NCBI GenBank assembly: GCA_902583715.1
Contig: CACHXC010000001.1
Location: 1 to 64,000 of the forward strand
From: an uncultured SAR116 cluster alpha proteobacterium
GTDB taxonomy: Bacteria; Pseudomonadota; Alphaproteobacteria; Puniceispirillales; Puniceispirillaceae
Reading direction: 5' to 3'
DNA: 64,000 nucleotides
A model generated the notes under the pieces. The model was not told the origin of the DNA. It searched no databases and worked only from the letters and a program-made list of their open reading frames with translations. Of this stretch, positions 1-64,000 are shown piece after piece (positions within the stretch are counted from its first letter, which is position 1; the number at the start of each line of letters is the position of its first letter). Position numbers and translations under genes: made by a program.

Positions 1-1446
1 CTTGATTTGACGCAAGATTTCATGCGCGGGTATGGCTGGCAGGTGGATCTAGACGGGTTTGATGCGGCGATGCAAGCACAAAAGGCCACCGCCCGACGAG
101 CCTGGAGCGGGTCTGGCGATGCAGCAACGGAAAGCGTCTGGCTTGATCTAGGGCAACGCCTCGAACCGACTGAATTTTTGGGATATACCGCAGATACGGC
201 CGAAGCTGTTGTTTTGGCACTGGTTGACGAGACTGGCGAGACCAGTAAGGTTCAGGCCGGTGACCGCGCGCGCATGCTGGTCAATCAAACCCCGTTTTAT
301 GCCGAGTCAGGTGGCCAGATTGGTGATACCGGTATGGTGTCATGGGATGACGGGCAAGCAAGGGTGCTGGATACGGTTAAAACGCCATCTGGCTTATTTA
401 TGCATGAAGTAGAGGTTCAACAGGGAATCTTGAAAACCGATTTGGCGGTACGGCTGGCGATCGACACCACGCGGCGGTCGCGGTTGCGCGCCAATCATTC
501 GGCGACACATTTATTGCATGAGGCGTTACGCCATGTTCTTGGCGACCATGTGGCACAAAAAGGATCTATGGTCTCGGCAGACAGGTTGCGGTTTGATTTT
601 TCGCATCCAAAAGCCGTAAGCACCGCTGAACTGGCACAGGTGCAGTCTATTGTAAATGAACGCATTCGTATGAATAGCGATGTTTCCACCCGGATTATGA
701 CAACTGATGCGGCCATTAAGCTTGGCGCGCTGGCGCTGTTTGGTGAAAAATATGGCGAAGAGGTGCGGGTCGTGCAGATGGGTGGGCCGGCTGAAAACGG
801 CAGTGATAAAGCCTGGTCGGTTGAATTATGTGGTGGCACGCATGTCACCCGTACTGGCGATATTGCCTTGTTGAAAATCGTGTCTGAATTAGCTGTTGCC
901 GGGGGTGTGCGCCGGATTGAGGCCGTTACGCAATCCGGGGCGCTGGAATGGATTGAGTCACGTGACCAGATTTTATCCAAAGCCGCTGATCTGTTAAAAA
1001 TCACACCAGATCAGCTTGCCGATCGCGTGGCACAATTATTAGAAGAACGTAAAAAAAGCGAACGTAACTTGTCACAATTGCGGCGTAAATTGGCCGCTGG
1101 GACAGGCGCGGCATCTGCTGGAGATGTGATTAATGGCGTGAATTTCGTTGGGCGATTGCTGGAAGACACCCCGGCACGTGAACTTAAATCCATGGCCGAT
1201 GATATTAAATCATCAATGCAGAATGCGGTGATTTGTTTGGTAGCGACTGAGGCTGGCAAGGCGTCTGTTGTGGTAGCTGTAACGGATGATTTGACAGACG
1301 CGAAAAGCGCAGTTGATTTGGTCCGGCTTGGTTCGGCGGCGCTTGGTGGTAGCGGCGGCGGCGGCCGGCCTGATATGGCACAGGCCGGTGGTCCGAATGC
1401 AGATGATGCTCAAGCGGCTATCGATGCCGTGGCCGCGGCGTTGTAA
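1..1446 (+). CDS. alaS: Alanyl-tRNA synthetase, C-terminal part (5' truncated by window)
   Basis: Editing-domain motifs HSATHLLHEALR and VELCGGTHVTRTGDI, glycine-rich C-terminus GGSGGGGRPDMAQAGG; the frame is open to the window start. Confidence 0.96.
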   Translation, partial: LDLTQDFMRGYGWQVDLDGFDAAMQAQKATARRAWSGSGDAATESVWLDLGQRLEPTEFLGYTADTAEAVVLALVDETGETSKVQAGDRARMLVNQTPFYAESGGQIGDTGMVSWDDGQARVLDTVKTPSGLFMHEVEVQQGILKTDLAVRLAIDTTRRSRLRANHSATHLLHEALRHVLGDHVAQKGSMVSADRLRFDFSHPKAVSTAELAQVQSIVNERIRMNSDVSTRIMTTDAAIKLGALALFGEKYGEEVRVVQMGGPAENGSDKAWSVELCGGTHVTRTGDIALLKIVSELAVAGGVRRIEAVTQSGALEWIESRDQILSKAADLLKITPDQLADRVAQLLEERKKSERNLSQLRRKLAAGTGAASAGDVINGVNFVGRLLEDTPARELKSMADDIKSSMQNAVICLVATEAGKASVVVAVTDDLTDAKSAVDLVRLGSAALGGSGGGGRPDMAQAGGPNADDAQAAIDAVAAAL

Positions 1447-1507
1447 TATGAGTGATGTAACGCGGCTTATTTAACTTAGGCAAGATAAATGAGAATCGGT
1501 GGGTAAC

Positions 1508-3724
1508 ATGGCTGAAATTATTTACACGACTGTTGATGAGGCACCCGAGCTGGCGAGCGCGTCGCTTTTGCCGATTATCAGAAAATTTGCGTCATCAGCA
1601 GGCCTACAATTTGAAAAACGCGATATTTCATTGGCTGGTCGGATCATCGCCATGTTCCCGGAAATTTTGACAGATGCGCAACGACATGGTGATGATTTGA
1701 CCGCGTTGGGTGATTTGGTAAAAACACCGCAGGCCAATGTCATTAAACTGCCGAATATATCTGCGTCAGTACCGCAATTGAAGGCTGCGATCAGTGAATT
1801 GCAAGCACAGGGCTATGCCCTACCTGATTATCCCGATACCCCACAAAATGACACAGAACAGTCGGCGCGTGACCGCTATGACGCGGTAAAGGGCAGTGCC
1901 GTTAATCCGGTCTTGCGCGAAGGTAATTCTGATCGTCGTGCAGCCCGTGCAGTAAAAAATTATGCAATGCAAAATCCACATAAGATGGGGGTTTGGCAGA
2001 AAGAGTCAGCAACACATGTTGTTTCAATGCTGACAGATGATTTTGTGTCAAATGAGTTGTCTGCCACCGTGTCAGACGATCAGGCTGGATCGTTTGAAAT
2101 TGTTTTTGAAAACCAGGCCGGCCAGCAAACCGTCTTAAAAGATGGTTTGGATATTACGGCTGGTACGGTTGTTGATGCGGCCTTTATGAATGTTATGGCC
2201 CTCCGCCGCTTTATTGCCGAACAGTTGGCGGATGCCAAGGCAAAAAACATTCTGTTTTCAGTACATTTAAAAGCCACCATGATGAAAGTGGCCGACCCAA
2301 TTATTTTTGGTCATGTAGTGTCAGTGCTGTTGCAAGATTTCATAACAAACCATGCAAGTGTTTTAGACAGTATCGGATTTAATCCTAATTTAGGGCTGAG
2401 TGACCTTGAACAGCGCCTTGCTGGCCTGCCGGCAGAACAAAGATCACAGCTTGAGCGTGATCTCACGGCAACGCTGGCTGATCAACCGGGTCTCTATATG
2501 GTTGACTCAGACCGTGGGATCAGCAATTTGCACGTCTCATCTGATGTGATTATCGATGCATCCATGCCGGCATTAATCCGCGCTGGTGGCCGGGCTTGGG
2601 GACCAGATGGTCAGGAAGCTGATTGCAAATGCGTTATCCCAGATAATTCCTATGCGCCGATTTATGACGAATCTATCGATTTTTTCAAAGCAAATGGTGC
2701 TCTTGATCCAACAAGTTGTGGCACCGTTTCCAATGTCGGGTTGATGGCACAAAAAGCCGAGGAATATGGCTCGCATCCGACCACTTTTGAAATGGCTGAA
2801 GCCGGTATTATGCGGGTCATGGCGGCGAATGGAGATGTGGTGCATGAGCATCACGTCGGAGCTGGCGATGTGTGGCGTATGGCAACAACCAAGCCGGCCC
2901 CCATTGCCGATTGGGTCAGGCTTGGCGTGGCTCGGCAAAAAGCCACTGGTGCGGACGCTGTATTTTGGTTAAATGCTGAGCGTGCGCATGATGCACAATT
3001 GATCACGTATGTTGAAAAGATTTTGGCTGAGGATAATGTGGATCGTAGCGCCATTCACATTTTGGCACCGCGTCAGGCAACAAATTTTACCATTAAAACC
3101 ATTACCGCTGGCAAAGACTGTATTTCGATCACAGGTAATGTGTTGCGCGACTATTTAACCGATTTATTCCCTATTCTGGAGCTTGGTACGTCCGCCAAAA
3201 TGCTTTCGATTGTTAAATTGATGAATGGCGGCGGGTTGTTTGAGACGGGTGCTGGCGGTTCGGCTCCAAAACATGTTCAGCAGTTGATGGAAAAAGGGCA
3301 TTTACGCTGGGACTCGCTTGGTGAATTTTGCGCCCTTGGTGAGTCTTTGATGTTTGCGTCTGAATTATTGCAAAATGACAAAGCGGCGATTCTAGGCCGG
3401 GCAGTTGATGCGGCCACGCAAAATATTTTAACGTACGACAAATCCCCACGGCGCGGCGTTGGTGAAACAGACACCCGCGACAGCCATTTTTATTTTGCGC
3501 TCTATTGGGCGCAAGCGGTTGCGGCTCAAACCGATGATGCTGAAATGGCGGCCACATTTGCCACTATGGCGGCCGAGATAGAATCGCGTGAAAGCCAGAT
3601 TGTTGATGAACTCGCGTCAACTCAAGGCCAGCCATGTGACTTAGGTGGCTATTACCGGCCAAATGCGGATTTGGTGGCAAAAATTATGCGGCCAAGCGCG
3701 ACATTTAACCGTATAATTGGTTAA
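1508..3724 (+). CDS. icd: NADP-dependent isocitrate dehydrogenase, monomeric type
   Basis: ~738 aa; IDH-II signatures ([19 protein letters not shown]-like, [26 protein letters not shown]); ATG at 1508 preferred over GTG at 1499. Confidence 0.95.
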
Positions 3725-3791
3725 CGCTGACAGCGGCTATCCACGATTTTCATATGGCATATTTTTCCGTGCCCAGATCTCGAGTGGATGG

Positions 3792-4367
3792 CTAGATCTG
3801 GCTGGCGGCGGCGTCGCTGGCTGGAAAATACGCATCCAGTTTATCGGCAAGTGTGTCCATATCATCAACATGTTCAAAATGGCCAGTATGGCCATGATGC
3901 ATAAAGCCCTCATCAATGATGTTTTGAAACAGCAAAAGCATATGATCCCAGTAGCCATGTAAATTGGCGATGATAATCGGTTTGCGGTGCAGGCCAAGTT
4001 GCCGCCAGGTGATAATTTCCATGGTTTCATCCAGCGTGCCAAGCCCACCCGGCATGATAATGAATCCATCAGCGATTTCGTACATCATATTTTTGCGTTC
4101 ATGCATTGTATCAATGGTATGCAGATCGTTCAGGCCGCGATGCGCAATTTCTACATTATCAAGGAATTTAGGGATGATTCCAGTTGCATGCCCGTCTGCG
4201 GCAATGACTGCATCGGCAATTTTGCCCATCAGGCCGCTTTTGCCGCCGCCATATACCAATCCCAGATTGCGCGACGCCAATATCTGGCCAAGTTGATGTG
4301 CGGCTTCAGCAAATCGTGGATCGCTGCCTGTGGCGGCGCCGGTAAAAACACATAATTTTTTCATCAT
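3792..4367 (-). CDS. LOG family / TIGR00730 Rossmann-fold protein (cytokinin riboside monophosphate phosphoribohydrolase-like)
   Basis: GGGKSGLMG and PGGLGTLDETMEIITWRQLG motifs. Confidence 0.9.
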   Translation of the reverse strand: MMKKLCVFTGAATGSDPRFAEAAHQLGQILASRNLGLVYGGGKSGLMGKIADAVIAADGHATGIIPKFLDNVEIAHRGLNDLHTIDTMHERKNMMYEIADGFIIMPGGLGTLDETMEIITWRQLGLHRKPIIIANLHGYWDHMLLLFQNIIDEGFMHHGHTGHFEHVDDMDTLADKLDAYFPASDAAASQI

Positions 4368-4490
4368 TTTTCCTTAAAATGCTTTATTGTTGAAAGGTAG
4401 CTCTAAAATATGGCCTTGTGTCATTGAACCGTGACTATTTTACCATTACGTTTGTAGCTATCAAAAGCCAGCAAAATTGGAAGCTAGACG

Positions 4491-5573
4491 GTGCGCTTTA
4501 TTCTCTACATGCTCTTTGGTGTTGGCGGTGTGCTCGTCGCACTCGCACTTGGCATGGTTTTTTTCAGCGATGATGAAACAGCCGAAGTGGTACTGCAAAC
4601 CCAGTCAATTGATGTGCCGGCCAAACCTGTTGATGCGCCAAAGAGCGCGGCGGTTGATGATACCCCAGCACCGCAAGTAGACGTGGTCACATCTGAAACA
4701 CCGTCTGTTGACATGAAAAATATCGCGCCGCCCACGTTGAACATAGAGATCGCAAGAGTGAAACCTGATGGGGCGGCGGTGGTGGCCGGCAGTGCGCCGC
4801 CAGGGGCGGTAATCAGTGTGTTTGAGGATAATCTATTGCTTGTCAAAACCAACGCCGACTCAAACGGGGAATGGGTTGTTGTTTTGGAAAAGCGTTTAGG
4901 CCCCGGACAGCACCTGATTTCGGTGGCGGCGGAATTGGAAGATGGTAGTTCAATCATGGGTGAAACCAGTATAGCCATCGAGATATATGCGGACCAATCT
5001 ACAAAACCATTGGTTGCATTATTGCCCGAAAGCCAGACTGACATGCCCGTTTTGCTGCAATCTCCTGATGATGTTGCAGCGGGAAAAACCGCCGAAGTCG
5101 CGTCGACAAGTACAGTGGCGCACATCGGGCCGCGCAGTTTGGTCTGGCAAGATGAAACCAAATTGTCAATTGGCGGGCAGTCACGTGGCGGGGTGCGCGT
5201 CACGGTAAGTGCCAATGGTACATTTTTTGGCGACGCATTGGTTTTGGCAGATGGTAGCTGGCAGGTGACCGGGCAGATCGATAAAAACCGGAACACGCAC
5301 CGTTTGGAATTTGTCTTAGTAGATAATGCCGGGCAGGCGGTTGCCCAGTATATGTTGCCAGTGCGCACGCGCGATTTACAAAAAGGACTAGATGGATCCC
5401 AGCTTGTGATTGTGAATAAGGGAGACGCGTTGTGGCGGATTGCTTATCGTAGCTTTGGCAAGGGTGTGCGCTATATTGATATCGTTCGCAAAAACACTGG
5501 TGATATTGATAATCCAGACCTGATTTATCCGAACCAGATTTTTGCGCTACCAAAACCAGGTACCGCAAATTAA
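4491..5573 (+). CDS. LysM-domain protein with N-terminal membrane anchor and Ig-like/bacterial adhesion-like repeats
   Basis: GTG start; N-terminal hydrophobic helix; C-terminal LysM (VNKGDALWRIAYRSFGKGVRYIDIVRKNTGDIDNPDLIYPNQIFALP). Confidence 0.8.
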   Translation: MRFILYMLFGVGGVLVALALGMVFFSDDETAEVVLQTQSIDVPAKPVDAPKSAAVDDTPAPQVDVVTSETPSVDMKNIAPPTLNIEIARVKPDGAAVVAGSAPPGAVISVFEDNLLLVKTNADSNGEWVVVLEKRLGPGQHLISVAAELEDGSSIMGETSIAIEIYADQSTKPLVALLPESQTDMPVLLQSPDDVAAGKTAEVASTSTVAHIGPRSLVWQDETKLSIGGQSRGGVRVTVSANGTFFGDALVLADGSWQVTGQIDKNRNTHRLEFVLVDNAGQAVAQYMLPVRTRDLQKGLDGSQLVIVNKGDALWRIAYRSFGKGVRYIDIVRKNTGDIDNPDLIYPNQIFALPKPGTAN

Positions 5574-5640
5574 GTGAGGCGCTATACCATTTGGGACTGT
5601 GCTGTCTGATGCTCATCGTCTGTCTTGCAAAATGTGAACA

Positions 5641-6366
5641 ATGAACCGTTTGACTAATATTGATATTGCTGAAGATGGGTGGCCGGTACTCGCGGTAGCT
5701 GGTGGCGTGACGATCCTTGTCAGCTTTCTGGCTCTGCCGTTTAGCTGTTTTCTTCTAGGCCTTTTGATGTGGTTGGCGCACATATTGCGGGTGCCGCAGC
5801 GCCTGCCGCCACCGGGTGAACATTTGGTTATTGCCCCAGCTGATGGCCGGGTTGTTGAGACCAAACAGTGTCCGGCGCAGACTGGCGTTATGCCCCTGTC
5901 CTATGACAGTTTACGTATCACCATCCGCACCAAATTGTCTGATGCACAGATGCAGACCAGCCCGATAACTGGCCATCTTGTTGATAATTGCTTATTTCCC
6001 GGACTGTTTGCGCCATGGGCTGATAATGATCATGTCAATGGTCCTACCAACCAAGATAGTTGGGAGGATATACGGCGCCTGAATGAACGGCGCGAAATCA
6101 CATTCCGCCATACAAATGGGCATGAGGTGGTCCTAGTACAGCTTGCCACCAAAACAGCGCGTCAGCTCGTCTGCCGCTTGTCAGAGGGCAAGCATCTTGC
6201 GGCGGCTGACCCTATCGGCATGGCGCGCCTTGCTGGTGTCACTGATATTTATGTCCCGGCGACCAGCGTCAGCGATATCGCCGTTGGTCAGCATGTTGTC
6301 GCTGGCGAAACGGTTTTGGCGCGGTTGCCATCGTCCACGCCCACGCATACGCCTGTCGGAACATAG
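5641..6366 (+). CDS. Phosphatidylserine decarboxylase-like protein, predicted to lack catalytic residues
   Basis: APADGRVV motif and overall short-Psd layout, but PIGMARLAGVTDIYVP replaces the FGS pyruvoyl motif. Confidence 0.75.
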   Translation: MNRLTNIDIAEDGWPVLAVAGGVTILVSFLALPFSCFLLGLLMWLAHILRVPQRLPPPGEHLVIAPADGRVVETKQCPAQTGVMPLSYDSLRITIRTKLSDAQMQTSPITGHLVDNCLFPGLFAPWADNDHVNGPTNQDSWEDIRRLNERREITFRHTNGHEVVLVQLATKTARQLVCRLSEGKHLAAADPIGMARLAGVTDIYVPATSVSDIAVGQHVVAGETVLARLPSSTPTHTPVGT

Positions 6367-6368
6367 CC

Positions 6369-6977
6369 GTGTTTGACGCCGAACTTCGTCCCCTGATTGA
6401 TAGCACTTTGGATCCTGTTGGGCGCTGGCTTGCTGGCTTGGGTGTGGGTGCCAATCACGTCACTGTGGCTGGTGCTTTCTTTGGCCTGATGGCTTTTGTC
6501 TTTATTGCGGCCGATCTAGCGTTTATTGGCCTGTGGCTGATCATCTTGAATCGCTTGGCTGACGGGCTTGATGGTGCTGTGGCGCGGGCCGTGGGCCAGA
6601 CTGATTTTGGCGGTTATCTTGATCTGGTTGTTGATTTTATATTTTACAGTGCGATTCCGCTGGCCTTTGCCATTGCCAACCCAGACAATGCGATTGCGGC
6701 TTGTTTTCTATGTGTCAGCTTTATGGGAACCGCCAGCAGTTTTTTAGGCGTTGCAATTTTGGCGGCAAAACACAATATCGAGACTGACAGACGTGGGAGA
6801 AAAGCATTTTATTACCTTGGCGGATTGACCGAGGGGTCAGAAACGATTTTGCTTCTTTGTGCTATGGCTTTATGGCCAGACTATTTTATCTATATGGCAT
6901 GGGGGTTTGGTTTGCTTTGCTGGGTGACGACCGGCACGCGTATTTATCTGGCGCACAGCATGTTTGCCGCACGCTAG
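6369..6977 (+). CDS. CDP-alcohol phosphatidyltransferase family membrane protein
   Basis: DGLDGAVARAVGQTDFGGYLDLVVD matches the CDP-OH-P motif DG(x)2AR(x)8G(x)3D(x)3D; hydrophobic segments; GTG start 3 nt after the upstream stop. Confidence 0.9.
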   Translation: MFDAELRPLIDSTLDPVGRWLAGLGVGANHVTVAGAFFGLMAFVFIAADLAFIGLWLIILNRLADGLDGAVARAVGQTDFGGYLDLVVDFIFYSAIPLAFAIANPDNAIAACFLCVSFMGTASSFLGVAILAAKHNIETDRRGRKAFYYLGGLTEGSETILLLCAMALWPDYFIYMAWGFGLLCWVTTGTRIYLAHSMFAAR

Positions 6978-7013
6978 GCGAGAAATTGCTTTTGCCTGTT
7001 TAGGGGTTGTCTG

Positions 7014-7316
7014 ATGAAATTTGGTGTTGGTCAGTCAGTCGCGCGGCTAGAGGATAAACGCTTTGTCACCGGTACCGGTTGTTACACTGATGATGTGACC
7101 TCCGGAGCTGGGTTGCGAGGCCCCACGGGCGGCGCTCGGATGACGACTATTTTGGGGATTAAAGGGTCGGGAGAGGCCGGTGAGATTGGCGCGCCGCAAG
7201 CGGTGGTTGGCGCGGTGTGCGATGCGCTTGATATGCGCCATGTTGATATGCCGGTCACCCCACAGAAAATTTTTGATATTTTACATAATAGACAGGCTGA
7301 AACAGAGGCTGAATGA
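7014..7316 (+). pseudogene. Internally deleted remnant of a xanthine/CO dehydrogenase-type molybdopterin large subunit
   Basis: N-terminus MKFGVGQSVARLEDKRFVTGTGCYTDDV joined directly to the C-terminal signature LGIKGSGEAGEIGAPQAVVGAVCDAL in a 100-aa ORF; the normal family is ~750+ aa. Confidence 0.8.
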
Positions 7317-7712
7317 ATGAAAAAAATCATCAAAACTGACTATGAATGGCGGCAAATTCTTACCGAAGAACAATTTCACGTGACTCGTAAACATGGCACC
7401 GAACCGGCATTTTCCGGCGCGCTCTATGATAGGCACGAAGCTGGTATTTACCATTGTGTTTGTTGCGGTGTGGCGTTGTTTGACTCGCAGACAAAATTTG
7501 ATTCTGGGTCTGGCTGGCCCAGCTTTTATGCGCCAATGGACCAGGCGCCAATCGGCGAAACCGAAGATAACAGTTTTTTCATGCGGCGTACCGAAGTGCA
7601 TTGCAATGCCTGTGACGCGCATCTTGGGCATGTGTTTCCAGATGGCCCAAAACCAACCGGGCTTCGCTATTGTATCAATTCGGCCTCACTTGATTTTCAA
7701 AGAGACGAGTAA
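7317..7712 (+). CDS. msrB: Peptide-methionine (R)-S-oxide reductase
   Basis: CVCCG/CNACD zinc motifs, SGSGWPSFY, catalytic [11 protein letters not shown]. Confidence 0.95.
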
Positions 7713-7846
7713 TCGATTCAGCTATTGGCAGAGCTTTGACCTGCGCTGGTGCTGGGATATGGCTGGAGGATGCCACAAAAATCCCATCAAGTTCAGGGAG
7801 AGTCACTTGACCAGCGCAGGCCATACAGCCGGCGTCATATGACGCG

Positions 7847-8233
7847 TCAGCTGTTTTTGTAGTGGTCGGCCGCCTTATCGCCATGGTGATGTGTTTTGCC
7901 GCCATGGAGATGGCCGGGCAATTCATCAGCCCGTAAAACCCCATCCCGATCGCGATCCATACGCTGAAACATGGCGATCAGGCGGGCGTTAAATTCATGT
8001 TTTTCAATCATCCCATTACCGTCATGGTCCAATTTGGCAAAGCGGCGGTCTTGGCGGGCGGTAAGCTCGTCAAGGCTGATCGCACCATCGTCATTGGTGT
8101 CGAGCTTTTGGGCGTGCATCATTGATTTATGTTTGCGATCAGCTGTCATATCGGCACTCGCCAGCCCGGTGATCAAGGCCGCTGATATGACCAATGCGCC
8201 AGAGAAGATAGAAAATATGTGTATTTGTTTCAT
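7847..8233 (-). CDS. EF-hand calcium-binding protein (secreted/periplasmic)
   Basis: Signal-like N-terminus MKQIHIFSIFSGALVISAALITGLASA; three EF-hand loops (DTNDDGAISLDE, DHDGNGMIEKHE, DRDRDGVLRADE). Confidence 0.85.
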   Translation of the reverse strand: MKQIHIFSIFSGALVISAALITGLASADMTADRKHKSMMHAQKLDTNDDGAISLDELTARQDRRFAKLDHDGNGMIEKHEFNARLIAMFQRMDRDRDGVLRADELPGHLHGGKTHHHGDKAADHYKNS

Positions 8234-8508
8234 TGGTTGATCTTTCTGTTTTAGAACATCGGATTTTTTTTCAGTCAGGCGCACCAGCACTTGTCAAAAC
8301 TGTGAGTGAGGATTTAACAAGCCCCGGTGACATGATCAGAGATAGGCGGGAAAAACGGCTGAAAATGGGCGTTGCGGTGACGATTTTTCGATTTTTTATT
8401 GCTGGCAAGCAGGCAACTGCCGCATCTGCCGGCTGGTCATTGATCGCAAGCTAGGCTAGAATTTCGTCGCGCCACAACGCGTCAGGCTTGATCATGCCAG
8501 AGGGGGCT

Positions 8509-9345
8509 ATGTCAAAAATCGAAGAATCTGCTGTACCGCTCATGCCACGGGTGGATGGCAATAGCCGGGTATTTGGGGTGATTGCGCATCCGGTAACACA
8601 TGTGCGCGCGCCCATGGTGTTTAACCCGCGATTTGCCGCGGCTGGTCTTGGTCATATTATGGTGCCGATAGACGCCCCACCAGCGGCGCTGGACGGTATT
8701 ATACGAGGCTTGCAGACTGTGCCGAATTTTGGTGGTCTGGCAGTGACGATTCCGCATAAGCTGGCAATGGCAGAATTATGCGATGAGTTGGGCACCGTGG
8801 CGCGGCTAACCGGCGCGGTGAACGCGGTTCGGTTTGATCCAGATAGCCGGCTCTATGGTGATAATTTTGATGGGGCCGGGTTTGTCGCTGGTTGCCGCGG
8901 CAATGGCTATGAGGTTACCGGAAAAAATATTATGATGCTTGGTGCAGGTGGCGCGGCGCGGGCAATTGCCGCGGCATTATGCGAGGCTGGGGTCAGACAT
9001 CTGACCATTGCCAACCGCAATCTGGCCAATGCTGAAAAGCTGGTTGATCTGCTGGTCACAAACGGCGGCTTTGCCAACGTCACAGCACAGCCATTGGCAG
9101 AAACGGATGGGGTGGGTGTTGATATGATCATCAACAGCACCAGCCTTGGGTTAAATGCCGATGACGCGTTGCCGCTGGCATTGGACCAGGTCGGCAAAGA
9201 TACGGTGATTGCCGATATCATTATGGTGCCAGCCGAAACAAAATGGTTGCAAGATGCCGCACGGCGCGGCCTGCGGGTGCATTATGGTCGGCATATGCTG
9301 GATTACCAAATTGAGCTGATTGGCAAGTTTATCGGTGCATTTTGA
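8509..9345 (+). CDS. Shikimate dehydrogenase family protein (divergent substrate site)
   Basis: VTIPHK, NAVRF, GAGGAARAIAAAL nucleotide-binding motif; ATG at 8509 preceded by a GAGGGGG SD-like stretch. Confidence 0.85.
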   Translation: MSKIEESAVPLMPRVDGNSRVFGVIAHPVTHVRAPMVFNPRFAAAGLGHIMVPIDAPPAALDGIIRGLQTVPNFGGLAVTIPHKLAMAELCDELGTVARLTGAVNAVRFDPDSRLYGDNFDGAGFVAGCRGNGYEVTGKNIMMLGAGGAARAIAAALCEAGVRHLTIANRNLANAEKLVDLLVTNGGFANVTAQPLAETDGVGVDMIINSTSLGLNADDALPLALDQVGKDTVIADIIMVPAETKWLQDAARRGLRVHYGRHMLDYQIELIGKFIGAF

Positions 9346-9539
9346 CTTAACAATTTGATTTTCGCCCACGCTGTTCGATCCTGGCCCAAGCAGTTTGACT
9401 CTGGCAAAGCAATTTCGGTTCTGGACCGGCTCGATCAATTCTGACATTGAGTTCGGCGCACGAGACCGTTATAACGGGTCAAAATGCGCCCATCTGCCGT
9501 TTAAAATCGACGGCAGACGCAAACTGAGTGAGGAATGTG

Positions 9540-9938
9540 ATGAGCGACACTGGCAATGCGTGGACTGACGAACGGCTGGATGAGTTGAAAAAACTATGGG
9601 CCGAGGGTTTGTCCATATCACAAATTGGCGAGGCACTTGGTGTATCACGCAATGCCATTGCTGGCAAAGCGCACCGGATGGGGTTGCCGAAACGGCCATC
9701 ACCAATCAGCAAATCGAAAGCCGAAAAAGCTGAACCGGTGGTGCTGGAAGAAGAACAGGATTTGCCATTACGTCTAGAATTGCGCCAGCTTGTATGGTCG
9801 CGCAGTAAATGCTGTTGGCCAACAGGTGATCCAAAAAAGAACGGTTTTGTTTTTTGTGGCGATGCTGTTGTGCCCGGCAAGCCCTATTGTCTGCCGCATT
9901 GTCAGGAAGCCTACACCACGTCACGCGACGCCAGCTAG
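9540..9938 (+). CDS. gcrA: GcrA family cell cycle regulator
   Basis: WTDERLDELKKLWAEGLSISQIGEALGVSRNAIAGKAHRMGLPKR N-terminal GcrA signature; C-terminal Cys/His cluster. Confidence 0.92.
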   Translation: MSDTGNAWTDERLDELKKLWAEGLSISQIGEALGVSRNAIAGKAHRMGLPKRPSPISKSKAEKAEPVVLEEEQDLPLRLELRQLVWSRSKCCWPTGDPKKNGFVFCGDAVVPGKPYCLPHCQEAYTTSRDAS

Positions 9939-9943
9939 CCGCT

Positions 9944-12562
9944 ATGCTGAAACGCTGTCAGGACTATCAGCCGCCCGCGTTTTTGGTGACTTCGGTTTAT
10001 ATCAGCATCAATATCAAAGATGACGTCACTGATGTGATAACGAAACTAGCCCTGCGTCGTAATCCAGATGCCGACCCAAATGCTGCTTTATGGCTAGATG
10101 GTCAGCATGTGGAACTTACGCGTCTTGTAATTGACTCGGTTAATATGCCAGTGGGTGATGACCTGCCAGACCATTTATCGCTTGGCGATCACGGGCTGTC
10201 AGTAAGCGGTTTAGCTGATACGGCAGAGATTGAGGTGCAGTCACGGTGCTATCCGCAAAATAACACCGCGCTGGAAGGCCTGTATTTATCTGGCGGTATG
10301 TATTGCACGCAATGCGAACCTGAAGGCTTTCGCCGGATTGGATTTTTCCCTGACCGCCCAGATGTGATGAGTGTATTTACGGTGCGGATTGAGGCGTCAC
10401 AAACATTCCCTCAACTCCTGTCAAATGGCAATCTGATTGAAAGCGGCCATGCGGGGCCGGATCGGCATTTTGCCGTCTGGCACGACCCACATCCTAAACC
10501 CAGCTATTTATTTGCGGTGGTTGTCGGAGACCTTGATTGTGTGACATCGCCCTATGTCACCGCATCTGGTCGCAAGGTTGATCTAAAAATCTATGTGGAA
10601 AAGGGAAATGCCGGGCTGACCGCGCACGCCATGGACTCGCTGATCCGGTCGATGCGTTGGGATGAACAGGAATATGGTCTCGAATATGATCTTGATTTGT
10701 TTCAGATCGTTGCGGTTAGCCATTTTAATATGGGGGCAATGGAAAATAAGGGCCTCAATATTTTCAACAGTAAATTTGTCTTGGCTGATATGGCGACCGC
10801 GACAGATGAAGATTTACACCGCGTTGAGTCGATTGTCGCGCACGAATATTTCCATAATTGGACCGGCAACCGTGTGACATGCCGCGACTGGTTTCAACTG
10901 ACTTTGAAAGAGGGGCTAACGGTATTCCGTGACCAATGTTTTTCTGCAGATATGCATGATGCTGGTGTTCAGCGGGCAACTGATGTGGCGCTTCTTCGTG
11001 CTGCACAATTTCCCGAAGATCGTGGGCCGACCGCGCATCCTATCCGCCCTGAAACCTATAAAGAAATCAATAATTTCTATACGGCAACTGTCTATGAAAA
11101 GGGTGCTGAAGTGATCCGTATGCTGGCTGGATTTCTAGGCCGAGACGGGTTCCGCCGTGGAATGGATTTATATTTCGCTCGTCATGATGGTCAGGCGGTG
11201 ACATGCGATGATTTTTTAGCGGCACTGGCGGATGCCAATGACGCTGATCTAGAAGCGTTTGCGCGTTGGTATGAACAGGCCGGCACCCCGCAAATCACTG
11301 TGCGCCGCAATGCTGGTAGCAGCCGGGACCGGATGGTGTTGGCATTGGCCCAACATACCCCACAAACAGCCGCGCAGACGCCGCGTCATGCGCTGCCCAT
11401 TCCGGTACGGCTCGCGTTTTTAGATGCCTCAGGTGCGCTGGTGCCAACACGGCTTACAGAGGATGGCCCGGCTGAGGAGGAGCATGTGATCTTGCTGACT
11501 AAGGACCAGCAAGACCAACCCATTTATGCGGCTGAAGTGTCTGGCTTGACGCCAAGTATTTTACGAAATTTTTCTGCGCCGGTGACCATTGACGATGATT
11601 TGAGCCTTGATGAACGGCGACATATTATGCGCTATGACACCGATCTTTTTAACCGCTGGGATAGCGCGCAATACCTCATTTCTGACGAAATTTTGACCGC
11701 TGCGGCAAACCCGTTGGCGCCAGTTGAAGATTGTGCCATTGCCGCACTGGCTGATGGGTTCGGGCATATTCTGGCAGACCCGTCTTGTCTTGATTATTTC
11801 AAAGCGGCGATTTTGACCCTGCCGGCGGTTTCAGTTTTGGAAAGCCGGATGACACCAGCCGATCCGGTCGCTCTATTTCATGCACGGCTCGCTGTTGAGA
11901 CGGTGCTTGGCCAGCATATGCAAGATCACTATAAGCAAGCGTTGGATCCGCAAACATCGGCAAAATTAGCGACGACAGCTGGCGGCCGGGGATTGCGCAA
12001 CCGGCTGTTAGGACTTGCCGTTGCGGCCGGTGATGGGGCGGCTGATGATGTGGCGACGGCACAGGTTCTTGATAACAACATGACCTTGTCGCAGGGAGCG
12101 CTGGCGGCGGTGAATAATCGGCCAACACCTGTACGCGACTCAGTTCTGGCGGCGTTTCATGACCGGTGGAAGAATAATGCGTTGGTTCTTGAAAAATGGT
12201 TCTCCTTTGAATCAATGTCTTGTATCAGCGGCCAAATTGAACGGCTTGAAGAACTGATGCAGCATCCAGCGTTTGATCCGAAAAACCCAAACAAATTACG
12301 GGTTGTTTTAGGCGCATTCATGACCGGCAATCCGGTCAGATTCTATGCGGCAGATGGAAGTGGATTTGAATTTATCGCGGATTGTCTAATTGATATCGAT
12401 AAACGCAACCCGCAATTAGCAGCCCGCATGGCGTTGCCGTTGACCCGCATGGGTGCCTATAATGACGCACGCCAGCAACAAATGCGCCAGGTGCTAGAAC
12501 GTATGCAAACGGCGGTGCAATCAACCGATCTTGGTGAAGTTATCGAAAAAGCTTTGGCGTAA
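9944..12562 (+). CDS. pepN: Aminopeptidase N (M1 family)
   Basis: GAMENKGLNIFNSKFVLA and HEYFHNWTGNRVTCRDWFQLTLKEGLTVFRDQ; start placed at ATG 9944 rather than the upstream ORF start. Confidence 0.95.
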   Translation: MLKRCQDYQPPAFLVTSVYISINIKDDVTDVITKLALRRNPDADPNAALWLDGQHVELTRLVIDSVNMPVGDDLPDHLSLGDHGLSVSGLADTAEIEVQSRCYPQNNTALEGLYLSGGMYCTQCEPEGFRRIGFFPDRPDVMSVFTVRIEASQTFPQLLSNGNLIESGHAGPDRHFAVWHDPHPKPSYLFAVVVGDLDCVTSPYVTASGRKVDLKIYVEKGNAGLTAHAMDSLIRSMRWDEQEYGLEYDLDLFQIVAVSHFNMGAMENKGLNIFNSKFVLADMATATDEDLHRVESIVAHEYFHNWTGNRVTCRDWFQLTLKEGLTVFRDQCFSADMHDAGVQRATDVALLRAAQFPEDRGPTAHPIRPETYKEINNFYTATVYEKGAEVIRMLAGFLGRDGFRRGMDLYFARHDGQAVTCDDFLAALADANDADLEAFARWYEQAGTPQITVRRNAGSSRDRMVLALAQHTPQTAAQTPRHALPIPVRLAFLDASGALVPTRLTEDGPAEEEHVILLTKDQQDQPIYAAEVSGLTPSILRNFSAPVTIDDDLSLDERRHIMRYDTDLFNRWDSAQYLISDEILTAAANPLAPVEDCAIAALADGFGHILADPSCLDYFKAAILTLPAVSVLESRMTPADPVALFHARLAVETVLGQHMQDHYKQALDPQTSAKLATTAGGRGLRNRLLGLAVAAGDGAADDVATAQVLDNNMTLSQGALAAVNNRPTPVRDSVLAAFHDRWKNNALVLEKWFSFESMSCISGQIERLEELMQHPAFDPKNPNKLRVVLGAFMTGNPVRFYAADGSGFEFIADCLIDIDKRNPQLAARMALPLTRMGAYNDARQQQMRQVLERMQTAVQSTDLGEVIEKALA

Positions 12563-12585
12563 ATTCCACCAATTGCCTGATCTGA

Positions 12586-13926
12586 TCAGCGGGTAAGAAA
12601 CGCTGGGATATGGCCGGTTTCTCTCATTGTGCTGCCCTGGCAATCAGGCGGTGATGGTAATTCATCATCGTGGTTACGGTTTTTGCGGGCGGGTACGGCT
12701 GGCTTTTTTGCGGATTCGGCTGGTTTAGTCTTGCGCTTTTGCTTCTTGTCCGGTTGCGGATCATCTTCTGCCGATGCCGGGGTTGATGTGGCAGTAACAA
12801 CGGATACCTGATCTAATTCAATGGGCGGGATTGGTTTGCCAATAAGTTTTTCAATGGCGTCAATATATTTGATGTCATCTTTGCCCGCGGCGATGGTGAA
12901 GGCACGGCCTGATTTGCCTGCCCGGCCAGTTCGACCGATCCGATGGACATAATCTTCCGCGCTCATTGGCACATCAAAATTAAACACATGGCTAAGGCCG
13001 ACAATATCAAGCCCGCGCGCCGCAACGTCTGATGCAATCAAAAGCGGCACGTCGCCATCTTTGAATTTTTGTAACGCGTCCAGTCTGGCTGACTGGGTCA
13101 TATCACCATGCAAGGCGACGGCCGAAAAACCATGCCGTTTCAGCGATGTGACTAATGTCGAAATATCGCGTTTGCGATTGCAAAAAATCACCGCATTTTT
13201 GACTTGTTCAACGGCCAGCAAATCACGCAACACTTGACGCTTTGACTTCGTCTCTGTCCAGATTAGATGTTGGGCCACCGTTTCAGCTGTTGAGGCTGGC
13301 GGGGCCACTTCGATGATTTTTGGATTCATCACAAATTTGCTGCCGATTTTATGGATATCATCTGATAATGTGGCCGAAAAAAACAGGGTCTGCCGCATTC
13401 GTGGCAACAGACTCACAATTCTCTCAACATCGGGAATGAATCCCATATCCAGCATCCGGTCGGCTTCGTCAATTACCAGAATTTTAACATCATTCAGTAG
13501 CACTTTGCCGCGCTCAAAATGATCGAGCAACCGGCCGGGCGTGGCGATTAACACGTCAACGCCTTTGCTTAATGCGGCATTTTGATCAGCAAAACTGACA
13601 CCGCCGATCAATAACGCCATCGATAATTTATTATTAACCGAAAATTTTTCAAAAGAGTCGGCCACCTGTGCTGCAAGTTCGCGGGTTGGCGCCAAAATAA
13701 GCGTGCGCGGCAAGCGTGCCTTGGCCCGGCCTGAAGCCAGAATATCAATCATTGGCAGGGTAAAGGACGCGGTTTTACCGGTGCCAGTTTGCGCTGACCC
13801 CAATATATCGCGCCCCATCAATACCACGGGGATAGATTTTTCTTGGATTGGTGTTGGGGACTCATACCCAAGGTCGGCAACTGCGCGACTAAGTTCGCTG
13901 CTCAGGCCGAGATCAGAAAATTTCAA
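12586..13926 (-). CDS. DEAD-box ATP-dependent RNA helicase (RhlE-like)
   Basis: Q-motif, AQTGTGKT, PTRELA, DEAD, SAT, HRIGRTGRAG motifs; basic C-terminal tail. Confidence 0.95.
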   Translation of the reverse strand: MKFSDLGLSSELSRAVADLGYESPTPIQEKSIPVVLMGRDILGSAQTGTGKTASFTLPMIDILASGRAKARLPRTLILAPTRELAAQVADSFEKFSVNNKLSMALLIGGVSFADQNAALSKGVDVLIATPGRLLDHFERGKVLLNDVKILVIDEADRMLDMGFIPDVERIVSLLPRMRQTLFFSATLSDDIHKIGSKFVMNPKIIEVAPPASTAETVAQHLIWTETKSKRQVLRDLLAVEQVKNAVIFCNRKRDISTLVTSLKRHGFSAVALHGDMTQSARLDALQKFKDGDVPLLIASDVAARGLDIVGLSHVFNFDVPMSAEDYVHRIGRTGRAGKSGRAFTIAAGKDDIKYIDAIEKLIGKPIPPIELDQVSVVTATSTPASAEDDPQPDKKQKRKTKPAESAKKPAVPARKNRNHDDELPSPPDCQGSTMRETGHIPAFLTR

Positions 13927-14061
13927 GGATAGCGTCCTTTGTGATTTCTCGAAACATCAGTATAACCACAATTGCAAAAGCGGGCGGGCAACTGTGTGAC
14001 ACGGTGATACATAGGAACGTGCGCAAGGTCAATATGTCATTCATGCAAGGGTAAATTGTTC

Positions 14062-14757
14062 ATGGCCAATGTAACGCCTGTTTTTATTCCCGGTTTATTA
14101 TGCACGGAATGGTTGTTTCACGGCCAAGCTGACATCTTTTCTGCTACGGCTGTGCTCGCTGATACGCGCCAGCATGACAGTATCACCGCGATGGCCGCGG
14201 CGGCGTTGGCACAAACCAGTGGACAGCTGGTGCCAATTGGGCTTTCGATGGGCGGTTATGTGGCACTCGAGATGGCGCGGCTGGCGCCGGTGCGTATCAG
14301 TGCAATGGCGTTGTTCAGCACAAATTGTCGTCAGGATACTAACGCACAACGCGCGTACCGAGAACAAGCGATTCATCTGGCCCAGCAAGACGGGTTTCGG
14401 GGGGTCACCCGCCAATTTTTAGGCAAATTTCTGTCGTCGCAGGCGTTGGCTGACGCCACCCTTGTTGATGGTGTGCTGGCGATGGCGGCTGATATTGGTC
14501 GCCTCACATTTGCCAAGCAACAACATGCCATTTTGGGGCGCCGCGCCCAACATGATACATTGGCGGCATTACAAGTGCCGCTGTCGATTGTGTGCGGCGT
14601 TGATGATACGCTGACGCCGCCGCATTTATCACAAGAAATGGCGGATTTAGTGCCACATGCTGATTTGCGTCTATTGCCAGATGTGGGGCATTTATCAACT
14701 TTGGAAGCCCCAGATGCCTGCCGTGATGCCCTTATTGATTTAATGGCCGGGCTGTAG
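14062..14757 (+). CDS. Alpha/beta hydrolase
   Basis: GLSMGGYVALEMARL nucleophile elbow; C-terminal DVGHLSTLEAP. Confidence 0.85.
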   Translation: MANVTPVFIPGLLCTEWLFHGQADIFSATAVLADTRQHDSITAMAAAALAQTSGQLVPIGLSMGGYVALEMARLAPVRISAMALFSTNCRQDTNAQRAYREQAIHLAQQDGFRGVTRQFLGKFLSSQALADATLVDGVLAMAADIGRLTFAKQQHAILGRRAQHDTLAALQVPLSIVCGVDDTLTPPHLSQEMADLVPHADLRLLPDVGHLSTLEAPDACRDALIDLMAGL

Positions 14758-14819
14758 TCTTTCTGCATGCCTGTGCGATCTGTTTGATGGGGCTTAGCAC
14801 CGGGCCAGTCGCTTAAATA

Positions 14820-16802
14820 TTAGACGTCAAGGCTGGCCAATACCTCATCAGCATGATCACGGATATAGCCAAACCGCAATTCTGCTTTTTTGCCCATCAA
14901 TGTATTGACCAATTGATCGGTGTGACGACGTAAATCAGCGCCAACGGAGTCGCGCATTGGCAAATCAACGCGCAACAGGCGGCGGCTTGCCGGGTTCATT
15001 GTGGTTTCTTTCAACTGCGCCGGTGGCATTTCACCAAGCCCTTTAAACCGGCTGATTTCAACCTTGCCGCGTTTGTCAAAATTGTCTGCCAAAAGGGTGT
15101 CACGCTGTCCATCATCCAGCGCATATTCGGTTTTGCCGCCTTGCGTCAAGCGATAGAGTGGCGGTTGTGCCAGAAATAGCCGGCCAGCCTCAACAAGATT
15201 TGGCATCTCACGGTAAAAATAGGTCATTAGCAATGCCGCAATATGCGCACCGTCAACATCGGCATCCGTCATAATGATGATGCGTCCATAGCGCAGGTCA
15301 TCCGGCTTAAAATCTTTGCCCGGCCTCACCCCAAGCGCGAGCGCTAAATCCGACAATTCCTGATTGGCCGTCAGTTTTTCAGATGAAGCGCTGGCCACAT
15401 TCAGGATTTTACCCCGCAACGGCAGAACCGCTTGGGTTTTGCGGTCACGTGCCTGTTTTGCCGAACCCCCAGCTGAATCACCCTCTACCAAAAACAGTTC
15501 AGTTGACTCACTGTCATTTGATGTGCAGTCGGCTAATTTACCCGGCAGACGCAACCGGCGGGTTGCCGATTTACGCGCTACTTCTTTTTCCTTTTTGCGG
15601 CGCTTGCGTTCTTCAGCACGGTCGATGGCGGTTTCCAAAAGATAGGTGGCGCGCGCCGTATCGGATGACAGCCAGTGGTCAAACCGGTCACGTACAGCTT
15701 GTTCTGTCAGCCGTGTGGCATCAGCTGACACCAAACGGTCTTTGGTCTGGCCCTGAAATTGCGGCTCACGCAAAAACACTGATAGCATCACGGCACTATT
15801 GGCAAGGGCGTCATCTGCACTGATATCGGCAGCTTTTTTATTGCCCACCAATTCTCCAAAGGCGCGCATTGCCCGCACAATCGCCTGTCTAAAGCCAGTT
15901 TCATGCGTGCCACCTGATGGGGTGGGCACAGTGTTACAATAACTGCTAAAAAACCCATCTTCACTAGCATCCAGCCAGGTGATGGCCCACTCAAATTTTT
16001 GCCCATCATGTTCAGCCATCTCAGCAAAGGGACTGGAAATCATCAGTCCTTTGTCATGGGTGGCATCATTAAGCGCGTCAGCAAGGCCGCCTGGAAAATG
16101 CAGGCTGGCTTCGGCAGGAATACTGTCATTGCTGGCAAGCAATGCCGGATCACATCGCCAACGAATTTCTACCCCGGCAAATAGATAGGCCTTTGATCGT
16201 GCCATCCGATAGAGCGTGGCGGCTCTGAATTTGGCAGTCTCACCAAAAATTTCAGTGTCCGGGGTAAAGGTCACAGCGGTACCGCGGCGATTCGGGGCGG
16301 TGCCAATTTGTTTCAGCGCCGTTGCTGGCATGCCTCTTGAAAACTCCTGCCTATACAGCAGTTTTTCGCGCGCAATTTCAACCGTCAACACGCTTGATAA
16401 TGCATTGACAACAGAAGCCCCAACGCCATGTAACCCGCCTGATGTCGCATATGATTTATCGGAAAATTTTCCACCAGCGTGCAAAGTTGTCATGATCACT
16501 TCAACAGCTGATTTTTCAGGAAATTTTGGATGTTTGCCGGTTGGCATACCGCGGCCATTATCACGAATGGTCAATGTGGTGGCTGACTCCAAAATAAAAT
16601 CGATACGATCGGCATGTCCGGCAACGGCTTCATCCATCGCATTGTCCAAAATTTCTGCGGCCAGATGATGCAGTGCACGCTCATCGGTGCCACCAATATA
16701 CATGCCCGGGCGGTGCCGCACCGGTTCTAGGCCTTCCAATACCTCAATATTGCTGGCGTCATAATTGTCACTGGATGCGGTGTTGCCAAATAAATCAGAC
16801 AT
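14820..16802 (-). CDS. parE: DNA topoisomerase IV subunit B
   Basis: GHKL ATPase motifs (EILDNAMDEA, DNGRGMP, GGLHGVGASVVNALS), TOPRIM EGDSAGGSAKQARDRKTQAVLPLRGKILNV, 660 aa. Confidence 0.95.
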   Translation of the reverse strand: MSDLFGNTASSDNYDASNIEVLEGLEPVRHRPGMYIGGTDERALHHLAAEILDNAMDEAVAGHADRIDFILESATTLTIRDNGRGMPTGKHPKFPEKSAVEVIMTTLHAGGKFSDKSYATSGGLHGVGASVVNALSSVLTVEIAREKLLYRQEFSRGMPATALKQIGTAPNRRGTAVTFTPDTEIFGETAKFRAATLYRMARSKAYLFAGVEIRWRCDPALLASNDSIPAEASLHFPGGLADALNDATHDKGLMISSPFAEMAEHDGQKFEWAITWLDASEDGFFSSYCNTVPTPSGGTHETGFRQAIVRAMRAFGELVGNKKAADISADDALANSAVMLSVFLREPQFQGQTKDRLVSADATRLTEQAVRDRFDHWLSSDTARATYLLETAIDRAEERKRRKKEKEVARKSATRRLRLPGKLADCTSNDSESTELFLVEGDSAGGSAKQARDRKTQAVLPLRGKILNVASASSEKLTANQELSDLALALGVRPGKDFKPDDLRYGRIIIMTDADVDGAHIAALLMTYFYREMPNLVEAGRLFLAQPPLYRLTQGGKTEYALDDGQRDTLLADNFDKRGKVEISRFKGLGEMPPAQLKETTMNPASRRLLRVDLPMRDSVGADLRRHTDQLVNTLMGKKAELRFGYIRDHADEVLASLDV

Positions 16803-16950
16803 GTATTACTCACTTATCCTGTGTTAGGCGGGTGAAGTGATGAACAGAGGCCAATGGGGCGGTATCAGTCCACTTGCCGAATAGTTTATGTCCTACCGTA
16901 TCTGGACTATATCGCCAAGAGGTATAACAATATATTGCGGATTTTACATA

Positions 16951-16990
16951 CAAAAACCGGCCCTGACATGGATCAGAGCCGGCGCTTTTA
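16951..16990 (-). terminator. Rho-independent terminator downstream of glnA
   Basis: On the minus strand CCGGCTCTGA-TCCATG-TCAGGGCCGG followed by TTTTTG. Confidence 0.75.
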
Positions 16991-17006
16991 GACTTTATCG
17001 TTCAGT

Positions 17007-18416
17007 TTAGTATGAATAATAAATATCAAACTCAACTGGATGTGGTGTGTGGTCGAGACGGATCACATCTTCCATTTTTAGATCAATGTAGGCGTCAATC
17101 TGTTCATCAGTGAACACATTCCCCTGGGTAAGGTAGCTACGGTCTTCTCTCAACGACTCGAGGGCCTCACGCAGTGATCCACAAACAGTCGGGATCTGGC
17201 TGAGTTCCTCTGGTGGCAGATCATACAAATCCTTGTCCATGGCATCGCCCGGGTGGATTTTATTCTGGATGCCATCAAGGCCTGCCATCAACATAGCGGA
17301 AAATGCCAGATAAGGGTTTGCAGTCGCATCGGGGAAGCGCACTTCAACACGCTTGCCGTTTGGCGAGTTTACATGTGGAATGCGACATGATGCTGACCGG
17401 TTGCGTGATGAATAAGCCAGCAACACAGGTGCCTCATACCCTGGAATCAAACGCTTGTAGCTGTTTGTCGATGGGTTAGTGAAGGCGTTGAGTGATTTAG
17501 CATGTTTGATGATGCCGCCGATGTAGAAAAGGGCATTTTCTGACAAGTCAGCATATTGGTTGCCAGCAAACAACGGTTTTCCATTTGACCAGATTGACTG
17601 GTGAACATGCATGCCAGATCCGTTATCTCCTGCGATCGGCTTTGGCATAAAAGTGGCTGACACACCATATGCGTTTGCAACCTGATGCACTGCGTACTTG
17701 TAAAGCTGTAGGTTATCAGCTGTTTCGATTAATGTGCCGAATTTCATACCCAATTCATGCTGCGAAGGAGCCACTTCGTGGTGATGCTTTTCAACAGGCA
17801 CACCCATGCCAGCCATCACTGACAACATTTCAGAACGGATATCTTGTCCAGAGTCGACGGGTGGAACTGGAAAATAACCCCCTTTAACGCCAGGGCGGTG
17901 GCCAAGGTTGCCCTCTTCATATTTTTTAGCGCTATTGTAAGGGCCTTCGACACTATCGACGGCATACATCGCTCTGTTCATTGACACGTCAATTTTGACG
18001 TCCTCAAAGATGAAGAATTCAGCCTCAGGCCCAAAATAGGCAGTGTCGCCGACACCTAATGATTGCATGTGCGCCAATGCCGCTTTGGCAGTGCCGCGTG
18101 GGTCGCGTGAATAGGCTTCACCAGTTGATGGTTCCAGCACATCACAGAATAGGGCCAAGGTGGGCTGTGCAAAGAACGGATCGATATAAGCCCGGTACAG
18201 ATCGGGCATTAAAGTCATATCGGATTCGTTGATCGCCTTCCAGCCGGCAATTGACGAACCGTCAAACATGAAGCCTTCGGCCAACGCCTCTTCGTTAATG
18301 GTGTCGATGTGCTGGGTAACATGCTGCATCTTACCGCGCGGGTCGGTGAACCGAAGATCGACAAAGCTGATGTCATGTTCTTTGATCATTTCCATAATAT
18401 TTTTTGCGTCAGACAT
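17007..18416 (-). CDS. glnA: Glutamine synthetase type I
   Basis: 469 aa; [48 protein letters not shown]. Confidence 0.97.
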
Positions 18417-18479
18417 GTGGGTATCCTTCCATAAATTACTGTTGCAAAGCGTTAAAATGAGTGTTCGTTCTGTATCAGG

Positions 18480-18821
<342 letters not shown>

Positions 18822-19107
18822 TTATCACTTCGTTGTTTTTTTGGGAGCGACTATTGTCACTTATTGCGCAGAAATGTTGCTCCGCCCATAATGTGGTTAT
18901 GCGTTGGCGGCTTGCCGGTTTCAAGCCGGGACAATGCCAAGGACATTGAAAATAAAAAAAAGACCTATGTCTGCACGCATTTTATGCAAATTGCACAAAA
19001 ATTAGGCATATTTACTTTCGGTACTTTTTGAAACTCTGCCCTGTTTGCTAATTGAAATTTGCTTGTGCTGGGATATGGTCATAAATGAACACGGGGGCAG
19101 GGGATAG

Positions 19108-19545
19108 ATGGTGACACCGACAATGACAGATGATCATCGTTTGAAAATTTTGAATGATGCCGGTGGGTTTAACGCGCAAAGCGGCATCATTCTAACTGCG
19201 TGGAATGATGGGTTTGGCGCCGTGCGGGTTGATCTGACAGCGCATCACGTCAATCCCATGCAGCTTGTCCATGGTGGCTTATACACCGTAATGCTGGATG
19301 TGGCGTTGGCTATGACGGGTAGTTTCAGGCCAGTACCCGACCCGTTAATCCCGGGGCTGACATTGACGCTGACAACAGAATTTCTTGCCGCGGCCACTCT
19401 TGATGACCGGTATTTGGTTGCCGAGGCTCGGCGCACCGGTGGTGGTAAGTCGGTGTTTTTTGCAGATGGCGCGGTGCGGGCCTCGTGTGGGCGGTTAGTC
19501 GCCAAAGCGAGCGGTGTCTTTAAACCCGGGCGGCCGCCGAAATAG
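19108..19545 (+). CDS. PaaI family thioesterase (hotdog fold)
   Basis: HVNPMQLVHGGLYTVMLDVALAMTG hotdog signature. Confidence 0.8.
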   Translation: MVTPTMTDDHRLKILNDAGGFNAQSGIILTAWNDGFGAVRVDLTAHHVNPMQLVHGGLYTVMLDVALAMTGSFRPVPDPLIPGLTLTLTTEFLAAATLDDRYLVAEARRTGGGKSVFFADGAVRASCGRLVAKASGVFKPGRPPK

Positions 19546-19662
19546 ACAGCTTAAAAACCGTTTCAAAAATTACGGCACAATCGCTGTTGTGCGATGCTTG
19601 GATGAAAATTTGCCGCCTGATGTCCACTGCTGTTTTGCTCTGTGATTTTTGTTGAAAAATCA

Positions 19663-19724
19663 CCGATAAAACGGGCTTGCCAGCGCGTAGCGCTTCGACT
19701 AAGGTGCCGCCTTGCTTTTATCGG
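19663..19724. repeat. 9-bp perfect inverted repeat (CCGATAAAA ... TTTTATCGG) upstream of tRNA-His
   Basis: CCGATAAAA at 19663-19671 and TTTTATCGG at 19716-19724. Confidence 0.7.
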
Positions 19725-19729
19725 CAGAT

Positions 19730-19807
19730 GGCGGGTGTAGCTCAGTTGGTTAGAGCGCCAGTTTGTGGCACTGGAGGTCGCCGGTTCGAAACCGGTCACT
19801 CGCCCCA
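19730..19807 (+). tRNA. tRNA-His (GTG), with encoded G-1 and CCA
   Basis: Acceptor GCGGGTG/CACTCGC with G-1:C73, anticodon arm CCAGT-TTGTGGC-ACTGG, TΨC GGTTCGAAACC. Confidence 0.95.
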
Positions 19808-19901
19808 TCATTCGTTTTTTTCGAAACGGAATTGAGACGGGGATAATGCGTGGCATCTGTCCGCAAGCCGGTATAACAGCGCAGGTCGCAATGGGTAATT
19901 T

Positions 19902-19986
19902 GCGGGCGTGGCGGAATTGGTAGACGCGCTGGTTTTAGGTACCAGTGACGAAAGTCGTGGGGGTTCAAGTCCCTCCGCCCGCACCA
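19902..19986 (+). tRNA. tRNA-Leu (TAG)
   Basis: GCGGGCG/CGCCCGC acceptor, anticodon arm CTGGT-TTTAGGT-ACCAG, long variable arm, CCA encoded. Confidence 0.95.
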
Positions 19987-20110
19987 TTGGTGCTTGCAGT
20001 AAATTTGACGGTGTAATGGCTTGGCGCGAAATGCGTCGCCGGAACGCGTGCGCCTGCCGAGACTGCTCTGCTTTCGTTACGCGTGTAACAATAAAGGGAT
20101 AGATGGTTCG

Positions 20111-21580
20111 ATGAATGTTTCTGAGACCAAGTCAGACGGTTTGCTTCGCGAATATAAAATTGTCATCACGGCTGATGAAATTGAAGGGGAAGTAACGAAA
20201 AAGCTCGAAGAGATAGCGGCAACAGTTAAAATGCCTGGGTTCCGCCCCGGTAAAGTGCCACTGTCGGTGGTCAAGACGCGGTTTGGCGACCAAGCGCGTG
20301 GCGAAGCCATCAAAACGGCGCTTGACGAAGGTGCCCGCCAGGCGATTGAAGGCAATGACTTAAAATTAGCCAGCCAGCCAAAAGTCGACATTCAGTCGTA
20401 TGAAGAAAATAAGGATTTAGAAGCCAGCCTCGCTTGTGAAGTCATGCCGGCGATCACTGTGCCAGATCTGGCCAAATTGTCGATCGAAAAGCCGCGCATG
20501 GAAAGCGACTCCCAGGAAATCGCCGAGGCGCTAAGCCGTATTGCCGATGAAAACCGCCCGACGGTCGCATTGGCCAAGCCGCGTGCGGCAAAACTTGGCG
20601 ATGTGGTGACTATCAAGTTCATTGGCCGCATTGATGGCGAGGCCTTTGAGGGCGGTGCGGCCGATGGGCACACGCTGGAATTGGGGTCAAACAGCTTCAT
20701 CCCCGGGTTTGAAGATGGTCTGGTTGGTGTCAAGATAGATGAGAAGCGCGATGTGCCCGTGACGTTCCCTGAAGATTATCAAGCAGAGCACCTTGCCGGT
20801 AAATTGGCGGTTTTTGAAGTGACTGTGGAAGATATTCAGGAAAAGGCTGATGCCAGCATCGACGATGAGCTGGCGAAACGTCTTGGGTTTGACGATCTTG
20901 ACGGATTGAAAGACGCCATTGGCCAACAAATCAACGGCCAGCACGCCACGGCCTTGCGTCAATTGGTAAAGAAAAATGTTCTTGATGCACTAGCAGATGG
21001 CGATGCGTTTGACGTCCCACCGTCTTTATATCAGCAGGAATATGACTCGGTTGCCCGGGCGATGAACCCGAATGCGGCCGAAGCGCACCATCATGACCAC
21101 GACCATGATGATGACCAGGAGCATCCAGCCGCTGATGAGGGGATGAGTAAAGCCGACAAAGACGAGGCGCAAAAAATTGCCACCCGCCGGGTGCGTCTTG
21201 GTTTACTGATTACCGAAATTGGGCGCGTCAATAACATTGATGTTACAGAAGAAGACACGCGCAAAGCGGTGTTTGAAGAAGCTCGGCGCTATCCTGGTCA
21301 AGAACAGATGGTGTTAGAATATTTCCAAAAAAATCCGCAAGCTATGCAACAAATTGCCGGTCCGATTTTTGAGGATAAGGTTGTTGATTTTATTCTTGAA
21401 ATGGCCAAGGTTTCAGACGTTGTGATTGACAAGGATACGCTCTATCAAGCTGATGAGACAGTGGCGCCAGCAAAAAAGGCGGCTAAAAAACCAGCGAAAA
21501 AAACCGCCAAGAAAAAACCAGTGGCTAAAAAAGCAGCGTCTAAAAAGCCAGCCGCAAATAAAGCGGCGGCCAAAAAATAA
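20111..21580 (+). CDS. tig: Trigger factor
   Basis: PGFRPGKVPLSVVKTRFG, PPIase GDVVTIKFIGRIDGEAFEGGAA; start at ATG 20111. Confidence 0.95.
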   Translation: MNVSETKSDGLLREYKIVITADEIEGEVTKKLEEIAATVKMPGFRPGKVPLSVVKTRFGDQARGEAIKTALDEGARQAIEGNDLKLASQPKVDIQSYEENKDLEASLACEVMPAITVPDLAKLSIEKPRMESDSQEIAEALSRIADENRPTVALAKPRAAKLGDVVTIKFIGRIDGEAFEGGAADGHTLELGSNSFIPGFEDGLVGVKIDEKRDVPVTFPEDYQAEHLAGKLAVFEVTVEDIQEKADASIDDELAKRLGFDDLDGLKDAIGQQINGQHATALRQLVKKNVLDALADGDAFDVPPSLYQQEYDSVARAMNPNAAEAHHHDHDHDDDQEHPAADEGMSKADKDEAQKIATRRVRLGLLITEIGRVNNIDVTEEDTRKAVFEEARRYPGQEQMVLEYFQKNPQAMQQIAGPIFEDKVVDFILEMAKVSDVVIDKDTLYQADETVAPAKKAAKKPAKKTAKKKPVAKKAASKKPAANKAAAKK

Positions 21581-21635
21581 ACACTGACCCCTTTGCCTTG
21601 TGCTTTTAGTCAGCGATCGCCAGTCTTGTATCAAT

Positions 21636-21667
21636 AATAGGAAGGTGCCATGTTCCATCTTCCTATT
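21636..21667. terminator. Perfect 9-bp inverted repeat after tig (putative terminator)
   Basis: AATAGGAAG-N14-CTTCCTATT followed by a moderately T-rich stretch. Confidence 0.55.
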
Positions 21668-21838
21668 TTCCGTTCTCATTCTCTATTCTGGGCTTGAACC
21701 CATTTCGCCTATCGCCATATAGTGAGTGGGCGCAGCCTAACACGTAACGCCATGGCATGGTTGCCAGCTTTGCCAATAAGGGTTTTCAACAGGGCTGTTG
21801 ACCGCGGCCATTTTCCACGAAACGCGAGGAGATTGTTT

Positions 21839-22480
21839 ATGAATGAACATTGGCAGGGTGGGATAATCCCAGAACAGGCTAATCTGGTGCCGATGGTGGT
21901 CGAGCAGACTAACCGTGGGGAACGTGCTTATGATATTTTTTCGCGGCTACTAAAAGAGCGGATTATCTTCTTGAATGGCCCGATTGATGATGGCGTGGCC
22001 TCGCTTGTCTGTTCACAATTGTTATTTTTGGAATCAGAAAACCCAACAAAAGACATTTCCATGTATATCAATTCGCCTGGTGGCATTGTGACCTCTGGGC
22101 TGGCGATTTATGACACCATGGAATATATCCGGCCAGATGTATCGACCGTATGTATGGGACAGGCCGCTTCAATGGGGTCTTTGCTGTTGATGGCGGGTGC
22201 AGCCGGGAAACGCTTTGCCCTGCCAAATGCGCGCATTATGACGCACCAGCCGTCAGGCGGGTTTCAAGGGCAGGCCAGCGATATCGAAATTCATGCCCGC
22301 GAAATACTCGATTTGCGCCGGCGGCTCAATGGTATTTATGAACATCACACCGGCAAGAGCCTGAAACAGGTCGAAAAAATTATGGAGCGTGATACCTTTA
22401 TGACGGCTGAAGATGCCAAATCATTTGGGTTAATTGATGAGGTTGTGACAAAACGACCAGTGCCGGATAAAGACGTTTAA
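21839..22480 (+). CDS. clpP: ATP-dependent Clp protease proteolytic subunit
   Basis: [41 protein letters not shown]; start at ATG 21839. Confidence 0.96.
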
Positions 22481-22622
22481 TTTCAACAAATTCGACCAAG
22501 AGGCCGCCCAATGGCTGTTGGTTGGCACAAATTTTGTTTGTAACTAGATCGATTAGGGTTCTAGACTAAGCGCAAATTTCGCCGGCTTGCTGGAAAGGCA
22601 TGATAAAATAGGAGCCGTTGTA

Positions 22623-23885
22623 ATGGCTAAAAAAGAAGATGGTGATAAGGGAACACTGTTCTGCTCCTTTTGTGGTAAGAGCCAGCATGAAGTGCGCAAA
22701 TTAATTGCCGGCCCAACCGTTTTCATTTGTGATGAATGTGTTGAACTCTGCATGGACATTATCCGTGAAGAGCATAAATCGGCGTTGGCGAAAAGCCATG
22801 ACGGGGTGCCGACCCCAGCAGATATCAACGCTGTTCTTGATGAATATGTAATTGGTCAGGCCCGCGCCAAGCGCGTTTTGTCGGTTGCGGTGCATAACCA
22901 TTACAAAAGACTGGCTAATGCCGGGCGCAATGGCGATGTTGAAATTTCCAAGTCAAACATTCTTTTGGTCGGGCCGACAGGATGCGGCAAAACGCTATTG
23001 GCCCAGACGTTGGCCAGAATGTTGGATGTGCCTTTCACCATGGCGGATGCCACCACTTTGACCGAAGCTGGTTATGTGGGGGAAGACGTTGAAAATATCA
23101 TTCTGAAATTGTTGCAGGCGGCTGACTATAATGTTGAACGCGCACAACGCGGTATTGTCTATATTGACGAGGTCGATAAGATTTCGCGAAAGGCAGACAA
23201 CCCATCAATTACTCGCGATGTCTCGGGTGAGGGTGTACAACAGGCGCTGTTGAAAATAATGGAAGGCACTGTTGCGTCAGTGCCGCCGCAAGGCGGGCGC
23301 AAACATCCACAACAGGAATTTTTGCAGGTTGATACAACAAACATTCTGTTTATTTGTGGTGGTGCCTTCGCTGGCCTAGATAAGCTAATCGCTGGGCGCC
23401 ATACCGGGGCAGGTATTGGTTTTGGGGCTGAAGTGCGCGATCCGGATGATCGTAAAATTGGTGAATTATTGGCCGAGCTTGAACCAGAGGATTTGATCAA
23501 ATTTGGTCTGATCCCAGAATTTGTTGGCCGCTTGCCGGTTGTGGCAACCCTAGAAGATCTCGATGAGGCTGCGCTGATTCGTATTTTGACCGAACCTAAA
23601 AATGCGCTGATCAAACAATATCAAAAACTGTTTGAAATGGATGATGTGCGGCTTGAGTTCCGTGAAGACGCGTTAAAAGCAGTGGCGCAAAAGGCGATTG
23701 CACGTAAAACTGGGGCGCGCGGATTGCGGTCAATCATGGAAAATATCTTGATGGAACCAATGTTTGACATTCCCACCGCCGGCGATATTGAAGAGGTCGT
23801 GATCAATAGCGACGTTATCGAAAACGGGGCCGCGCCGCTTGTGGTTCACGCCAAAAAGCCAAAAGAGGCCGAGCAGGGCGCCTGA
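22623..23885 (+). CDS. clpX: ATP-dependent Clp protease ATP-binding subunit ClpX
   Basis: Zinc finger [11 protein letters not shown]...CDECVELC; Walker A GPTGCGKT; start at ATG 22623. Confidence 0.97.
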
Positions 23886-24005
23886 TGCCCACGCCACAAA
23901 TTTCTGCATAGATGTGTGTGAACGTCTTGATCTTGGCGGCATGCATACTCATATCAAGGGCACCAGCATGTTGCTGGCGTTCAATTTGTATAAGGGTTGT
24001 TTTCA

Positions 24006-26426
24006 ATGTCTGACTCGCCTGTTATTTCACTCCCGGTTTTGCCGCTTCGTGACATTGTGGTGTTTCCACATATGATTGTTCCGTTGTTTGTTGGGCGTGA
24101 AAAATCCATTAAGGCGCTTGAAGCGGTGATGGCGGAAGACAAACAGATCATTCTGGTGACACAAAAAGAAGCCGCGCTTGAAGACCCAGATGCCTCTGGC
24201 CTTTTTGGCACTGGCACCGTTGGTACGATTCTGCAGCTTTTAAAATTGCCTGATGGGGCGGTGAAAGTGCTGGTTGAAGGCGGCGAGCGCGTAGTCCTTG
24301 ATCCAAATAGTTTGCGCGATGACGACGGCTATTTGGTTGTCGAGGCATCCGTTGCTGATCAGTTTGGTGATCTCGGGGCGGAAACCACAGCACTTGGCCG
24401 GGCAACCACCCAACAATTTGAACAATATATTAAACTCAATAAAAAAATTGCGTCTGAAGTGTTAAATGCGGTTGAGCAAATTGACGAAGCTGACAAGATA
24501 GCCGATATGATTGCCTCACATCTGGCGATCAAAATTTCGGAAAAACAAGAGCTTCTTGAAACGCTTGACATCCATGCACGGTTGGAAAGCGTTTTTGGCT
24601 ATATGGAAGGCGAAATTGGTGCCTTGCAGGTTGAAAAACGGGTGCGTAACCGGGTCAAACGCCAGATGGAAAAGACCCAACGCGAATATTATTTGAATGA
24701 ACAAATGAAGGCCATTCAAAAAGAGCTTGGTGAAACCGAAGACGGGGTCAATGAGCTTGATGAAATTGAAACCCAGCTCAAAGCCTTAAATATGCCAAAA
24801 GCGGCCCTTGAAAAGGGTGAGGCGGAACTGAAAAAGCTGCGTAACATGGGGCCGATGAGCGCTGAAGCCACGGTGGTACGCAATTATCTTGATTGGATTT
24901 TGTCACTGCCATGGCGTAAATCCAGCCGGTTGAAAAAAGATATTGATGCGGCGCGAGCGGTGTTAGACGCTGATCATTATGGCCTCGACAAGGTCAAGGA
25001 CCGTATCGTTGAGTTTTTGGCCGTGCAACAGCGCACCAAAACGTTGAAGGGCCCAATTTTATGTTTGGTCGGTCCGCCCGGTGTGGGCAAGACCTCGCTC
25101 GGCAAATCCATTGCCAAGGCCACAGGCCGCAACTATGTGCGTATGGCGCTTGGCGGCGTGCGTGATGAGGCTGAAATCCGTGGGCACCGACGCACCTACA
25201 TTGGTTCAATGCCAGGAAAAATTCTGCAAGGCATGAAAAAAGCTGGCACCAGAAACCCACTGTTTCTGCTCGATGAGGTTGATAAGCTTGGCGCTGATTG
25301 GCGCGGTGATCCGACATCTGCACTTCTTGAGGTTCTTGATCCGGCGCAAAATAACAGTTTTCAGGATCACTACCTCGAAGTTGATTTTGACCTGTCAAAT
25401 GTGATGTTTATCACCACAGCTAACACGTTAAACATGCCGCAACCGCTAATGGATCGCATGGAAATTATCCGTCTGTCTGGGTACACCGAAGATGAAAAGT
25501 TGGAAATTGCCAAGTGCCATCTTATAACAAAACAGATTAAAGATCACGGTTTGAAAGATGGCGAACTGACGATCGACGATGATGCGCTGCGCAATGTCAT
25601 CCGGCTTTATACCCGGGAAGCGGGGGTGCGTAACCTCGAACGTGAAATCGCCAAAATAGCACGCAAAACAGTCACCGCGATTGTTGGTGGCAAGGCATCA
25701 TCAGTTATTGTGACAGCTAATAATCTTGATGACTATCTTGGCGTAAAGAGATTCCGTTTTGGCGAAATGGAAGACGCCGATCAGGTGGGGGTTACTACCG
25801 GATTAGCATGGACCGAGGTGGGCGGAGAATTGCTGAATATTGAAGCTGTGAAGGTGCCGGGCAAAGGCAAGGTAACAGCAACCGGCAAGCTTGGCGAGGT
25901 GATGAAAGAGTCGATTCAGGCGGCTGAATTCTTTATCAAATCGCGGGCGCCATCCTATGGTATCGATCTGCTTGAATTGGCCAAGCATGACGTCCATGTC
26001 CATGTACCAGAAGGCGCCACGCCAAAGGATGGGCCATCTGCCGGTGTCGGCATGGCCACATCTATCATCTCGGCGATCACGGGTATCGAAGTGCGGCGTG
26101 ATGTTGCCATGACCGGCGAGATCACGTTGCGTGGGCGTGTTTTACCAATTGGTGGATTAAAAGAAAAATTATTGGCCGCACAGCGTGGTGGATTAACTAC
26201 CGTTTTGATACCCAAAGATAATGAAAAAGATCTTGTTGATATTCCAGATAATGTGAAATCGAGTCTAAGAATTATACCAATTGCGATGGTGGATGAAGCC
26301 TTGTCTGCGGCTTTGATAAGAGAACCGATGCCACTGGCTATGGCTGGAATGGCTGACATGTCCAAAGAATCGGGGACAGCCGTTCCAGATTCGGGCGAAA
26401 ATTCGTCTGACATTGTCGCGCATTAG
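24006..26426 (+). CDS. lon: ATP-dependent protease La (Lon)
   Basis: GPPGVGKTSLGKSIAKATGR; protease motif PKDGPSAGVGMATSIISA; start at ATG 24006. Confidence 0.97.
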   Translation: MSDSPVISLPVLPLRDIVVFPHMIVPLFVGREKSIKALEAVMAEDKQIILVTQKEAALEDPDASGLFGTGTVGTILQLLKLPDGAVKVLVEGGERVVLDPNSLRDDDGYLVVEASVADQFGDLGAETTALGRATTQQFEQYIKLNKKIASEVLNAVEQIDEADKIADMIASHLAIKISEKQELLETLDIHARLESVFGYMEGEIGALQVEKRVRNRVKRQMEKTQREYYLNEQMKAIQKELGETEDGVNELDEIETQLKALNMPKAALEKGEAELKKLRNMGPMSAEATVVRNYLDWILSLPWRKSSRLKKDIDAARAVLDADHYGLDKVKDRIVEFLAVQQRTKTLKGPILCLVGPPGVGKTSLGKSIAKATGRNYVRMALGGVRDEAEIRGHRRTYIGSMPGKILQGMKKAGTRNPLFLLDEVDKLGADWRGDPTSALLEVLDPAQNNSFQDHYLEVDFDLSNVMFITTANTLNMPQPLMDRMEIIRLSGYTEDEKLEIAKCHLITKQIKDHGLKDGELTIDDDALRNVIRLYTREAGVRNLEREIAKIARKTVTAIVGGKASSVIVTANNLDDYLGVKRFRFGEMEDADQVGVTTGLAWTEVGGELLNIEAVKVPGKGKVTATGKLGEVMKESIQAAEFFIKSRAPSYGIDLLELAKHDVHVHVPEGATPKDGPSAGVGMATSIISAITGIEVRRDVAMTGEITLRGRVLPIGGLKEKLLAAQRGGLTTVLIPKDNEKDLVDIPDNVKSSLRIIPIAMVDEALSAALIREPMPLAMAGMADMSKESGTAVPDSGENSSDIVAH

Positions 26427-26566
26427 TTTCAATTTCGGGGTTTTTCCTAAAAAAATGTCTAAAATCTGCGGTTTATTTTAAATTCCGCTAGGACAATGCC
26501 GATTATGAGTGTAGATTTTCTTGCATTGTATAACTGGATTATCCACACCAAAAATAGGGGGTTCCC

Positions 26567-26842
26567 ATGAATAAAAATGATCTTGTTTCTGCAGTTGCCG
26601 ACTCATCAGGCCTGACAAAAGTCGACGCTGGTCGCGCTGTTGATGCTGTGTTCGACAGCATTGCCTCTGCACTCAAGTCTGGTGGTGATGTTCGTATCGT
26701 TGGTTTTGGTACTTTTTCTGTCGCGCAACGTGCCGCAACAACTGGTCGCAATCCAAGAACTGGTGAAACAATCCAGATCAAGGCATCAAAACAGCCAAAA
26801 TTCAAGGCTGGTGCACCATTGAAAGACGCCGTTAACAGCTAA
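26567..26842 (+). CDS. hupB: DNA-binding protein HU
   Basis: MNKNDLVSAVADSSGLTKVDAGRAVDAV...GFGTFSVAQRAATTGRNPRTGE. Confidence 0.95.
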   Translation: MNKNDLVSAVADSSGLTKVDAGRAVDAVFDSIASALKSGGDVRIVGFGTFSVAQRAATTGRNPRTGETIQIKASKQPKFKAGAPLKDAVNS

Positions 26843-26858
26843 TTATAGCTATGATAGA

Positions 26859-26895
26859 CGCCGGCCTGATCAAAAGGGCCGGTGTTTGTTTTTGG
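26859..26895 (+). terminator. Rho-independent terminator after hupB
   Basis: CCGGCC-loop-GGGCCGG followed by TGTTTGTTTTT. Confidence 0.7.
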
Positions 26896-26946
26896 GGGCT
26901 TGCTTTTGCGTTAAAATAGCAGTAACAAGCGCGTACTGTTCGGTTG

Positions 26947-27022
26947 GGGTGGTTAGCTCAGCTGGGAGAGCAACTCGTTTACACCGAGTAGGTCGGGGGT
27001 TCGAACCCCTCACCACCCACCA
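26947..27022 (+). tRNA. tRNA-Val (TAC)
   Basis: GGGTGGT/ACCACCC acceptor; ACTCG-TTTACAC-CGAGT anticodon arm; CCA encoded. Confidence 0.95.
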
Positions 27023-27056
27023 TCAGTTTGCCCTATGTTCTCTCCCATAGGTGATC

Positions 27057-27081
27057 ACAGGTCGCACGACCTGTTTTTTTC
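27057..27081 (+). terminator. Rho-independent terminator after tRNA-Val
   Basis: ACAGGTCG-CA-CGACCTGT perfect 8-bp stem followed by TTTTTT. Confidence 0.8.
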
Positions 27082-27174
27082 ATCTTTTTTTTATTTCTGC
27101 AGGTTTTTTGTTGTATTTTTGGGGTTGCTCGCAACGAAAACCGTGCTACAAACGCTCCTTTATACTTCCCCGCT

Positions 27175-27251
<77 letters not shown>

Positions 27252-27483
27252 TTGTTTTTCCTTTATTTAAATTTTTCCTGCATCGAAGCATAAATGCGGG
27301 TCGTTATTTTCGTGAATTTTTGTTTGCGCGTTTTGTAGGCTCGAATTCTGGCAAATAGTTTGGTTTACAATTTTACACGAAATAAAATCGCTTTTCCTCA
27401 TCGCAAGAAAGTGGTTTCTGACGCTTGTCTGGTCACCTAAATGTGAATTGCTTGATTGTTTTTGTATATAGGTTAACTCTATA

Positions 27484-27774
27484 ATTGAGAGCAATGTTTT
27501 TGCTTATGAATGGGATGAAAGCAAACGTCGCAATACTCGCAAGTCGCGCGGTATAAATTTTGCCGATATGGTGCTATTTGACTGGGATACCGCGCTGACC
27601 AGAACTGATAATCGCTGGGATTACGGCGAGGATCGGTTTTTCTCTATTTACTTTATTAAAGATCGTCTTCATGTTTGCATCTGGTGTTGGCGTAGAGATG
27701 TTGTGAGGGTGATTTCGCTCAGAAAGGCAAGTGATAATGAACAGGCCATGTTCAGAAAAATCTTGCATAGATGA
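27484..27774 (+). CDS. brnT: BrnT family toxin (start uncertain, no in-frame ATG/GTG/TTG at the N-terminus)
   Basis: Frame read upstream of the ORF-track start: VFAYEWDESKRRNTRKSRGINFADM...DYGEDRFFSIYFIKDRLHVCIWCWRRDVVRVISLRKAS, matching the BrnT pattern FxWDxxKxxxN..., RIISARKA. Confidence 0.75.
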   Translation: MESNVFAYEWDESKRRNTRKSRGINFADMVLFDWDTALTRTDNRWDYGEDRFFSIYFIKDRLHVCIWCWRRDVVRVISLRKASDNEQAMFRKILHR

Positions 27775-27970
27775 TGATGGCGAGGCGCTAGAACTGGATG
27801 AGGCGTGGTTTGCGAAAGCCATTCGTGGGCGGCCAAAACTACCCAGTGAATTGCGCAAACAGTGGATATCGATTCTTCTTGATCCAGATGTCATCACGCA
27901 TTTCAAAAGCGAGGGGCGTGGTTGGCAAACAAGGATTAATGCGGCGTTGAGGAAGGTTGCTGACATATAG
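27737..27970 (+). CDS. brnA: BrnA family antitoxin
   Basis: ISILLDPDVITHFKSEGRGWQTRINAALRKV (BrnA/RHH-like C-terminus); overlaps the brnT 3' end. Confidence 0.82.
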   Translation: MNRPCSEKSCIDDDGEALELDEAWFAKAIRGRPKLPSELRKQWISILLDPDVITHFKSEGRGWQTRINAALRKVADI

Positions 27971-27990
27971 ATTTTTTGCGAAACGCGCGT

Positions 27991-28635
27991 TTATGATTTT
28001 GCGATCAAAAAGGTAACATCACCGGTTACATGCGGTGTTGAGCATGCGTGGGTTGGTCCGAAAACCCGGCTGGCATTGGCGATAAATGTCTGACGCTCGG
28101 CGTAAAAGATCTGGTTTTTGATTTGTGTCTGCGGGGCACACAGCAGGTTCAGCACCAGACCATATCGGCTAAGTTGCCAGCAAGATTGAAGATTGGCAAA
28201 AATATAGTCATGCCAAAGCGATGTATCCATTGTGTTGCAGAGATTAAACGTGCCGGAGAATACACAAAAATCAACTGGTAATGGGGGCTGCTTGCCAACA
28301 AAGAATAGTTGTTTTTGTGCAGGAAAACGCTCTTTACAACTGTTGACCATGGCCCGGTTTATATCAACGCCAGTATAATGAAAGCGCTGATAGCGCGGGG
28401 TCTTTTGCAGAAATTCGAGCATCGCCCCATAACCGCATCCAATATCAGCTATAGACGTGTTCGCCGCCGGTGTCATGGTGGTGATAAGATCAAGCAAGGC
28501 GTCAAATCGGGCAATTTGCGTCGACTGATTGCGCCAAAACACACCTTTTGGCGCGGGTCCAAAGGCGGCAAGCCGGTCCTCATAGGCACGCTTCAGCTTG
28601 CGCTCAAGCGCGGCATACATCACTTTGCGGAGCAT
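27991..28635 (-). CDS. Class I SAM-dependent methyltransferase
   Basis: SIADIGCGYGAMLEFL motif I and FHYTGVDINRAMV. Confidence 0.82.
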   Translation of the reverse strand: MLRKVMYAALERKLKRAYEDRLAAFGPAPKGVFWRNQSTQIARFDALLDLITTMTPAANTSIADIGCGYGAMLEFLQKTPRYQRFHYTGVDINRAMVNSCKERFPAQKQLFFVGKQPPLPVDFCVFSGTFNLCNTMDTSLWHDYIFANLQSCWQLSRYGLVLNLLCAPQTQIKNQIFYAERQTFIANASRVFGPTHACSTPHVTGDVTFLIAKS

Positions 28636-28760
28636 AATAAATGCCAGCTGGCTTGATCAGCGTGTTTCATTTCTCTTGACTAGCATTTTTCAAAACGGTC
28701 TGGCAAAAAAGTGTGGCGCTGTCGGCGTTGTTTATGCAACAAGTGATCGGATGACTTATT

Positions 28761-29093
28761 ATGAAACTGTATGGATTGAAAAATTGTGACAGTTGCAAAA
28801 AAGCCTTGTCGCAATTGCGTGCCGCCGGGCATGACATTGATTTTTTTGATATCCGGATAGAACCATTAGACCCGCCACAAATTGCCAATTTGTTGGCCCA
28901 TCATGGTGAACAAATTGTGTTAAATCGTAAGTCAACAACATGGCGCAATCTTCCCGATTCGGATCGGTTGTTGCTGCCAGAAACGCTATTGGCACAGCAC
29001 CCGTCCCTCATCAAACGGCCAGTAATTTTTCATAATGATACCAGCTATGTTGGCTGGAGCAGGGATGTGCAGACAGCTTGCGGCATTGGCTAG
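28761..29093 (+). CDS. ArsC/Spx/YffB family protein
   Basis: MKLYGLKNCDSCKKALSQL ... RKSTTWRNL ... LIKRPVIF. Confidence 0.85.
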   Translation: MKLYGLKNCDSCKKALSQLRAAGHDIDFFDIRIEPLDPPQIANLLAHHGEQIVLNRKSTTWRNLPDSDRLLLPETLLAQHPSLIKRPVIFHNDTSYVGWSRDVQTACGIG

Positions 29094-29129
29094 CTAAATG
29101 GCATAACAGGTGATTATTGGTGGTGATGG

Positions 29130-29552
29130 TTAGTGCGCGAATATCATTGATTTATCGCGGAATGTTTTAAATTCGAGTGCATTTCCTGATGGGTCGCGAA
29201 AAAACATTGTCGCCTGTTCTCCAACTTCGCCGGCAAACCGTGTTGTAGGTGGGATAATAAAATCGGTCCCGTCAGCTTCAAGCCGGTCTTTCATCGCGTG
29301 CCATTCATCCCAGTTCAGAATCGCACCAAAATGGCGTGATGGGACTTTTTCACCATCGACTGGATTGGTTTCAGCCGGGCTTAATGCACCATCAACAAGA
29401 TGCGCGCTGACCTGATGTCCAAAAAAATCAAAATCGATCCAGCGTTCAGCTGAACGGCCAACTTTGCAACCGAGTTTTTTGACATAAAATGCGCGTGTTT
29501 CCTCAATATCGGTGACAGCAAAGGCGAGGTGAAATGGGGGTGAAACGGACAT
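29130..29552 (-). CDS. VOC family (glyoxalase/bleomycin resistance-like) protein
   Basis: [26 protein letters not shown] ... [15 protein letters not shown]; start adjusted to 29552. Confidence 0.85.
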
Positions 29553-29711
29553 AATCAAGCTCCTTAAATAGAACGCCAAATTAGTGTGTTGTTGTGTGCC
29601 ATTCAACAAAATAGTTGGCGATTTGGGTGTCAAGGCGCTACATGAGATATGTGGCCTGCCGCCGCGGGTTGATTTTTACAATTTTACACAAAATTTTTTA
29701 CAGGTGACTTA

Positions 29712-30074
29712 ATGGCAAAGACCCGTATCGCATTAGAGCTTGGCATGGGAACATCGCTACGTCGGCATGATTACACCAAGGCGGCTTGCCGCGCCGTGGA
29801 AGACGCTTTGTGGCACAATTCCTTGAGTGTTGCCGAGGCTTTTGGCTTTGAAAAGACAGATATGTTGATAGAGGTTGAAATCGGTGTGCAACGACCAGAT
29901 GAAGTGGATGTTGGCCAAGTTGCCGCGATTTTTCCCTATGGCAATGCATCTGTTCAAGTTGTTGAAGGCGGTCTGGATATAGCCAAGCCAGATGGTGAGG
30001 GCCGTACCATAATCGCTAACGCGGCGGTTGTTGTTTGTTTTGACATGGAAGCCACAACAGGAGTGGCATCATGA
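29712..30074 (+). CDS. Lin0512 family protein (tandem copy 1)
   Basis: LELGMGTSLRRHDYTKAACRAVEDALWHNSL; paralogous to the next ORF. Confidence 0.75.
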   Translation: MAKTRIALELGMGTSLRRHDYTKAACRAVEDALWHNSLSVAEAFGFEKTDMLIEVEIGVQRPDEVDVGQVAAIFPYGNASVQVVEGGLDIAKPDGEGRTIIANAAVVVCFDMEATTGVAS

Positions 30075-30451
30075 AGCGCATTATCCTAGAGATGGGCATG
30101 GGCAATGATCTGTATGGCGAAGATTACACCAAGGCGGCATGCCGGGCGGTTGAAGATGCCATCCGTCATAGTTCGCTTATTTTATTTCGTTCGCTTGGCT
30201 TCGATCAAGCTGATATGCAGGTGAAGGTCACAATTGCTGTGCAACACCCGGATCAGGTTGATACCACAACCGTTGCGCAAAAATTGCCGCGTGGCAAAGC
30301 TGAAGTGCATGCTGTCAAAGGTGGATTGAATGTTGTTGACGCTGACGATAACACATGTTCAGTCATCGCCACCGCCGCGGTCGAGGCGTTTTTGAACATT
30401 GACCCGAATGACTGGATGATATCGCAAAAATCTACCCCGTCGGACAAGTAA
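30071..30451 (+). CDS. Lin0512 family protein (tandem copy 2)
   Basis: LEMGMGNDLYGEDYTKAACRAVEDAIRHSSL; 4-nt ATGA overlap with copy 1. Confidence 0.78.
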   Translation: MKRIILEMGMGNDLYGEDYTKAACRAVEDAIRHSSLILFRSLGFDQADMQVKVTIAVQHPDQVDTTTVAQKLPRGKAEVHAVKGGLNVVDADDNTCSVIATAAVEAFLNIDPNDWMISQKSTPSDK

Positions 30452-30485
30452 TTGCCTTTATTTGGCATCGTATGTTGGAACAGTG

Positions 30486-31355
30486 ATGAAACCATTTGAA
30501 GTGTTGCTGTACAGCATGGTGGTGTTTGGCTGGTCGACAAGCTGGCTACCGCTAAAATGGCAACTTGGTGTTGTCGCCCCCGAGGTATCATTGCTCTGGC
30601 GGTTCGTGATCGCCGCAACGGTGATGTTCGTCACTAGCATCTATCTTCGGCAATCCCTAATGTTTCACTGGCGCACGCATTTGCGGTTGGCGCTGTTGGG
30701 GCTGTGTATTTTTTCAACAAATTTCGCCTTTTTTTATCATGCTGGAAAGGGGGTGGCATCGGGTTTATTGGCCGTGGTGTTTTCATCAGCATCACTGGTA
30801 AATGTACTCATGACAGCAATTTTAGGGCGGTCGCGGCCGCGGATTGCACATCTGCTTGCCGCTGTGGTTGGGCTGACTGGTGTTGTCTGTTTGTTTTGGC
30901 CGGAATTGCAATTGTCAAATACAGCATTGACCAGTCTGGCCTTGTGTTTAATCGGCACTTTGTTTTTCTGCACGGGCAATATGGTCTCGGCGGCATGTCA
31001 TAAGCGCGGCATCCCAATATTTGCCTCGGCAAGCTGGGGCATGCTCTATGGCGTTTGCTACCTGGCTTTGTTTTCGTTCATCAGCAATCATGAATTTACC
31101 ATAGAACCGACCGTCAAATATGTGCTTGGGCTTGTGTGGTTGGCACTTGTGTCATCGGTGATGACATTCGCCGCCTATTTGTCGCTGATCGGTCGTATTG
31201 GTCCAAGCCGCGCAGGCTACGCAACGGTTATATTCCCAGTATTTGCTCTGTTGATTTCAACGGTTTTTGAATCCTACACATGGAGCAGTCTGGCATTTAT
31301 CGGATTAGGATTGGTGATCTGCGGCAATGTGATTATGCTGCGTGCCCGCTCCTGA
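30486..31355 (+). CDS. EamA/DMT family transporter
   Basis: ~10 hydrophobic segments; two EamA-like halves; conserved C-terminal GLGLVICGN. Confidence 0.85.
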   Translation: MKPFEVLLYSMVVFGWSTSWLPLKWQLGVVAPEVSLLWRFVIAATVMFVTSIYLRQSLMFHWRTHLRLALLGLCIFSTNFAFFYHAGKGVASGLLAVVFSSASLVNVLMTAILGRSRPRIAHLLAAVVGLTGVVCLFWPELQLSNTALTSLALCLIGTLFFCTGNMVSAACHKRGIPIFASASWGMLYGVCYLALFSFISNHEFTIEPTVKYVLGLVWLALVSSVMTFAAYLSLIGRIGPSRAGYATVIFPVFALLISTVFESYTWSSLAFIGLGLVICGNVIMLRARS

Positions 31356-31369
31356 CCGGGTGCCGGTGA

Positions 31370-31822
31370 TTATCCGATAGCTGGGGCAAAAGCTGATACC
31401 AACAGCGATGCTGTCGCGCCCGCTGTCAAAATGTGACGCATCTGCATATACCATGCCGGGATCAGGCCGCGCAAACAGGCCTGTCGGTCAACCGACCATG
31501 CCAAGGTAAAGGTAATTGCTAGTGCTAGGAGGCTGATTTTGATATCTAGCAGAACAATTGCCAACCATCCCATAATAGCGGGTGTGACAGACCAGACATA
31601 CCAATAGGGCGATCTGTCCGCGCGCATCGCTAGGCCCCAGTGGACCGCTCCAACAAAGCTGAGAATTACCGCCCCGTAGACCGCATTAGCAAACAAGGCA
31701 ATAACGCTGGCATTGGGGCTGCCTGAATACATCAGGACAGCACAGCCAACAAATGGCACCAATCCGCCAAAGCCCATCAATCTTGCCATCGTGATATATG
31801 GATCGGTATTTGTCTCGTTCAT
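31370..31822 (-). CDS. DUF3429 family membrane protein
   Basis: GAVILSFVGAVHWGLAM pattern and multiple TM helices; start adjusted to 31822. Confidence 0.7.
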   Translation of the reverse strand: MNETNTDPYITMARLMGFGGLVPFVGCAVLMYSGSPNASVIALFANAVYGAVILSFVGAVHWGLAMRADRSPYWYVWSVTPAIMGWLAIVLLDIKISLLALAITFTLAWSVDRQACLRGLIPAWYMQMRHILTAGATASLLVSAFAPAIG

Positions 31823-32086
31823 GGCGCGCACTCCTTGGGGCCAGTCTGTCGCAAACAAAAGAATTGGTTTCATCACCGCCAATAAAAAGGTTGGGCATAA
31901 CACCGGAATGTCGCATAGTAGGCATCTTGCAAAATGACTGACAAGCGCTGTTCCAGCAATTTTTGATTTTGTTGGTGTAAAAATGGATATCTGGTATGGT
32001 TTTTCCAATATGCGGCTTGCAATTCCAGCAGCGCTGAATTATTCACTTTAGTTGTTCTTTTCCCGCAGGTTCAGCAGGAGCTACAG

Positions 32087-32452
32087 GTGGAAATTTTTCT
32101 GGGTGAATATTTACCAATCGCTGTGTTCTTCGCGATTGCCATCGGCTTGTCTGCGGCCTTTGTTTTGTCTGCCTTTTTGTTGGGCAACCAGCGGCCTGAT
32201 GAAGAAAAAATGGCGGCCTATGAATGTGGGTTTGACGCATTTGATGACTCACGGCGGCAATTTGATGTGCGATTTTATTTGGTTGCTATCTTATTCATTA
32301 TTTTCGATTTGGAAGTGGCGTTTCTATTCCCATGGGCAGTTGCCCTTGGCGGGATTGGCCTGTTTGGATTCTGGTCAATGATGCTGTTTTTAACAGTGCT
32401 GACGGTTGGCTTTATTTATGAGTGGAAAAAGGGAGCTTTGGAATGGGAATAA
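32087..32452 (+). CDS. nuoA: NADH-quinone oxidoreductase subunit A
   Basis: [44 protein letters not shown]. Confidence 0.97.
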
Positions 32453-32991
32453 TGGATCCGGCCAAGGCGGCACCAATTCCCCCGGGCACCGATCAAGACG
32501 CCATTTTGCGCGCTGTTGGTGATGAAATTACCAATCGTGGATTTGTGATTGCGAAAGCTGACAAATTATTCAACTGGGCCCGGTCTGGATCTTTGTGGCC
32601 GATGACATTTGGTTTGGCCTGCTGTGCAGTCGAAATGATGCACTCGGCGGCCAGCCGCTATGACATGGACCGCTATGGTATGTTATTCCGGCCAAGCCCA
32701 CGCCAATCGGACGTGATGATCGTTGCTGGAACACTTACCAATAAAATGGCACCTGCATTGCGCCGGGTCTATGACCAGATGCCGGAACCGCGTTGGGTGT
32801 TATCGATGGGATCATGTGCCAATGGTGGTGGCTATTACCATTATTCCTATGCGGTCGTACGTGGATGTGACCGGATTGTGCCTGTTGATGTCTATGTGCC
32901 GGGTTGTCCGCCAACCGCCGAAGCGCTGATTTATGGATTGCTGCAGTTGCAAAAGAAAATCCGCCGCACCGCCACTATAGCACGGTCCTAG
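32443..32991 (+). CDS. nuoB: NADH-quinone oxidoreductase subunit B
   Basis: [66 protein letters not shown]. Confidence 0.97.
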
Positions 32992-33048
32992 ATTGATAGT
33001 TTCACAGCCGCTTTATTAGATGTAACACGAACAGCGAAGGGCGCTGCA

Positions 33049-33708
33049 ATGACTGAAAATCATGGCTCAGATCTGCCAGCGGGTGGAGAAAAGGAAACAG
33101 CGCTCTTAGCAATGGCGGATCATATTGCCGATGTCGTTGATAAAATGTTAGTGTCTTGCGCTGTGGTGCGCGGTGAGATCGAATTGCGCGTCAACCCGGC
33201 CGATGTTCCACAAGTGTTGACTTTGTTACGCGGTGATCGGCAGGCCGCCTTTAACCAGCTGATTGACCTGACCGCTGTTGACTATCCTGAACGCGAGTCA
33301 CGATTTGACATGGTGTATCTGTTGCTGTCGATGGATAATAACAGGCGCATGCGTCTTGTCGCCGCAGTTGCCGCCGGGCAAGTAGTGCCATCGGTGACCG
33401 GTCTGTTTATGGCGGCAAACTGGGCTGAGCGTGAAGTCTGGGATATGTTTGGTATTTTCTTTGCCGGCCACCCGGATTTGCGACGTTTGCTCACCGATTA
33501 TGGTTTCGAGGGGCATCCGTTGCGTAAAGACTTTCCGCTGACCGGTCATGTCGAGGTACGGTATGACGATAACCAGCGGCGGGTTGTTAATGGGCCTGTG
33601 CATCTTGTGCAGGAGTTCCGTGATTTTGATTTTTTGAGTCCGTGGGAAGGCATGCAGACGCAAATTGCTGAAAAGCCCGCAGGTGACGATGCAGAGCAAA
33701 AAGGGTGA
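33049..33708 (+). CDS. nuoC: NADH-quinone oxidoreductase subunit C
   Basis: WAEREVWDMFGIFFAGHPDLRRLLTDYGFEGHPLRKDFPLTGHVEVRYD. Confidence 0.97.
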   Translation: MTENHGSDLPAGGEKETALLAMADHIADVVDKMLVSCAVVRGEIELRVNPADVPQVLTLLRGDRQAAFNQLIDLTAVDYPERESRFDMVYLLLSMDNNRRMRLVAAVAAGQVVPSVTGLFMAANWAEREVWDMFGIFFAGHPDLRRLLTDYGFEGHPLRKDFPLTGHVEVRYDDNQRRVVNGPVHLVQEFRDFDFLSPWEGMQTQIAEKPAGDDAEQKG

Positions 33709-33717
33709 TGGTGCGTT

Positions 33718-34896
33718 ATGGCTGAGATGCAAATTAAACCTATCACAATGAATTTTGGCCCGCAGCACCCGGCGGCGCACGGCGTATTGCGTTTGGTGCT
33801 GGAAATGGATGGCGAGGTAATTGAACGTGCCGACCCACATATTGGGCTGTTGCACCGTGGTACGGAAAAACTTATCGAGCATAAAACTTATCTACAGGCG
33901 TTGCCGTATTTTGACCGCCTTGATTATGTATCGCCGATGAATCAAGAACATGCGTGGGCATTGGCTGTGGAAAAGGCGCTTGGCATTGAAGTACCGCGCC
34001 GTGCCCAATATATCCGCGTGTTGTATTGCGAGATTGGGCGGATATTGAACCATCTTCTCAACCTGACGACCTTTGCTATCGATGTGGGGGCGATGACGCC
34101 ATTGCTCTGGGGCTTTGAAGAGCGCGAGCATTTGATGGGGTTTTACGAGCGTGCCTGTGGCGCCCGGCTTCATGCGGCCTATTTCAGGCCCGGCGGTGTG
34201 CATCAGGACCTGCCTGACGATCTGTTGCATGATATCAAAAATTGGGCACAAAAATTTCCTGATTTTATTGATGATCTGGAAACCCTGCTCACGGAAAATC
34301 GTATTTTTAAGCAGCGGACCGTTGATATTGGCGTGATTAGTTATGATGACGCGTTGTCGCTTGGCATCACCGGGCCCTGTTTACGAGGGTCGGGCATGGC
34401 ATGGGACTTGCGCAAGACCCAGCCTTATGACGCCTATGAAGAAATGGATTTTGATATTCCCATCGGCAAGACCGGCGATTGTTATGCACGATATCTGGTG
34501 CGGGTAGAGGAAATGCGCCAGTCATTGCGTATTATCGAACAAGCCATCGATGGGATGCCTGCTGGTCCGGTGATGGCGCAAAATAATAAAATTATTCCGC
34601 CAAGCCGGGGTGAGATGAAAAAGTCAATGGAAGCATTGATCCATCATTTTAAGCTTTATACCGAAGGATTTCATGTGCCAGAGGGCGAGAGCTATACAGC
34701 CGTTGAGGCGCCAAAAGGTGAGTTTGGTGTGTATTTAGTATCAGACGGAACAAACAAACCCTACCGCTGTAAAATCCGTGCACCGGGCTTCTATTTTATG
34801 GCGGCAGTAGATCATTTGTCTCGGGGGCACATGCTTGCCGACTCAGTCGCGATTATTGGTTCGCTTGATATTGTGTTTGGTGAGATTGACCGATGA
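33718..34896 (+). CDS. nuoD: NADH-quinone oxidoreductase subunit D
   Basis: [22 protein letters not shown] ... [15 protein letters not shown]. Confidence 0.97.
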
Positions 34897-35549
34897 GTAT
34901 TGATGACCGCATTGCAGCAGATCAGCCGAAAACATTCAAATTTACGGCTAAAAATGAAAAAGAGATAAAGCGCATCATTGCAAAATATCCAAAGGGCCGT
35001 CAGGCCAGTGCGGTCATGCCTTTGCTGGATTTAGCACAACGCCAGCATGATAACTGGATTCCCATGGCGGCGATTGAGGCGATTGCCCACCGGCTTGAAA
35101 TGGCTGAAATCCGGGTGCTGGAAGTGGCAACTTTTTACACCATGTTTAATTTAAAACCGGTCGGCAAATATTTTCTGCAGGCCTGTACAACCACGCCTTG
35201 TTGGTTGCGTGGGTCTGATGAAATGATGCGCTGTATTAAAGATCGCTACAATATTGCATCTGGCCAGACTTCAGCATGTGGGCGTTTTTCATTACTAGAG
35301 GTTGAATGTCTTGGCGCCTGCGTCAATGCACCAATTTTGCAGGTGAACGACGATTTTTATGAGGATCTCGATTACGAAACCACCGGCGCGTTGCTTGACT
35401 CGCTAGAAGCCGATAAACCGTTACCGGCCGGCTCGGTTATTGGTCGGTCCGGGTCTGAAGCGCGTGGCGGCGGCACCACATTGGCCGCGGTAAAGACCGG
35501 CAAGGCATCAAAATCTACAGCAAAAAAGCGGGGATCGGCACATGCTTAA
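34893..35549 (+). CDS. nuoE: NADH-quinone oxidoreductase subunit E
   Basis: [33 protein letters not shown] ... [21 protein letters not shown]. Confidence 0.96.
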
Positions 35550-36834
35550 AGATCAAGACCGTATTTTTACAAATATATATGGATGGGCGGAGCCCGGGTT
35601 AAAAGCGGCTAAGGCACGGGGTGATTGGGATGGCACGGCAAAGCTGTTGAAGCTTGGGCATGACGAAATTGTCGAACGTATTAAGACGTCTGGGTTGCGC
35701 GGGCGTGGTGGTGCCGGGTTCCCCACAGGTCTTAAATGGTCATTTATGCCAAAAGAGGTCAAAGGCCGGCCGCATTATCTGGTGGTTAATGCCGACGAGT
35801 CAGAGCCCGGCACATGTAAAGACCGAGATATTATCCGCCATGAACCGCATAAATTGCTTGAAGGCTGTGTGGTGGCTGGTTTTGCGATGCGTTCGCATGC
35901 GGCTTATATCTATATCCGCGGCGAATTTGTGAATGAAGCCCGCCGGTTGCAGACGGCAATCGATGAAGCCTATGATGCAGGTTTGCTTGGCAAAAATGCG
36001 GCAAAATCCGGCTGGGATTTTGATGTTTATCTACATCGCGGTGCCGGGGCTTATATTTGCGGTGAAGAAACAGCCTTGTTGGAATCACTCGAAGGAAAAA
36101 AAGGCCAGCCGCGTCTAAAGCCACCATTTCCTGCGGGGGTTGGTCTTTATGGCTGTCCGACAACCGTAAATAATGTGGAATCAATCGCAGTGGCACCAAC
36201 AATTTTGCGGCGCGGGGCCAGTTGGTTTGCTGGTCTTGGCAAGGAAAACAACACTGGCACAAAACTGTTTTGTATTTCTGGCCATGTGAATAAGCCGTGT
36301 AATGTCGAAGAAGAAATGGGCATTCCACTTCGTGAATTGCTTGAAAAACATGCAGGGGGCGTGCGCGGTGGCTGGGATAATTTGCTGGCGGTGATCCCAG
36401 GTGGGTCGTCAACGCCGCTGATGCCAATCGATGTCTGCGCCGATATTACTATGGATTTTGATGCCTTGCGCGAGGTCGGGACCGGCCTTGGCACCGCTGG
36501 CATCATTGTGATGGATAAAAGCACCGATATCGTAAAGGCCATTGCCCGTTTATCTTATTTTTATAAGCATGAATCATGCGGTCAATGCACGCCGTGCCGT
36601 GAGGGTACTGGATGGATGTGGCGAATGATGGAACGGCTGGTGCAGGGCGAGGCTGAAAGCCATGAAATTGATACATTGGAACAGGTCACCCGGCAAATTG
36701 AGGGCCACACAATTTGCGCCCTCGGTGATGCCGCCGCCTGGCCAATTCAGGGGTTGATTAAGCATTTTCGTCCTGAAATTGAACGGCGTATCGCGGCACG
36801 TCATGCGATTAATGCGGTTGCGGCAGCAGAATAG
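35542..36834 (+). CDS. nuoF: NADH-quinone oxidoreductase subunit F
   Basis: [64 protein letters not shown]. Confidence 0.97.
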
Positions 36835-36851
36835 AAAGTGGAAAAACACCC

Positions 36852-38912
36852 ATGCCTAAGCTTACGGTAAATGATATCGAGGTTGATGTTGAAGACGGGT
36901 CAACAGTGTTGCATGCCTGTGAGGCTGCTGGCATAGAAATACCCCGTTTTTGCTATCACGACCGTCTGTCGATTGCCGGCAATTGCCGGATGTGTCTTGT
37001 AGACATGGAACGCGCACCAAAGCCGATTGCATCTTGTGCCATGCCGGCAGGGGATGGGATGGTGATCCGCACCGACACTGACCGCGTGAAAAAAGCCCGT
37101 GAAGGGGTCATGGAATTTTTGCTGATTAATCACCCGCTTGATTGCCCGATTTGTGATCAGGGTGGTGAATGCGACCTGCAGGACCAAGCCATGGGTTATG
37201 GCCTTGATGGATCGCGTTTTTCAGAAAATAAGCGTGCTGTCGATAACAAACACATGGGGCCATTGATCAGCACGGTGATGACACGCTGTATCCATTGTAC
37301 GCGCTGTGTGCGGTTTGCGACTGAAGTTGCCGGTGTGCCCGAATTAGGGGCGATTGGACGTGGTGAGACCATGGAAATCACCACATATCTGGAAAAAACA
37401 TTGACGTCTGAGCTGTCAGCCAATGTGATTGATCTTTGTCCGGTTGGTGCGCTGACGTCGCGCCCATATGCCTTTACCGCGCGACCTTGGGAGTTAAATA
37501 AAACCGAATCAATCGATGTAATGGATGCGGTTGGCAGTAACATCCGGGTTGATGCGCGCGGTGCGCAAGTGATGCGCGTGTTGCCGCGGTTGAATGAAGA
37601 TGTGAATGAAGAGTGGATTTCGGATAAAACGCGCTATGCGATTGACGGGTTGCGTCGCCAGCGCCTTGATCGCCCTTATGCTAGAGGCCGGGACGGAAAA
37701 CTACACTCGATTAGCTGGGAGGAGGCGCTAAAAACAGTCGCCGGCAAACTGCGCAAAGCCAAAGCCAGCCGGGTGGCGGCAATTGCTGGTGATCAATGTG
37801 ATGCAGAGTCCATGTTTGCATTAAAAAGCCTGATGGCGCGTCTTGGAAGCCCGCATTTAGATTGCCGTCAAGATGGGGCAAAAATTGGGGGTGCGCGATC
37901 TGGCTATCTGTTCAATAGCACAATAGCCGGCATCGATGATGCTGACGCGCTATTGATTATCGGAAGCAATCCGCGGGTGGAAGCCGCTGTATTGAACGCG
38001 AGAATCAGACGCAATTGGCTGGCAACGCAAATGCCGGTGGCGATAATTGGCGACAATGTTGACCTGACCTATGCCGCACAATGGTTGGGCGTTGAAGCTG
38101 CGTTGTTGGATGATGTGTTGTCTGGCAACAATAAATTTGCGGCAAAGCTGAAAAAGGCAAAACGTCCGATGATCATCATTGGTATGGGAGCATTGACACG
38201 CCGTGATGGCGCATCTGTTTTGGGCAGGGCCCGGCAGATTGCCGAAGCCTATGGTGTCGTCACCGACAAATGGAACGGCTTTAATATATTGCATAACGCG
38301 GCGGCGCGTGTTGCTGGGCTAGATATGGGCCTCGTGCCGGGTCGTGACGGTATGGACGTTGCTGGCATGGCCGCCGCCGCCAAGGCTGGTAGATTAGATG
38401 TGTTATGGGCATTGGGCGCTGATGAAATTGATTACAGCGATTTCGCATCAAGCTTTGTGATTTATCAGGGGCATCACGGTGATGCGGGCGCGCATCATGC
38501 CGATATCGTTTTGCCCGGGGCGGCCTACACCGAAAAAGATGGCATTTATCTGAATACCGAAGGGCGGGTGCAATATGCAAATCGTGCTGCCTTCCCACCG
38601 GGTGAGGCGCGTGAAGACTGGGCCATCATTCGTGCGGTGTCAGGTGCTATTGGCAAGTCGATCGGTATGGACAGCCTTGCCGAGGTGCGCGATGCGTTGT
38701 GTGAAGCGGTGCCGCATTTTGCTATGCCAGACCAAATTGATGCAGTGAAATGGGCAAAATTTGGTGGCCGGGCAAAGTTATCAAGCAAGCCTGTCACTAG
38801 TGCAATCGAAAATTTTTACATGACCTGCGCGATTAGCCGTGCGTCAGAGACAATGGCTGAATGCCGTCGTGCGCAGCAAGCGGATGCTAAGGGTGCGGTG
38901 GCTGCGGAGTAA
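36852..38912 (+). CDS. nuoG: NADH-quinone oxidoreductase subunit G
   Basis: 2Fe-2S ferredoxin N-terminus, [32 protein letters not shown]. Confidence 0.97.
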
Positions 38913-38917
38913 CGGGT

Positions 38918-39943
38918 ATGATGGATGTGCTGACACATGAATGGGCTGTTGAACTAGGCTGGATCTTGCTGCAGATTCTGGTTGTGATCGGCCCACTATT
39001 GATCGCGGTGGCTTATTTGACGCTGGCTGAACGGCGCATCATCGGTTTCATGCAATTACGTAAAGGGCCAAATGTGGTTGGGCCGTTTGGCATGTTCCAG
39101 CCCTTTGCTGATGCGCTGAAACTCATGGCTAAAGAGACAATTTTGCCAGCTGGTGCCAACAAAGTTGTGTTTCTGTTTGCCCCGATGCTGACATTTATTT
39201 TATCGCTGGTGGCATGGGCGGTTATTCCGTTTGGGGAAGGGCTGGTGATCGCCGATATCAACGTCGGTATTTTATATTTGTTTGCTGTGTCATCGCTGGG
39301 TGTTTACGGCGTGATCATGGCCGGCTGGGCTAGTAATTCGAAATATGCGTTTTTGGGTGCGCTTCGTTCAGCCGCGCAGATGGTGTCTTATGAGGTGTCG
39401 ATGGGGCTGGTGATTATCAACGTACTTTTATGCGCTGGATCGCTGAATTTATCGGCCATCGTTGAGGCACAACGTGACATGTGGTTTGTCCTGCCTCTGT
39501 TGCCGATGTTTGTGGTGTTTTTCATTTCGACGCTCGCAGAAACCAACCGCGCACCATTTGATTTGCCAGAAGGGGAGTCAGAACTCGTTGCCGGTTATTT
39601 TGTTGAATATTCATCCATGTCATTTGCGTTATTCTTCCTCGGTGAATATGCCAATATGATCTTGATGAGCAGCATGACCGTAGTTTTGTTCCTTGGTGGC
39701 TGGTTGCCGCCGTTGGATATCTGGCCGCTGAACATGATCCCTGGGCCGTTATGGTTCATTTTGAAGATTATGCTGTTGCTGTTTGTTTTCTTGTGGGTGC
39801 GAGCCACCACGCCGCGTTATCGGTATGACCAATTGATGCGGCTTGGTTGGAAAATTTTCCTCCCATTCTCGTTGATTTATGTGGTCCTGACGGCAGGTTA
39901 CCTGCTGGTGTCTGGTAATTTGCCAGACGTGTCATTGGGCTAG
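38918..39943 (+). CDS. nuoH: NADH-quinone oxidoreductase subunit H
   Basis: [49 protein letters not shown]. Confidence 0.97.
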
Positions 39944-39956
39944 AGGGTGTGAAGTT

Positions 39957-40448
39957 ATGATGTCAGCTGTATCAAATGCGTTACGCTCGTTTTTGCTTCT
40001 TGAATTGGGCAAGGGCTTGTTCCTGACCTTAAAATATTTTTTTAAGCCGAAAGTCACGATCAATTACCCGTATGAAAAAGGCTCTTTATCGCCGCGGTTC
40101 CGTGGTGAACATGCGTTGCGGCGATATCCCAATGGGGAAGAACGCTGTATTGCCTGTAAATTATGTGAGGCGGTATGCCCGGCGCAGGCCATCACCATCG
40201 AAGCCGAACCGCGTGCCGATGGAAGCCGCCGTACAACCCGTTATGACATTGATATGACGAAATGTATTTATTGCGGCTTTTGTCAAGAAGCGTGCCCGGT
40301 GGATGCCATTGTTGAAGGGCCGAATTTTGAATTTGCCACGGAAACCCGGGAAGAACTGTATTACGACAAGGATAAGCTGCTGGCCAATGGTGACCGCTGG
40401 GAAACTGAAATTGCCCGCAACCTCGCCGCTGATGCGCGTTGGCGCTAG
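39957..40448 (+). CDS. nuoI: NADH-quinone oxidoreductase subunit I
   Basis: Two 4Fe-4S motifs [12 protein letters not shown] and [16 protein letters not shown]. Confidence 0.97.
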
Positions 40449-40485
40449 GCCGGTATAGATTTGACACAGGAAAGACAGTCACAAA

Positions 40486-41106
40486 ATGATTGAAGTCTTA
40501 TTCTTTTATCTTTTCGCTGGCGTCATGCTCGCCAGTAGCGTGATGGTGGTGGTCAGCCGCAACCCGGTCTATTCAGTTTTGTTCCTGATATTGGCGTTTT
40601 TCAATGCGGCCGGGCTGTTTGTGCTGATTGGGGCTGAATTCTTGGCCATGCTTTTGGTCGTCGTCTATGTTGGCGCGGTCGCGGTTCTGTTCCTGTTTGT
40701 GGTGATGATGCTCGACATTAATTTTGCTGAGATGCGGGCTGGATTTCAAAAATATCTGCCGCTTGGCCTGATTGTGGGCGGTATTTTGGTTTTTGAACTA
40801 GTGCTGGCGATGTATGGCGATGCGTTTGGTGGCAAAACCGCGCCAGTGGTGTCTGAAATAGCCAACACCACACGCCTAGGCGGTGTGCTCTACACAAAAT
40901 ATGCGTTTTTGTTCCAACTGGCAGGCTTGATCCTGTTGGTAGCTATGATTGGTGCGATTTCGCTTACATTGCGCAAACGTGCCGGTGTCCGGCGGCAAAT
41001 CATTGCCGAGCAAAATGCCCGCCGTCCAGCTGATGTTTTGGAAGTGATTAAAGTGCCATCAGGCAAAACACCGGCGGCCGCTAATGCTGGCAAAGCCGAG
41101 GAGTAA
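40486..41106 (+). CDS. nuoJ: NADH-quinone oxidoreductase subunit J
   Basis: NPVYSVLFLILAFFNAAGLFVLIGAEFLAMLLVVVYVGAVAVLFLFVVMMLDI. Confidence 0.96.
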   Translation: MIEVLFFYLFAGVMLASSVMVVVSRNPVYSVLFLILAFFNAAGLFVLIGAEFLAMLLVVVYVGAVAVLFLFVVMMLDINFAEMRAGFQKYLPLGLIVGGILVFELVLAMYGDAFGGKTAPVVSEIANTTRLGGVLYTKYAFLFQLAGLILLVAMIGAISLTLRKRAGVRRQIIAEQNARRPADVLEVIKVPSGKTPAAANAGKAEE

Positions 41107-41112
41107 GGCAGT

Positions 41113-41424
41113 ATGCTTGAGTTATCATTAAACCATTATTTGACAGTCTCGGCGATGTTGTTTGCGCTTGGCATTTTTGGCATTTTTCTGAACCGAAAAA
41201 ATGTCATTACCATTTTAATGTCAATTGAGTTGATGCTGCTGGCTGTCAATATCAATATGGTTGCATTTTCAGCCTATAACGGGGATTTAGAGGGGCAGAT
41301 CTTTTCGCTGTTTATTCTGACCGTGGCGGCGGCTGAGGCCGCGATTGGCTTGGCTATCCTTGTCGTATTTTTCCGCAACCGTGGGTCTATTGCGGTTGAA
41401 GATGTTAATGTGTTGAAGGGCTAA
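41113..41424 (+). CDS. nuoK: NADH-quinone oxidoreductase subunit K
   Basis: [23 protein letters not shown] ... [22 protein letters not shown]. Confidence 0.97.
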
Positions 41425-41428
41425 GGCC

Positions 41429-43360
41429 ATGTATGCGCTGATCGTTTTTTTGCCGCTCGTCGGGTCTATTCTTGCCGGTCTGCTAAGCTTGAATAATCAG
41501 GATCGTCCAGCCGAGCTTGTTACTGTAACAGGCTTGCTGTCATCATTACTATTATCAGTGATTGCCTTTGCCGAGGTGGCGATTGGTGGCACGCCTATCA
41601 CTGTTGATATTGGGCGCTGGATTGTATCTGGGGATTTTGCTGCGCAATGGGCCTTGAGGTTTGACACCATGACAGCGGTGATGCTGATCGTCGTGACGGG
41701 CGTGTCATCGATGGTGCATATTTATTCGGTTGGCTATATGTCGCATGACAATGCACGGGCCCGGTTTATGTCTTATCTCAGCCTGTTTACCTTTGCCATG
41801 CTGATGCTTGTCACCGCTGATAATCTGGTGCAGTTGTTCTTTGGCTGGGAAGGGGTTGGTGTTGCCTCTTATCTGCTTATTGGCTTTTGGTACAAAAAAG
41901 AGTCTGCCCACACAGCGGCTATGAAGGCCTTTGTTGTGAACCGGGTGGGTGATTTTGGTTTCGCACTGGGGATTTTGGCTGTTTATGTTTTATTTGACTC
42001 GGTCCAGTTTGATGTCATCTTTGCGCAATCTAGCCTGATCGCAACCACAAATATTGAATTTTTAGGCCAGTCATTGCCAGCTCTTGAAGTGGCTGGCATT
42101 TTGCTGTTTATCGGGGCGATGGGCAAATCGGCCCAGCTTGGCTTGCATACATGGTTGCCAGACGCGATGGAGGGGCCAACCCCCGTATCGGCGTTGATCC
42201 ATGCCGCCACCATGGTCACGGCTGGCGTGTTTATGGTTTGTCGTTTGTCGCCAATGCTCGAATATGCGCCATTCGCGCTTGATGTCATCACCATTGTGGG
42301 GGCTATGACGGCCATTTTTGCCGCTACTGTTGGCCTGACACAATTTGATATCAAACGTGTGATTGCCTATTCCACATGCTCACAGCTTGGTTATATGTTT
42401 TTCGCCGCTGGTTTATCTGCCTACCCGGCGGCCATGTTCCACCTGACAACGCACGCGTTCTTTAAGGCCCTTTTGTTTTTGGGAGCTGGGTCGGTGATCC
42501 ACGCCCTGTCAGGTGAACAGGATTTACGCAATATGGGCGGGATCTGGCGCAAGGTGCCGGTGACCTATACAATGATGTGGATTGGGTCTTTGGCACTTGC
42601 CGGCTTTCCATTTTTTGCGGGCTATTATTCCAAGGACATGATCCTTGAAGCCGCTTATGCCGCGTATTCAGGGGTTGGTAGTTTTGCTTTTGTCATGGGC
42701 TGTTTGGCCGCCTTTTTGACGGCCTTTTACAGCTGGCGTGTTTTGATTATGGCGTTCCACGGCAAGCCACGGGCAATTGCCGATGTGATGGCGCATGTGC
42801 ATGAATCCCCGTTGGTTATGACTTTGCCGTTATTAGTATTGGCGTTTGGGGCGATTTTCTCTGGTTGGCTGGGATATGAATTATTCGTTGGTCATCACTG
42901 GCAACAATTCTGGGGTGACTCCATTTTCATTCTGCCGACCAATGCGGCGATGGAAAATGCACATCATGTGCCGACTTGGGTGAAATCATTACCAATTGGC
43001 CTGGCGACCAGTGGGGTGGCCATGGCGGTATTGTGTTATGCCATTTTCACCGGATTGCCGGCGCGTATTGCCGCGTCGTTCCGGCCGGTCCATTTATTCT
43101 TTTTCAACAAATGGTATTTCGATGAACTATATGACGCTATTTTTGTCAAGCCTGCGGTGCGCATTGGTAATTTTTTCTGGCTACGGGGTGACCGCGATAC
43201 CATTGATGGGTTTGGCCCCGACGGGGTGTCAGCATTAGTCTACCGGATTTCTGGTGCCTGTTCGCGGACTCAGACCGGGTTTGTGTTCCATTATGCCTTC
43301 GCCATGCTGATCGGTGTGGTCGTGTTGGTCAGCTGGTACGTATTGCGGTTCAAGGGGTAG
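41429..43360 (+). CDS. nuoL: NADH-quinone oxidoreductase subunit L
   Basis: [52 protein letters not shown]. Confidence 0.97.
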
Positions 43361-43364
43361 GGTG

Positions 43365-44870
43365 ATGATCGATAATTGGCCTATTTTGTCTATTATCACC
43401 TTTATGCCATTGGCTGGGGTGTTGTTTTTATTGATCATTCGCGGGGATGATGACACGCTCGCGCGCAATGCACGAAATGTCGCTTTGTGGGTATCTGCTT
43501 TTACCTTTTTGGTGTCTCTTGTCATTCTGATCGGTTTTGACAGCGGTGCGTCTGGCTATCAGTTCGAAGAACAACGGGTGTGGCTAGGTGACACGGGCAT
43601 CAGCTATCATATGGGTGTCGATGGTATTTCGATGCCGTTTGTCTTACTGTCTACCTTCCTTACACCGCTGGCGATCTTGGCCAGCTGGCAAAGTATCACC
43701 AGTCACGTGCGAGAATATATGATCGCTTTTTTGGTTCTTGAAACCATGATGATTGGGATGTTTGTGTCGCTTGACATGTTGATGTTCTACCTGTTTTTCG
43801 AAGCCGTGCTGATCCCAATGTTTTTGATTATTGGCGTATGGGGTGGTCCACGCCGGGTCTATGCGGCGTTTAAATTTTTCCTTTATACCTTGCTCGGATC
43901 AGTCTTAATGCTGGTGTGTGTGCTGGCCATGTATGTTGATGCCGGCACCACAAATATTCCGCAATTAATGTCGCATGAATTCGCCCGTGGTATGCAAACA
44001 TGGTTGTTTTTGGGTTTCTTTGCATCATTCGCTGTCAAGGTGCCCATGTGGCCAGTTCATACGTGGTTGCCTGACGCGCATGTTGAGGCGCCAACTGCTG
44101 GTTCGATGATTTTAGCCGGGGTTCTGTTGAAGATGGGCGGCTATGGATTTTTGCGGTTCTCATTGCCAATGTTCCCATTTGCGTCTGAATTTTTTGCTCC
44201 AATGGTCTTTGTATTGTCCGTGGTCGCAGTGATTTACACGTCACTTGTGGCGCTGGCACAATCAGATATGAAAAAAATGATTGCCTATTCGTCGGTGGCG
44301 CATATGGGATTCGTCACAATTGGTATCTTCTCGATGAATGAGCAAGGCATTGCCGGCGCAATGTTCCAGATGATCAGCCATGGCTTAGTATCGGCGGCAT
44401 TGTTTTTCTGTGTGGGCGTTGTTTATGACCGGTTGCATACGCGGGAAATCAGCGCCTATGGCGGTGTGACCGCGGTGATGCCGCGCTATGCGGTGTTTTT
44501 CATGTTTATGATGCTGGCATCAGTAGGCTTGCCCGGCACCAGTGGATTTGTTGGTGAAATGCTGGTTTTGGTGGGCGCGTGGCAAGCCAATACTTGGCTG
44601 GCGCTGTTTGCCGCAACCGGGCTTGTGCTGGGGGCAACCTACATGCTGTGGCTGTATCGCCGGGTGATGTTCGGGCAAGTGGTCAGTGCCGAGGTCCAGT
44701 CCATGGAGCGTATGCAGATGCGCGAATATGGTATTTTCGTGCCTTTGACAATTCTGGTCTTATTTTTTGGGGTTTATCCAATGGCATTGCTCGACGTCAT
44801 GGATGTATCGATTCAAATTATTCTGGACGATTTGACAGTGAGTGGCGTCGCGCTACTGGCGGCGCGTTAA
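43365..44870 (+). CDS. nuoM: NADH-quinone oxidoreductase subunit M
   Basis: [54 protein letters not shown]; start at ATG 43365. Confidence 0.97.
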
Positions 44871-44903
44871 GCGCGGTGCTGGCTTGTATTTTGGGGAATA
44901 GCG

Positions 44904-46358
44904 ATGGGATTTGAACTGGCAGAAATATTACCGGCTTTGCCTGAAATCATTTTATCAGTGGTGGCGTTGGTGTTGGTTTTGGTCGCGGCCTATGGTGGTG
45001 ACGGTGCGGCAAATGCTCGCCGGGTGGCGCATTTGACGCTGGCCGGCATTGTGCTTGCGGCGCTGGCCTTGCTCTCTATGTCGTCTGAACAATCCACAGC
45101 CTTTGGGGGTATGTTCCGCGGCGATGCCTTTGCCGATTACATGAAACTGCTGGTTTTGATGGGTAGCTTTGCCGCGGTGTTCATGTCAGTGACGCCGCTT
45201 GAGCACGATGATATTAACAAGCCAGAATTTTCCTTGCTTGTGCTATTGGCGCTTGTCGGCATGATGCTGATGATTTCGGCCAATGATTTGATGTCATTAT
45301 ATATGGCGGTTGAATTGCAATCCTTGCCGCTTTATGTGGTGGCGGCGATGCGGACCAACTCGCTTCGCTCATCAGAAGCTGGGCTGAAATATTTTCTGCT
45401 TGGGGCGCTGTCTTCAGGCATGTTGTTATATGGCGCCTCATTGGTCTATGGCTTCGCCGGTACGACAAGTTTTGCTGGTATTGCCGCCGCAGTTGCGGAA
45501 ACAGACTTACCCGCCGGGTTCATCATTGGCATGGTGTTCATGATCACCGGCATTGCCTTTAAAGTATCTGCCGCCCCCTTTCATATGTGGACGCCCGATG
45601 TATATGAAGGCTCGCCTAGCCCGGTAACGGCGCTTTTTGCGATTGCGCCGAAAGTGGCGGCGATTGCCTTGATGTTGCGGCTAACCTATGGCGCCTTTGG
45701 CAGTATCGCGCTGGAATGGTCACAGGTGATCATGGCGCTGTCGGTTGCCTCGATGGTGGTTGGTGCTTTGGGCGCGATTATGCAAAGCGATATTAAGCGG
45801 ATGATGGCTTATTCATCGATTGCGCATATGGGCTATGCGCTGGCTGGACTTGCCGCCGGCACGCATGAAGGCGCCTTTGGTGTGATGATTTACATGACCA
45901 GCTATGTGTTCATGGGGGCTGGCACTTTTGCCATCATTTTATTGATGCGGCGCGATGGTCAGTCAACAACACGGATTACCGATTTACGTGGGTTGTCGAA
46001 AACTCAGCCGTTATTTGCGCTGGGTTTGATGGTGATGATGTTCTCTATGGCCGGCATCCCCCCATTGGCTGGTTTTTTTGGTAAATGGTATGTCTTTTTG
46101 GCCGCGGTGAATGCTGGATTGGTGCCATTGGCCGTTATCGGCGTGGTGATGAGCGTTGTTGGTGCCTTTTACTATTTACGGATTATCAAGATCATGTATT
46201 TCGAAGATAGTGAAGCACCGCTTGATCAGGATGTGCCGCTGGCCAATAAATTGGTATTGGGCGTGTCGATGGCGGTGATTTTGCTTTTCTTTGCCGGGCT
46301 TAATTCGGTTATCGATGCGGCGAATACAGCGACAATTGCGTTGATGGCCCCATTTTAG
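44904..46358 (+). CDS. nuoN: NADH-quinone oxidoreductase subunit N
   Basis: SLYMAVELQSLPLYVVAA, FHMWTPDVYEGSPSPVTALFAIAPKVAA. Confidence 0.97.
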   Translation: MGFELAEILPALPEIILSVVALVLVLVAAYGGDGAANARRVAHLTLAGIVLAALALLSMSSEQSTAFGGMFRGDAFADYMKLLVLMGSFAAVFMSVTPLEHDDINKPEFSLLVLLALVGMMLMISANDLMSLYMAVELQSLPLYVVAAMRTNSLRSSEAGLKYFLLGALSSGMLLYGASLVYGFAGTTSFAGIAAAVAETDLPAGFIIGMVFMITGIAFKVSAAPFHMWTPDVYEGSPSPVTALFAIAPKVAAIALMLRLTYGAFGSIALEWSQVIMALSVASMVVGALGAIMQSDIKRMMAYSSIAHMGYALAGLAAGTHEGAFGVMIYMTSYVFMGAGTFAIILLMRRDGQSTTRITDLRGLSKTQPLFALGLMVMMFSMAGIPPLAGFFGKWYVFLAAVNAGLVPLAVIGVVMSVVGAFYYLRIIKIMYFEDSEAPLDQDVPLANKLVLGVSMAVILLFFAGLNSVIDAANTATIALMAPF

Positions 46359-46374
46359 GTGACGGTCGGATGGC

Positions 46375-47142
46375 ATGACTGATAGCCAGTGCTGGACACT
46401 TTCATGTCAGAACACAGGCAGTTCAACATCTGATTTGGCCAAGGCCGCGGCGGGTGCTGGTGCGCCGGCGGGAAGCGCATTTTTATTGGCTGAGCAAACT
46501 GATGGTCGTGGGCGTCAGGGCCGCCATTGGTCATCGCGGCCAGGCGGTATGTATGTGTCGGTATTGCTCTATCCGTCACGTTCGATTGACAGCTGGTTTG
46601 GTCTGTCTTTTGCCACAGCATTGGCCATATGTGATGTGGTGAAAACGCATCTAACAGACCAGATTGTTCAGCATGACTCGTCTTTGCCGGTGCCGGATAT
46701 AGGGCTTAAATGGCCAAATGACGTGCTGGTGAATAACCGTAAGATGGCCGGTATATTGCTGGAAGCACATGGTGACAGCCTAATAATTGGCAGTGGGGTG
46801 AATATTGAAGCCATCGCCCCGATTGATCAAAATCCGCATCCACCAATCGCTTTTGGTGATTTTCCCGGCATATTGCCGGCGCCAAAACAGCTTGCCGAAA
46901 GCTATTTGCATCGATTGCAAATTTATTATGAATTGTGGGAGCGGGATGGCTTTCCACCGGTGCGTGAATTGTGGCTTGGGCAGGCATTGCATATGAAGCA
47001 CACTATATCGGTGCGTGTGGCTGGCCGGAAAATTACCGGCATATGCAATGAATTGCTGGCTGATGGCGGCTTGGTTTTGCTTGATGAATCTGGCACGAGT
47101 CACCATATCACCACCGGGGATGTCGAATTGATTGGCAGGTAA
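46375..47142 (+). CDS. birA: Biotin--[acetyl-CoA-carboxylase] ligase
   Basis: EQTDGRGRQGRHWSSRPGGMYVSVLL, KWPNDVLVNNRKMAGILLE. Confidence 0.93.
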   Translation: MTDSQCWTLSCQNTGSSTSDLAKAAAGAGAPAGSAFLLAEQTDGRGRQGRHWSSRPGGMYVSVLLYPSRSIDSWFGLSFATALAICDVVKTHLTDQIVQHDSSLPVPDIGLKWPNDVLVNNRKMAGILLEAHGDSLIIGSGVNIEAIAPIDQNPHPPIAFGDFPGILPAPKQLAESYLHRLQIYYELWERDGFPPVRELWLGQALHMKHTISVRVAGRKITGICNELLADGGLVLLDESGTSHHITTGDVELIGR

Positions 47143-47145
47143 CTG

Positions 47146-47925
47146 ATGCTTTTGGCAATAGATTGCGGCAATACAAATATTGTGTTTGCCATTTATGATG
47201 GGGACAAACAGCGGACAAGCTGGCGGATCAGTTCCGATAGCCGCCGCAGTACCGATGAATATATTGTCTGGTTGACCCAGTTAATGACAATAAAAAATAT
47301 CGATGTGGCTGACATTGACGGGGTGATGATTGCTAGCGTCGTGCCGGATATTCAGCCTAAATTAGTGGCGCTGGCGCATCGCGGATTTGATGTGGTGCCA
47401 CTATGTGTTGACGACCCAAATGTGGATTTGGGCATTGCTATTAACATAGATAGGCCAGACCAAGCTGGTGCAGACAGGTTGGTCAATGCAGTGGCGGTGG
47501 CAGCTTGGCATAAACCGCCGGCTATCGTCATTGATTTTGGTACAGCCACAACGCTAGATCTGATTGGCGATAAGGGCGCTTATGAAGGCGGCATTATCGC
47601 GCCAGGGGTAAATTTATCGATCGAAGCCTTGTATATGGCGGCGGCGCGCCTGCCGCGTATTGCGGTAAAACCATGGCAAGCAAATATGCCTGTGCTTGGA
47701 ACCGATACAATATCAGCCATGCAGTCCGGCGTGTTTTGGGGGTATGTTGGTATGGTTGAGGGGTTGCTGGAACGATTGCGGCAGAGCCATGGGGCGCATT
47801 TGCCAGCCATTGCGACAGGCGGGTTGGCACCACTTTTTGCCGACCATATCAACGGACCACTGATTTTGGATGTTGATTTAACCTTAAAGGGACTGGTGCG
47901 CATACACGCACAGAATAAGAACTAA
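47146..47925 (+). CDS. coaX: Type III pantothenate kinase
   Basis: MLLAIDCGNTNIVFAIYDG, GADRLVNAVAV, IDFGTATTLDLI. Confidence 0.95.
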   Translation: MLLAIDCGNTNIVFAIYDGDKQRTSWRISSDSRRSTDEYIVWLTQLMTIKNIDVADIDGVMIASVVPDIQPKLVALAHRGFDVVPLCVDDPNVDLGIAINIDRPDQAGADRLVNAVAVAAWHKPPAIVIDFGTATTLDLIGDKGAYEGGIIAPGVNLSIEALYMAAARLPRIAVKPWQANMPVLGTDTISAMQSGVFWGYVGMVEGLLERLRQSHGAHLPAIATGGLAPLFADHINGPLILDVDLTLKGLVRIHAQNKN

Positions 47926-47926
47926 T

Positions 47927-49603
47927 ATGACCTATTCGACAAATGATTTGTTATTCGTTCCACTTGGGGGATCAGGTGAGATTGGCATGAATGTTAATTT
48001 ATACCATTACCAAGATAGCTGGATCATGGTTGATCTTGGTATTTCATTTCCTGATGACAGCACCCCAGGTGTTGATGTGATTTTGCCAGATTTGAAATTT
48101 ATCGCCGAGCGGCGTGAAAAATTGGCTGGGCTTATCTTAACACATGGGCATGAAGATCATCTTGGTGCAATACCGTATTTATGGTCGCAAATTGGTTGTC
48201 CGATTTATGGCAGTGCCTTTACGCTGGCATTACTCCGGCGGAAATTGACCGATTCGCGTGGTGATTTTGATATTCCGCTTAATGAAATGGGGATGAATGC
48301 GCCGCGTCAGATTGGTGCTTTTGAAATTGAGATGATTGCGCTGAATCATTCAATACCCGACCCAGCCGCGCTTGCCATACGGTCTGCCGCCGGCACAATA
48401 TTGCACACCGGCGATTGGAAATTTGATGAAGCGCCTATTTTGGGCACGGATACGGACGCAACGCGTCTACGGGCAGTTGGGGATGCCGGCGTGTTAGCGA
48501 TGGTTGGGGACTCGACAAACGCTATGGTTGACGGGCGGACGGGGTCTGAAAGCGAGGCACAACAAGGATTAACAGATGCGATTGCCCGGGCAAGCGGGCG
48601 GGTGGCTGTGACGTGCTTTGCTAGTAATGTGGCGCGCATTCATTCAATTTGTATGGCGGCGCAGGCAAATGAGCGCTCGGTAGCGGTTGTTGGCCGGGCG
48701 CTTAACCGGGCGATTTTGGCGGCACGTGAAGTTGGCTATCTAAACGATCTTCCAGATTTTGTTCAAGAAAATGATATCGATCTTTTGCCACCTGACTCGC
48801 TGGTGATTGTGTGCACGGGAACACAGGGCGAACCGCGTGCCGCAATGGCGCGTATTGCCGCTGGCACGCATGAAACGGTCAGTCTGCAAGCTGGCGATAC
48901 GGTGATCTATTCATCTCGGCAAATTCCCGGCAATGAAACAGCCATTGCACGGGTGCAAGACATGTTGATCCGCCGGCAGATCAATCTGGTCACAGATCAC
49001 GAGGCTCCGGTGCACGTGTCTGGTCATCCATCACGCGATGAAATGGTCGAAATGTATGGGCTGGTGCGGCCAAAAATCGCCATTCCAGTTCATGGCACGG
49101 CGCGGCATTTACAAGCGCATGCCGAGCTTGCCAAGGCGTGTCAGGTGCAACAGACATTTCTGCCTGATAATGGGGCGATGATCCGGCTTAACGGGGCCGA
49201 GGCGGCCATCATTGACAATGTGCATACCGGTGCCATGACCAGCGAAAAGGGCAATATCATTGAATTACAGTCAGATGTATTGCGGTCCCGGCGGCGGATG
49301 TTGTGGAATGGCGTTGTGACCGTATCAGTTATTTTGAATAAATCAGGTCATCTTTGTGTTTTGCCAAGCGTCACACAAACCGGCATTGGTGATGGGGCGG
49401 CGGCAAGTGATTTTGTTGCGGCGGCAACCTTGGCGGTTGAAGACGCTATTGATGTGCTTGGTAAATCAGCAAGGCGCCAAGATCAGTCGGTTGAAGAGGT
49501 GGTGTCACAGGCTGTTCGGCGGGTGGCGCGCACTATGTTTGGCTTGCGGCCAATTGCGCAGGTGCATATCATGCGGGTGGCAGAAGAGGATCTGCGTGCA
49601 TGA
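47927..49603 (+). CDS. rnj: Ribonuclease J
   Basis: PLGGSGEIGMNVNLY, LTHGHEDHLGAIPYL, HVSGHPSRDEM. Confidence 0.95.
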   Translation: MTYSTNDLLFVPLGGSGEIGMNVNLYHYQDSWIMVDLGISFPDDSTPGVDVILPDLKFIAERREKLAGLILTHGHEDHLGAIPYLWSQIGCPIYGSAFTLALLRRKLTDSRGDFDIPLNEMGMNAPRQIGAFEIEMIALNHSIPDPAALAIRSAAGTILHTGDWKFDEAPILGTDTDATRLRAVGDAGVLAMVGDSTNAMVDGRTGSESEAQQGLTDAIARASGRVAVTCFASNVARIHSICMAAQANERSVAVVGRALNRAILAAREVGYLNDLPDFVQENDIDLLPPDSLVIVCTGTQGEPRAAMARIAAGTHETVSLQAGDTVIYSSRQIPGNETAIARVQDMLIRRQINLVTDHEAPVHVSGHPSRDEMVEMYGLVRPKIAIPVHGTARHLQAHAELAKACQVQQTFLPDNGAMIRLNGAEAAIIDNVHTGAMTSEKGNIIELQSDVLRSRRRMLWNGVVTVSVILNKSGHLCVLPSVTQTGIGDGAAASDFVAAATLAVEDAIDVLGKSARRQDQSVEEVVSQAVRRVARTMFGLRPIAQVHIMRVAEEDLRA

Positions 49604-50034
49604 TTGGCCGTATAAATCATATTGCGATTGCGGTACCCGATGTGGCGGCGGCGGCGCGGCAATGGGAGACCATGCTTGGGGCCCATGTAAGCGCGCCGCA
49701 GACATTGCCAGACCATGGGGTGCGCATTGTTTTTGTGTCAGCGCCAAATGGCAAAATCGAATTAATGGAACCCTTTGGTGATGCGTCTCCTATTGCCAGT
49801 TTTATGGCGCGCAACGAAAATGGTGGCATCCATCATATTTGTTACGAGGTTGACGATATTGATGAGGCGCGCAATTCGTTGCAGGCCGCTGGTGCGCGGG
49901 TGTTAGGGGATGGCACAGCAACGATTGGTGCGCATGGTAACCCGGTGTTGTTTTTGCATCCAAAGGATTTTAATGGCACGTTGATTGAGCTTGAACAAGT
50001 TACCGCGACTGGTGAAAGCCCACGGGCGGAATAG
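49600..50034 (+). CDS. mce: Methylmalonyl-CoA epimerase
   Basis: RINHIAIAVPDVAAAARQWETMLG, NGGIHHICYEVDDI, LFLHPKDFNGTLIELEQ. Confidence 0.92.
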   Translation: MIGRINHIAIAVPDVAAAARQWETMLGAHVSAPQTLPDHGVRIVFVSAPNGKIELMEPFGDASPIASFMARNENGGIHHICYEVDDIDEARNSLQAAGARVLGDGTATIGAHGNPVLFLHPKDFNGTLIELEQVTATGESPRAE

Positions 50035-50047
50035 GAAAGAGCGTTAA

Positions 50048-50284
50048 ATGGGGTTAGTGTCTGGTCTCGTTGTATATATTTTGCTCTGGTGGTGGGTGTT
50101 TTTAATGACACTGCCATTTGGTGCAAAAGCGCCTGACGCGGTTGAGACAGGACATGCAACCTCGGCACCAGCAAAACCAATGTTATGGTGGAAAGCCGGC
50201 ATAACTACGTTGATTGCGGGGATTTTGTTTGCGATTGTTTATTGGATCATCGTGTCGGAGATCATCAACCTCGACACAGCATGA
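50048..50284 (+). CDS. DUF1467 family membrane protein
   Basis: LLWWWVFLMTLPFGAKAP plus second TM; follows mce. Confidence 0.85.
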   Translation: MGLVSGLVVYILLWWWVFLMTLPFGAKAPDAVETGHATSAPAKPMLWWKAGITTLIAGILFAIVYWIIVSEIINLDTA

Positions 50285-50317
50285 CCAGGTATGCACCACA
50301 AAAACGTTTTTGCAAAA

Positions 50318-50350
50318 AAGAAAAGCAAGGCTTTCGCCTTGCCTCTTTTG
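50318..50350 (+). terminator. Rho-independent terminator after DUF1467 gene
   Basis: GCAAGGC-TTTC-GCCTTGC followed by CTCTTTT, with an upstream A-tract. Confidence 0.8.
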
Positions 50351-50539
50351 CGCCGGTCTTATTGCCGTTAGCGCGTCTCCCTAAACCCGGTTTTGGCAAC
50401 CTGATAATTGACGCTAGTAAATTTTGTCAGGGTTGTCGATATAAAAAGCACGTAATTATAGGCTTTTTTGAACTTTAATTTTAAAAAACTCAGAATAACA
50501 AGACATAAACATTCACATACCATCAGCAAAGGGAATGCC

Positions 50540-50989
50540 ATGACTATTTATTTTACTTCCGATCATGCCGGAATGTCGCTTCGCCAGACGCTGTTATCTT
50601 ATGTAACGCAAGCCGGGCATGATGTTGTTGATCTCGGGCCAGAGGAAACAACATCAGTCGATTATCCAGATTTTGGTATTAAGCTTGCGATGGCGTTACA
50701 GCAGAATAGAGCTGGGCGTGGCATTGCTATTTGCGGAAGCGGTGTTGGCATTTCTATAGCGCTCAATCGGTTTTCATGGGTGCGCGCCGCACTTGTAAAC
50801 CAGCCAGAAGCAGCTGAATTGGCACGCCAGCATAATGACGCAAATGTACTGGCTCTCGGTGAACGGTTGATTGCTGTTGAAACAGCCAAAGAATCTGTAA
50901 ATAAATTCTTATCGACTAAATTTGAAGGTGGGCGGCATCAGCGCCGTGTCGATAAATTATCACAAATCGGAAAAACTACGGCGAATTAA
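50540..50989 (+). CDS. rpiB: Ribose-5-phosphate isomerase B (RpiB/LacAB family)
   Basis: FTSDHAGMSLRQTLLSY, GIAICGSGVGISIALNR; start at ATG 50540. Confidence 0.93.
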   Translation: MTIYFTSDHAGMSLRQTLLSYVTQAGHDVVDLGPEETTSVDYPDFGIKLAMALQQNRAGRGIAICGSGVGISIALNRFSWVRAALVNQPEAAELARQHNDANVLALGERLIAVETAKESVNKFLSTKFEGGRHQRRVDKLSQIGKTTAN

Positions 50990-51018
50990 AGCATGGAGGG
51001 CTTGGTATTCGCCGTGAA

Positions 51019-51040
51019 ACACTCTATGGTAGAGTTTTTC
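51019..51040 (+). terminator. Short hairpin terminator between rpiB and glyA
   Basis: ACTCTA-TGG-TAGAGT followed by TTTTC. Confidence 0.55.
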
Positions 51041-51116
51041 TTGCTGTGGGGGGGCGCGGAAAGCTATCCGGCCGTCAGCAATCATAAAATAAATAGCCCC
51101 ATGAGGAGTTTGCAAA

Positions 51117-52421
51117 ATGGATGACGCACGTAGCGTGAAAGACGCGATGAAAATGACCGGTTTTTTCTCTGACCCATTGACCAAAACTGACCCGGAAATT
51201 GCCGCGGCGATTGCTGATGAATTGGTGCGTCAGCAAGACCAAATTGAAATGATTGCGTCTGAAAACATCGTCAGTGTTGCGGTTATGGAAGCGCAAGGGT
51301 CGGTTCTGACAAATAAATATGCCGAAGGCTATTCCGGGCGTCGCTATTACGGCGGGTGCGAACATGTAGATGTGGTTGAAACCTTGGCCATTGAGCGCGC
51401 AAAAAAACTGTTTGGATGCAATTATGTGAATGTGCAACCGCATTCCGGTGCGCAGGCAAATCAGGCAGTGTTTTTGAGCCTGCTAAAGCCGGGTGATACA
51501 ATTTTGGGCATGTCACTTGCGGCTGGTGGGCATCTGACACATGGTGCGGCGCCGAATTTGTCGGGCAAATGGTTTAACGCTGTGCAATATGGTGTTGATG
51601 AGAGCACGGCGCAAATTGACTTTGATGAGTTGCAGAAATTAGCCGAACAGCATAAGCCAAAAATTATTTTGGCTGGCGGATCAGCTTATCCGCGGACGCT
51701 TGATTTTGCCGCATTCCGCCGGGTTGCTGATTCGGTTGGGGCGTATCTTATGGTTGATATGGCACATATTTCAGGTCTTGTTGCGGCTGGTGTGCATCCG
51801 TCACCCTTGCCACATGCCGATGTTGTTACGTCGACAACACATAAAACCCTGCGGGCATCACGTGGCGGCTTGATCATGACCAATGACGAGGCGCTTGGCA
51901 AAAAATTTAATTCAGCTGTGTTCCCCGGATTGCAAGGCGGACCATTGATGCATGCGATTGCCGGCAAGGCGGTTGCGTTTGGCGAAGCGTTAAAGCCAGA
52001 ATTTAAGGCCTATATTCAAACCGTTGTTAGCAATGCTCAAATTTTAGCAGAAACCCTGATAGATCGCGGTGTGGCCATTGTGTCTGGTGGCACTGATACG
52101 CATGTCGTTTTGGTGGATTTGCGGCCAAAAGGGCTGACCGGTAACATCACCGAAGTCTCGCTTGAACATGCTGGTATCACCTGTAACAAAAATGGCATTC
52201 CGTTCGATCCACAGCCACCTATGGTGACGTCTGGGGTCAGGTTGGGGACGCCTGCCGGTACCACACGTGGTTTTGGCAATGACGAATTTGTGCAGATTGG
52301 TCATATGATTGGCGATGTACTAGACGGATTGGCTGAAAATCCTGATGACAACAGCGCTGTTGAAGCGCGGGTAAGGGAACAGGTGCGCAGCCTATGCCGG
52401 GCTTTCCCAATCTATAAATAG
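51117..52421 (+). CDS. glyA: Serine hydroxymethyltransferase
   Basis: [55 protein letters not shown]. Confidence 0.97.
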
Positions 52422-52466
52422 TGTGTACACTCGCGCCCAGCGCAAGACATAGGGTGGGTGCCGATC

Positions 52467-52919
52467 ATGATTTGTCCGTTTTGTGGAAATGAAGATACGC
52501 CGGTAAAGGACTCGCGGCCGGCTGAAGAAGGGGCGACGATCCGGCGCCGTCGCCTCTGCGGCAAATGTGAGGCACGCTTTACTACTTTTGAACGTGTGCA
52601 ACTTCGTGAAATCATCATTGTAAAGCGTAATGGCCGCCGGTCTATCTTTGACCGTGACAAATTGGAACGCTCCTTTGAAATTGCGTTGCGCAAACGCGAT
52701 GTGGTTGCTGATGACGTGGCGCGGGCGATCAATGAAATTGTGCGAAAGCTGGAAAGCCACGCTGATGGTGATGTGCCAAGCGAAAAAGTTGGCGAATTGG
52801 TCATGTCCTCGCTCCATACCCTCGATCAGGTTGCATACGTGCGCTACGCTTCGGTGTATCGCAATTTTCGTGAGGCCAAGGATTTTGAGGCCTTTGTCGA
52901 AAAGGAGCTAGGTGAATAG
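52467..52919 (+). CDS. nrdR: Transcriptional repressor NrdR
   Basis: [44 protein letters not shown]. Confidence 0.96.
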
Positions 52920-54054
52920 CGCCGTGTCTGTACCAGCTGAAACTGATAAACGCTGGATGCGGGCAGCCATTGCGCAGTCGCGTCATGCCGAGGGGCGGAC
53001 GTTAAGCAACCCACCGGTTGGTTGTGTGATTGTTGATAAATCTGGCCGACTTTGTGCAACCGCCCATACCGGTAGGGGTGGCGTACCGCACGCCGAAACG
53101 CAAGCGCTTGATATGGCTGGGCATTTGGCAGAGGGGGCTACGGTCTATGTGACCCTCGAGCCATGCGCCCATCATGGAAAAACGTCGCCATGTATTGATG
53201 CGCTTATTGCGGCGCGTGTGGCGCGCATTGTTGTAGCGGTTGCCGACCCTGACGCACGGGTTAATGGCCGCGGGCTGGAAAAGGCAAAGGCGGCTGGCAT
53301 TGATACCCATCTTGGTGTTGGCGCGGCGGCTGCCAAGGCTGTTCTTAGTGGTTTTTTGACGCGGATTGAACGCGGCCGGCCCTATGTCTGGATGAAAACA
53401 GCGGCATCGCTTGATGGGGGTATTGCATTGGCTGATGGCGAAAAACGCTGGCTTACCGGCCATCCTATGCGGCATTTCGTGCATGAATTGCGTAGCCGTT
53501 GTGACGCGTTGCTGACGGGGGTGGGCACGATCCTTGCTGACGACCCTGAACTGACCTGCCGTGCCCCAGCCAGAAATACTGATAGTCCGGCAGTTTTTGT
53601 TCTTGATAGTCAGTTGCGCACGCCGCCCACCGCGCGTATTTTTGGTGTGGAGAATCGCTCGGTGACGCTGTTATGTACGTCATCAGCACCAAAAGACCGT
53701 TTAATGGCGCTCACACAAGCTGGTGCGGTGGTCATGAGATTGCCAGCTCATCCAAATGGTCAGCTTGATCTGGATGCAGTATCGCACCATCTCGGCGCCG
53801 GCGGCATAAATACGCTTTTGGTTGAGGCTGGCACTGGCGTGACCACGGCGATGCTAGCGGCCAGGCTGGTTGATAAAATTTACTGGACACAATCACCGCA
53901 TATTTTGGGGGCTGATGCCCGGCCAGTTGTTGGGCCCCTCAAGTTGGTAGCATTGCCGAACCAAAACCTATATACCCAGTTAACTTCATCACAAATTGGA
54001 CAAGACCAATTATGGGTTTTTGTACAAGATATTAACGCAGACCACACAGGGTAA
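52912..54054 (+). CDS. ribD: Bifunctional diaminohydroxyphosphoribosylaminopyrimidine deaminase / 5-amino-6-(5-phosphoribosylamino)uracil reductase
   Basis: [36 protein letters not shown] start overlapping nrdR by 8 nt. Confidence 0.95.
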
Positions 54055-54063
54055 AGCGCGTCT

Positions 54064-54651
54064 ATGTTTACTGGCATTATCACTGGCATTGGCCATATCG
54101 AGTCTATTGCGGATGCAGGCGACCGCACGTTTCGCATTGGGTGTGACTGGGATTGTTCAACAATAGATATCGGCGCATCAATTGCCTGTTCTGGTGTATG
54201 TTTAACGGTGGTAGCGCGCCATGCCCATAGTTTTGATGTCACTGCATCGGCAGAAACATTGGCTGTGACCACCGCTGGTGGCTGGTCTATTGGTGACCAG
54301 ATCAATCTGGAGCGCGCACTTAAACTTGGTGATGAACTTGGTGGGCATGTTGTGTCAGGACATGTTGATGGTCTGGCGGAAATTACATCGATTGAAAATA
54401 GCGGTGACAGCCATGTTGTATGGCTGAAAGCACCATTTGCTTTTGCCCGGTTTATCGCGGCCAAGGGGTCGGTCGCTTTGGATGGTGTATCGTTGACGGT
54501 GAATGTGGTTGAAGGGTGTCTATTTTCTATCAATATTATCCCACATACATGGTCAGTGACCGGGTGGGCCGGGGCCAAGGTTGGTCAGAAAATGAATATG
54601 GAAATTGATATGCTGGCGCGTTATGTTGCCCGGTTAACTGACTTCAAATAA
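54064..54651 (+). CDS. ribE: Riboflavin synthase subunit alpha
   Basis: MFTGIITGIGHIES, SIACSGVCLTVV, GGHVVSGHVDGLAEI, VALDGVSLTVN. Confidence 0.95.
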   Translation: MFTGIITGIGHIESIADAGDRTFRIGCDWDCSTIDIGASIACSGVCLTVVARHAHSFDVTASAETLAVTTAGGWSIGDQINLERALKLGDELGGHVVSGHVDGLAEITSIENSGDSHVVWLKAPFAFARFIAAKGSVALDGVSLTVNVVEGCLFSINIIPHTWSVTGWAGAKVGQKMNMEIDMLARYVARLTDFK

Positions 54652-54662
54652 GGAATAGTTTC

Positions 54663-55796
54663 ATGACAGCGCCAAGCCAGAACGAGCTCTCTACCATTGA
54701 AGAGGTGATTGCTGATGCGAAAGCCGGCAAGCTCTTTATTCTTGTGGATGATGAAGATCGAGAAAATGAGGGTGATTTATGCGTTGTGGCCGAATGTGCA
54801 ACCGCGGATGCGATCAATTTCATGGCGAAATATGGGCGCGGCCTGATTTGTCTGGCACTAACTAGACAGCGTACTGAAACGCTGGGGTTGGCGATGATGG
54901 ACCGGCGCAATGAATCACGTCACGAAACAGCCTTTACGGTCTCTATTGAGGCGCGCGAGGGGGTGACAACAGGTATTTCCGCACATGATCGCGCGCATAC
55001 CATCAAAACGGCTATTGATCCAAACTGTAACGAGCGTGATATCACCACGCCGGGCCATATTTTCCCGTTGGTGGGACGGGATGGTGGCACTTTGGTTCGG
55101 GCTGGCCATACCGAAGCTGTGATTGATATTGCGAGGGCGGCTGGCTATGACAATCCGGCTGGGGTTATTTGCGAAATTATGAATGACGATGGCCGCATGG
55201 CGCGGTTGCCTGATCTTGTGACATTTGCCAAAGCGCACGATCTGAAAATTGCCTCTATCGCTGATTTGATCGCGTGGCGGCGGCGTAATGAATCACTGGT
55301 ACAACGTATGGTAGAAACCACCGTGATCACCCGGATTGGGGGTGATTGGCGTATGATGATTTATGCCAACACTATTTCAAATATTGAACATATCGCCCTT
55401 GTCAAAGGCGATATTAGCTGTGATGCGCCGGTTTTGGTGCGTATGCATGCGCTTGATTTGATGGCTGATCTTCTCGGTGAAGTGTCAGAAAAGCGTGCCG
55501 GCAATGAATTGGCTGCGGCCATGCAGATGATTGGCGATGCCGGGCAGGGTGTTGTGGTTGTTTTACGCGAAGCCTCGGCCAGCAGTTTAACCGCTATGGT
55601 CAGCCAAAAAATTGTGGCGCAAATTGACGGTGGGTCAAATCGTGAATTGCGCGATTACGGTGTCGGTGCGCAAATATTGACCGACCTTGGTGTCAGTCAA
55701 ATGGTTTTGTTGTCGAATACCCGGCCAAATGTTGTGAGCCTAGAGGGGTATGATTTGGAAATTATCGACTGGCAGCCATTGCAGCGGGAGAGCTGA
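54663..55796 (+). CDS. ribB: 3,4-dihydroxy-2-butanone 4-phosphate synthase fused to degenerate GTP cyclohydrolase II domain (RibBA/RibBX-like)
   Basis: [47 protein letters not shown]; the C-terminal GCH II-like domain lacks Zn-ligand cysteines. Confidence 0.92.
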
Positions 55797-56228
55797 ATGA
55801 GTGGGCATTTTTTGATTGTTGAAGCGCGTTTTTATGGTGAGATCGCTGACGCGCAACTGGCAGGTGCGAAATCTGCGTTGAGCGCTGCCGGGGCAAGCTT
55901 TGATTATGTGTCGGTGCCTGGGGCACTGGAAATCCCGGTGGCGATTGCGATGGCGGCAGCAAGTCAACAGCATTTTGACGGTTATGTCGCATTGGGGTGT
56001 GTTATTCGCGGTGAAACCACGCATTACGAAACGGTTTGTTCTGAATCAGCGCGCGGGCTTATGGGTCTGGCCATTGCCGAAAATTTAGCTATCGGGAACG
56101 GTATTTTAACCGTTGAAAATGAAGCGCAGGCTTGGAAACGCGCTGATGCGGCGCAAAAAGACAAGGGTGGGGACGCGGCACGGGCCGCACTTGCGCTTGC
56201 AACGCTTCGAAAAAGATTTGGTGTGTGA
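55797..56228 (+). CDS. ribH: 6,7-dimethyl-8-ribityllumazine synthase
   Basis: [33 protein letters not shown]. Confidence 0.95.
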
Positions 56229-56232
56229 TGCG

Positions 56233-56712
56233 ATGAATGCTGATAAAAATCAGCTGAAAGCCGTGCCGGTGCGTCGCCGTTCCGCCGCCCGGCTTGCGGC
56301 CATTCAAATTACCTATCAGTCATTAATTACTGGCCAATCAGCGGCTGATTTTGTGCCACAATTCCTGTCGTATTATGCCGCTGAGGTCAGTAAATCATTT
56401 CGGGTGAAAGACTTAGATAAAGAACATTTAGCAAATCTCTATGCCGGTGTGGAGGCTGGACGTGACGAGCTTGACCGGGTGATTGGCGCGGCGTTATCAC
56501 CGGGGTGGTCGATTGACCGTCTAGCGCGCATTGAGCTTGCTGTGCTACGATGCGGGGCCTATGAACTCACCGCTATGCCGCAAATACCGGCGCGGGCCGC
56601 GGTCAGCGAATATGCTGCGCTCAGCGATGCCTGCGGGTGCGAGGTTGGATTTGTGAATGCGGTTTTGGACGGTTTGGCACGTGGCGCGCGGACCGTTGAA
56701 ATGCAATCGTGA
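56233..56712 (+). CDS. nusB: Transcription antitermination factor NusB
   Basis: RRRSAARLAAIQITYQSL ... IDRLARIELAVLRCGAYEL ... AVSEYAALSDAC; start adjusted to 56233. Confidence 0.93.
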   Translation: MNADKNQLKAVPVRRRSAARLAAIQITYQSLITGQSAADFVPQFLSYYAAEVSKSFRVKDLDKEHLANLYAGVEAGRDELDRVIGAALSPGWSIDRLARIELAVLRCGAYELTAMPQIPARAAVSEYAALSDACGCEVGFVNAVLDGLARGARTVEMQS

Positions 56713-56722
56713 GACTTATGGT

Positions 56723-57232
56723 CTATTCTTCTGATTGTCGGCGTTTTAAGTTTGAAAATACCTGCTCAAGAACACCAAATGTATCTCCTGGCGTTGGCGT
56801 CTTGTCATCAATATGAACGATTTGTAGCCCATCTTCTTTATTAACTAAATCAATGGATTCAAGTATATTATCGTCATCTAGTGTAAAGATGTAGACGATG
56901 CGTTGCTGGGTTTGCTTGGCGCTGGCGACGGGTTGTAGCATCACCTGACTGCTGTAATACAGCTTTTGTGTGTTAAATGCGCCATCAAAACTTGGCTGTC
57001 CAAGCATATCCAGAATATCCGCTTTGGTTGTTGTGCCGATATTGATTTGCTTTAGCTCATTCTCATTGATGACATGACCATGACTGCTGATACGCTCGCC
57101 GCATGCGCTAAGGGCGGCAAACCCCAAGCTGGCGACAAAAAACAGCGCATACTGTAGATGTCGTGGGCGGCTTTTGTTTGGACTTGACGGTCTGGTCATT
57201 AATAGCTTCCTGCTATATATAGTGGACACCAT
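56723..57232 (-). CDS. bamE: Outer membrane protein assembly factor BamE (SmpA/OmlA) lipoprotein
   Basis: Lipobox-like LAALSACG; INIGTTTKADILDMLGQPSFDGAFNTQKLYYSSQ. Confidence 0.88.
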   Translation of the reverse strand: MVSTIYSRKLLMTRPSSPNKSRPRHLQYALFFVASLGFAALSACGERISSHGHVINENELKQINIGTTTKADILDMLGQPSFDGAFNTQKLYYSSQVMLQPVASAKQTQQRIVYIFTLDDDNILESIDLVNKEDGLQIVHIDDKTPTPGDTFGVLEQVFSNLKRRQSEE

Positions 57233-57259
57233 TACTCACAATCGCCGGATGTTGCACCA

Positions 57260-57811
57260 ATGAACAAAAAATCTCAAGGCTGGTTTGCTACTTTATTTTC
57301 CTGGGGTCAGAGGCGTCAGACGCGTGAAGCTGAAAAGCTCTACGCGGCGGCGATTGAAGTGGCCCGCCGTCCCATTTTTTATGAGCAGTTTGGGGTACAG
57401 GATTCGGTTGATGGCCGATTTGACTCGCTTAGCTTGGTGGTCATCCTGATCATGCGAAAATTGAAGAATTGCGGGGCGGATGGAAAGGAAATCAGCCAAC
57501 AGCTTTTTGATTCAATGTTTGCTGACATGGATTTATCCCTTCGCGAAATGGGCGCTGGTGATATTGGCGTGTCAAAACGTGTGCGCACCATGGCCGAGGC
57601 TTTTTTGGGGCGTCTTGAGGCCTATGTCACCGCGCTTGATCATAATGACCGGACTGCACTGGTGGCGGCTTTGCGCCGTAATTTATTTCGGGATAATGCT
57701 GATGCTGACCCACTTGGGGATGGGGCGGTTGATTATGTGTTTGCGCTGGCTTCAGAAATCACTAATCTTGACCCAGATGATTTACTCCTCGGAAATCTGA
57801 ACCTGTCATGA
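57260..57811 (+). CDS. Ubiquinol-cytochrome c chaperone (CBP3-like) family protein
   Basis: FYEQFGVQDSVDGRFDSLSLVVILIMRKL ... LFDSMFADMDLSLREMGAGDIGVSKRVRTMAEAFLGRLEAY. Confidence 0.9.
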   Translation: MNKKSQGWFATLFSWGQRRQTREAEKLYAAAIEVARRPIFYEQFGVQDSVDGRFDSLSLVVILIMRKLKNCGADGKEISQQLFDSMFADMDLSLREMGAGDIGVSKRVRTMAEAFLGRLEAYVTALDHNDRTALVAALRRNLFRDNADADPLGDGAVDYVFALASEITNLDPDDLLLGNLNLS

Positions 57812-57829
57812 TGCGGTGATGGCCTTCTG

Positions 57830-58339
57830 ATGCCTCAATTTTCAATTACATCTGAAATTAATGTTGAGACGCTTCGTCCTGATTCAGATAATTTTTATAA
57901 ATTATCGACAAACTCGGCGGATCTTCGGGGATTAGCTGAACGGTTTGGTTGGGTCTCTGTTGACCACCTCGCCATTGAATTGATTGTTCGCAAAGTTGCA
58001 CGAGACTGTTGGGATGTTAGTGGTCAGATAACGGGTGAGATTGTGCAAAATTGCATTGTTACCGGTGCGCCCGTGCCAGAAAATATAGATTTTCAGATTG
58101 AAGAACGTTATGTTCGCTCAGCCGATCAGACCGATCATGTCGAAGTGGGTCTTGACGGTACTGAGCCAATAAAAAATGGGACGATTGACATCGGCGAATT
58201 AGCGGTGCAATCACTCTTCCTTGCGGCGACGGCATGGCCAAGAGTCGAAGATGCGCCAGATGGCTATAGCGTCGGTGATCAAGAACTGGATCACCCATTT
58301 GCTGCGCTGTCTGCATTAAAGCGTCAAAATAGTGAGTGA
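57830..58339 (+). CDS. DUF177 (YceD) family protein
   Basis: CIVTGAPVPENIDFQIEERYVR ... IDIGELAVQSLFLAATAWPRVEDAP. Confidence 0.82.
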   Translation: MPQFSITSEINVETLRPDSDNFYKLSTNSADLRGLAERFGWVSVDHLAIELIVRKVARDCWDVSGQITGEIVQNCIVTGAPVPENIDFQIEERYVRSADQTDHVEVGLDGTEPIKNGTIDIGELAVQSLFLAATAWPRVEDAPDGYSVGDQELDHPFAALSALKRQNSE

Positions 58340-58364
58340 GTAAGAATGGCTTGGAGGAAATATC

Positions 58365-59408
58365 CTGTCTGACGTTATTAAAATTGCCCTAGACGCGATG
58401 GGCGGGGACAATGCACCAGATTCTATCATTGATGGTGCCGATACCGCTAAGGCGCGAGCCCCGCATATCGAGTTTATATTTGTTGGTGATGAGTCGCGTA
58501 TACTCCCGTTATTGGCGAAAACACAGAATCTCCAAAATGCTGATACGCTTCACACCGATGTAGCGGTAGCGGCTGAAGATACCGCGTCACAGGCGGTTCG
58601 GCGGGGGCGCGACAGCTCTATGTGGATGGCCATTTCATTGGTTGCCGACAAAAAAGCTGACGCTGTTGTATCGGCCGGCAATACCGGCGCCTTGATGGCA
58701 ATGTCAAAATTGCAATTGCGGTCGATGCCCGGCGTTACCCGGCCCGCTATTGCCGGGTTTTTTCCGACCGAACAAAAGCGCATGTGTATGCTTGACCTAG
58801 GTGCGAACCTAGAATGCGATGAGGATAATCTTGTGCAATTTGCGCTGATGGGACAGGCATTTTACCATTCGCTAGTTGGTAAAGAGCGCCCGTCAGTAGC
58901 GTTGCTGAATGTTGGGTCCGAAGAGCAAAAGGGCCATGAATATCTGCGTCTTGCCGCACAGGAACTTTCGGACCCTGAACTAGGCGTGAATTATATTGGC
59001 TTTGTCGAAGGGTCTGACCTTGTCAAAGGCGGTGTTGATATTGTGGTGACTGATGGGTTTTCGGGCAATATTGCGTTGAAAACTGCAGAAGGCGTTGCCG
59101 GCTTATTTGCAACATTGTTGCGGCGCTGTTTCAAAGCCTCGTTGCCAGCCAAGCTCGGTTATTTGCTGGCGCGTGGGGCGCTCAAGAATTTTAGAACCAA
59201 GATGGACCCGCGGCGATATAATGGCGCGGTTTTTCTTGGCCTGAATGGTATCGCCGTTAAATCGCATGGTGGCACAGATGCTGTTGGCTTTGCCAATGCG
59301 ATTGATGTTGCAATGAACCTTGTGGGACATGGGTTTATACCTGATGTAAGTAGCGCGATTGAAAAGGCTGATCGCATTCGGGCAAAACGAAAGACTGTAA
59401 ATGAGTAA
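58365..59408 (+). CDS. plsX: Phosphate acyltransferase PlsX (apparent CTG start)
   Basis: IKIALDAMGGDNAPDSIIDGA, AVVSAGNTGALMAMSK, NVGSEEQKGHE, VVTDGFSGNIALKTAEG; conserved N-terminus lies upstream of the first ATG. Confidence 0.93.
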   Translation: MSDVIKIALDAMGGDNAPDSIIDGADTAKARAPHIEFIFVGDESRILPLLAKTQNLQNADTLHTDVAVAAEDTASQAVRRGRDSSMWMAISLVADKKADAVVSAGNTGALMAMSKLQLRSMPGVTRPAIAGFFPTEQKRMCMLDLGANLECDEDNLVQFALMGQAFYHSLVGKERPSVALLNVGSEEQKGHEYLRLAAQELSDPELGVNYIGFVEGSDLVKGGVDIVVTDGFSGNIALKTAEGVAGLFATLLRRCFKASLPAKLGYLLARGALKNFRTKMDPRRYNGAVFLGLNGIAVKSHGGTDAVGFANAIDVAMNLVGHGFIPDVSSAIEKADRIRAKRKTVNE

Positions 59409-60381
59409 ACAAACCGTATTAATGACGGCTGTCGGTTCTTATCTGCCAGCGAATGTGGTGACGAATGATGATCTGTCGGCTTGTGTCGACACCAGCGATG
59501 AATGGATTCGGCGCCGTACGGGTATTACCCAGCGCCATTTTGTGGCAGATGGGGAGACAACTGCTGATTTAGCAAGCAAAGCCGCAACCAAGGCGCTGTA
59601 TCAGGCGGGACTTGGCGCTTCGGATATTGATCTCATTATTGTGGCGACCACCACGCCGGATAATACTTTCCCCTCGACGGCTACGAAAGTTCAGCATCAG
59701 CTGGGCGCATCCGGGGCGATTGCGTTCGATATACAGGCTGTCTGTGCGGGCTTTATCTATGCGGTGGATGTGGCTGATGCGATGTTGCGCGGGGGAAGGG
59801 GACGCCGTGCTCTGGTTATTGGTGCCGAGAGTTTTTCAAAATTACTTGATTGGCAGGATCGCACAACATGTGTGTTGTTTGGCGATGGTGCCGGCGCGGT
59901 TATTCTGGAAATCGACGAAAAGGACAGTGATTTTGGTATTCGGTCTTCGGTTTTGCACGCCGATGGTGCGTATCGTGATATTTTATATGTCGATGGCGGC
60001 CCGTCTAGTAACCAAGATGTCGGTTATGTGCGGATGGAGGGCAAAGAAGTTTTTCGTCATGCCATTGAAAAACTAGCCGCGGTTATGGATGAGGCGCTCA
60101 CTGCCGCAGATATGCAACCGCAAGATATTGATTGGTTGGTGCCGCATCAAGCCAATATTAGGATCATTGATGGCATGCAGAAAAAGATGCAGCTACCAAA
60201 CGACAAGGTGGTGCGTACTGTTGACCAGCATGCCAACACCTCTGCCGCATCGATTCCATTGGCATTGGCGACTGCTGTCGATGATGGGCGGGTAAAAAAT
60301 GGTGATGTGCTGGCCATGGAGGCGATTGGCGGTGGCCTAGTATGGGGTGCGGCTTTGGTGAAATATGGCCGCCCAGCATAA
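59401..60381 (+). CDS. fabH: Beta-ketoacyl-ACP synthase III
   Basis: DEWIRRRTGITQRHF, FDIQAVCAGFIYAV, PHQANIRIIDGM. Confidence 0.96.
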   Translation: MSKQTVLMTAVGSYLPANVVTNDDLSACVDTSDEWIRRRTGITQRHFVADGETTADLASKAATKALYQAGLGASDIDLIIVATTTPDNTFPSTATKVQHQLGASGAIAFDIQAVCAGFIYAVDVADAMLRGGRGRRALVIGAESFSKLLDWQDRTTCVLFGDGAGAVILEIDEKDSDFGIRSSVLHADGAYRDILYVDGGPSSNQDVGYVRMEGKEVFRHAIEKLAAVMDEALTAADMQPQDIDWLVPHQANIRIIDGMQKKMQLPNDKVVRTVDQHANTSAASIPLALATAVDDGRVKNGDVLAMEAIGGGLVWGAALVKYGRPA

Positions 60382-60516
60382 GTGCCTCGTCACACGGGCA
60401 ACAGAAATGCGCTAAAATTGTGCATGCGGCCTTGTGTTTTTCTTCTAAATGTTTTTAGACTGTAGCGTAGGCCCCCAAAGCCAGCTGCAAAGTTTCATTA
60501 TGGATACGGCGTTCCC

Positions 60517-60807
60517 ATGTCAAAAACGTTAACCAGAGCTGACCTTACCGAATCTGTCTATCGTAATATCGGGTTGTCCAGAAACGAATCTTCAGATCTT
60601 GTTGAGTCCGTTCTGGAAGAGATTTGCACCTGTCTTGAAGCAGGTGAAGAGGTCAAATTGTCGTCCTTTGGCACATTTTCTGTTCAGTCAAAACGCCAGC
60701 GCGTCGGGCGCAACCCAAAAACTGGTGTCGAAGCGGTGATTACCCCACGCCGGGTTTTATCATTTCGGCCTTCGCACATGCTAAAGGATCGGGTTGATAA
60801 CGCCTAA
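60517..60807 (+). CDS. ihfA: Integration host factor subunit alpha
   Basis: [60 protein letters not shown]. Confidence 0.93.
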
Positions 60808-61181
60808 TGACTGATAAATCTAGCGATGCCTTCAGAACCATCTCCGAAGTGTCAGCCGCGCTTGATGTGCCGCCGCATGTATTGCGTTTTTGGGAAACCA
60901 AATTTACCAGTTTGCGCCCATTGAAACGCAGTGGCGGCCGCCGTTATTATCGGCCTGGCGATATCGCTGTTTTAACGAGAATACGTGACTTGTTGTATAA
61001 AGACGGCTTTACCATAAAAGGCGCGCAACGGTTTTTAAAATCAAAAGAGGCACTGGTTCCGACAGACGCGGTGCATGATGCGGCTTTGGGCGGCAATGCG
61101 CCAGATCTTGCCGCGATCCAAGCGCTTTTAGAATCTGCGCGGGATCGGCTGGTGAGTGTAAAAAGCAAATTCCACCTGTAA
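60807..61181 (+). CDS. MerR family transcriptional regulator
   Basis: [49 protein letters not shown]-type overlap with ihfA. Confidence 0.92.
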
Positions 61182-61263
61182 AACAGCAAATTTTATCTGT
61201 AAAAACGAGACACTTGAAATGCCGATTGCATGGGGCTGTGGCTAAGGCTATAACAGTTGCGGC

Positions 61264-61340
61264 CGGAGCGTAGCGCAGCCTGGTAGCGCACTATACTGGG
61301 GGTGTAGGGGTCGTGGGTTCAAATCCCGCCGCTCCGACCA
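61264..61340 (+). tRNA. tRNA-Pro (GGG)
   Basis: CGGAGCG/CGCTCCG acceptor; CTATA-CTGGGGG-TGTAG anticodon arm; CCA encoded. Confidence 0.94.
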
Positions 61341-61371
61341 ATGTTTTCAATAAGGTAGGATGCTTATGAAG

Positions 61372-61392
61372 TAGTCTTAAGGACTATTTTTT
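61372..61392 (+). terminator. Rho-independent terminator after tRNA-Pro
   Basis: TAGTC-TTAAG-GACTA followed by TTTTTT. Confidence 0.7.
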
Positions 61393-61395
61393 GTA

Positions 61396-61418
61396 TTCTC
61401 CGTCAATTTCTCCGTCAA
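61396..61418. repeat. Tandem 11-bp direct repeat TTCTCCGTCAA x2, 1-nt spacer
   Basis: 61396-61406 and 61408-61418 are identical. Confidence 0.8.
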
Positions 61419-61515
61419 ATTTTCTTGCAGAAAATGAAATTCGAGATAACCTCGCGGCAATGCCGTGCGCGGGCATTGTAAACTTTGTCGGTTGATTTAA
61501 AGAGTGCTAGCTGGA

Positions 61516-62904
61516 CTAAAGTAACTTCCGTATCCTCTCCAGCACAGTTTTGCCGACACCCGTTTTTAATAAAATTGTTTGCGAGTCAGCCGCTAGAAGG
61601 AGTTCAGGCGTTGGAAAATACATCAAAATTTTCTCTCGCCTTTTTTTGCCTAATCCAATCACAGATTGCAATTGAACCTCAAACTGTTTGGTCGAATCGT
61701 TTGCAGTTTCTCCAGCGATGAATTCGTTTTTGTCGGCTTCTGTTGTTATTTGTGGTTTTTTTGAGACAAGAAGTGGTAACCAAAAAATGCCTAAAAGGCT
61801 AACAATAAAAGGGTTAAGCGACCCATGCGTTGTTTTATTTTGACGCGCATAAATTCGGCTCAAGAGATAACCAACACAAACAGAAAAAATAATTGAAGAT
61901 GCCAATATTGATGGCCTTGAATATAACGTGAACTCGCTTTTATCACTAAGCAAAGCTTCAACCACAACAAGAGATAGCGTGAATGTTAGAACTAAAGCTG
62001 CAAATGAGATTGGTGCAAGGCAAAGTTTGGAAAATATGCTTAAGGAACTTCTCTTCACGTTCAGAAAAGTCATGAACGTAGCACCAAGAATGTTTGTTAT
62101 CCAACATACGATACCTACAGCGTTCAGAAAAAAATTGAGTTGTTCTGGGACTTCAGAACTAGGTGACCCAAGACTTTCGCTGACTGCCGATTGTTTTTGG
62201 TTCAACCCGGTAGCAAAAATATCAGTCAGTGCTGCGTTCAAATGATGTGAGAGACGTTCAAAAAAATCCGTAAGGTAAAGGCTTGGTTCTCCAATAAAGG
62301 CCCACAAACCTGATAACAAAAAAACAACGAATGCTGTCAGGGCTAAACCATTTAAAATGATGCTAGAGAATATAGTGCCAACAATTACCCCAATGACGGT
62401 TGGTTCAAGCCAATCAGTTGAAAAAATCCATGAGACACCGTAACCAAAACCACCAAGAACATGTGCTAAAGTTGCCCAAACGTAGGTGCCTGGGCCAGAA
62501 TTTGTTCCAAACGGAAGGAATAGAAAAAATGTCAGATAGCTGGCTAAAAATCCATAGAACCTATCACCACTAAACCAACCGACTGTAAGGCCAATCCCAA
62601 TAACCAAATATATGAAAATATTTGAATTGCTTTTTTCTTCTGCCTTTAGCCGCCCTTCTTTTGTTCTAAGGTCGTAGCCTCTCTCTTCCACCACACTTTT
62701 GTATTGTGAATTGCTGTAGCCTTTTTGACGCCATACAAAGCCAGTTCCAGGAATGCTGAGTGACCAACCGCGTGATGTGTTAAAATTTATTCTCGGCTTA
62801 CCTTTTTTGGAACCGGTCGTAAATGTCAGGGACCGAAGGCCTCCTTGAGTTACGTTCGCCTTGATATTTTTGCCACCAGGTCTTTTGCGCAGATAAAAGG
62901 GCAA
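61516..62904 (-). CDS. Membrane protein: N-terminal DUF4236-like segment, multiple TM helices, C-terminal UvrC-like double helix-hairpin-helix
   Basis: LPFYLRKRPGGKNIKANVTQGG...SRGWSLSIPGTGFVW; hydrophobic blocks; VIGLGKKRREKILMYFPTPELLLAADSQTILLKTGVGKTVLERIRKLL. TTG start at 62904 with AGGAAG SD proposed (ORF track start 63018). Confidence 0.68.
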   Translation of the reverse strand: MPFYLRKRPGGKNIKANVTQGGLRSLTFTTGSKKGKPRINFNTSRGWSLSIPGTGFVWRQKGYSNSQYKSVVEERGYDLRTKEGRLKAEEKSNSNIFIYLVIGIGLTVGWFSGDRFYGFLASYLTFFLFLPFGTNSGPGTYVWATLAHVLGGFGYGVSWIFSTDWLEPTVIGVIVGTIFSSIILNGLALTAFVVFLLSGLWAFIGEPSLYLTDFFERLSHHLNAALTDIFATGLNQKQSAVSESLGSPSSEVPEQLNFFLNAVGIVCWITNILGATFMTFLNVKRSSLSIFSKLCLAPISFAALVLTFTLSLVVVEALLSDKSEFTLYSRPSILASSIIFSVCVGYLLSRIYARQNKTTHGSLNPFIVSLLGIFWLPLLVSKKPQITTEADKNEFIAGETANDSTKQFEVQLQSVIGLGKKRREKILMYFPTPELLLAADSQTILLKTGVGKTVLERIRKLL

Positions 62905-62914
62905 ATTTTTCTTC

Positions 62915-63652
62915 CTAATTTGTTCGAAGCTGTTGGAGTGCCGTTGCTTCCAAATAGTTAATTTTATTTGTATCGATGTTGGATTTAACTTTGAGTTCGC
63001 TGTTCGGAAAAAAAGCATTACTGAAGGTAAAAAGCGCCTCCTCAGTCTGCATGCGGCTTAGTTTGAGGTGGTAAGCAACTTCATCCAAATAGGAAAGATA
63101 GTCAGCATATTTGACTGAGGGTTTAAGGCCCAAAAGCATCATCATCCGCGCATCCAAAATTGGAAAACCACCCCAAAACCTTAGGTGTTTAGACGCAAAC
63201 GATACTCCCAGTTGAGGAATTTGACAAAATTGTTGAATTGCTAAATCTGGCTTCTGACCGGTTGCTAACGAGACGCCTCTCTTATAGTCAAATATCCATT
63301 CATCGGAGTTTTGCCTTGCGCTTTCATTTTTTCTTTTGCCTAGAACATACGGGTTCCGTCCCATTATTCCGCCCCATACGTGAACTAGGTCGAAAACTCT
63401 GAGAGCAGTCAATGTCGCCTGTTGTCCGTCTGTCTGGTGATATTGTTTGATTGAAACCTGGATGCTCTCAATAAGCTCAGCACAGGTATTAAAAGATTGT
63501 CCGGGTAGGTAACCTTTGCCTTGGATTGTACTCAATGATTTTTGCATCGAGGAGTTGAGTGGGTGCTCTCCGTAAACCAAACTTTGTGCAAGCCAGAACT
63601 TAGCATCAAGATTTGACAATATGCCCAATCGTTTGGTTTCCATGCTATTCAA
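62915..63652 (-). CDS. Putative OGG-like (HhH-GPD-related) DNA glycosylase
   Basis: IPQLGVSFASKHLRFWGGFPILDARMMMLLG: candidate HhH lysine and downstream catalytic-type Asp. Confidence 0.55.
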   Translation of the reverse strand: MNSMETKRLGILSNLDAKFWLAQSLVYGEHPLNSSMQKSLSTIQGKGYLPGQSFNTCAELIESIQVSIKQYHQTDGQQATLTALRVFDLVHVWGGIMGRNPYVLGKRKNESARQNSDEWIFDYKRGVSLATGQKPDLAIQQFCQIPQLGVSFASKHLRFWGGFPILDARMMMLLGLKPSVKYADYLSYLDEVAYHLKLSRMQTEEALFTFSNAFFPNSELKVKSNIDTNKINYLEATALQQLRTN

Positions 63653-64000
63653 CCAGACTTTCTGCTTTGTAAGGTTTTTCTGAAGGTTTTGAGTTGAACC
63701 GGATAAAGCTTGTATCGACGTAACACTTCCTCTTTGGCGTCGGATGAAATGGCGTCATCGTACTCTTTTAGAACTTGTTTTCTAAAAGGGTCGTCAAATG
63801 TACGTTTTTTGCGTGTGATGTTTTGTACAACCCTTTTGTCCTCCAACAGCTTTCTCAGTAAATGGCCGATTTCATCTCTTTGCTCTGTGTCTATATCTGC
63901 AAGAACGTCAAGGTCCATGCGTGACAGAGTAATAAAATTGAGAATTGTCTGCATTGTGTCATCATCAATTTCTGAATTTGAACAGTTCTTCAGATTGATA
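63649..64000 (-). CDS. Hypothetical protein with C-terminal HTH-like segment, possibly the 3' part of a larger gene running off the window
   Basis: ORF overlaps the next gene by 4 nt; the frame stays open upstream of the ATG at 63954 to the window edge (INLKNCSNSEIDDDT-MQTILNF...). Confidence 0.5.
   Translation of the reverse strand, partial: INLKNCSNSEIDDDTMQTILNFITLSRMDLDVLADIDTEQRDEIGHLLRKLLEDKRVVQNITRKKRTFDDPFRKQVLKEYDDAISSDAKEEVLRRYKLYPVQLKTFRKTLQSRKSG

Follow-up and report, generated by a model that had tools for sequence, protein, structure and literature searches.

What is the AT-rich DNA that begins directly behind a tRNA-Pro gene in an apparently SAR116-type alphaproteobacterium, and what could the three minus-strand genes at its edge, one of them a putative DNA glycosylase, be doing there? 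The window that raised this question comprises the first 64,000 bases of a 226-kb contig from a 60%-complete, 1.49-Mb genome, and for the present analysis the sequence past 64,000 was read on to 100 kb of the contig. The original prediction, made within the window, saw in these genes an undescribed cassette in an island at the tRNA 3′ end, in which a lesion or modified-base sensor is paired with a membrane-tethered DNA-binding partner. Here we ask whether the trio is mobile, what its three proteins are, whether the association recurs elsewhere, and how well a role in defence fits the evidence.

The trio is cargo of an integrative element at tRNA-Pro(GGG)

The insertion site is well defined: a merR-type gene (60807–61181) directly precedes the tRNA-Pro(GGG) gene (61264–61340, plus strand; ARAGORN and BLAST of the own genome), and the att core is formed by the 3′ part of the tRNA, from position 61291 onwards. 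Base composition changes at this boundary as predicted, from 50.2% G+C at positions 1–61263 to 40.4% across the trio; the lowest value among 292 equal-sized segments of the host is 45.9%, so the trio lies below all of them. The island, its integrase and a repeat of the tRNA end had been anticipated, and the integrase, the exact att repeat and the arm sites were all located on reading past the window. The tRNA-Pro 3′ end is copied at contig 74162–74213 (52 bp, 100% identity by BLAST against the own genome), and just inside this right att copy lies the gene of a 426 aa tyrosine integrase (contig 72740–74020, minus strand) with a Phage_integrase domain over the family cut-off (PF00589, E=1.7e-9) and an Arm-DNA-bind_3 domain (E=1.9e-6). 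The element, which we call E1, thus spans contig 61341–74213 (12.9 kb), with the trio at its left end; positions 61341–64000 are the part that falls in the window, delimited by the att repeat, the integrase domains and the arm sites. An exact-word search found the 9-mer CTCCGTCAA four times in the 100 kb, at 61398, 61410, 74028 and 74040, that is, as a pair spaced 12 bp immediately within each end of E1. Judging from their position, the pairs are probably the expected arm sites of the E1 integrase, the left pair occupying 61398–61419 on the plus strand.

Since an integrase, an exact att repeat and arm sites confined to the ends are all present, the trio is E1 cargo and not part of the core genome: it is carried by a site-specific integrative element at tRNA-Pro(GGG). 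Comparison with relatives leads to the same conclusion. The glycosylase gene is present in one of the 136 genomes of the order, and in relatives this tRNA-Pro is followed by other cargo, so the alternative that the three are syntenic core genes was rejected. In a genome of the same genus, a 64%-identical integrase lies at the right att copy and is followed by an SDR core gene, the same one that follows the island here. The E1 integrase had no match in plasmids, phages or viral contigs. The other cargo of E1 comprises a redoxin/AhpC-TSA gene and a glyoxalase-family gene, both upstream of the trio, and, at contig 67003–70920, a row of genes for a proteasome-fold peptidase, a transglutaminase-like protein, an alpha-E protein and a circularly permuted ATP-grasp protein.

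As an element, E1 is of an ordinary tRNA-targeted kind. It resembles the tycheposon-like islands known from Methylophilaceae (PMC10872708) in its tRNA 3′-end target, its tyrosine recombinase, its variable cargo and its host, a marine bacterium with a small genome; it differs from them in targeting tRNA-Pro and in that integrase-less elements with common ends are stacked behind the autonomous one. These are three tandem tRNA-Pro-bounded segments (E2–E4, contig 74214–83957) of about 2.0, 4.6 and 3.1 kb whose cargo is unrelated, comprising a GAF protein, an NMT1-like ABC transporter and a CoA-transferase. No recombinase was recognised in E2–E4. They share 50–90 bp at the left end and about 100 bp at the right end with each other and not with E1, E2 has TTGTCTCCA repeats at either end and E3 has them at its right end, and the common end was found in no viral contig. 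E2–E4 have the look of non-autonomous cargo elements whose movement depends on an integrase encoded outside the island; three tyrosine recombinase genes are present elsewhere in this (incomplete) genome. Because the end repeats differ, the E1 integrase need not move E2–E4, and we rejected it as their necessary mover. Segments of 1.4–1.9 kb with no visible integrase also lie between copies of the tRNA-Pro 3′ end in SAR116 relatives (L073, L077 and L078: G080:C12:34570-36455, G101:C2:98848-100650 and G071:C29:757-2222), and small cargo segments at tRNA-Pro may therefore be common in the order.

The three proteins of the operon

The tight coupling of the three minus-strand genes was confirmed: the stop of the HTH gene at 63649 overlaps the glycosylase start at 63652 by 4 nt (TTGA), and the glycosylase stop ends at 62915, the TTG start of the third gene following 10 nt further on, at 62904. 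The first gene had been called HTH-like from its C-terminal half, the part inside the window (63649–64000, minus strand). The label holds for the C-terminus, and the full ORF, which runs past the window end (contig 63649–64389, minus strand; 246 aa), adds two transmembrane (TM) segments, both strong by hydropathy and close to the N-terminus. A helical stretch comes next, with the HTH at the C-terminus, and the protein is referred to below as the 2TM-HTH protein. With the full-length protein carrying two TM segments, two of the operon proteins, not one, are placed in the membrane. The HTH assignment draws on homologues as well, those at loci L090 and L116 matching HTH_Tnp_1 just under the Pfam cut-off (E=6.5e-4 and 1.5e-3, respectively). 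SLATT-type and PADLOC Mem_04 2TM proteins have the same layout, with a helical domain behind two N-terminal TM helices; the 2TM-HTH protein is distinguished from them by ending in a C-terminal Tnp_1-type HTH. Its own PADLOC matches are weak (Mem_04, E=0.01; RTasSLATT, E=0.042), and the L090 and L116 homologues had no PADLOC match. Searches of viral contigs, plasmids and phages returned nothing convincing for this protein. A class-wide profile search retrieved two proteins that have the N-terminal 2TM part alone; their genes lie next to stress-type genes, with no OGG-like gene, which identifies the 2TM part as a wider module. The 2TM-HTH gene has a good AGGAGG ribosome site, and just ahead of it, at contig 64423–64557, a 44-codon ORF for a small membrane peptide was read by eye, and the operon may start with this ORF.

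The middle gene (62915–63652, minus strand) encodes a 245 aa protein that we regard as a divergent OGG-like DNA glycosylase of the HhH-GPD type. Its match to the OGG family (PF21790; 18.4 bits, E=0.0019) is below the 27-bit family cut-off, and its identity to other OGG-like members is 16–22%. In an alignment of 18 OGG-like proteins that includes it, W93, G94, G149, K155, F159, I165 and D167 are invariant; K155 and D167, conserved in 18/18 sequences, correspond to the active-site Lys and Asp of HhH-GPD-type enzymes. The protein thus keeps the WGG motif, the HhH-like GxG..K segment and the downstream Asp of PF21790, but departs from the family in having neither the QW that follows the Asp nor the WR at the C-terminus, and in sharing its operon with the genes of two membrane proteins. 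When the family HMM was built with this protein left out, it gave the protein 11.5 bits, as compared to 5.3 for the best of 2000 shuffles; with the same HMM, the protein did not pass the HMMER default filters among 596 ORFs. The single-sequence AF2 model (pLDDT 39.6) is too poor for a meaningful fold search, a PDB profile search gave chance-level matches only, and direct searches of GTDB genomes, viral contigs, plasmids and phages found no close relatives. The OGG-like label of the original prediction is plausible: it is sub-threshold against Pfam, but the K155/D167 pair is invariant. Could the protein be unrelated, its motifs matching by chance? The low identity, the missing QW and WR and the sub-threshold scores all point that way, but the seven retained positions, the score above all 2000 shuffles and the location, the same as that of clear OGG-like genes next to 2TM-HTH homologues elsewhere (see below), leave this explanation little probability.

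The third gene (61516–62904, minus strand; 462 aa from the TTG start) encodes a protein with a DUF4236-like N-terminus, about seven TM segments and a C-terminal UvrC/XPF-like (HhH)2 segment, as judged by sub-region Pfam searches, hydropathy and weak XPF/UvrC matches. Both labels had been proposed before and remain plausible, if weak: HHH_5 matches at E=0.001 with the whole protein and, when the C-terminus is searched by itself, at 2.2e-5, which narrowly misses the cut-off; DUF4236 matches at E=0.018 with the N-terminus alone. The two-hairpin segment is similar to the (HhH)2 DNA-binding domains of UvrC and XPF; in contrast to these, it is fused to a multi-TM domain and a DUF4236-like N-terminus and comes without a nuclease domain. 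Among 387 genomes of the class the full-length protein is found in this genome only, and the same genomes, together with viral contigs and plasmids, otherwise yielded UvrC-like or DUF4236-like fragments. An HhH end for DNA binding on a membrane protein brings to mind ComEA-type DNA uptake and processing, in which the protein would import DNA for the glycosylase to clean. We rejected the protein as such an uptake receptor and consider this reading highly improbable: about seven TM segments with a UvrC/XPF-like HhH are not a single anchor, and no competence (com) genes were recognised among the annotated E1 genes.

Recurrence of the glycosylase and its partners

The co-occurrence of the trio that had been proposed is borne out in part. 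The whole trio was found nowhere else in the genomes searched, while the pair of glycosylase and 2TM-HTH genes recurs. The 2TM-HTH protein is encoded in two of the 136 genomes of the order, both times beside an OGG-like gene and in differing orientations. The second of these genomes belongs to another SAR116 family, and there the pair is adjacent on a 2.1-kb contig: a clear OGG-like gene (E=2.1e-14) lies 5 bp from the 2TM-HTH gene, the two being convergent. As the query used for this contig did not contain the OGG-like gene, the OGG-like neighbour is an independent match. At L116, on a contig whose Flavobacteriaceae label is that of its binning, a further homologue of the 2TM-HTH protein is encoded, which matches the one from the window at E=1e-24; here one gene, itself with an N-terminal HTH_Tnp_1, separates the OGG-like and 2TM-HTH genes. 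The orientation and order of the pair differ between loci, which argues for a functional link and against a copied block. A third SAR116 locus, L115, encodes in a row a Cas4-like PD-(D/E)XK nuclease, an OGG-like protein and an acidic HTH_Tnp_1 protein, with tyrosine recombinases nearby. At L115:6840-7337 and L116:2721-4430, the OGG-like genes have as neighbours acidic proteins (pI about 4.1) that carry HTH_Tnp_1 at the N-terminus and could possibly be regulators or DNA mimics. Relatives of the HhH protein were not found at any of these loci, and the HhH protein shows no recurrent association. The pairing of a glycosylase with a membrane-tethered DNA-binding partner thus stands, with the partner exchanged: the one that recurs is the 2TM-HTH protein, not the HhH protein.

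The OGG-like family as a whole is very sporadic, occurring in five of the 387 class genomes and in none of the viral contigs. An alignment-based scan gave 26 OGG-like loci, of which four had been met before under different locus identifiers, and 25 loci were examined. Type I restriction operons contain or adjoin the OGG-like gene at three of the 25 (L139, L133 and L111), at L139 with the gene between a CBS-domain gene and hsdR; DUF2779 or PD-(D/E)XK/Cas4-like nucleases are encoded near it at another three (L115, L113 and L123); and three integrase genes are located no more than three genes away from an OGG-like gene. Several of the 25 loci have plain metabolic surroundings. The link between the OGG-like family and restriction/nuclease genes is suggestive. 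At L139:246-6768 and L133:2854-9943, the OGG-like gene is part of the type I operon along with a CBS-domain gene between hsdS and hsdR. Our literature search found no paper naming the family, although a Pfam entry exists.

Possible roles: defence, repair or competition between elements

How might such a cassette work? From the sequences, we infer base excision, its substrate, the role of the membrane partner and a part in defence, as follows. A modified or damaged base, of the sort typical of phage DNA or of other foreign DNA, would be flipped out by the HhH-GPD-type glycosylase and excised by means of its Lys/Asp pair, leaving abasic sites at which replication would stop. Holding or sensing DNA at the inner membrane would fall to the 2TM-HTH protein, which joins a membrane domain to a transposase-type DNA-binding tail, and the multi-TM (HhH)2 protein may share this task here; the membrane partners would pass incoming DNA on to the glycosylase or, alternatively, serve as effectors once the glycosylase engages its target. 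That the cassette is a mobile DNA-surveillance or defence cargo module of E1 is a reading to which we give slightly less than even confidence. It draws support from the anatomy of E1, the sporadic presence, the recurrent pair, the invariant K155/D167 and the relatives in restriction operons, near Cas4-like or DUF2779 genes and in integrase elements. Counting against it, many OGG-like loci have metabolic surroundings, the window glycosylase is divergent and sub-threshold, and no association of the HhH protein recurs. The full and more specific version, an undescribed mobile, membrane-coupled base-excision defence that combines an HhH-GPD-type glycosylase for modified foreign DNA with a two-TM/transposase-type-HTH protein, the membrane (HhH)2 protein being optional, we consider somewhat unlikely. 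PADLOC gave no strong match for the three proteins. The expected proximity to known defence genes is not seen in E1, where the neighbours of the trio are the redoxin and metabolic-type genes; it is seen with those OGG-like relatives that sit in type I restriction operons or beside Cas4-like nucleases.

The main rival to defence is ordinary cargo for base excision repair under oxidative stress: an extra 8-oxoguanine-type glycosylase would aid survival in the surface ocean, with the membrane partners incidental or regulatory. The redoxin/AhpC-TSA and glyoxalase-family genes upstream on E1 are consistent with this, and it is from 8-oxoguanine glycosylases that OGG-like proteins take their name. 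A repair enzyme, however, would have no need of a recurrent membrane-anchored HTH partner, and neither the very sporadic distribution of the family nor its occasional location inside restriction operons is what this explanation would lead one to expect; we judge it unlikely. We hold it to be quite unlikely that the module, instead of targeting phages, serves competition between elements by acting at the membrane on other mobile DNA as it arrives, or controls E1 itself. Its carriage by an integrative element, the crowding of elements at this site and the recurrent HTH_Tnp_1 domains of the partners favour such a role, but the pair is also found away from E1, on elements and contigs where its neighbours are unrelated.

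Returning to defence by base excision, the closest parallel is provided by Brig1 and Brig3: according to the sections of the two papers drawn on here (PMC11078745, PMC13160076), Brig1 is structurally like uracil DNA glycosylases (UDGs) and Brig3 aligns closely with the Brig1 model. The similarity would lie in base removal from modified foreign DNA, yielding abasic sites, and in sporadic, island-borne genes. The OGG-like family is HhH-GPD-like as judged by PF21790, the one family matched by the window protein, and the same sections describe no membrane partner for Brig1 or Brig3, whereas the cassette has such partners. The OGG-like family may work like Brig1 and Brig3, but we do not claim its membership in the Brig group.

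The pairing of glycosylase and 2TM-HTH protein offers a concrete, clonable test case for the OGG-like family. If the defence reading is true, the family would constitute a second, HhH-GPD-type group of defence glycosylases beside the UDG-type Brig1 and Brig3, as these are presented in the sections cited. Base-excision immunity would then be widened to glycosylases that are membrane-wired, element-borne and located in restriction operons, and would reach the SAR116 marine bacteria.
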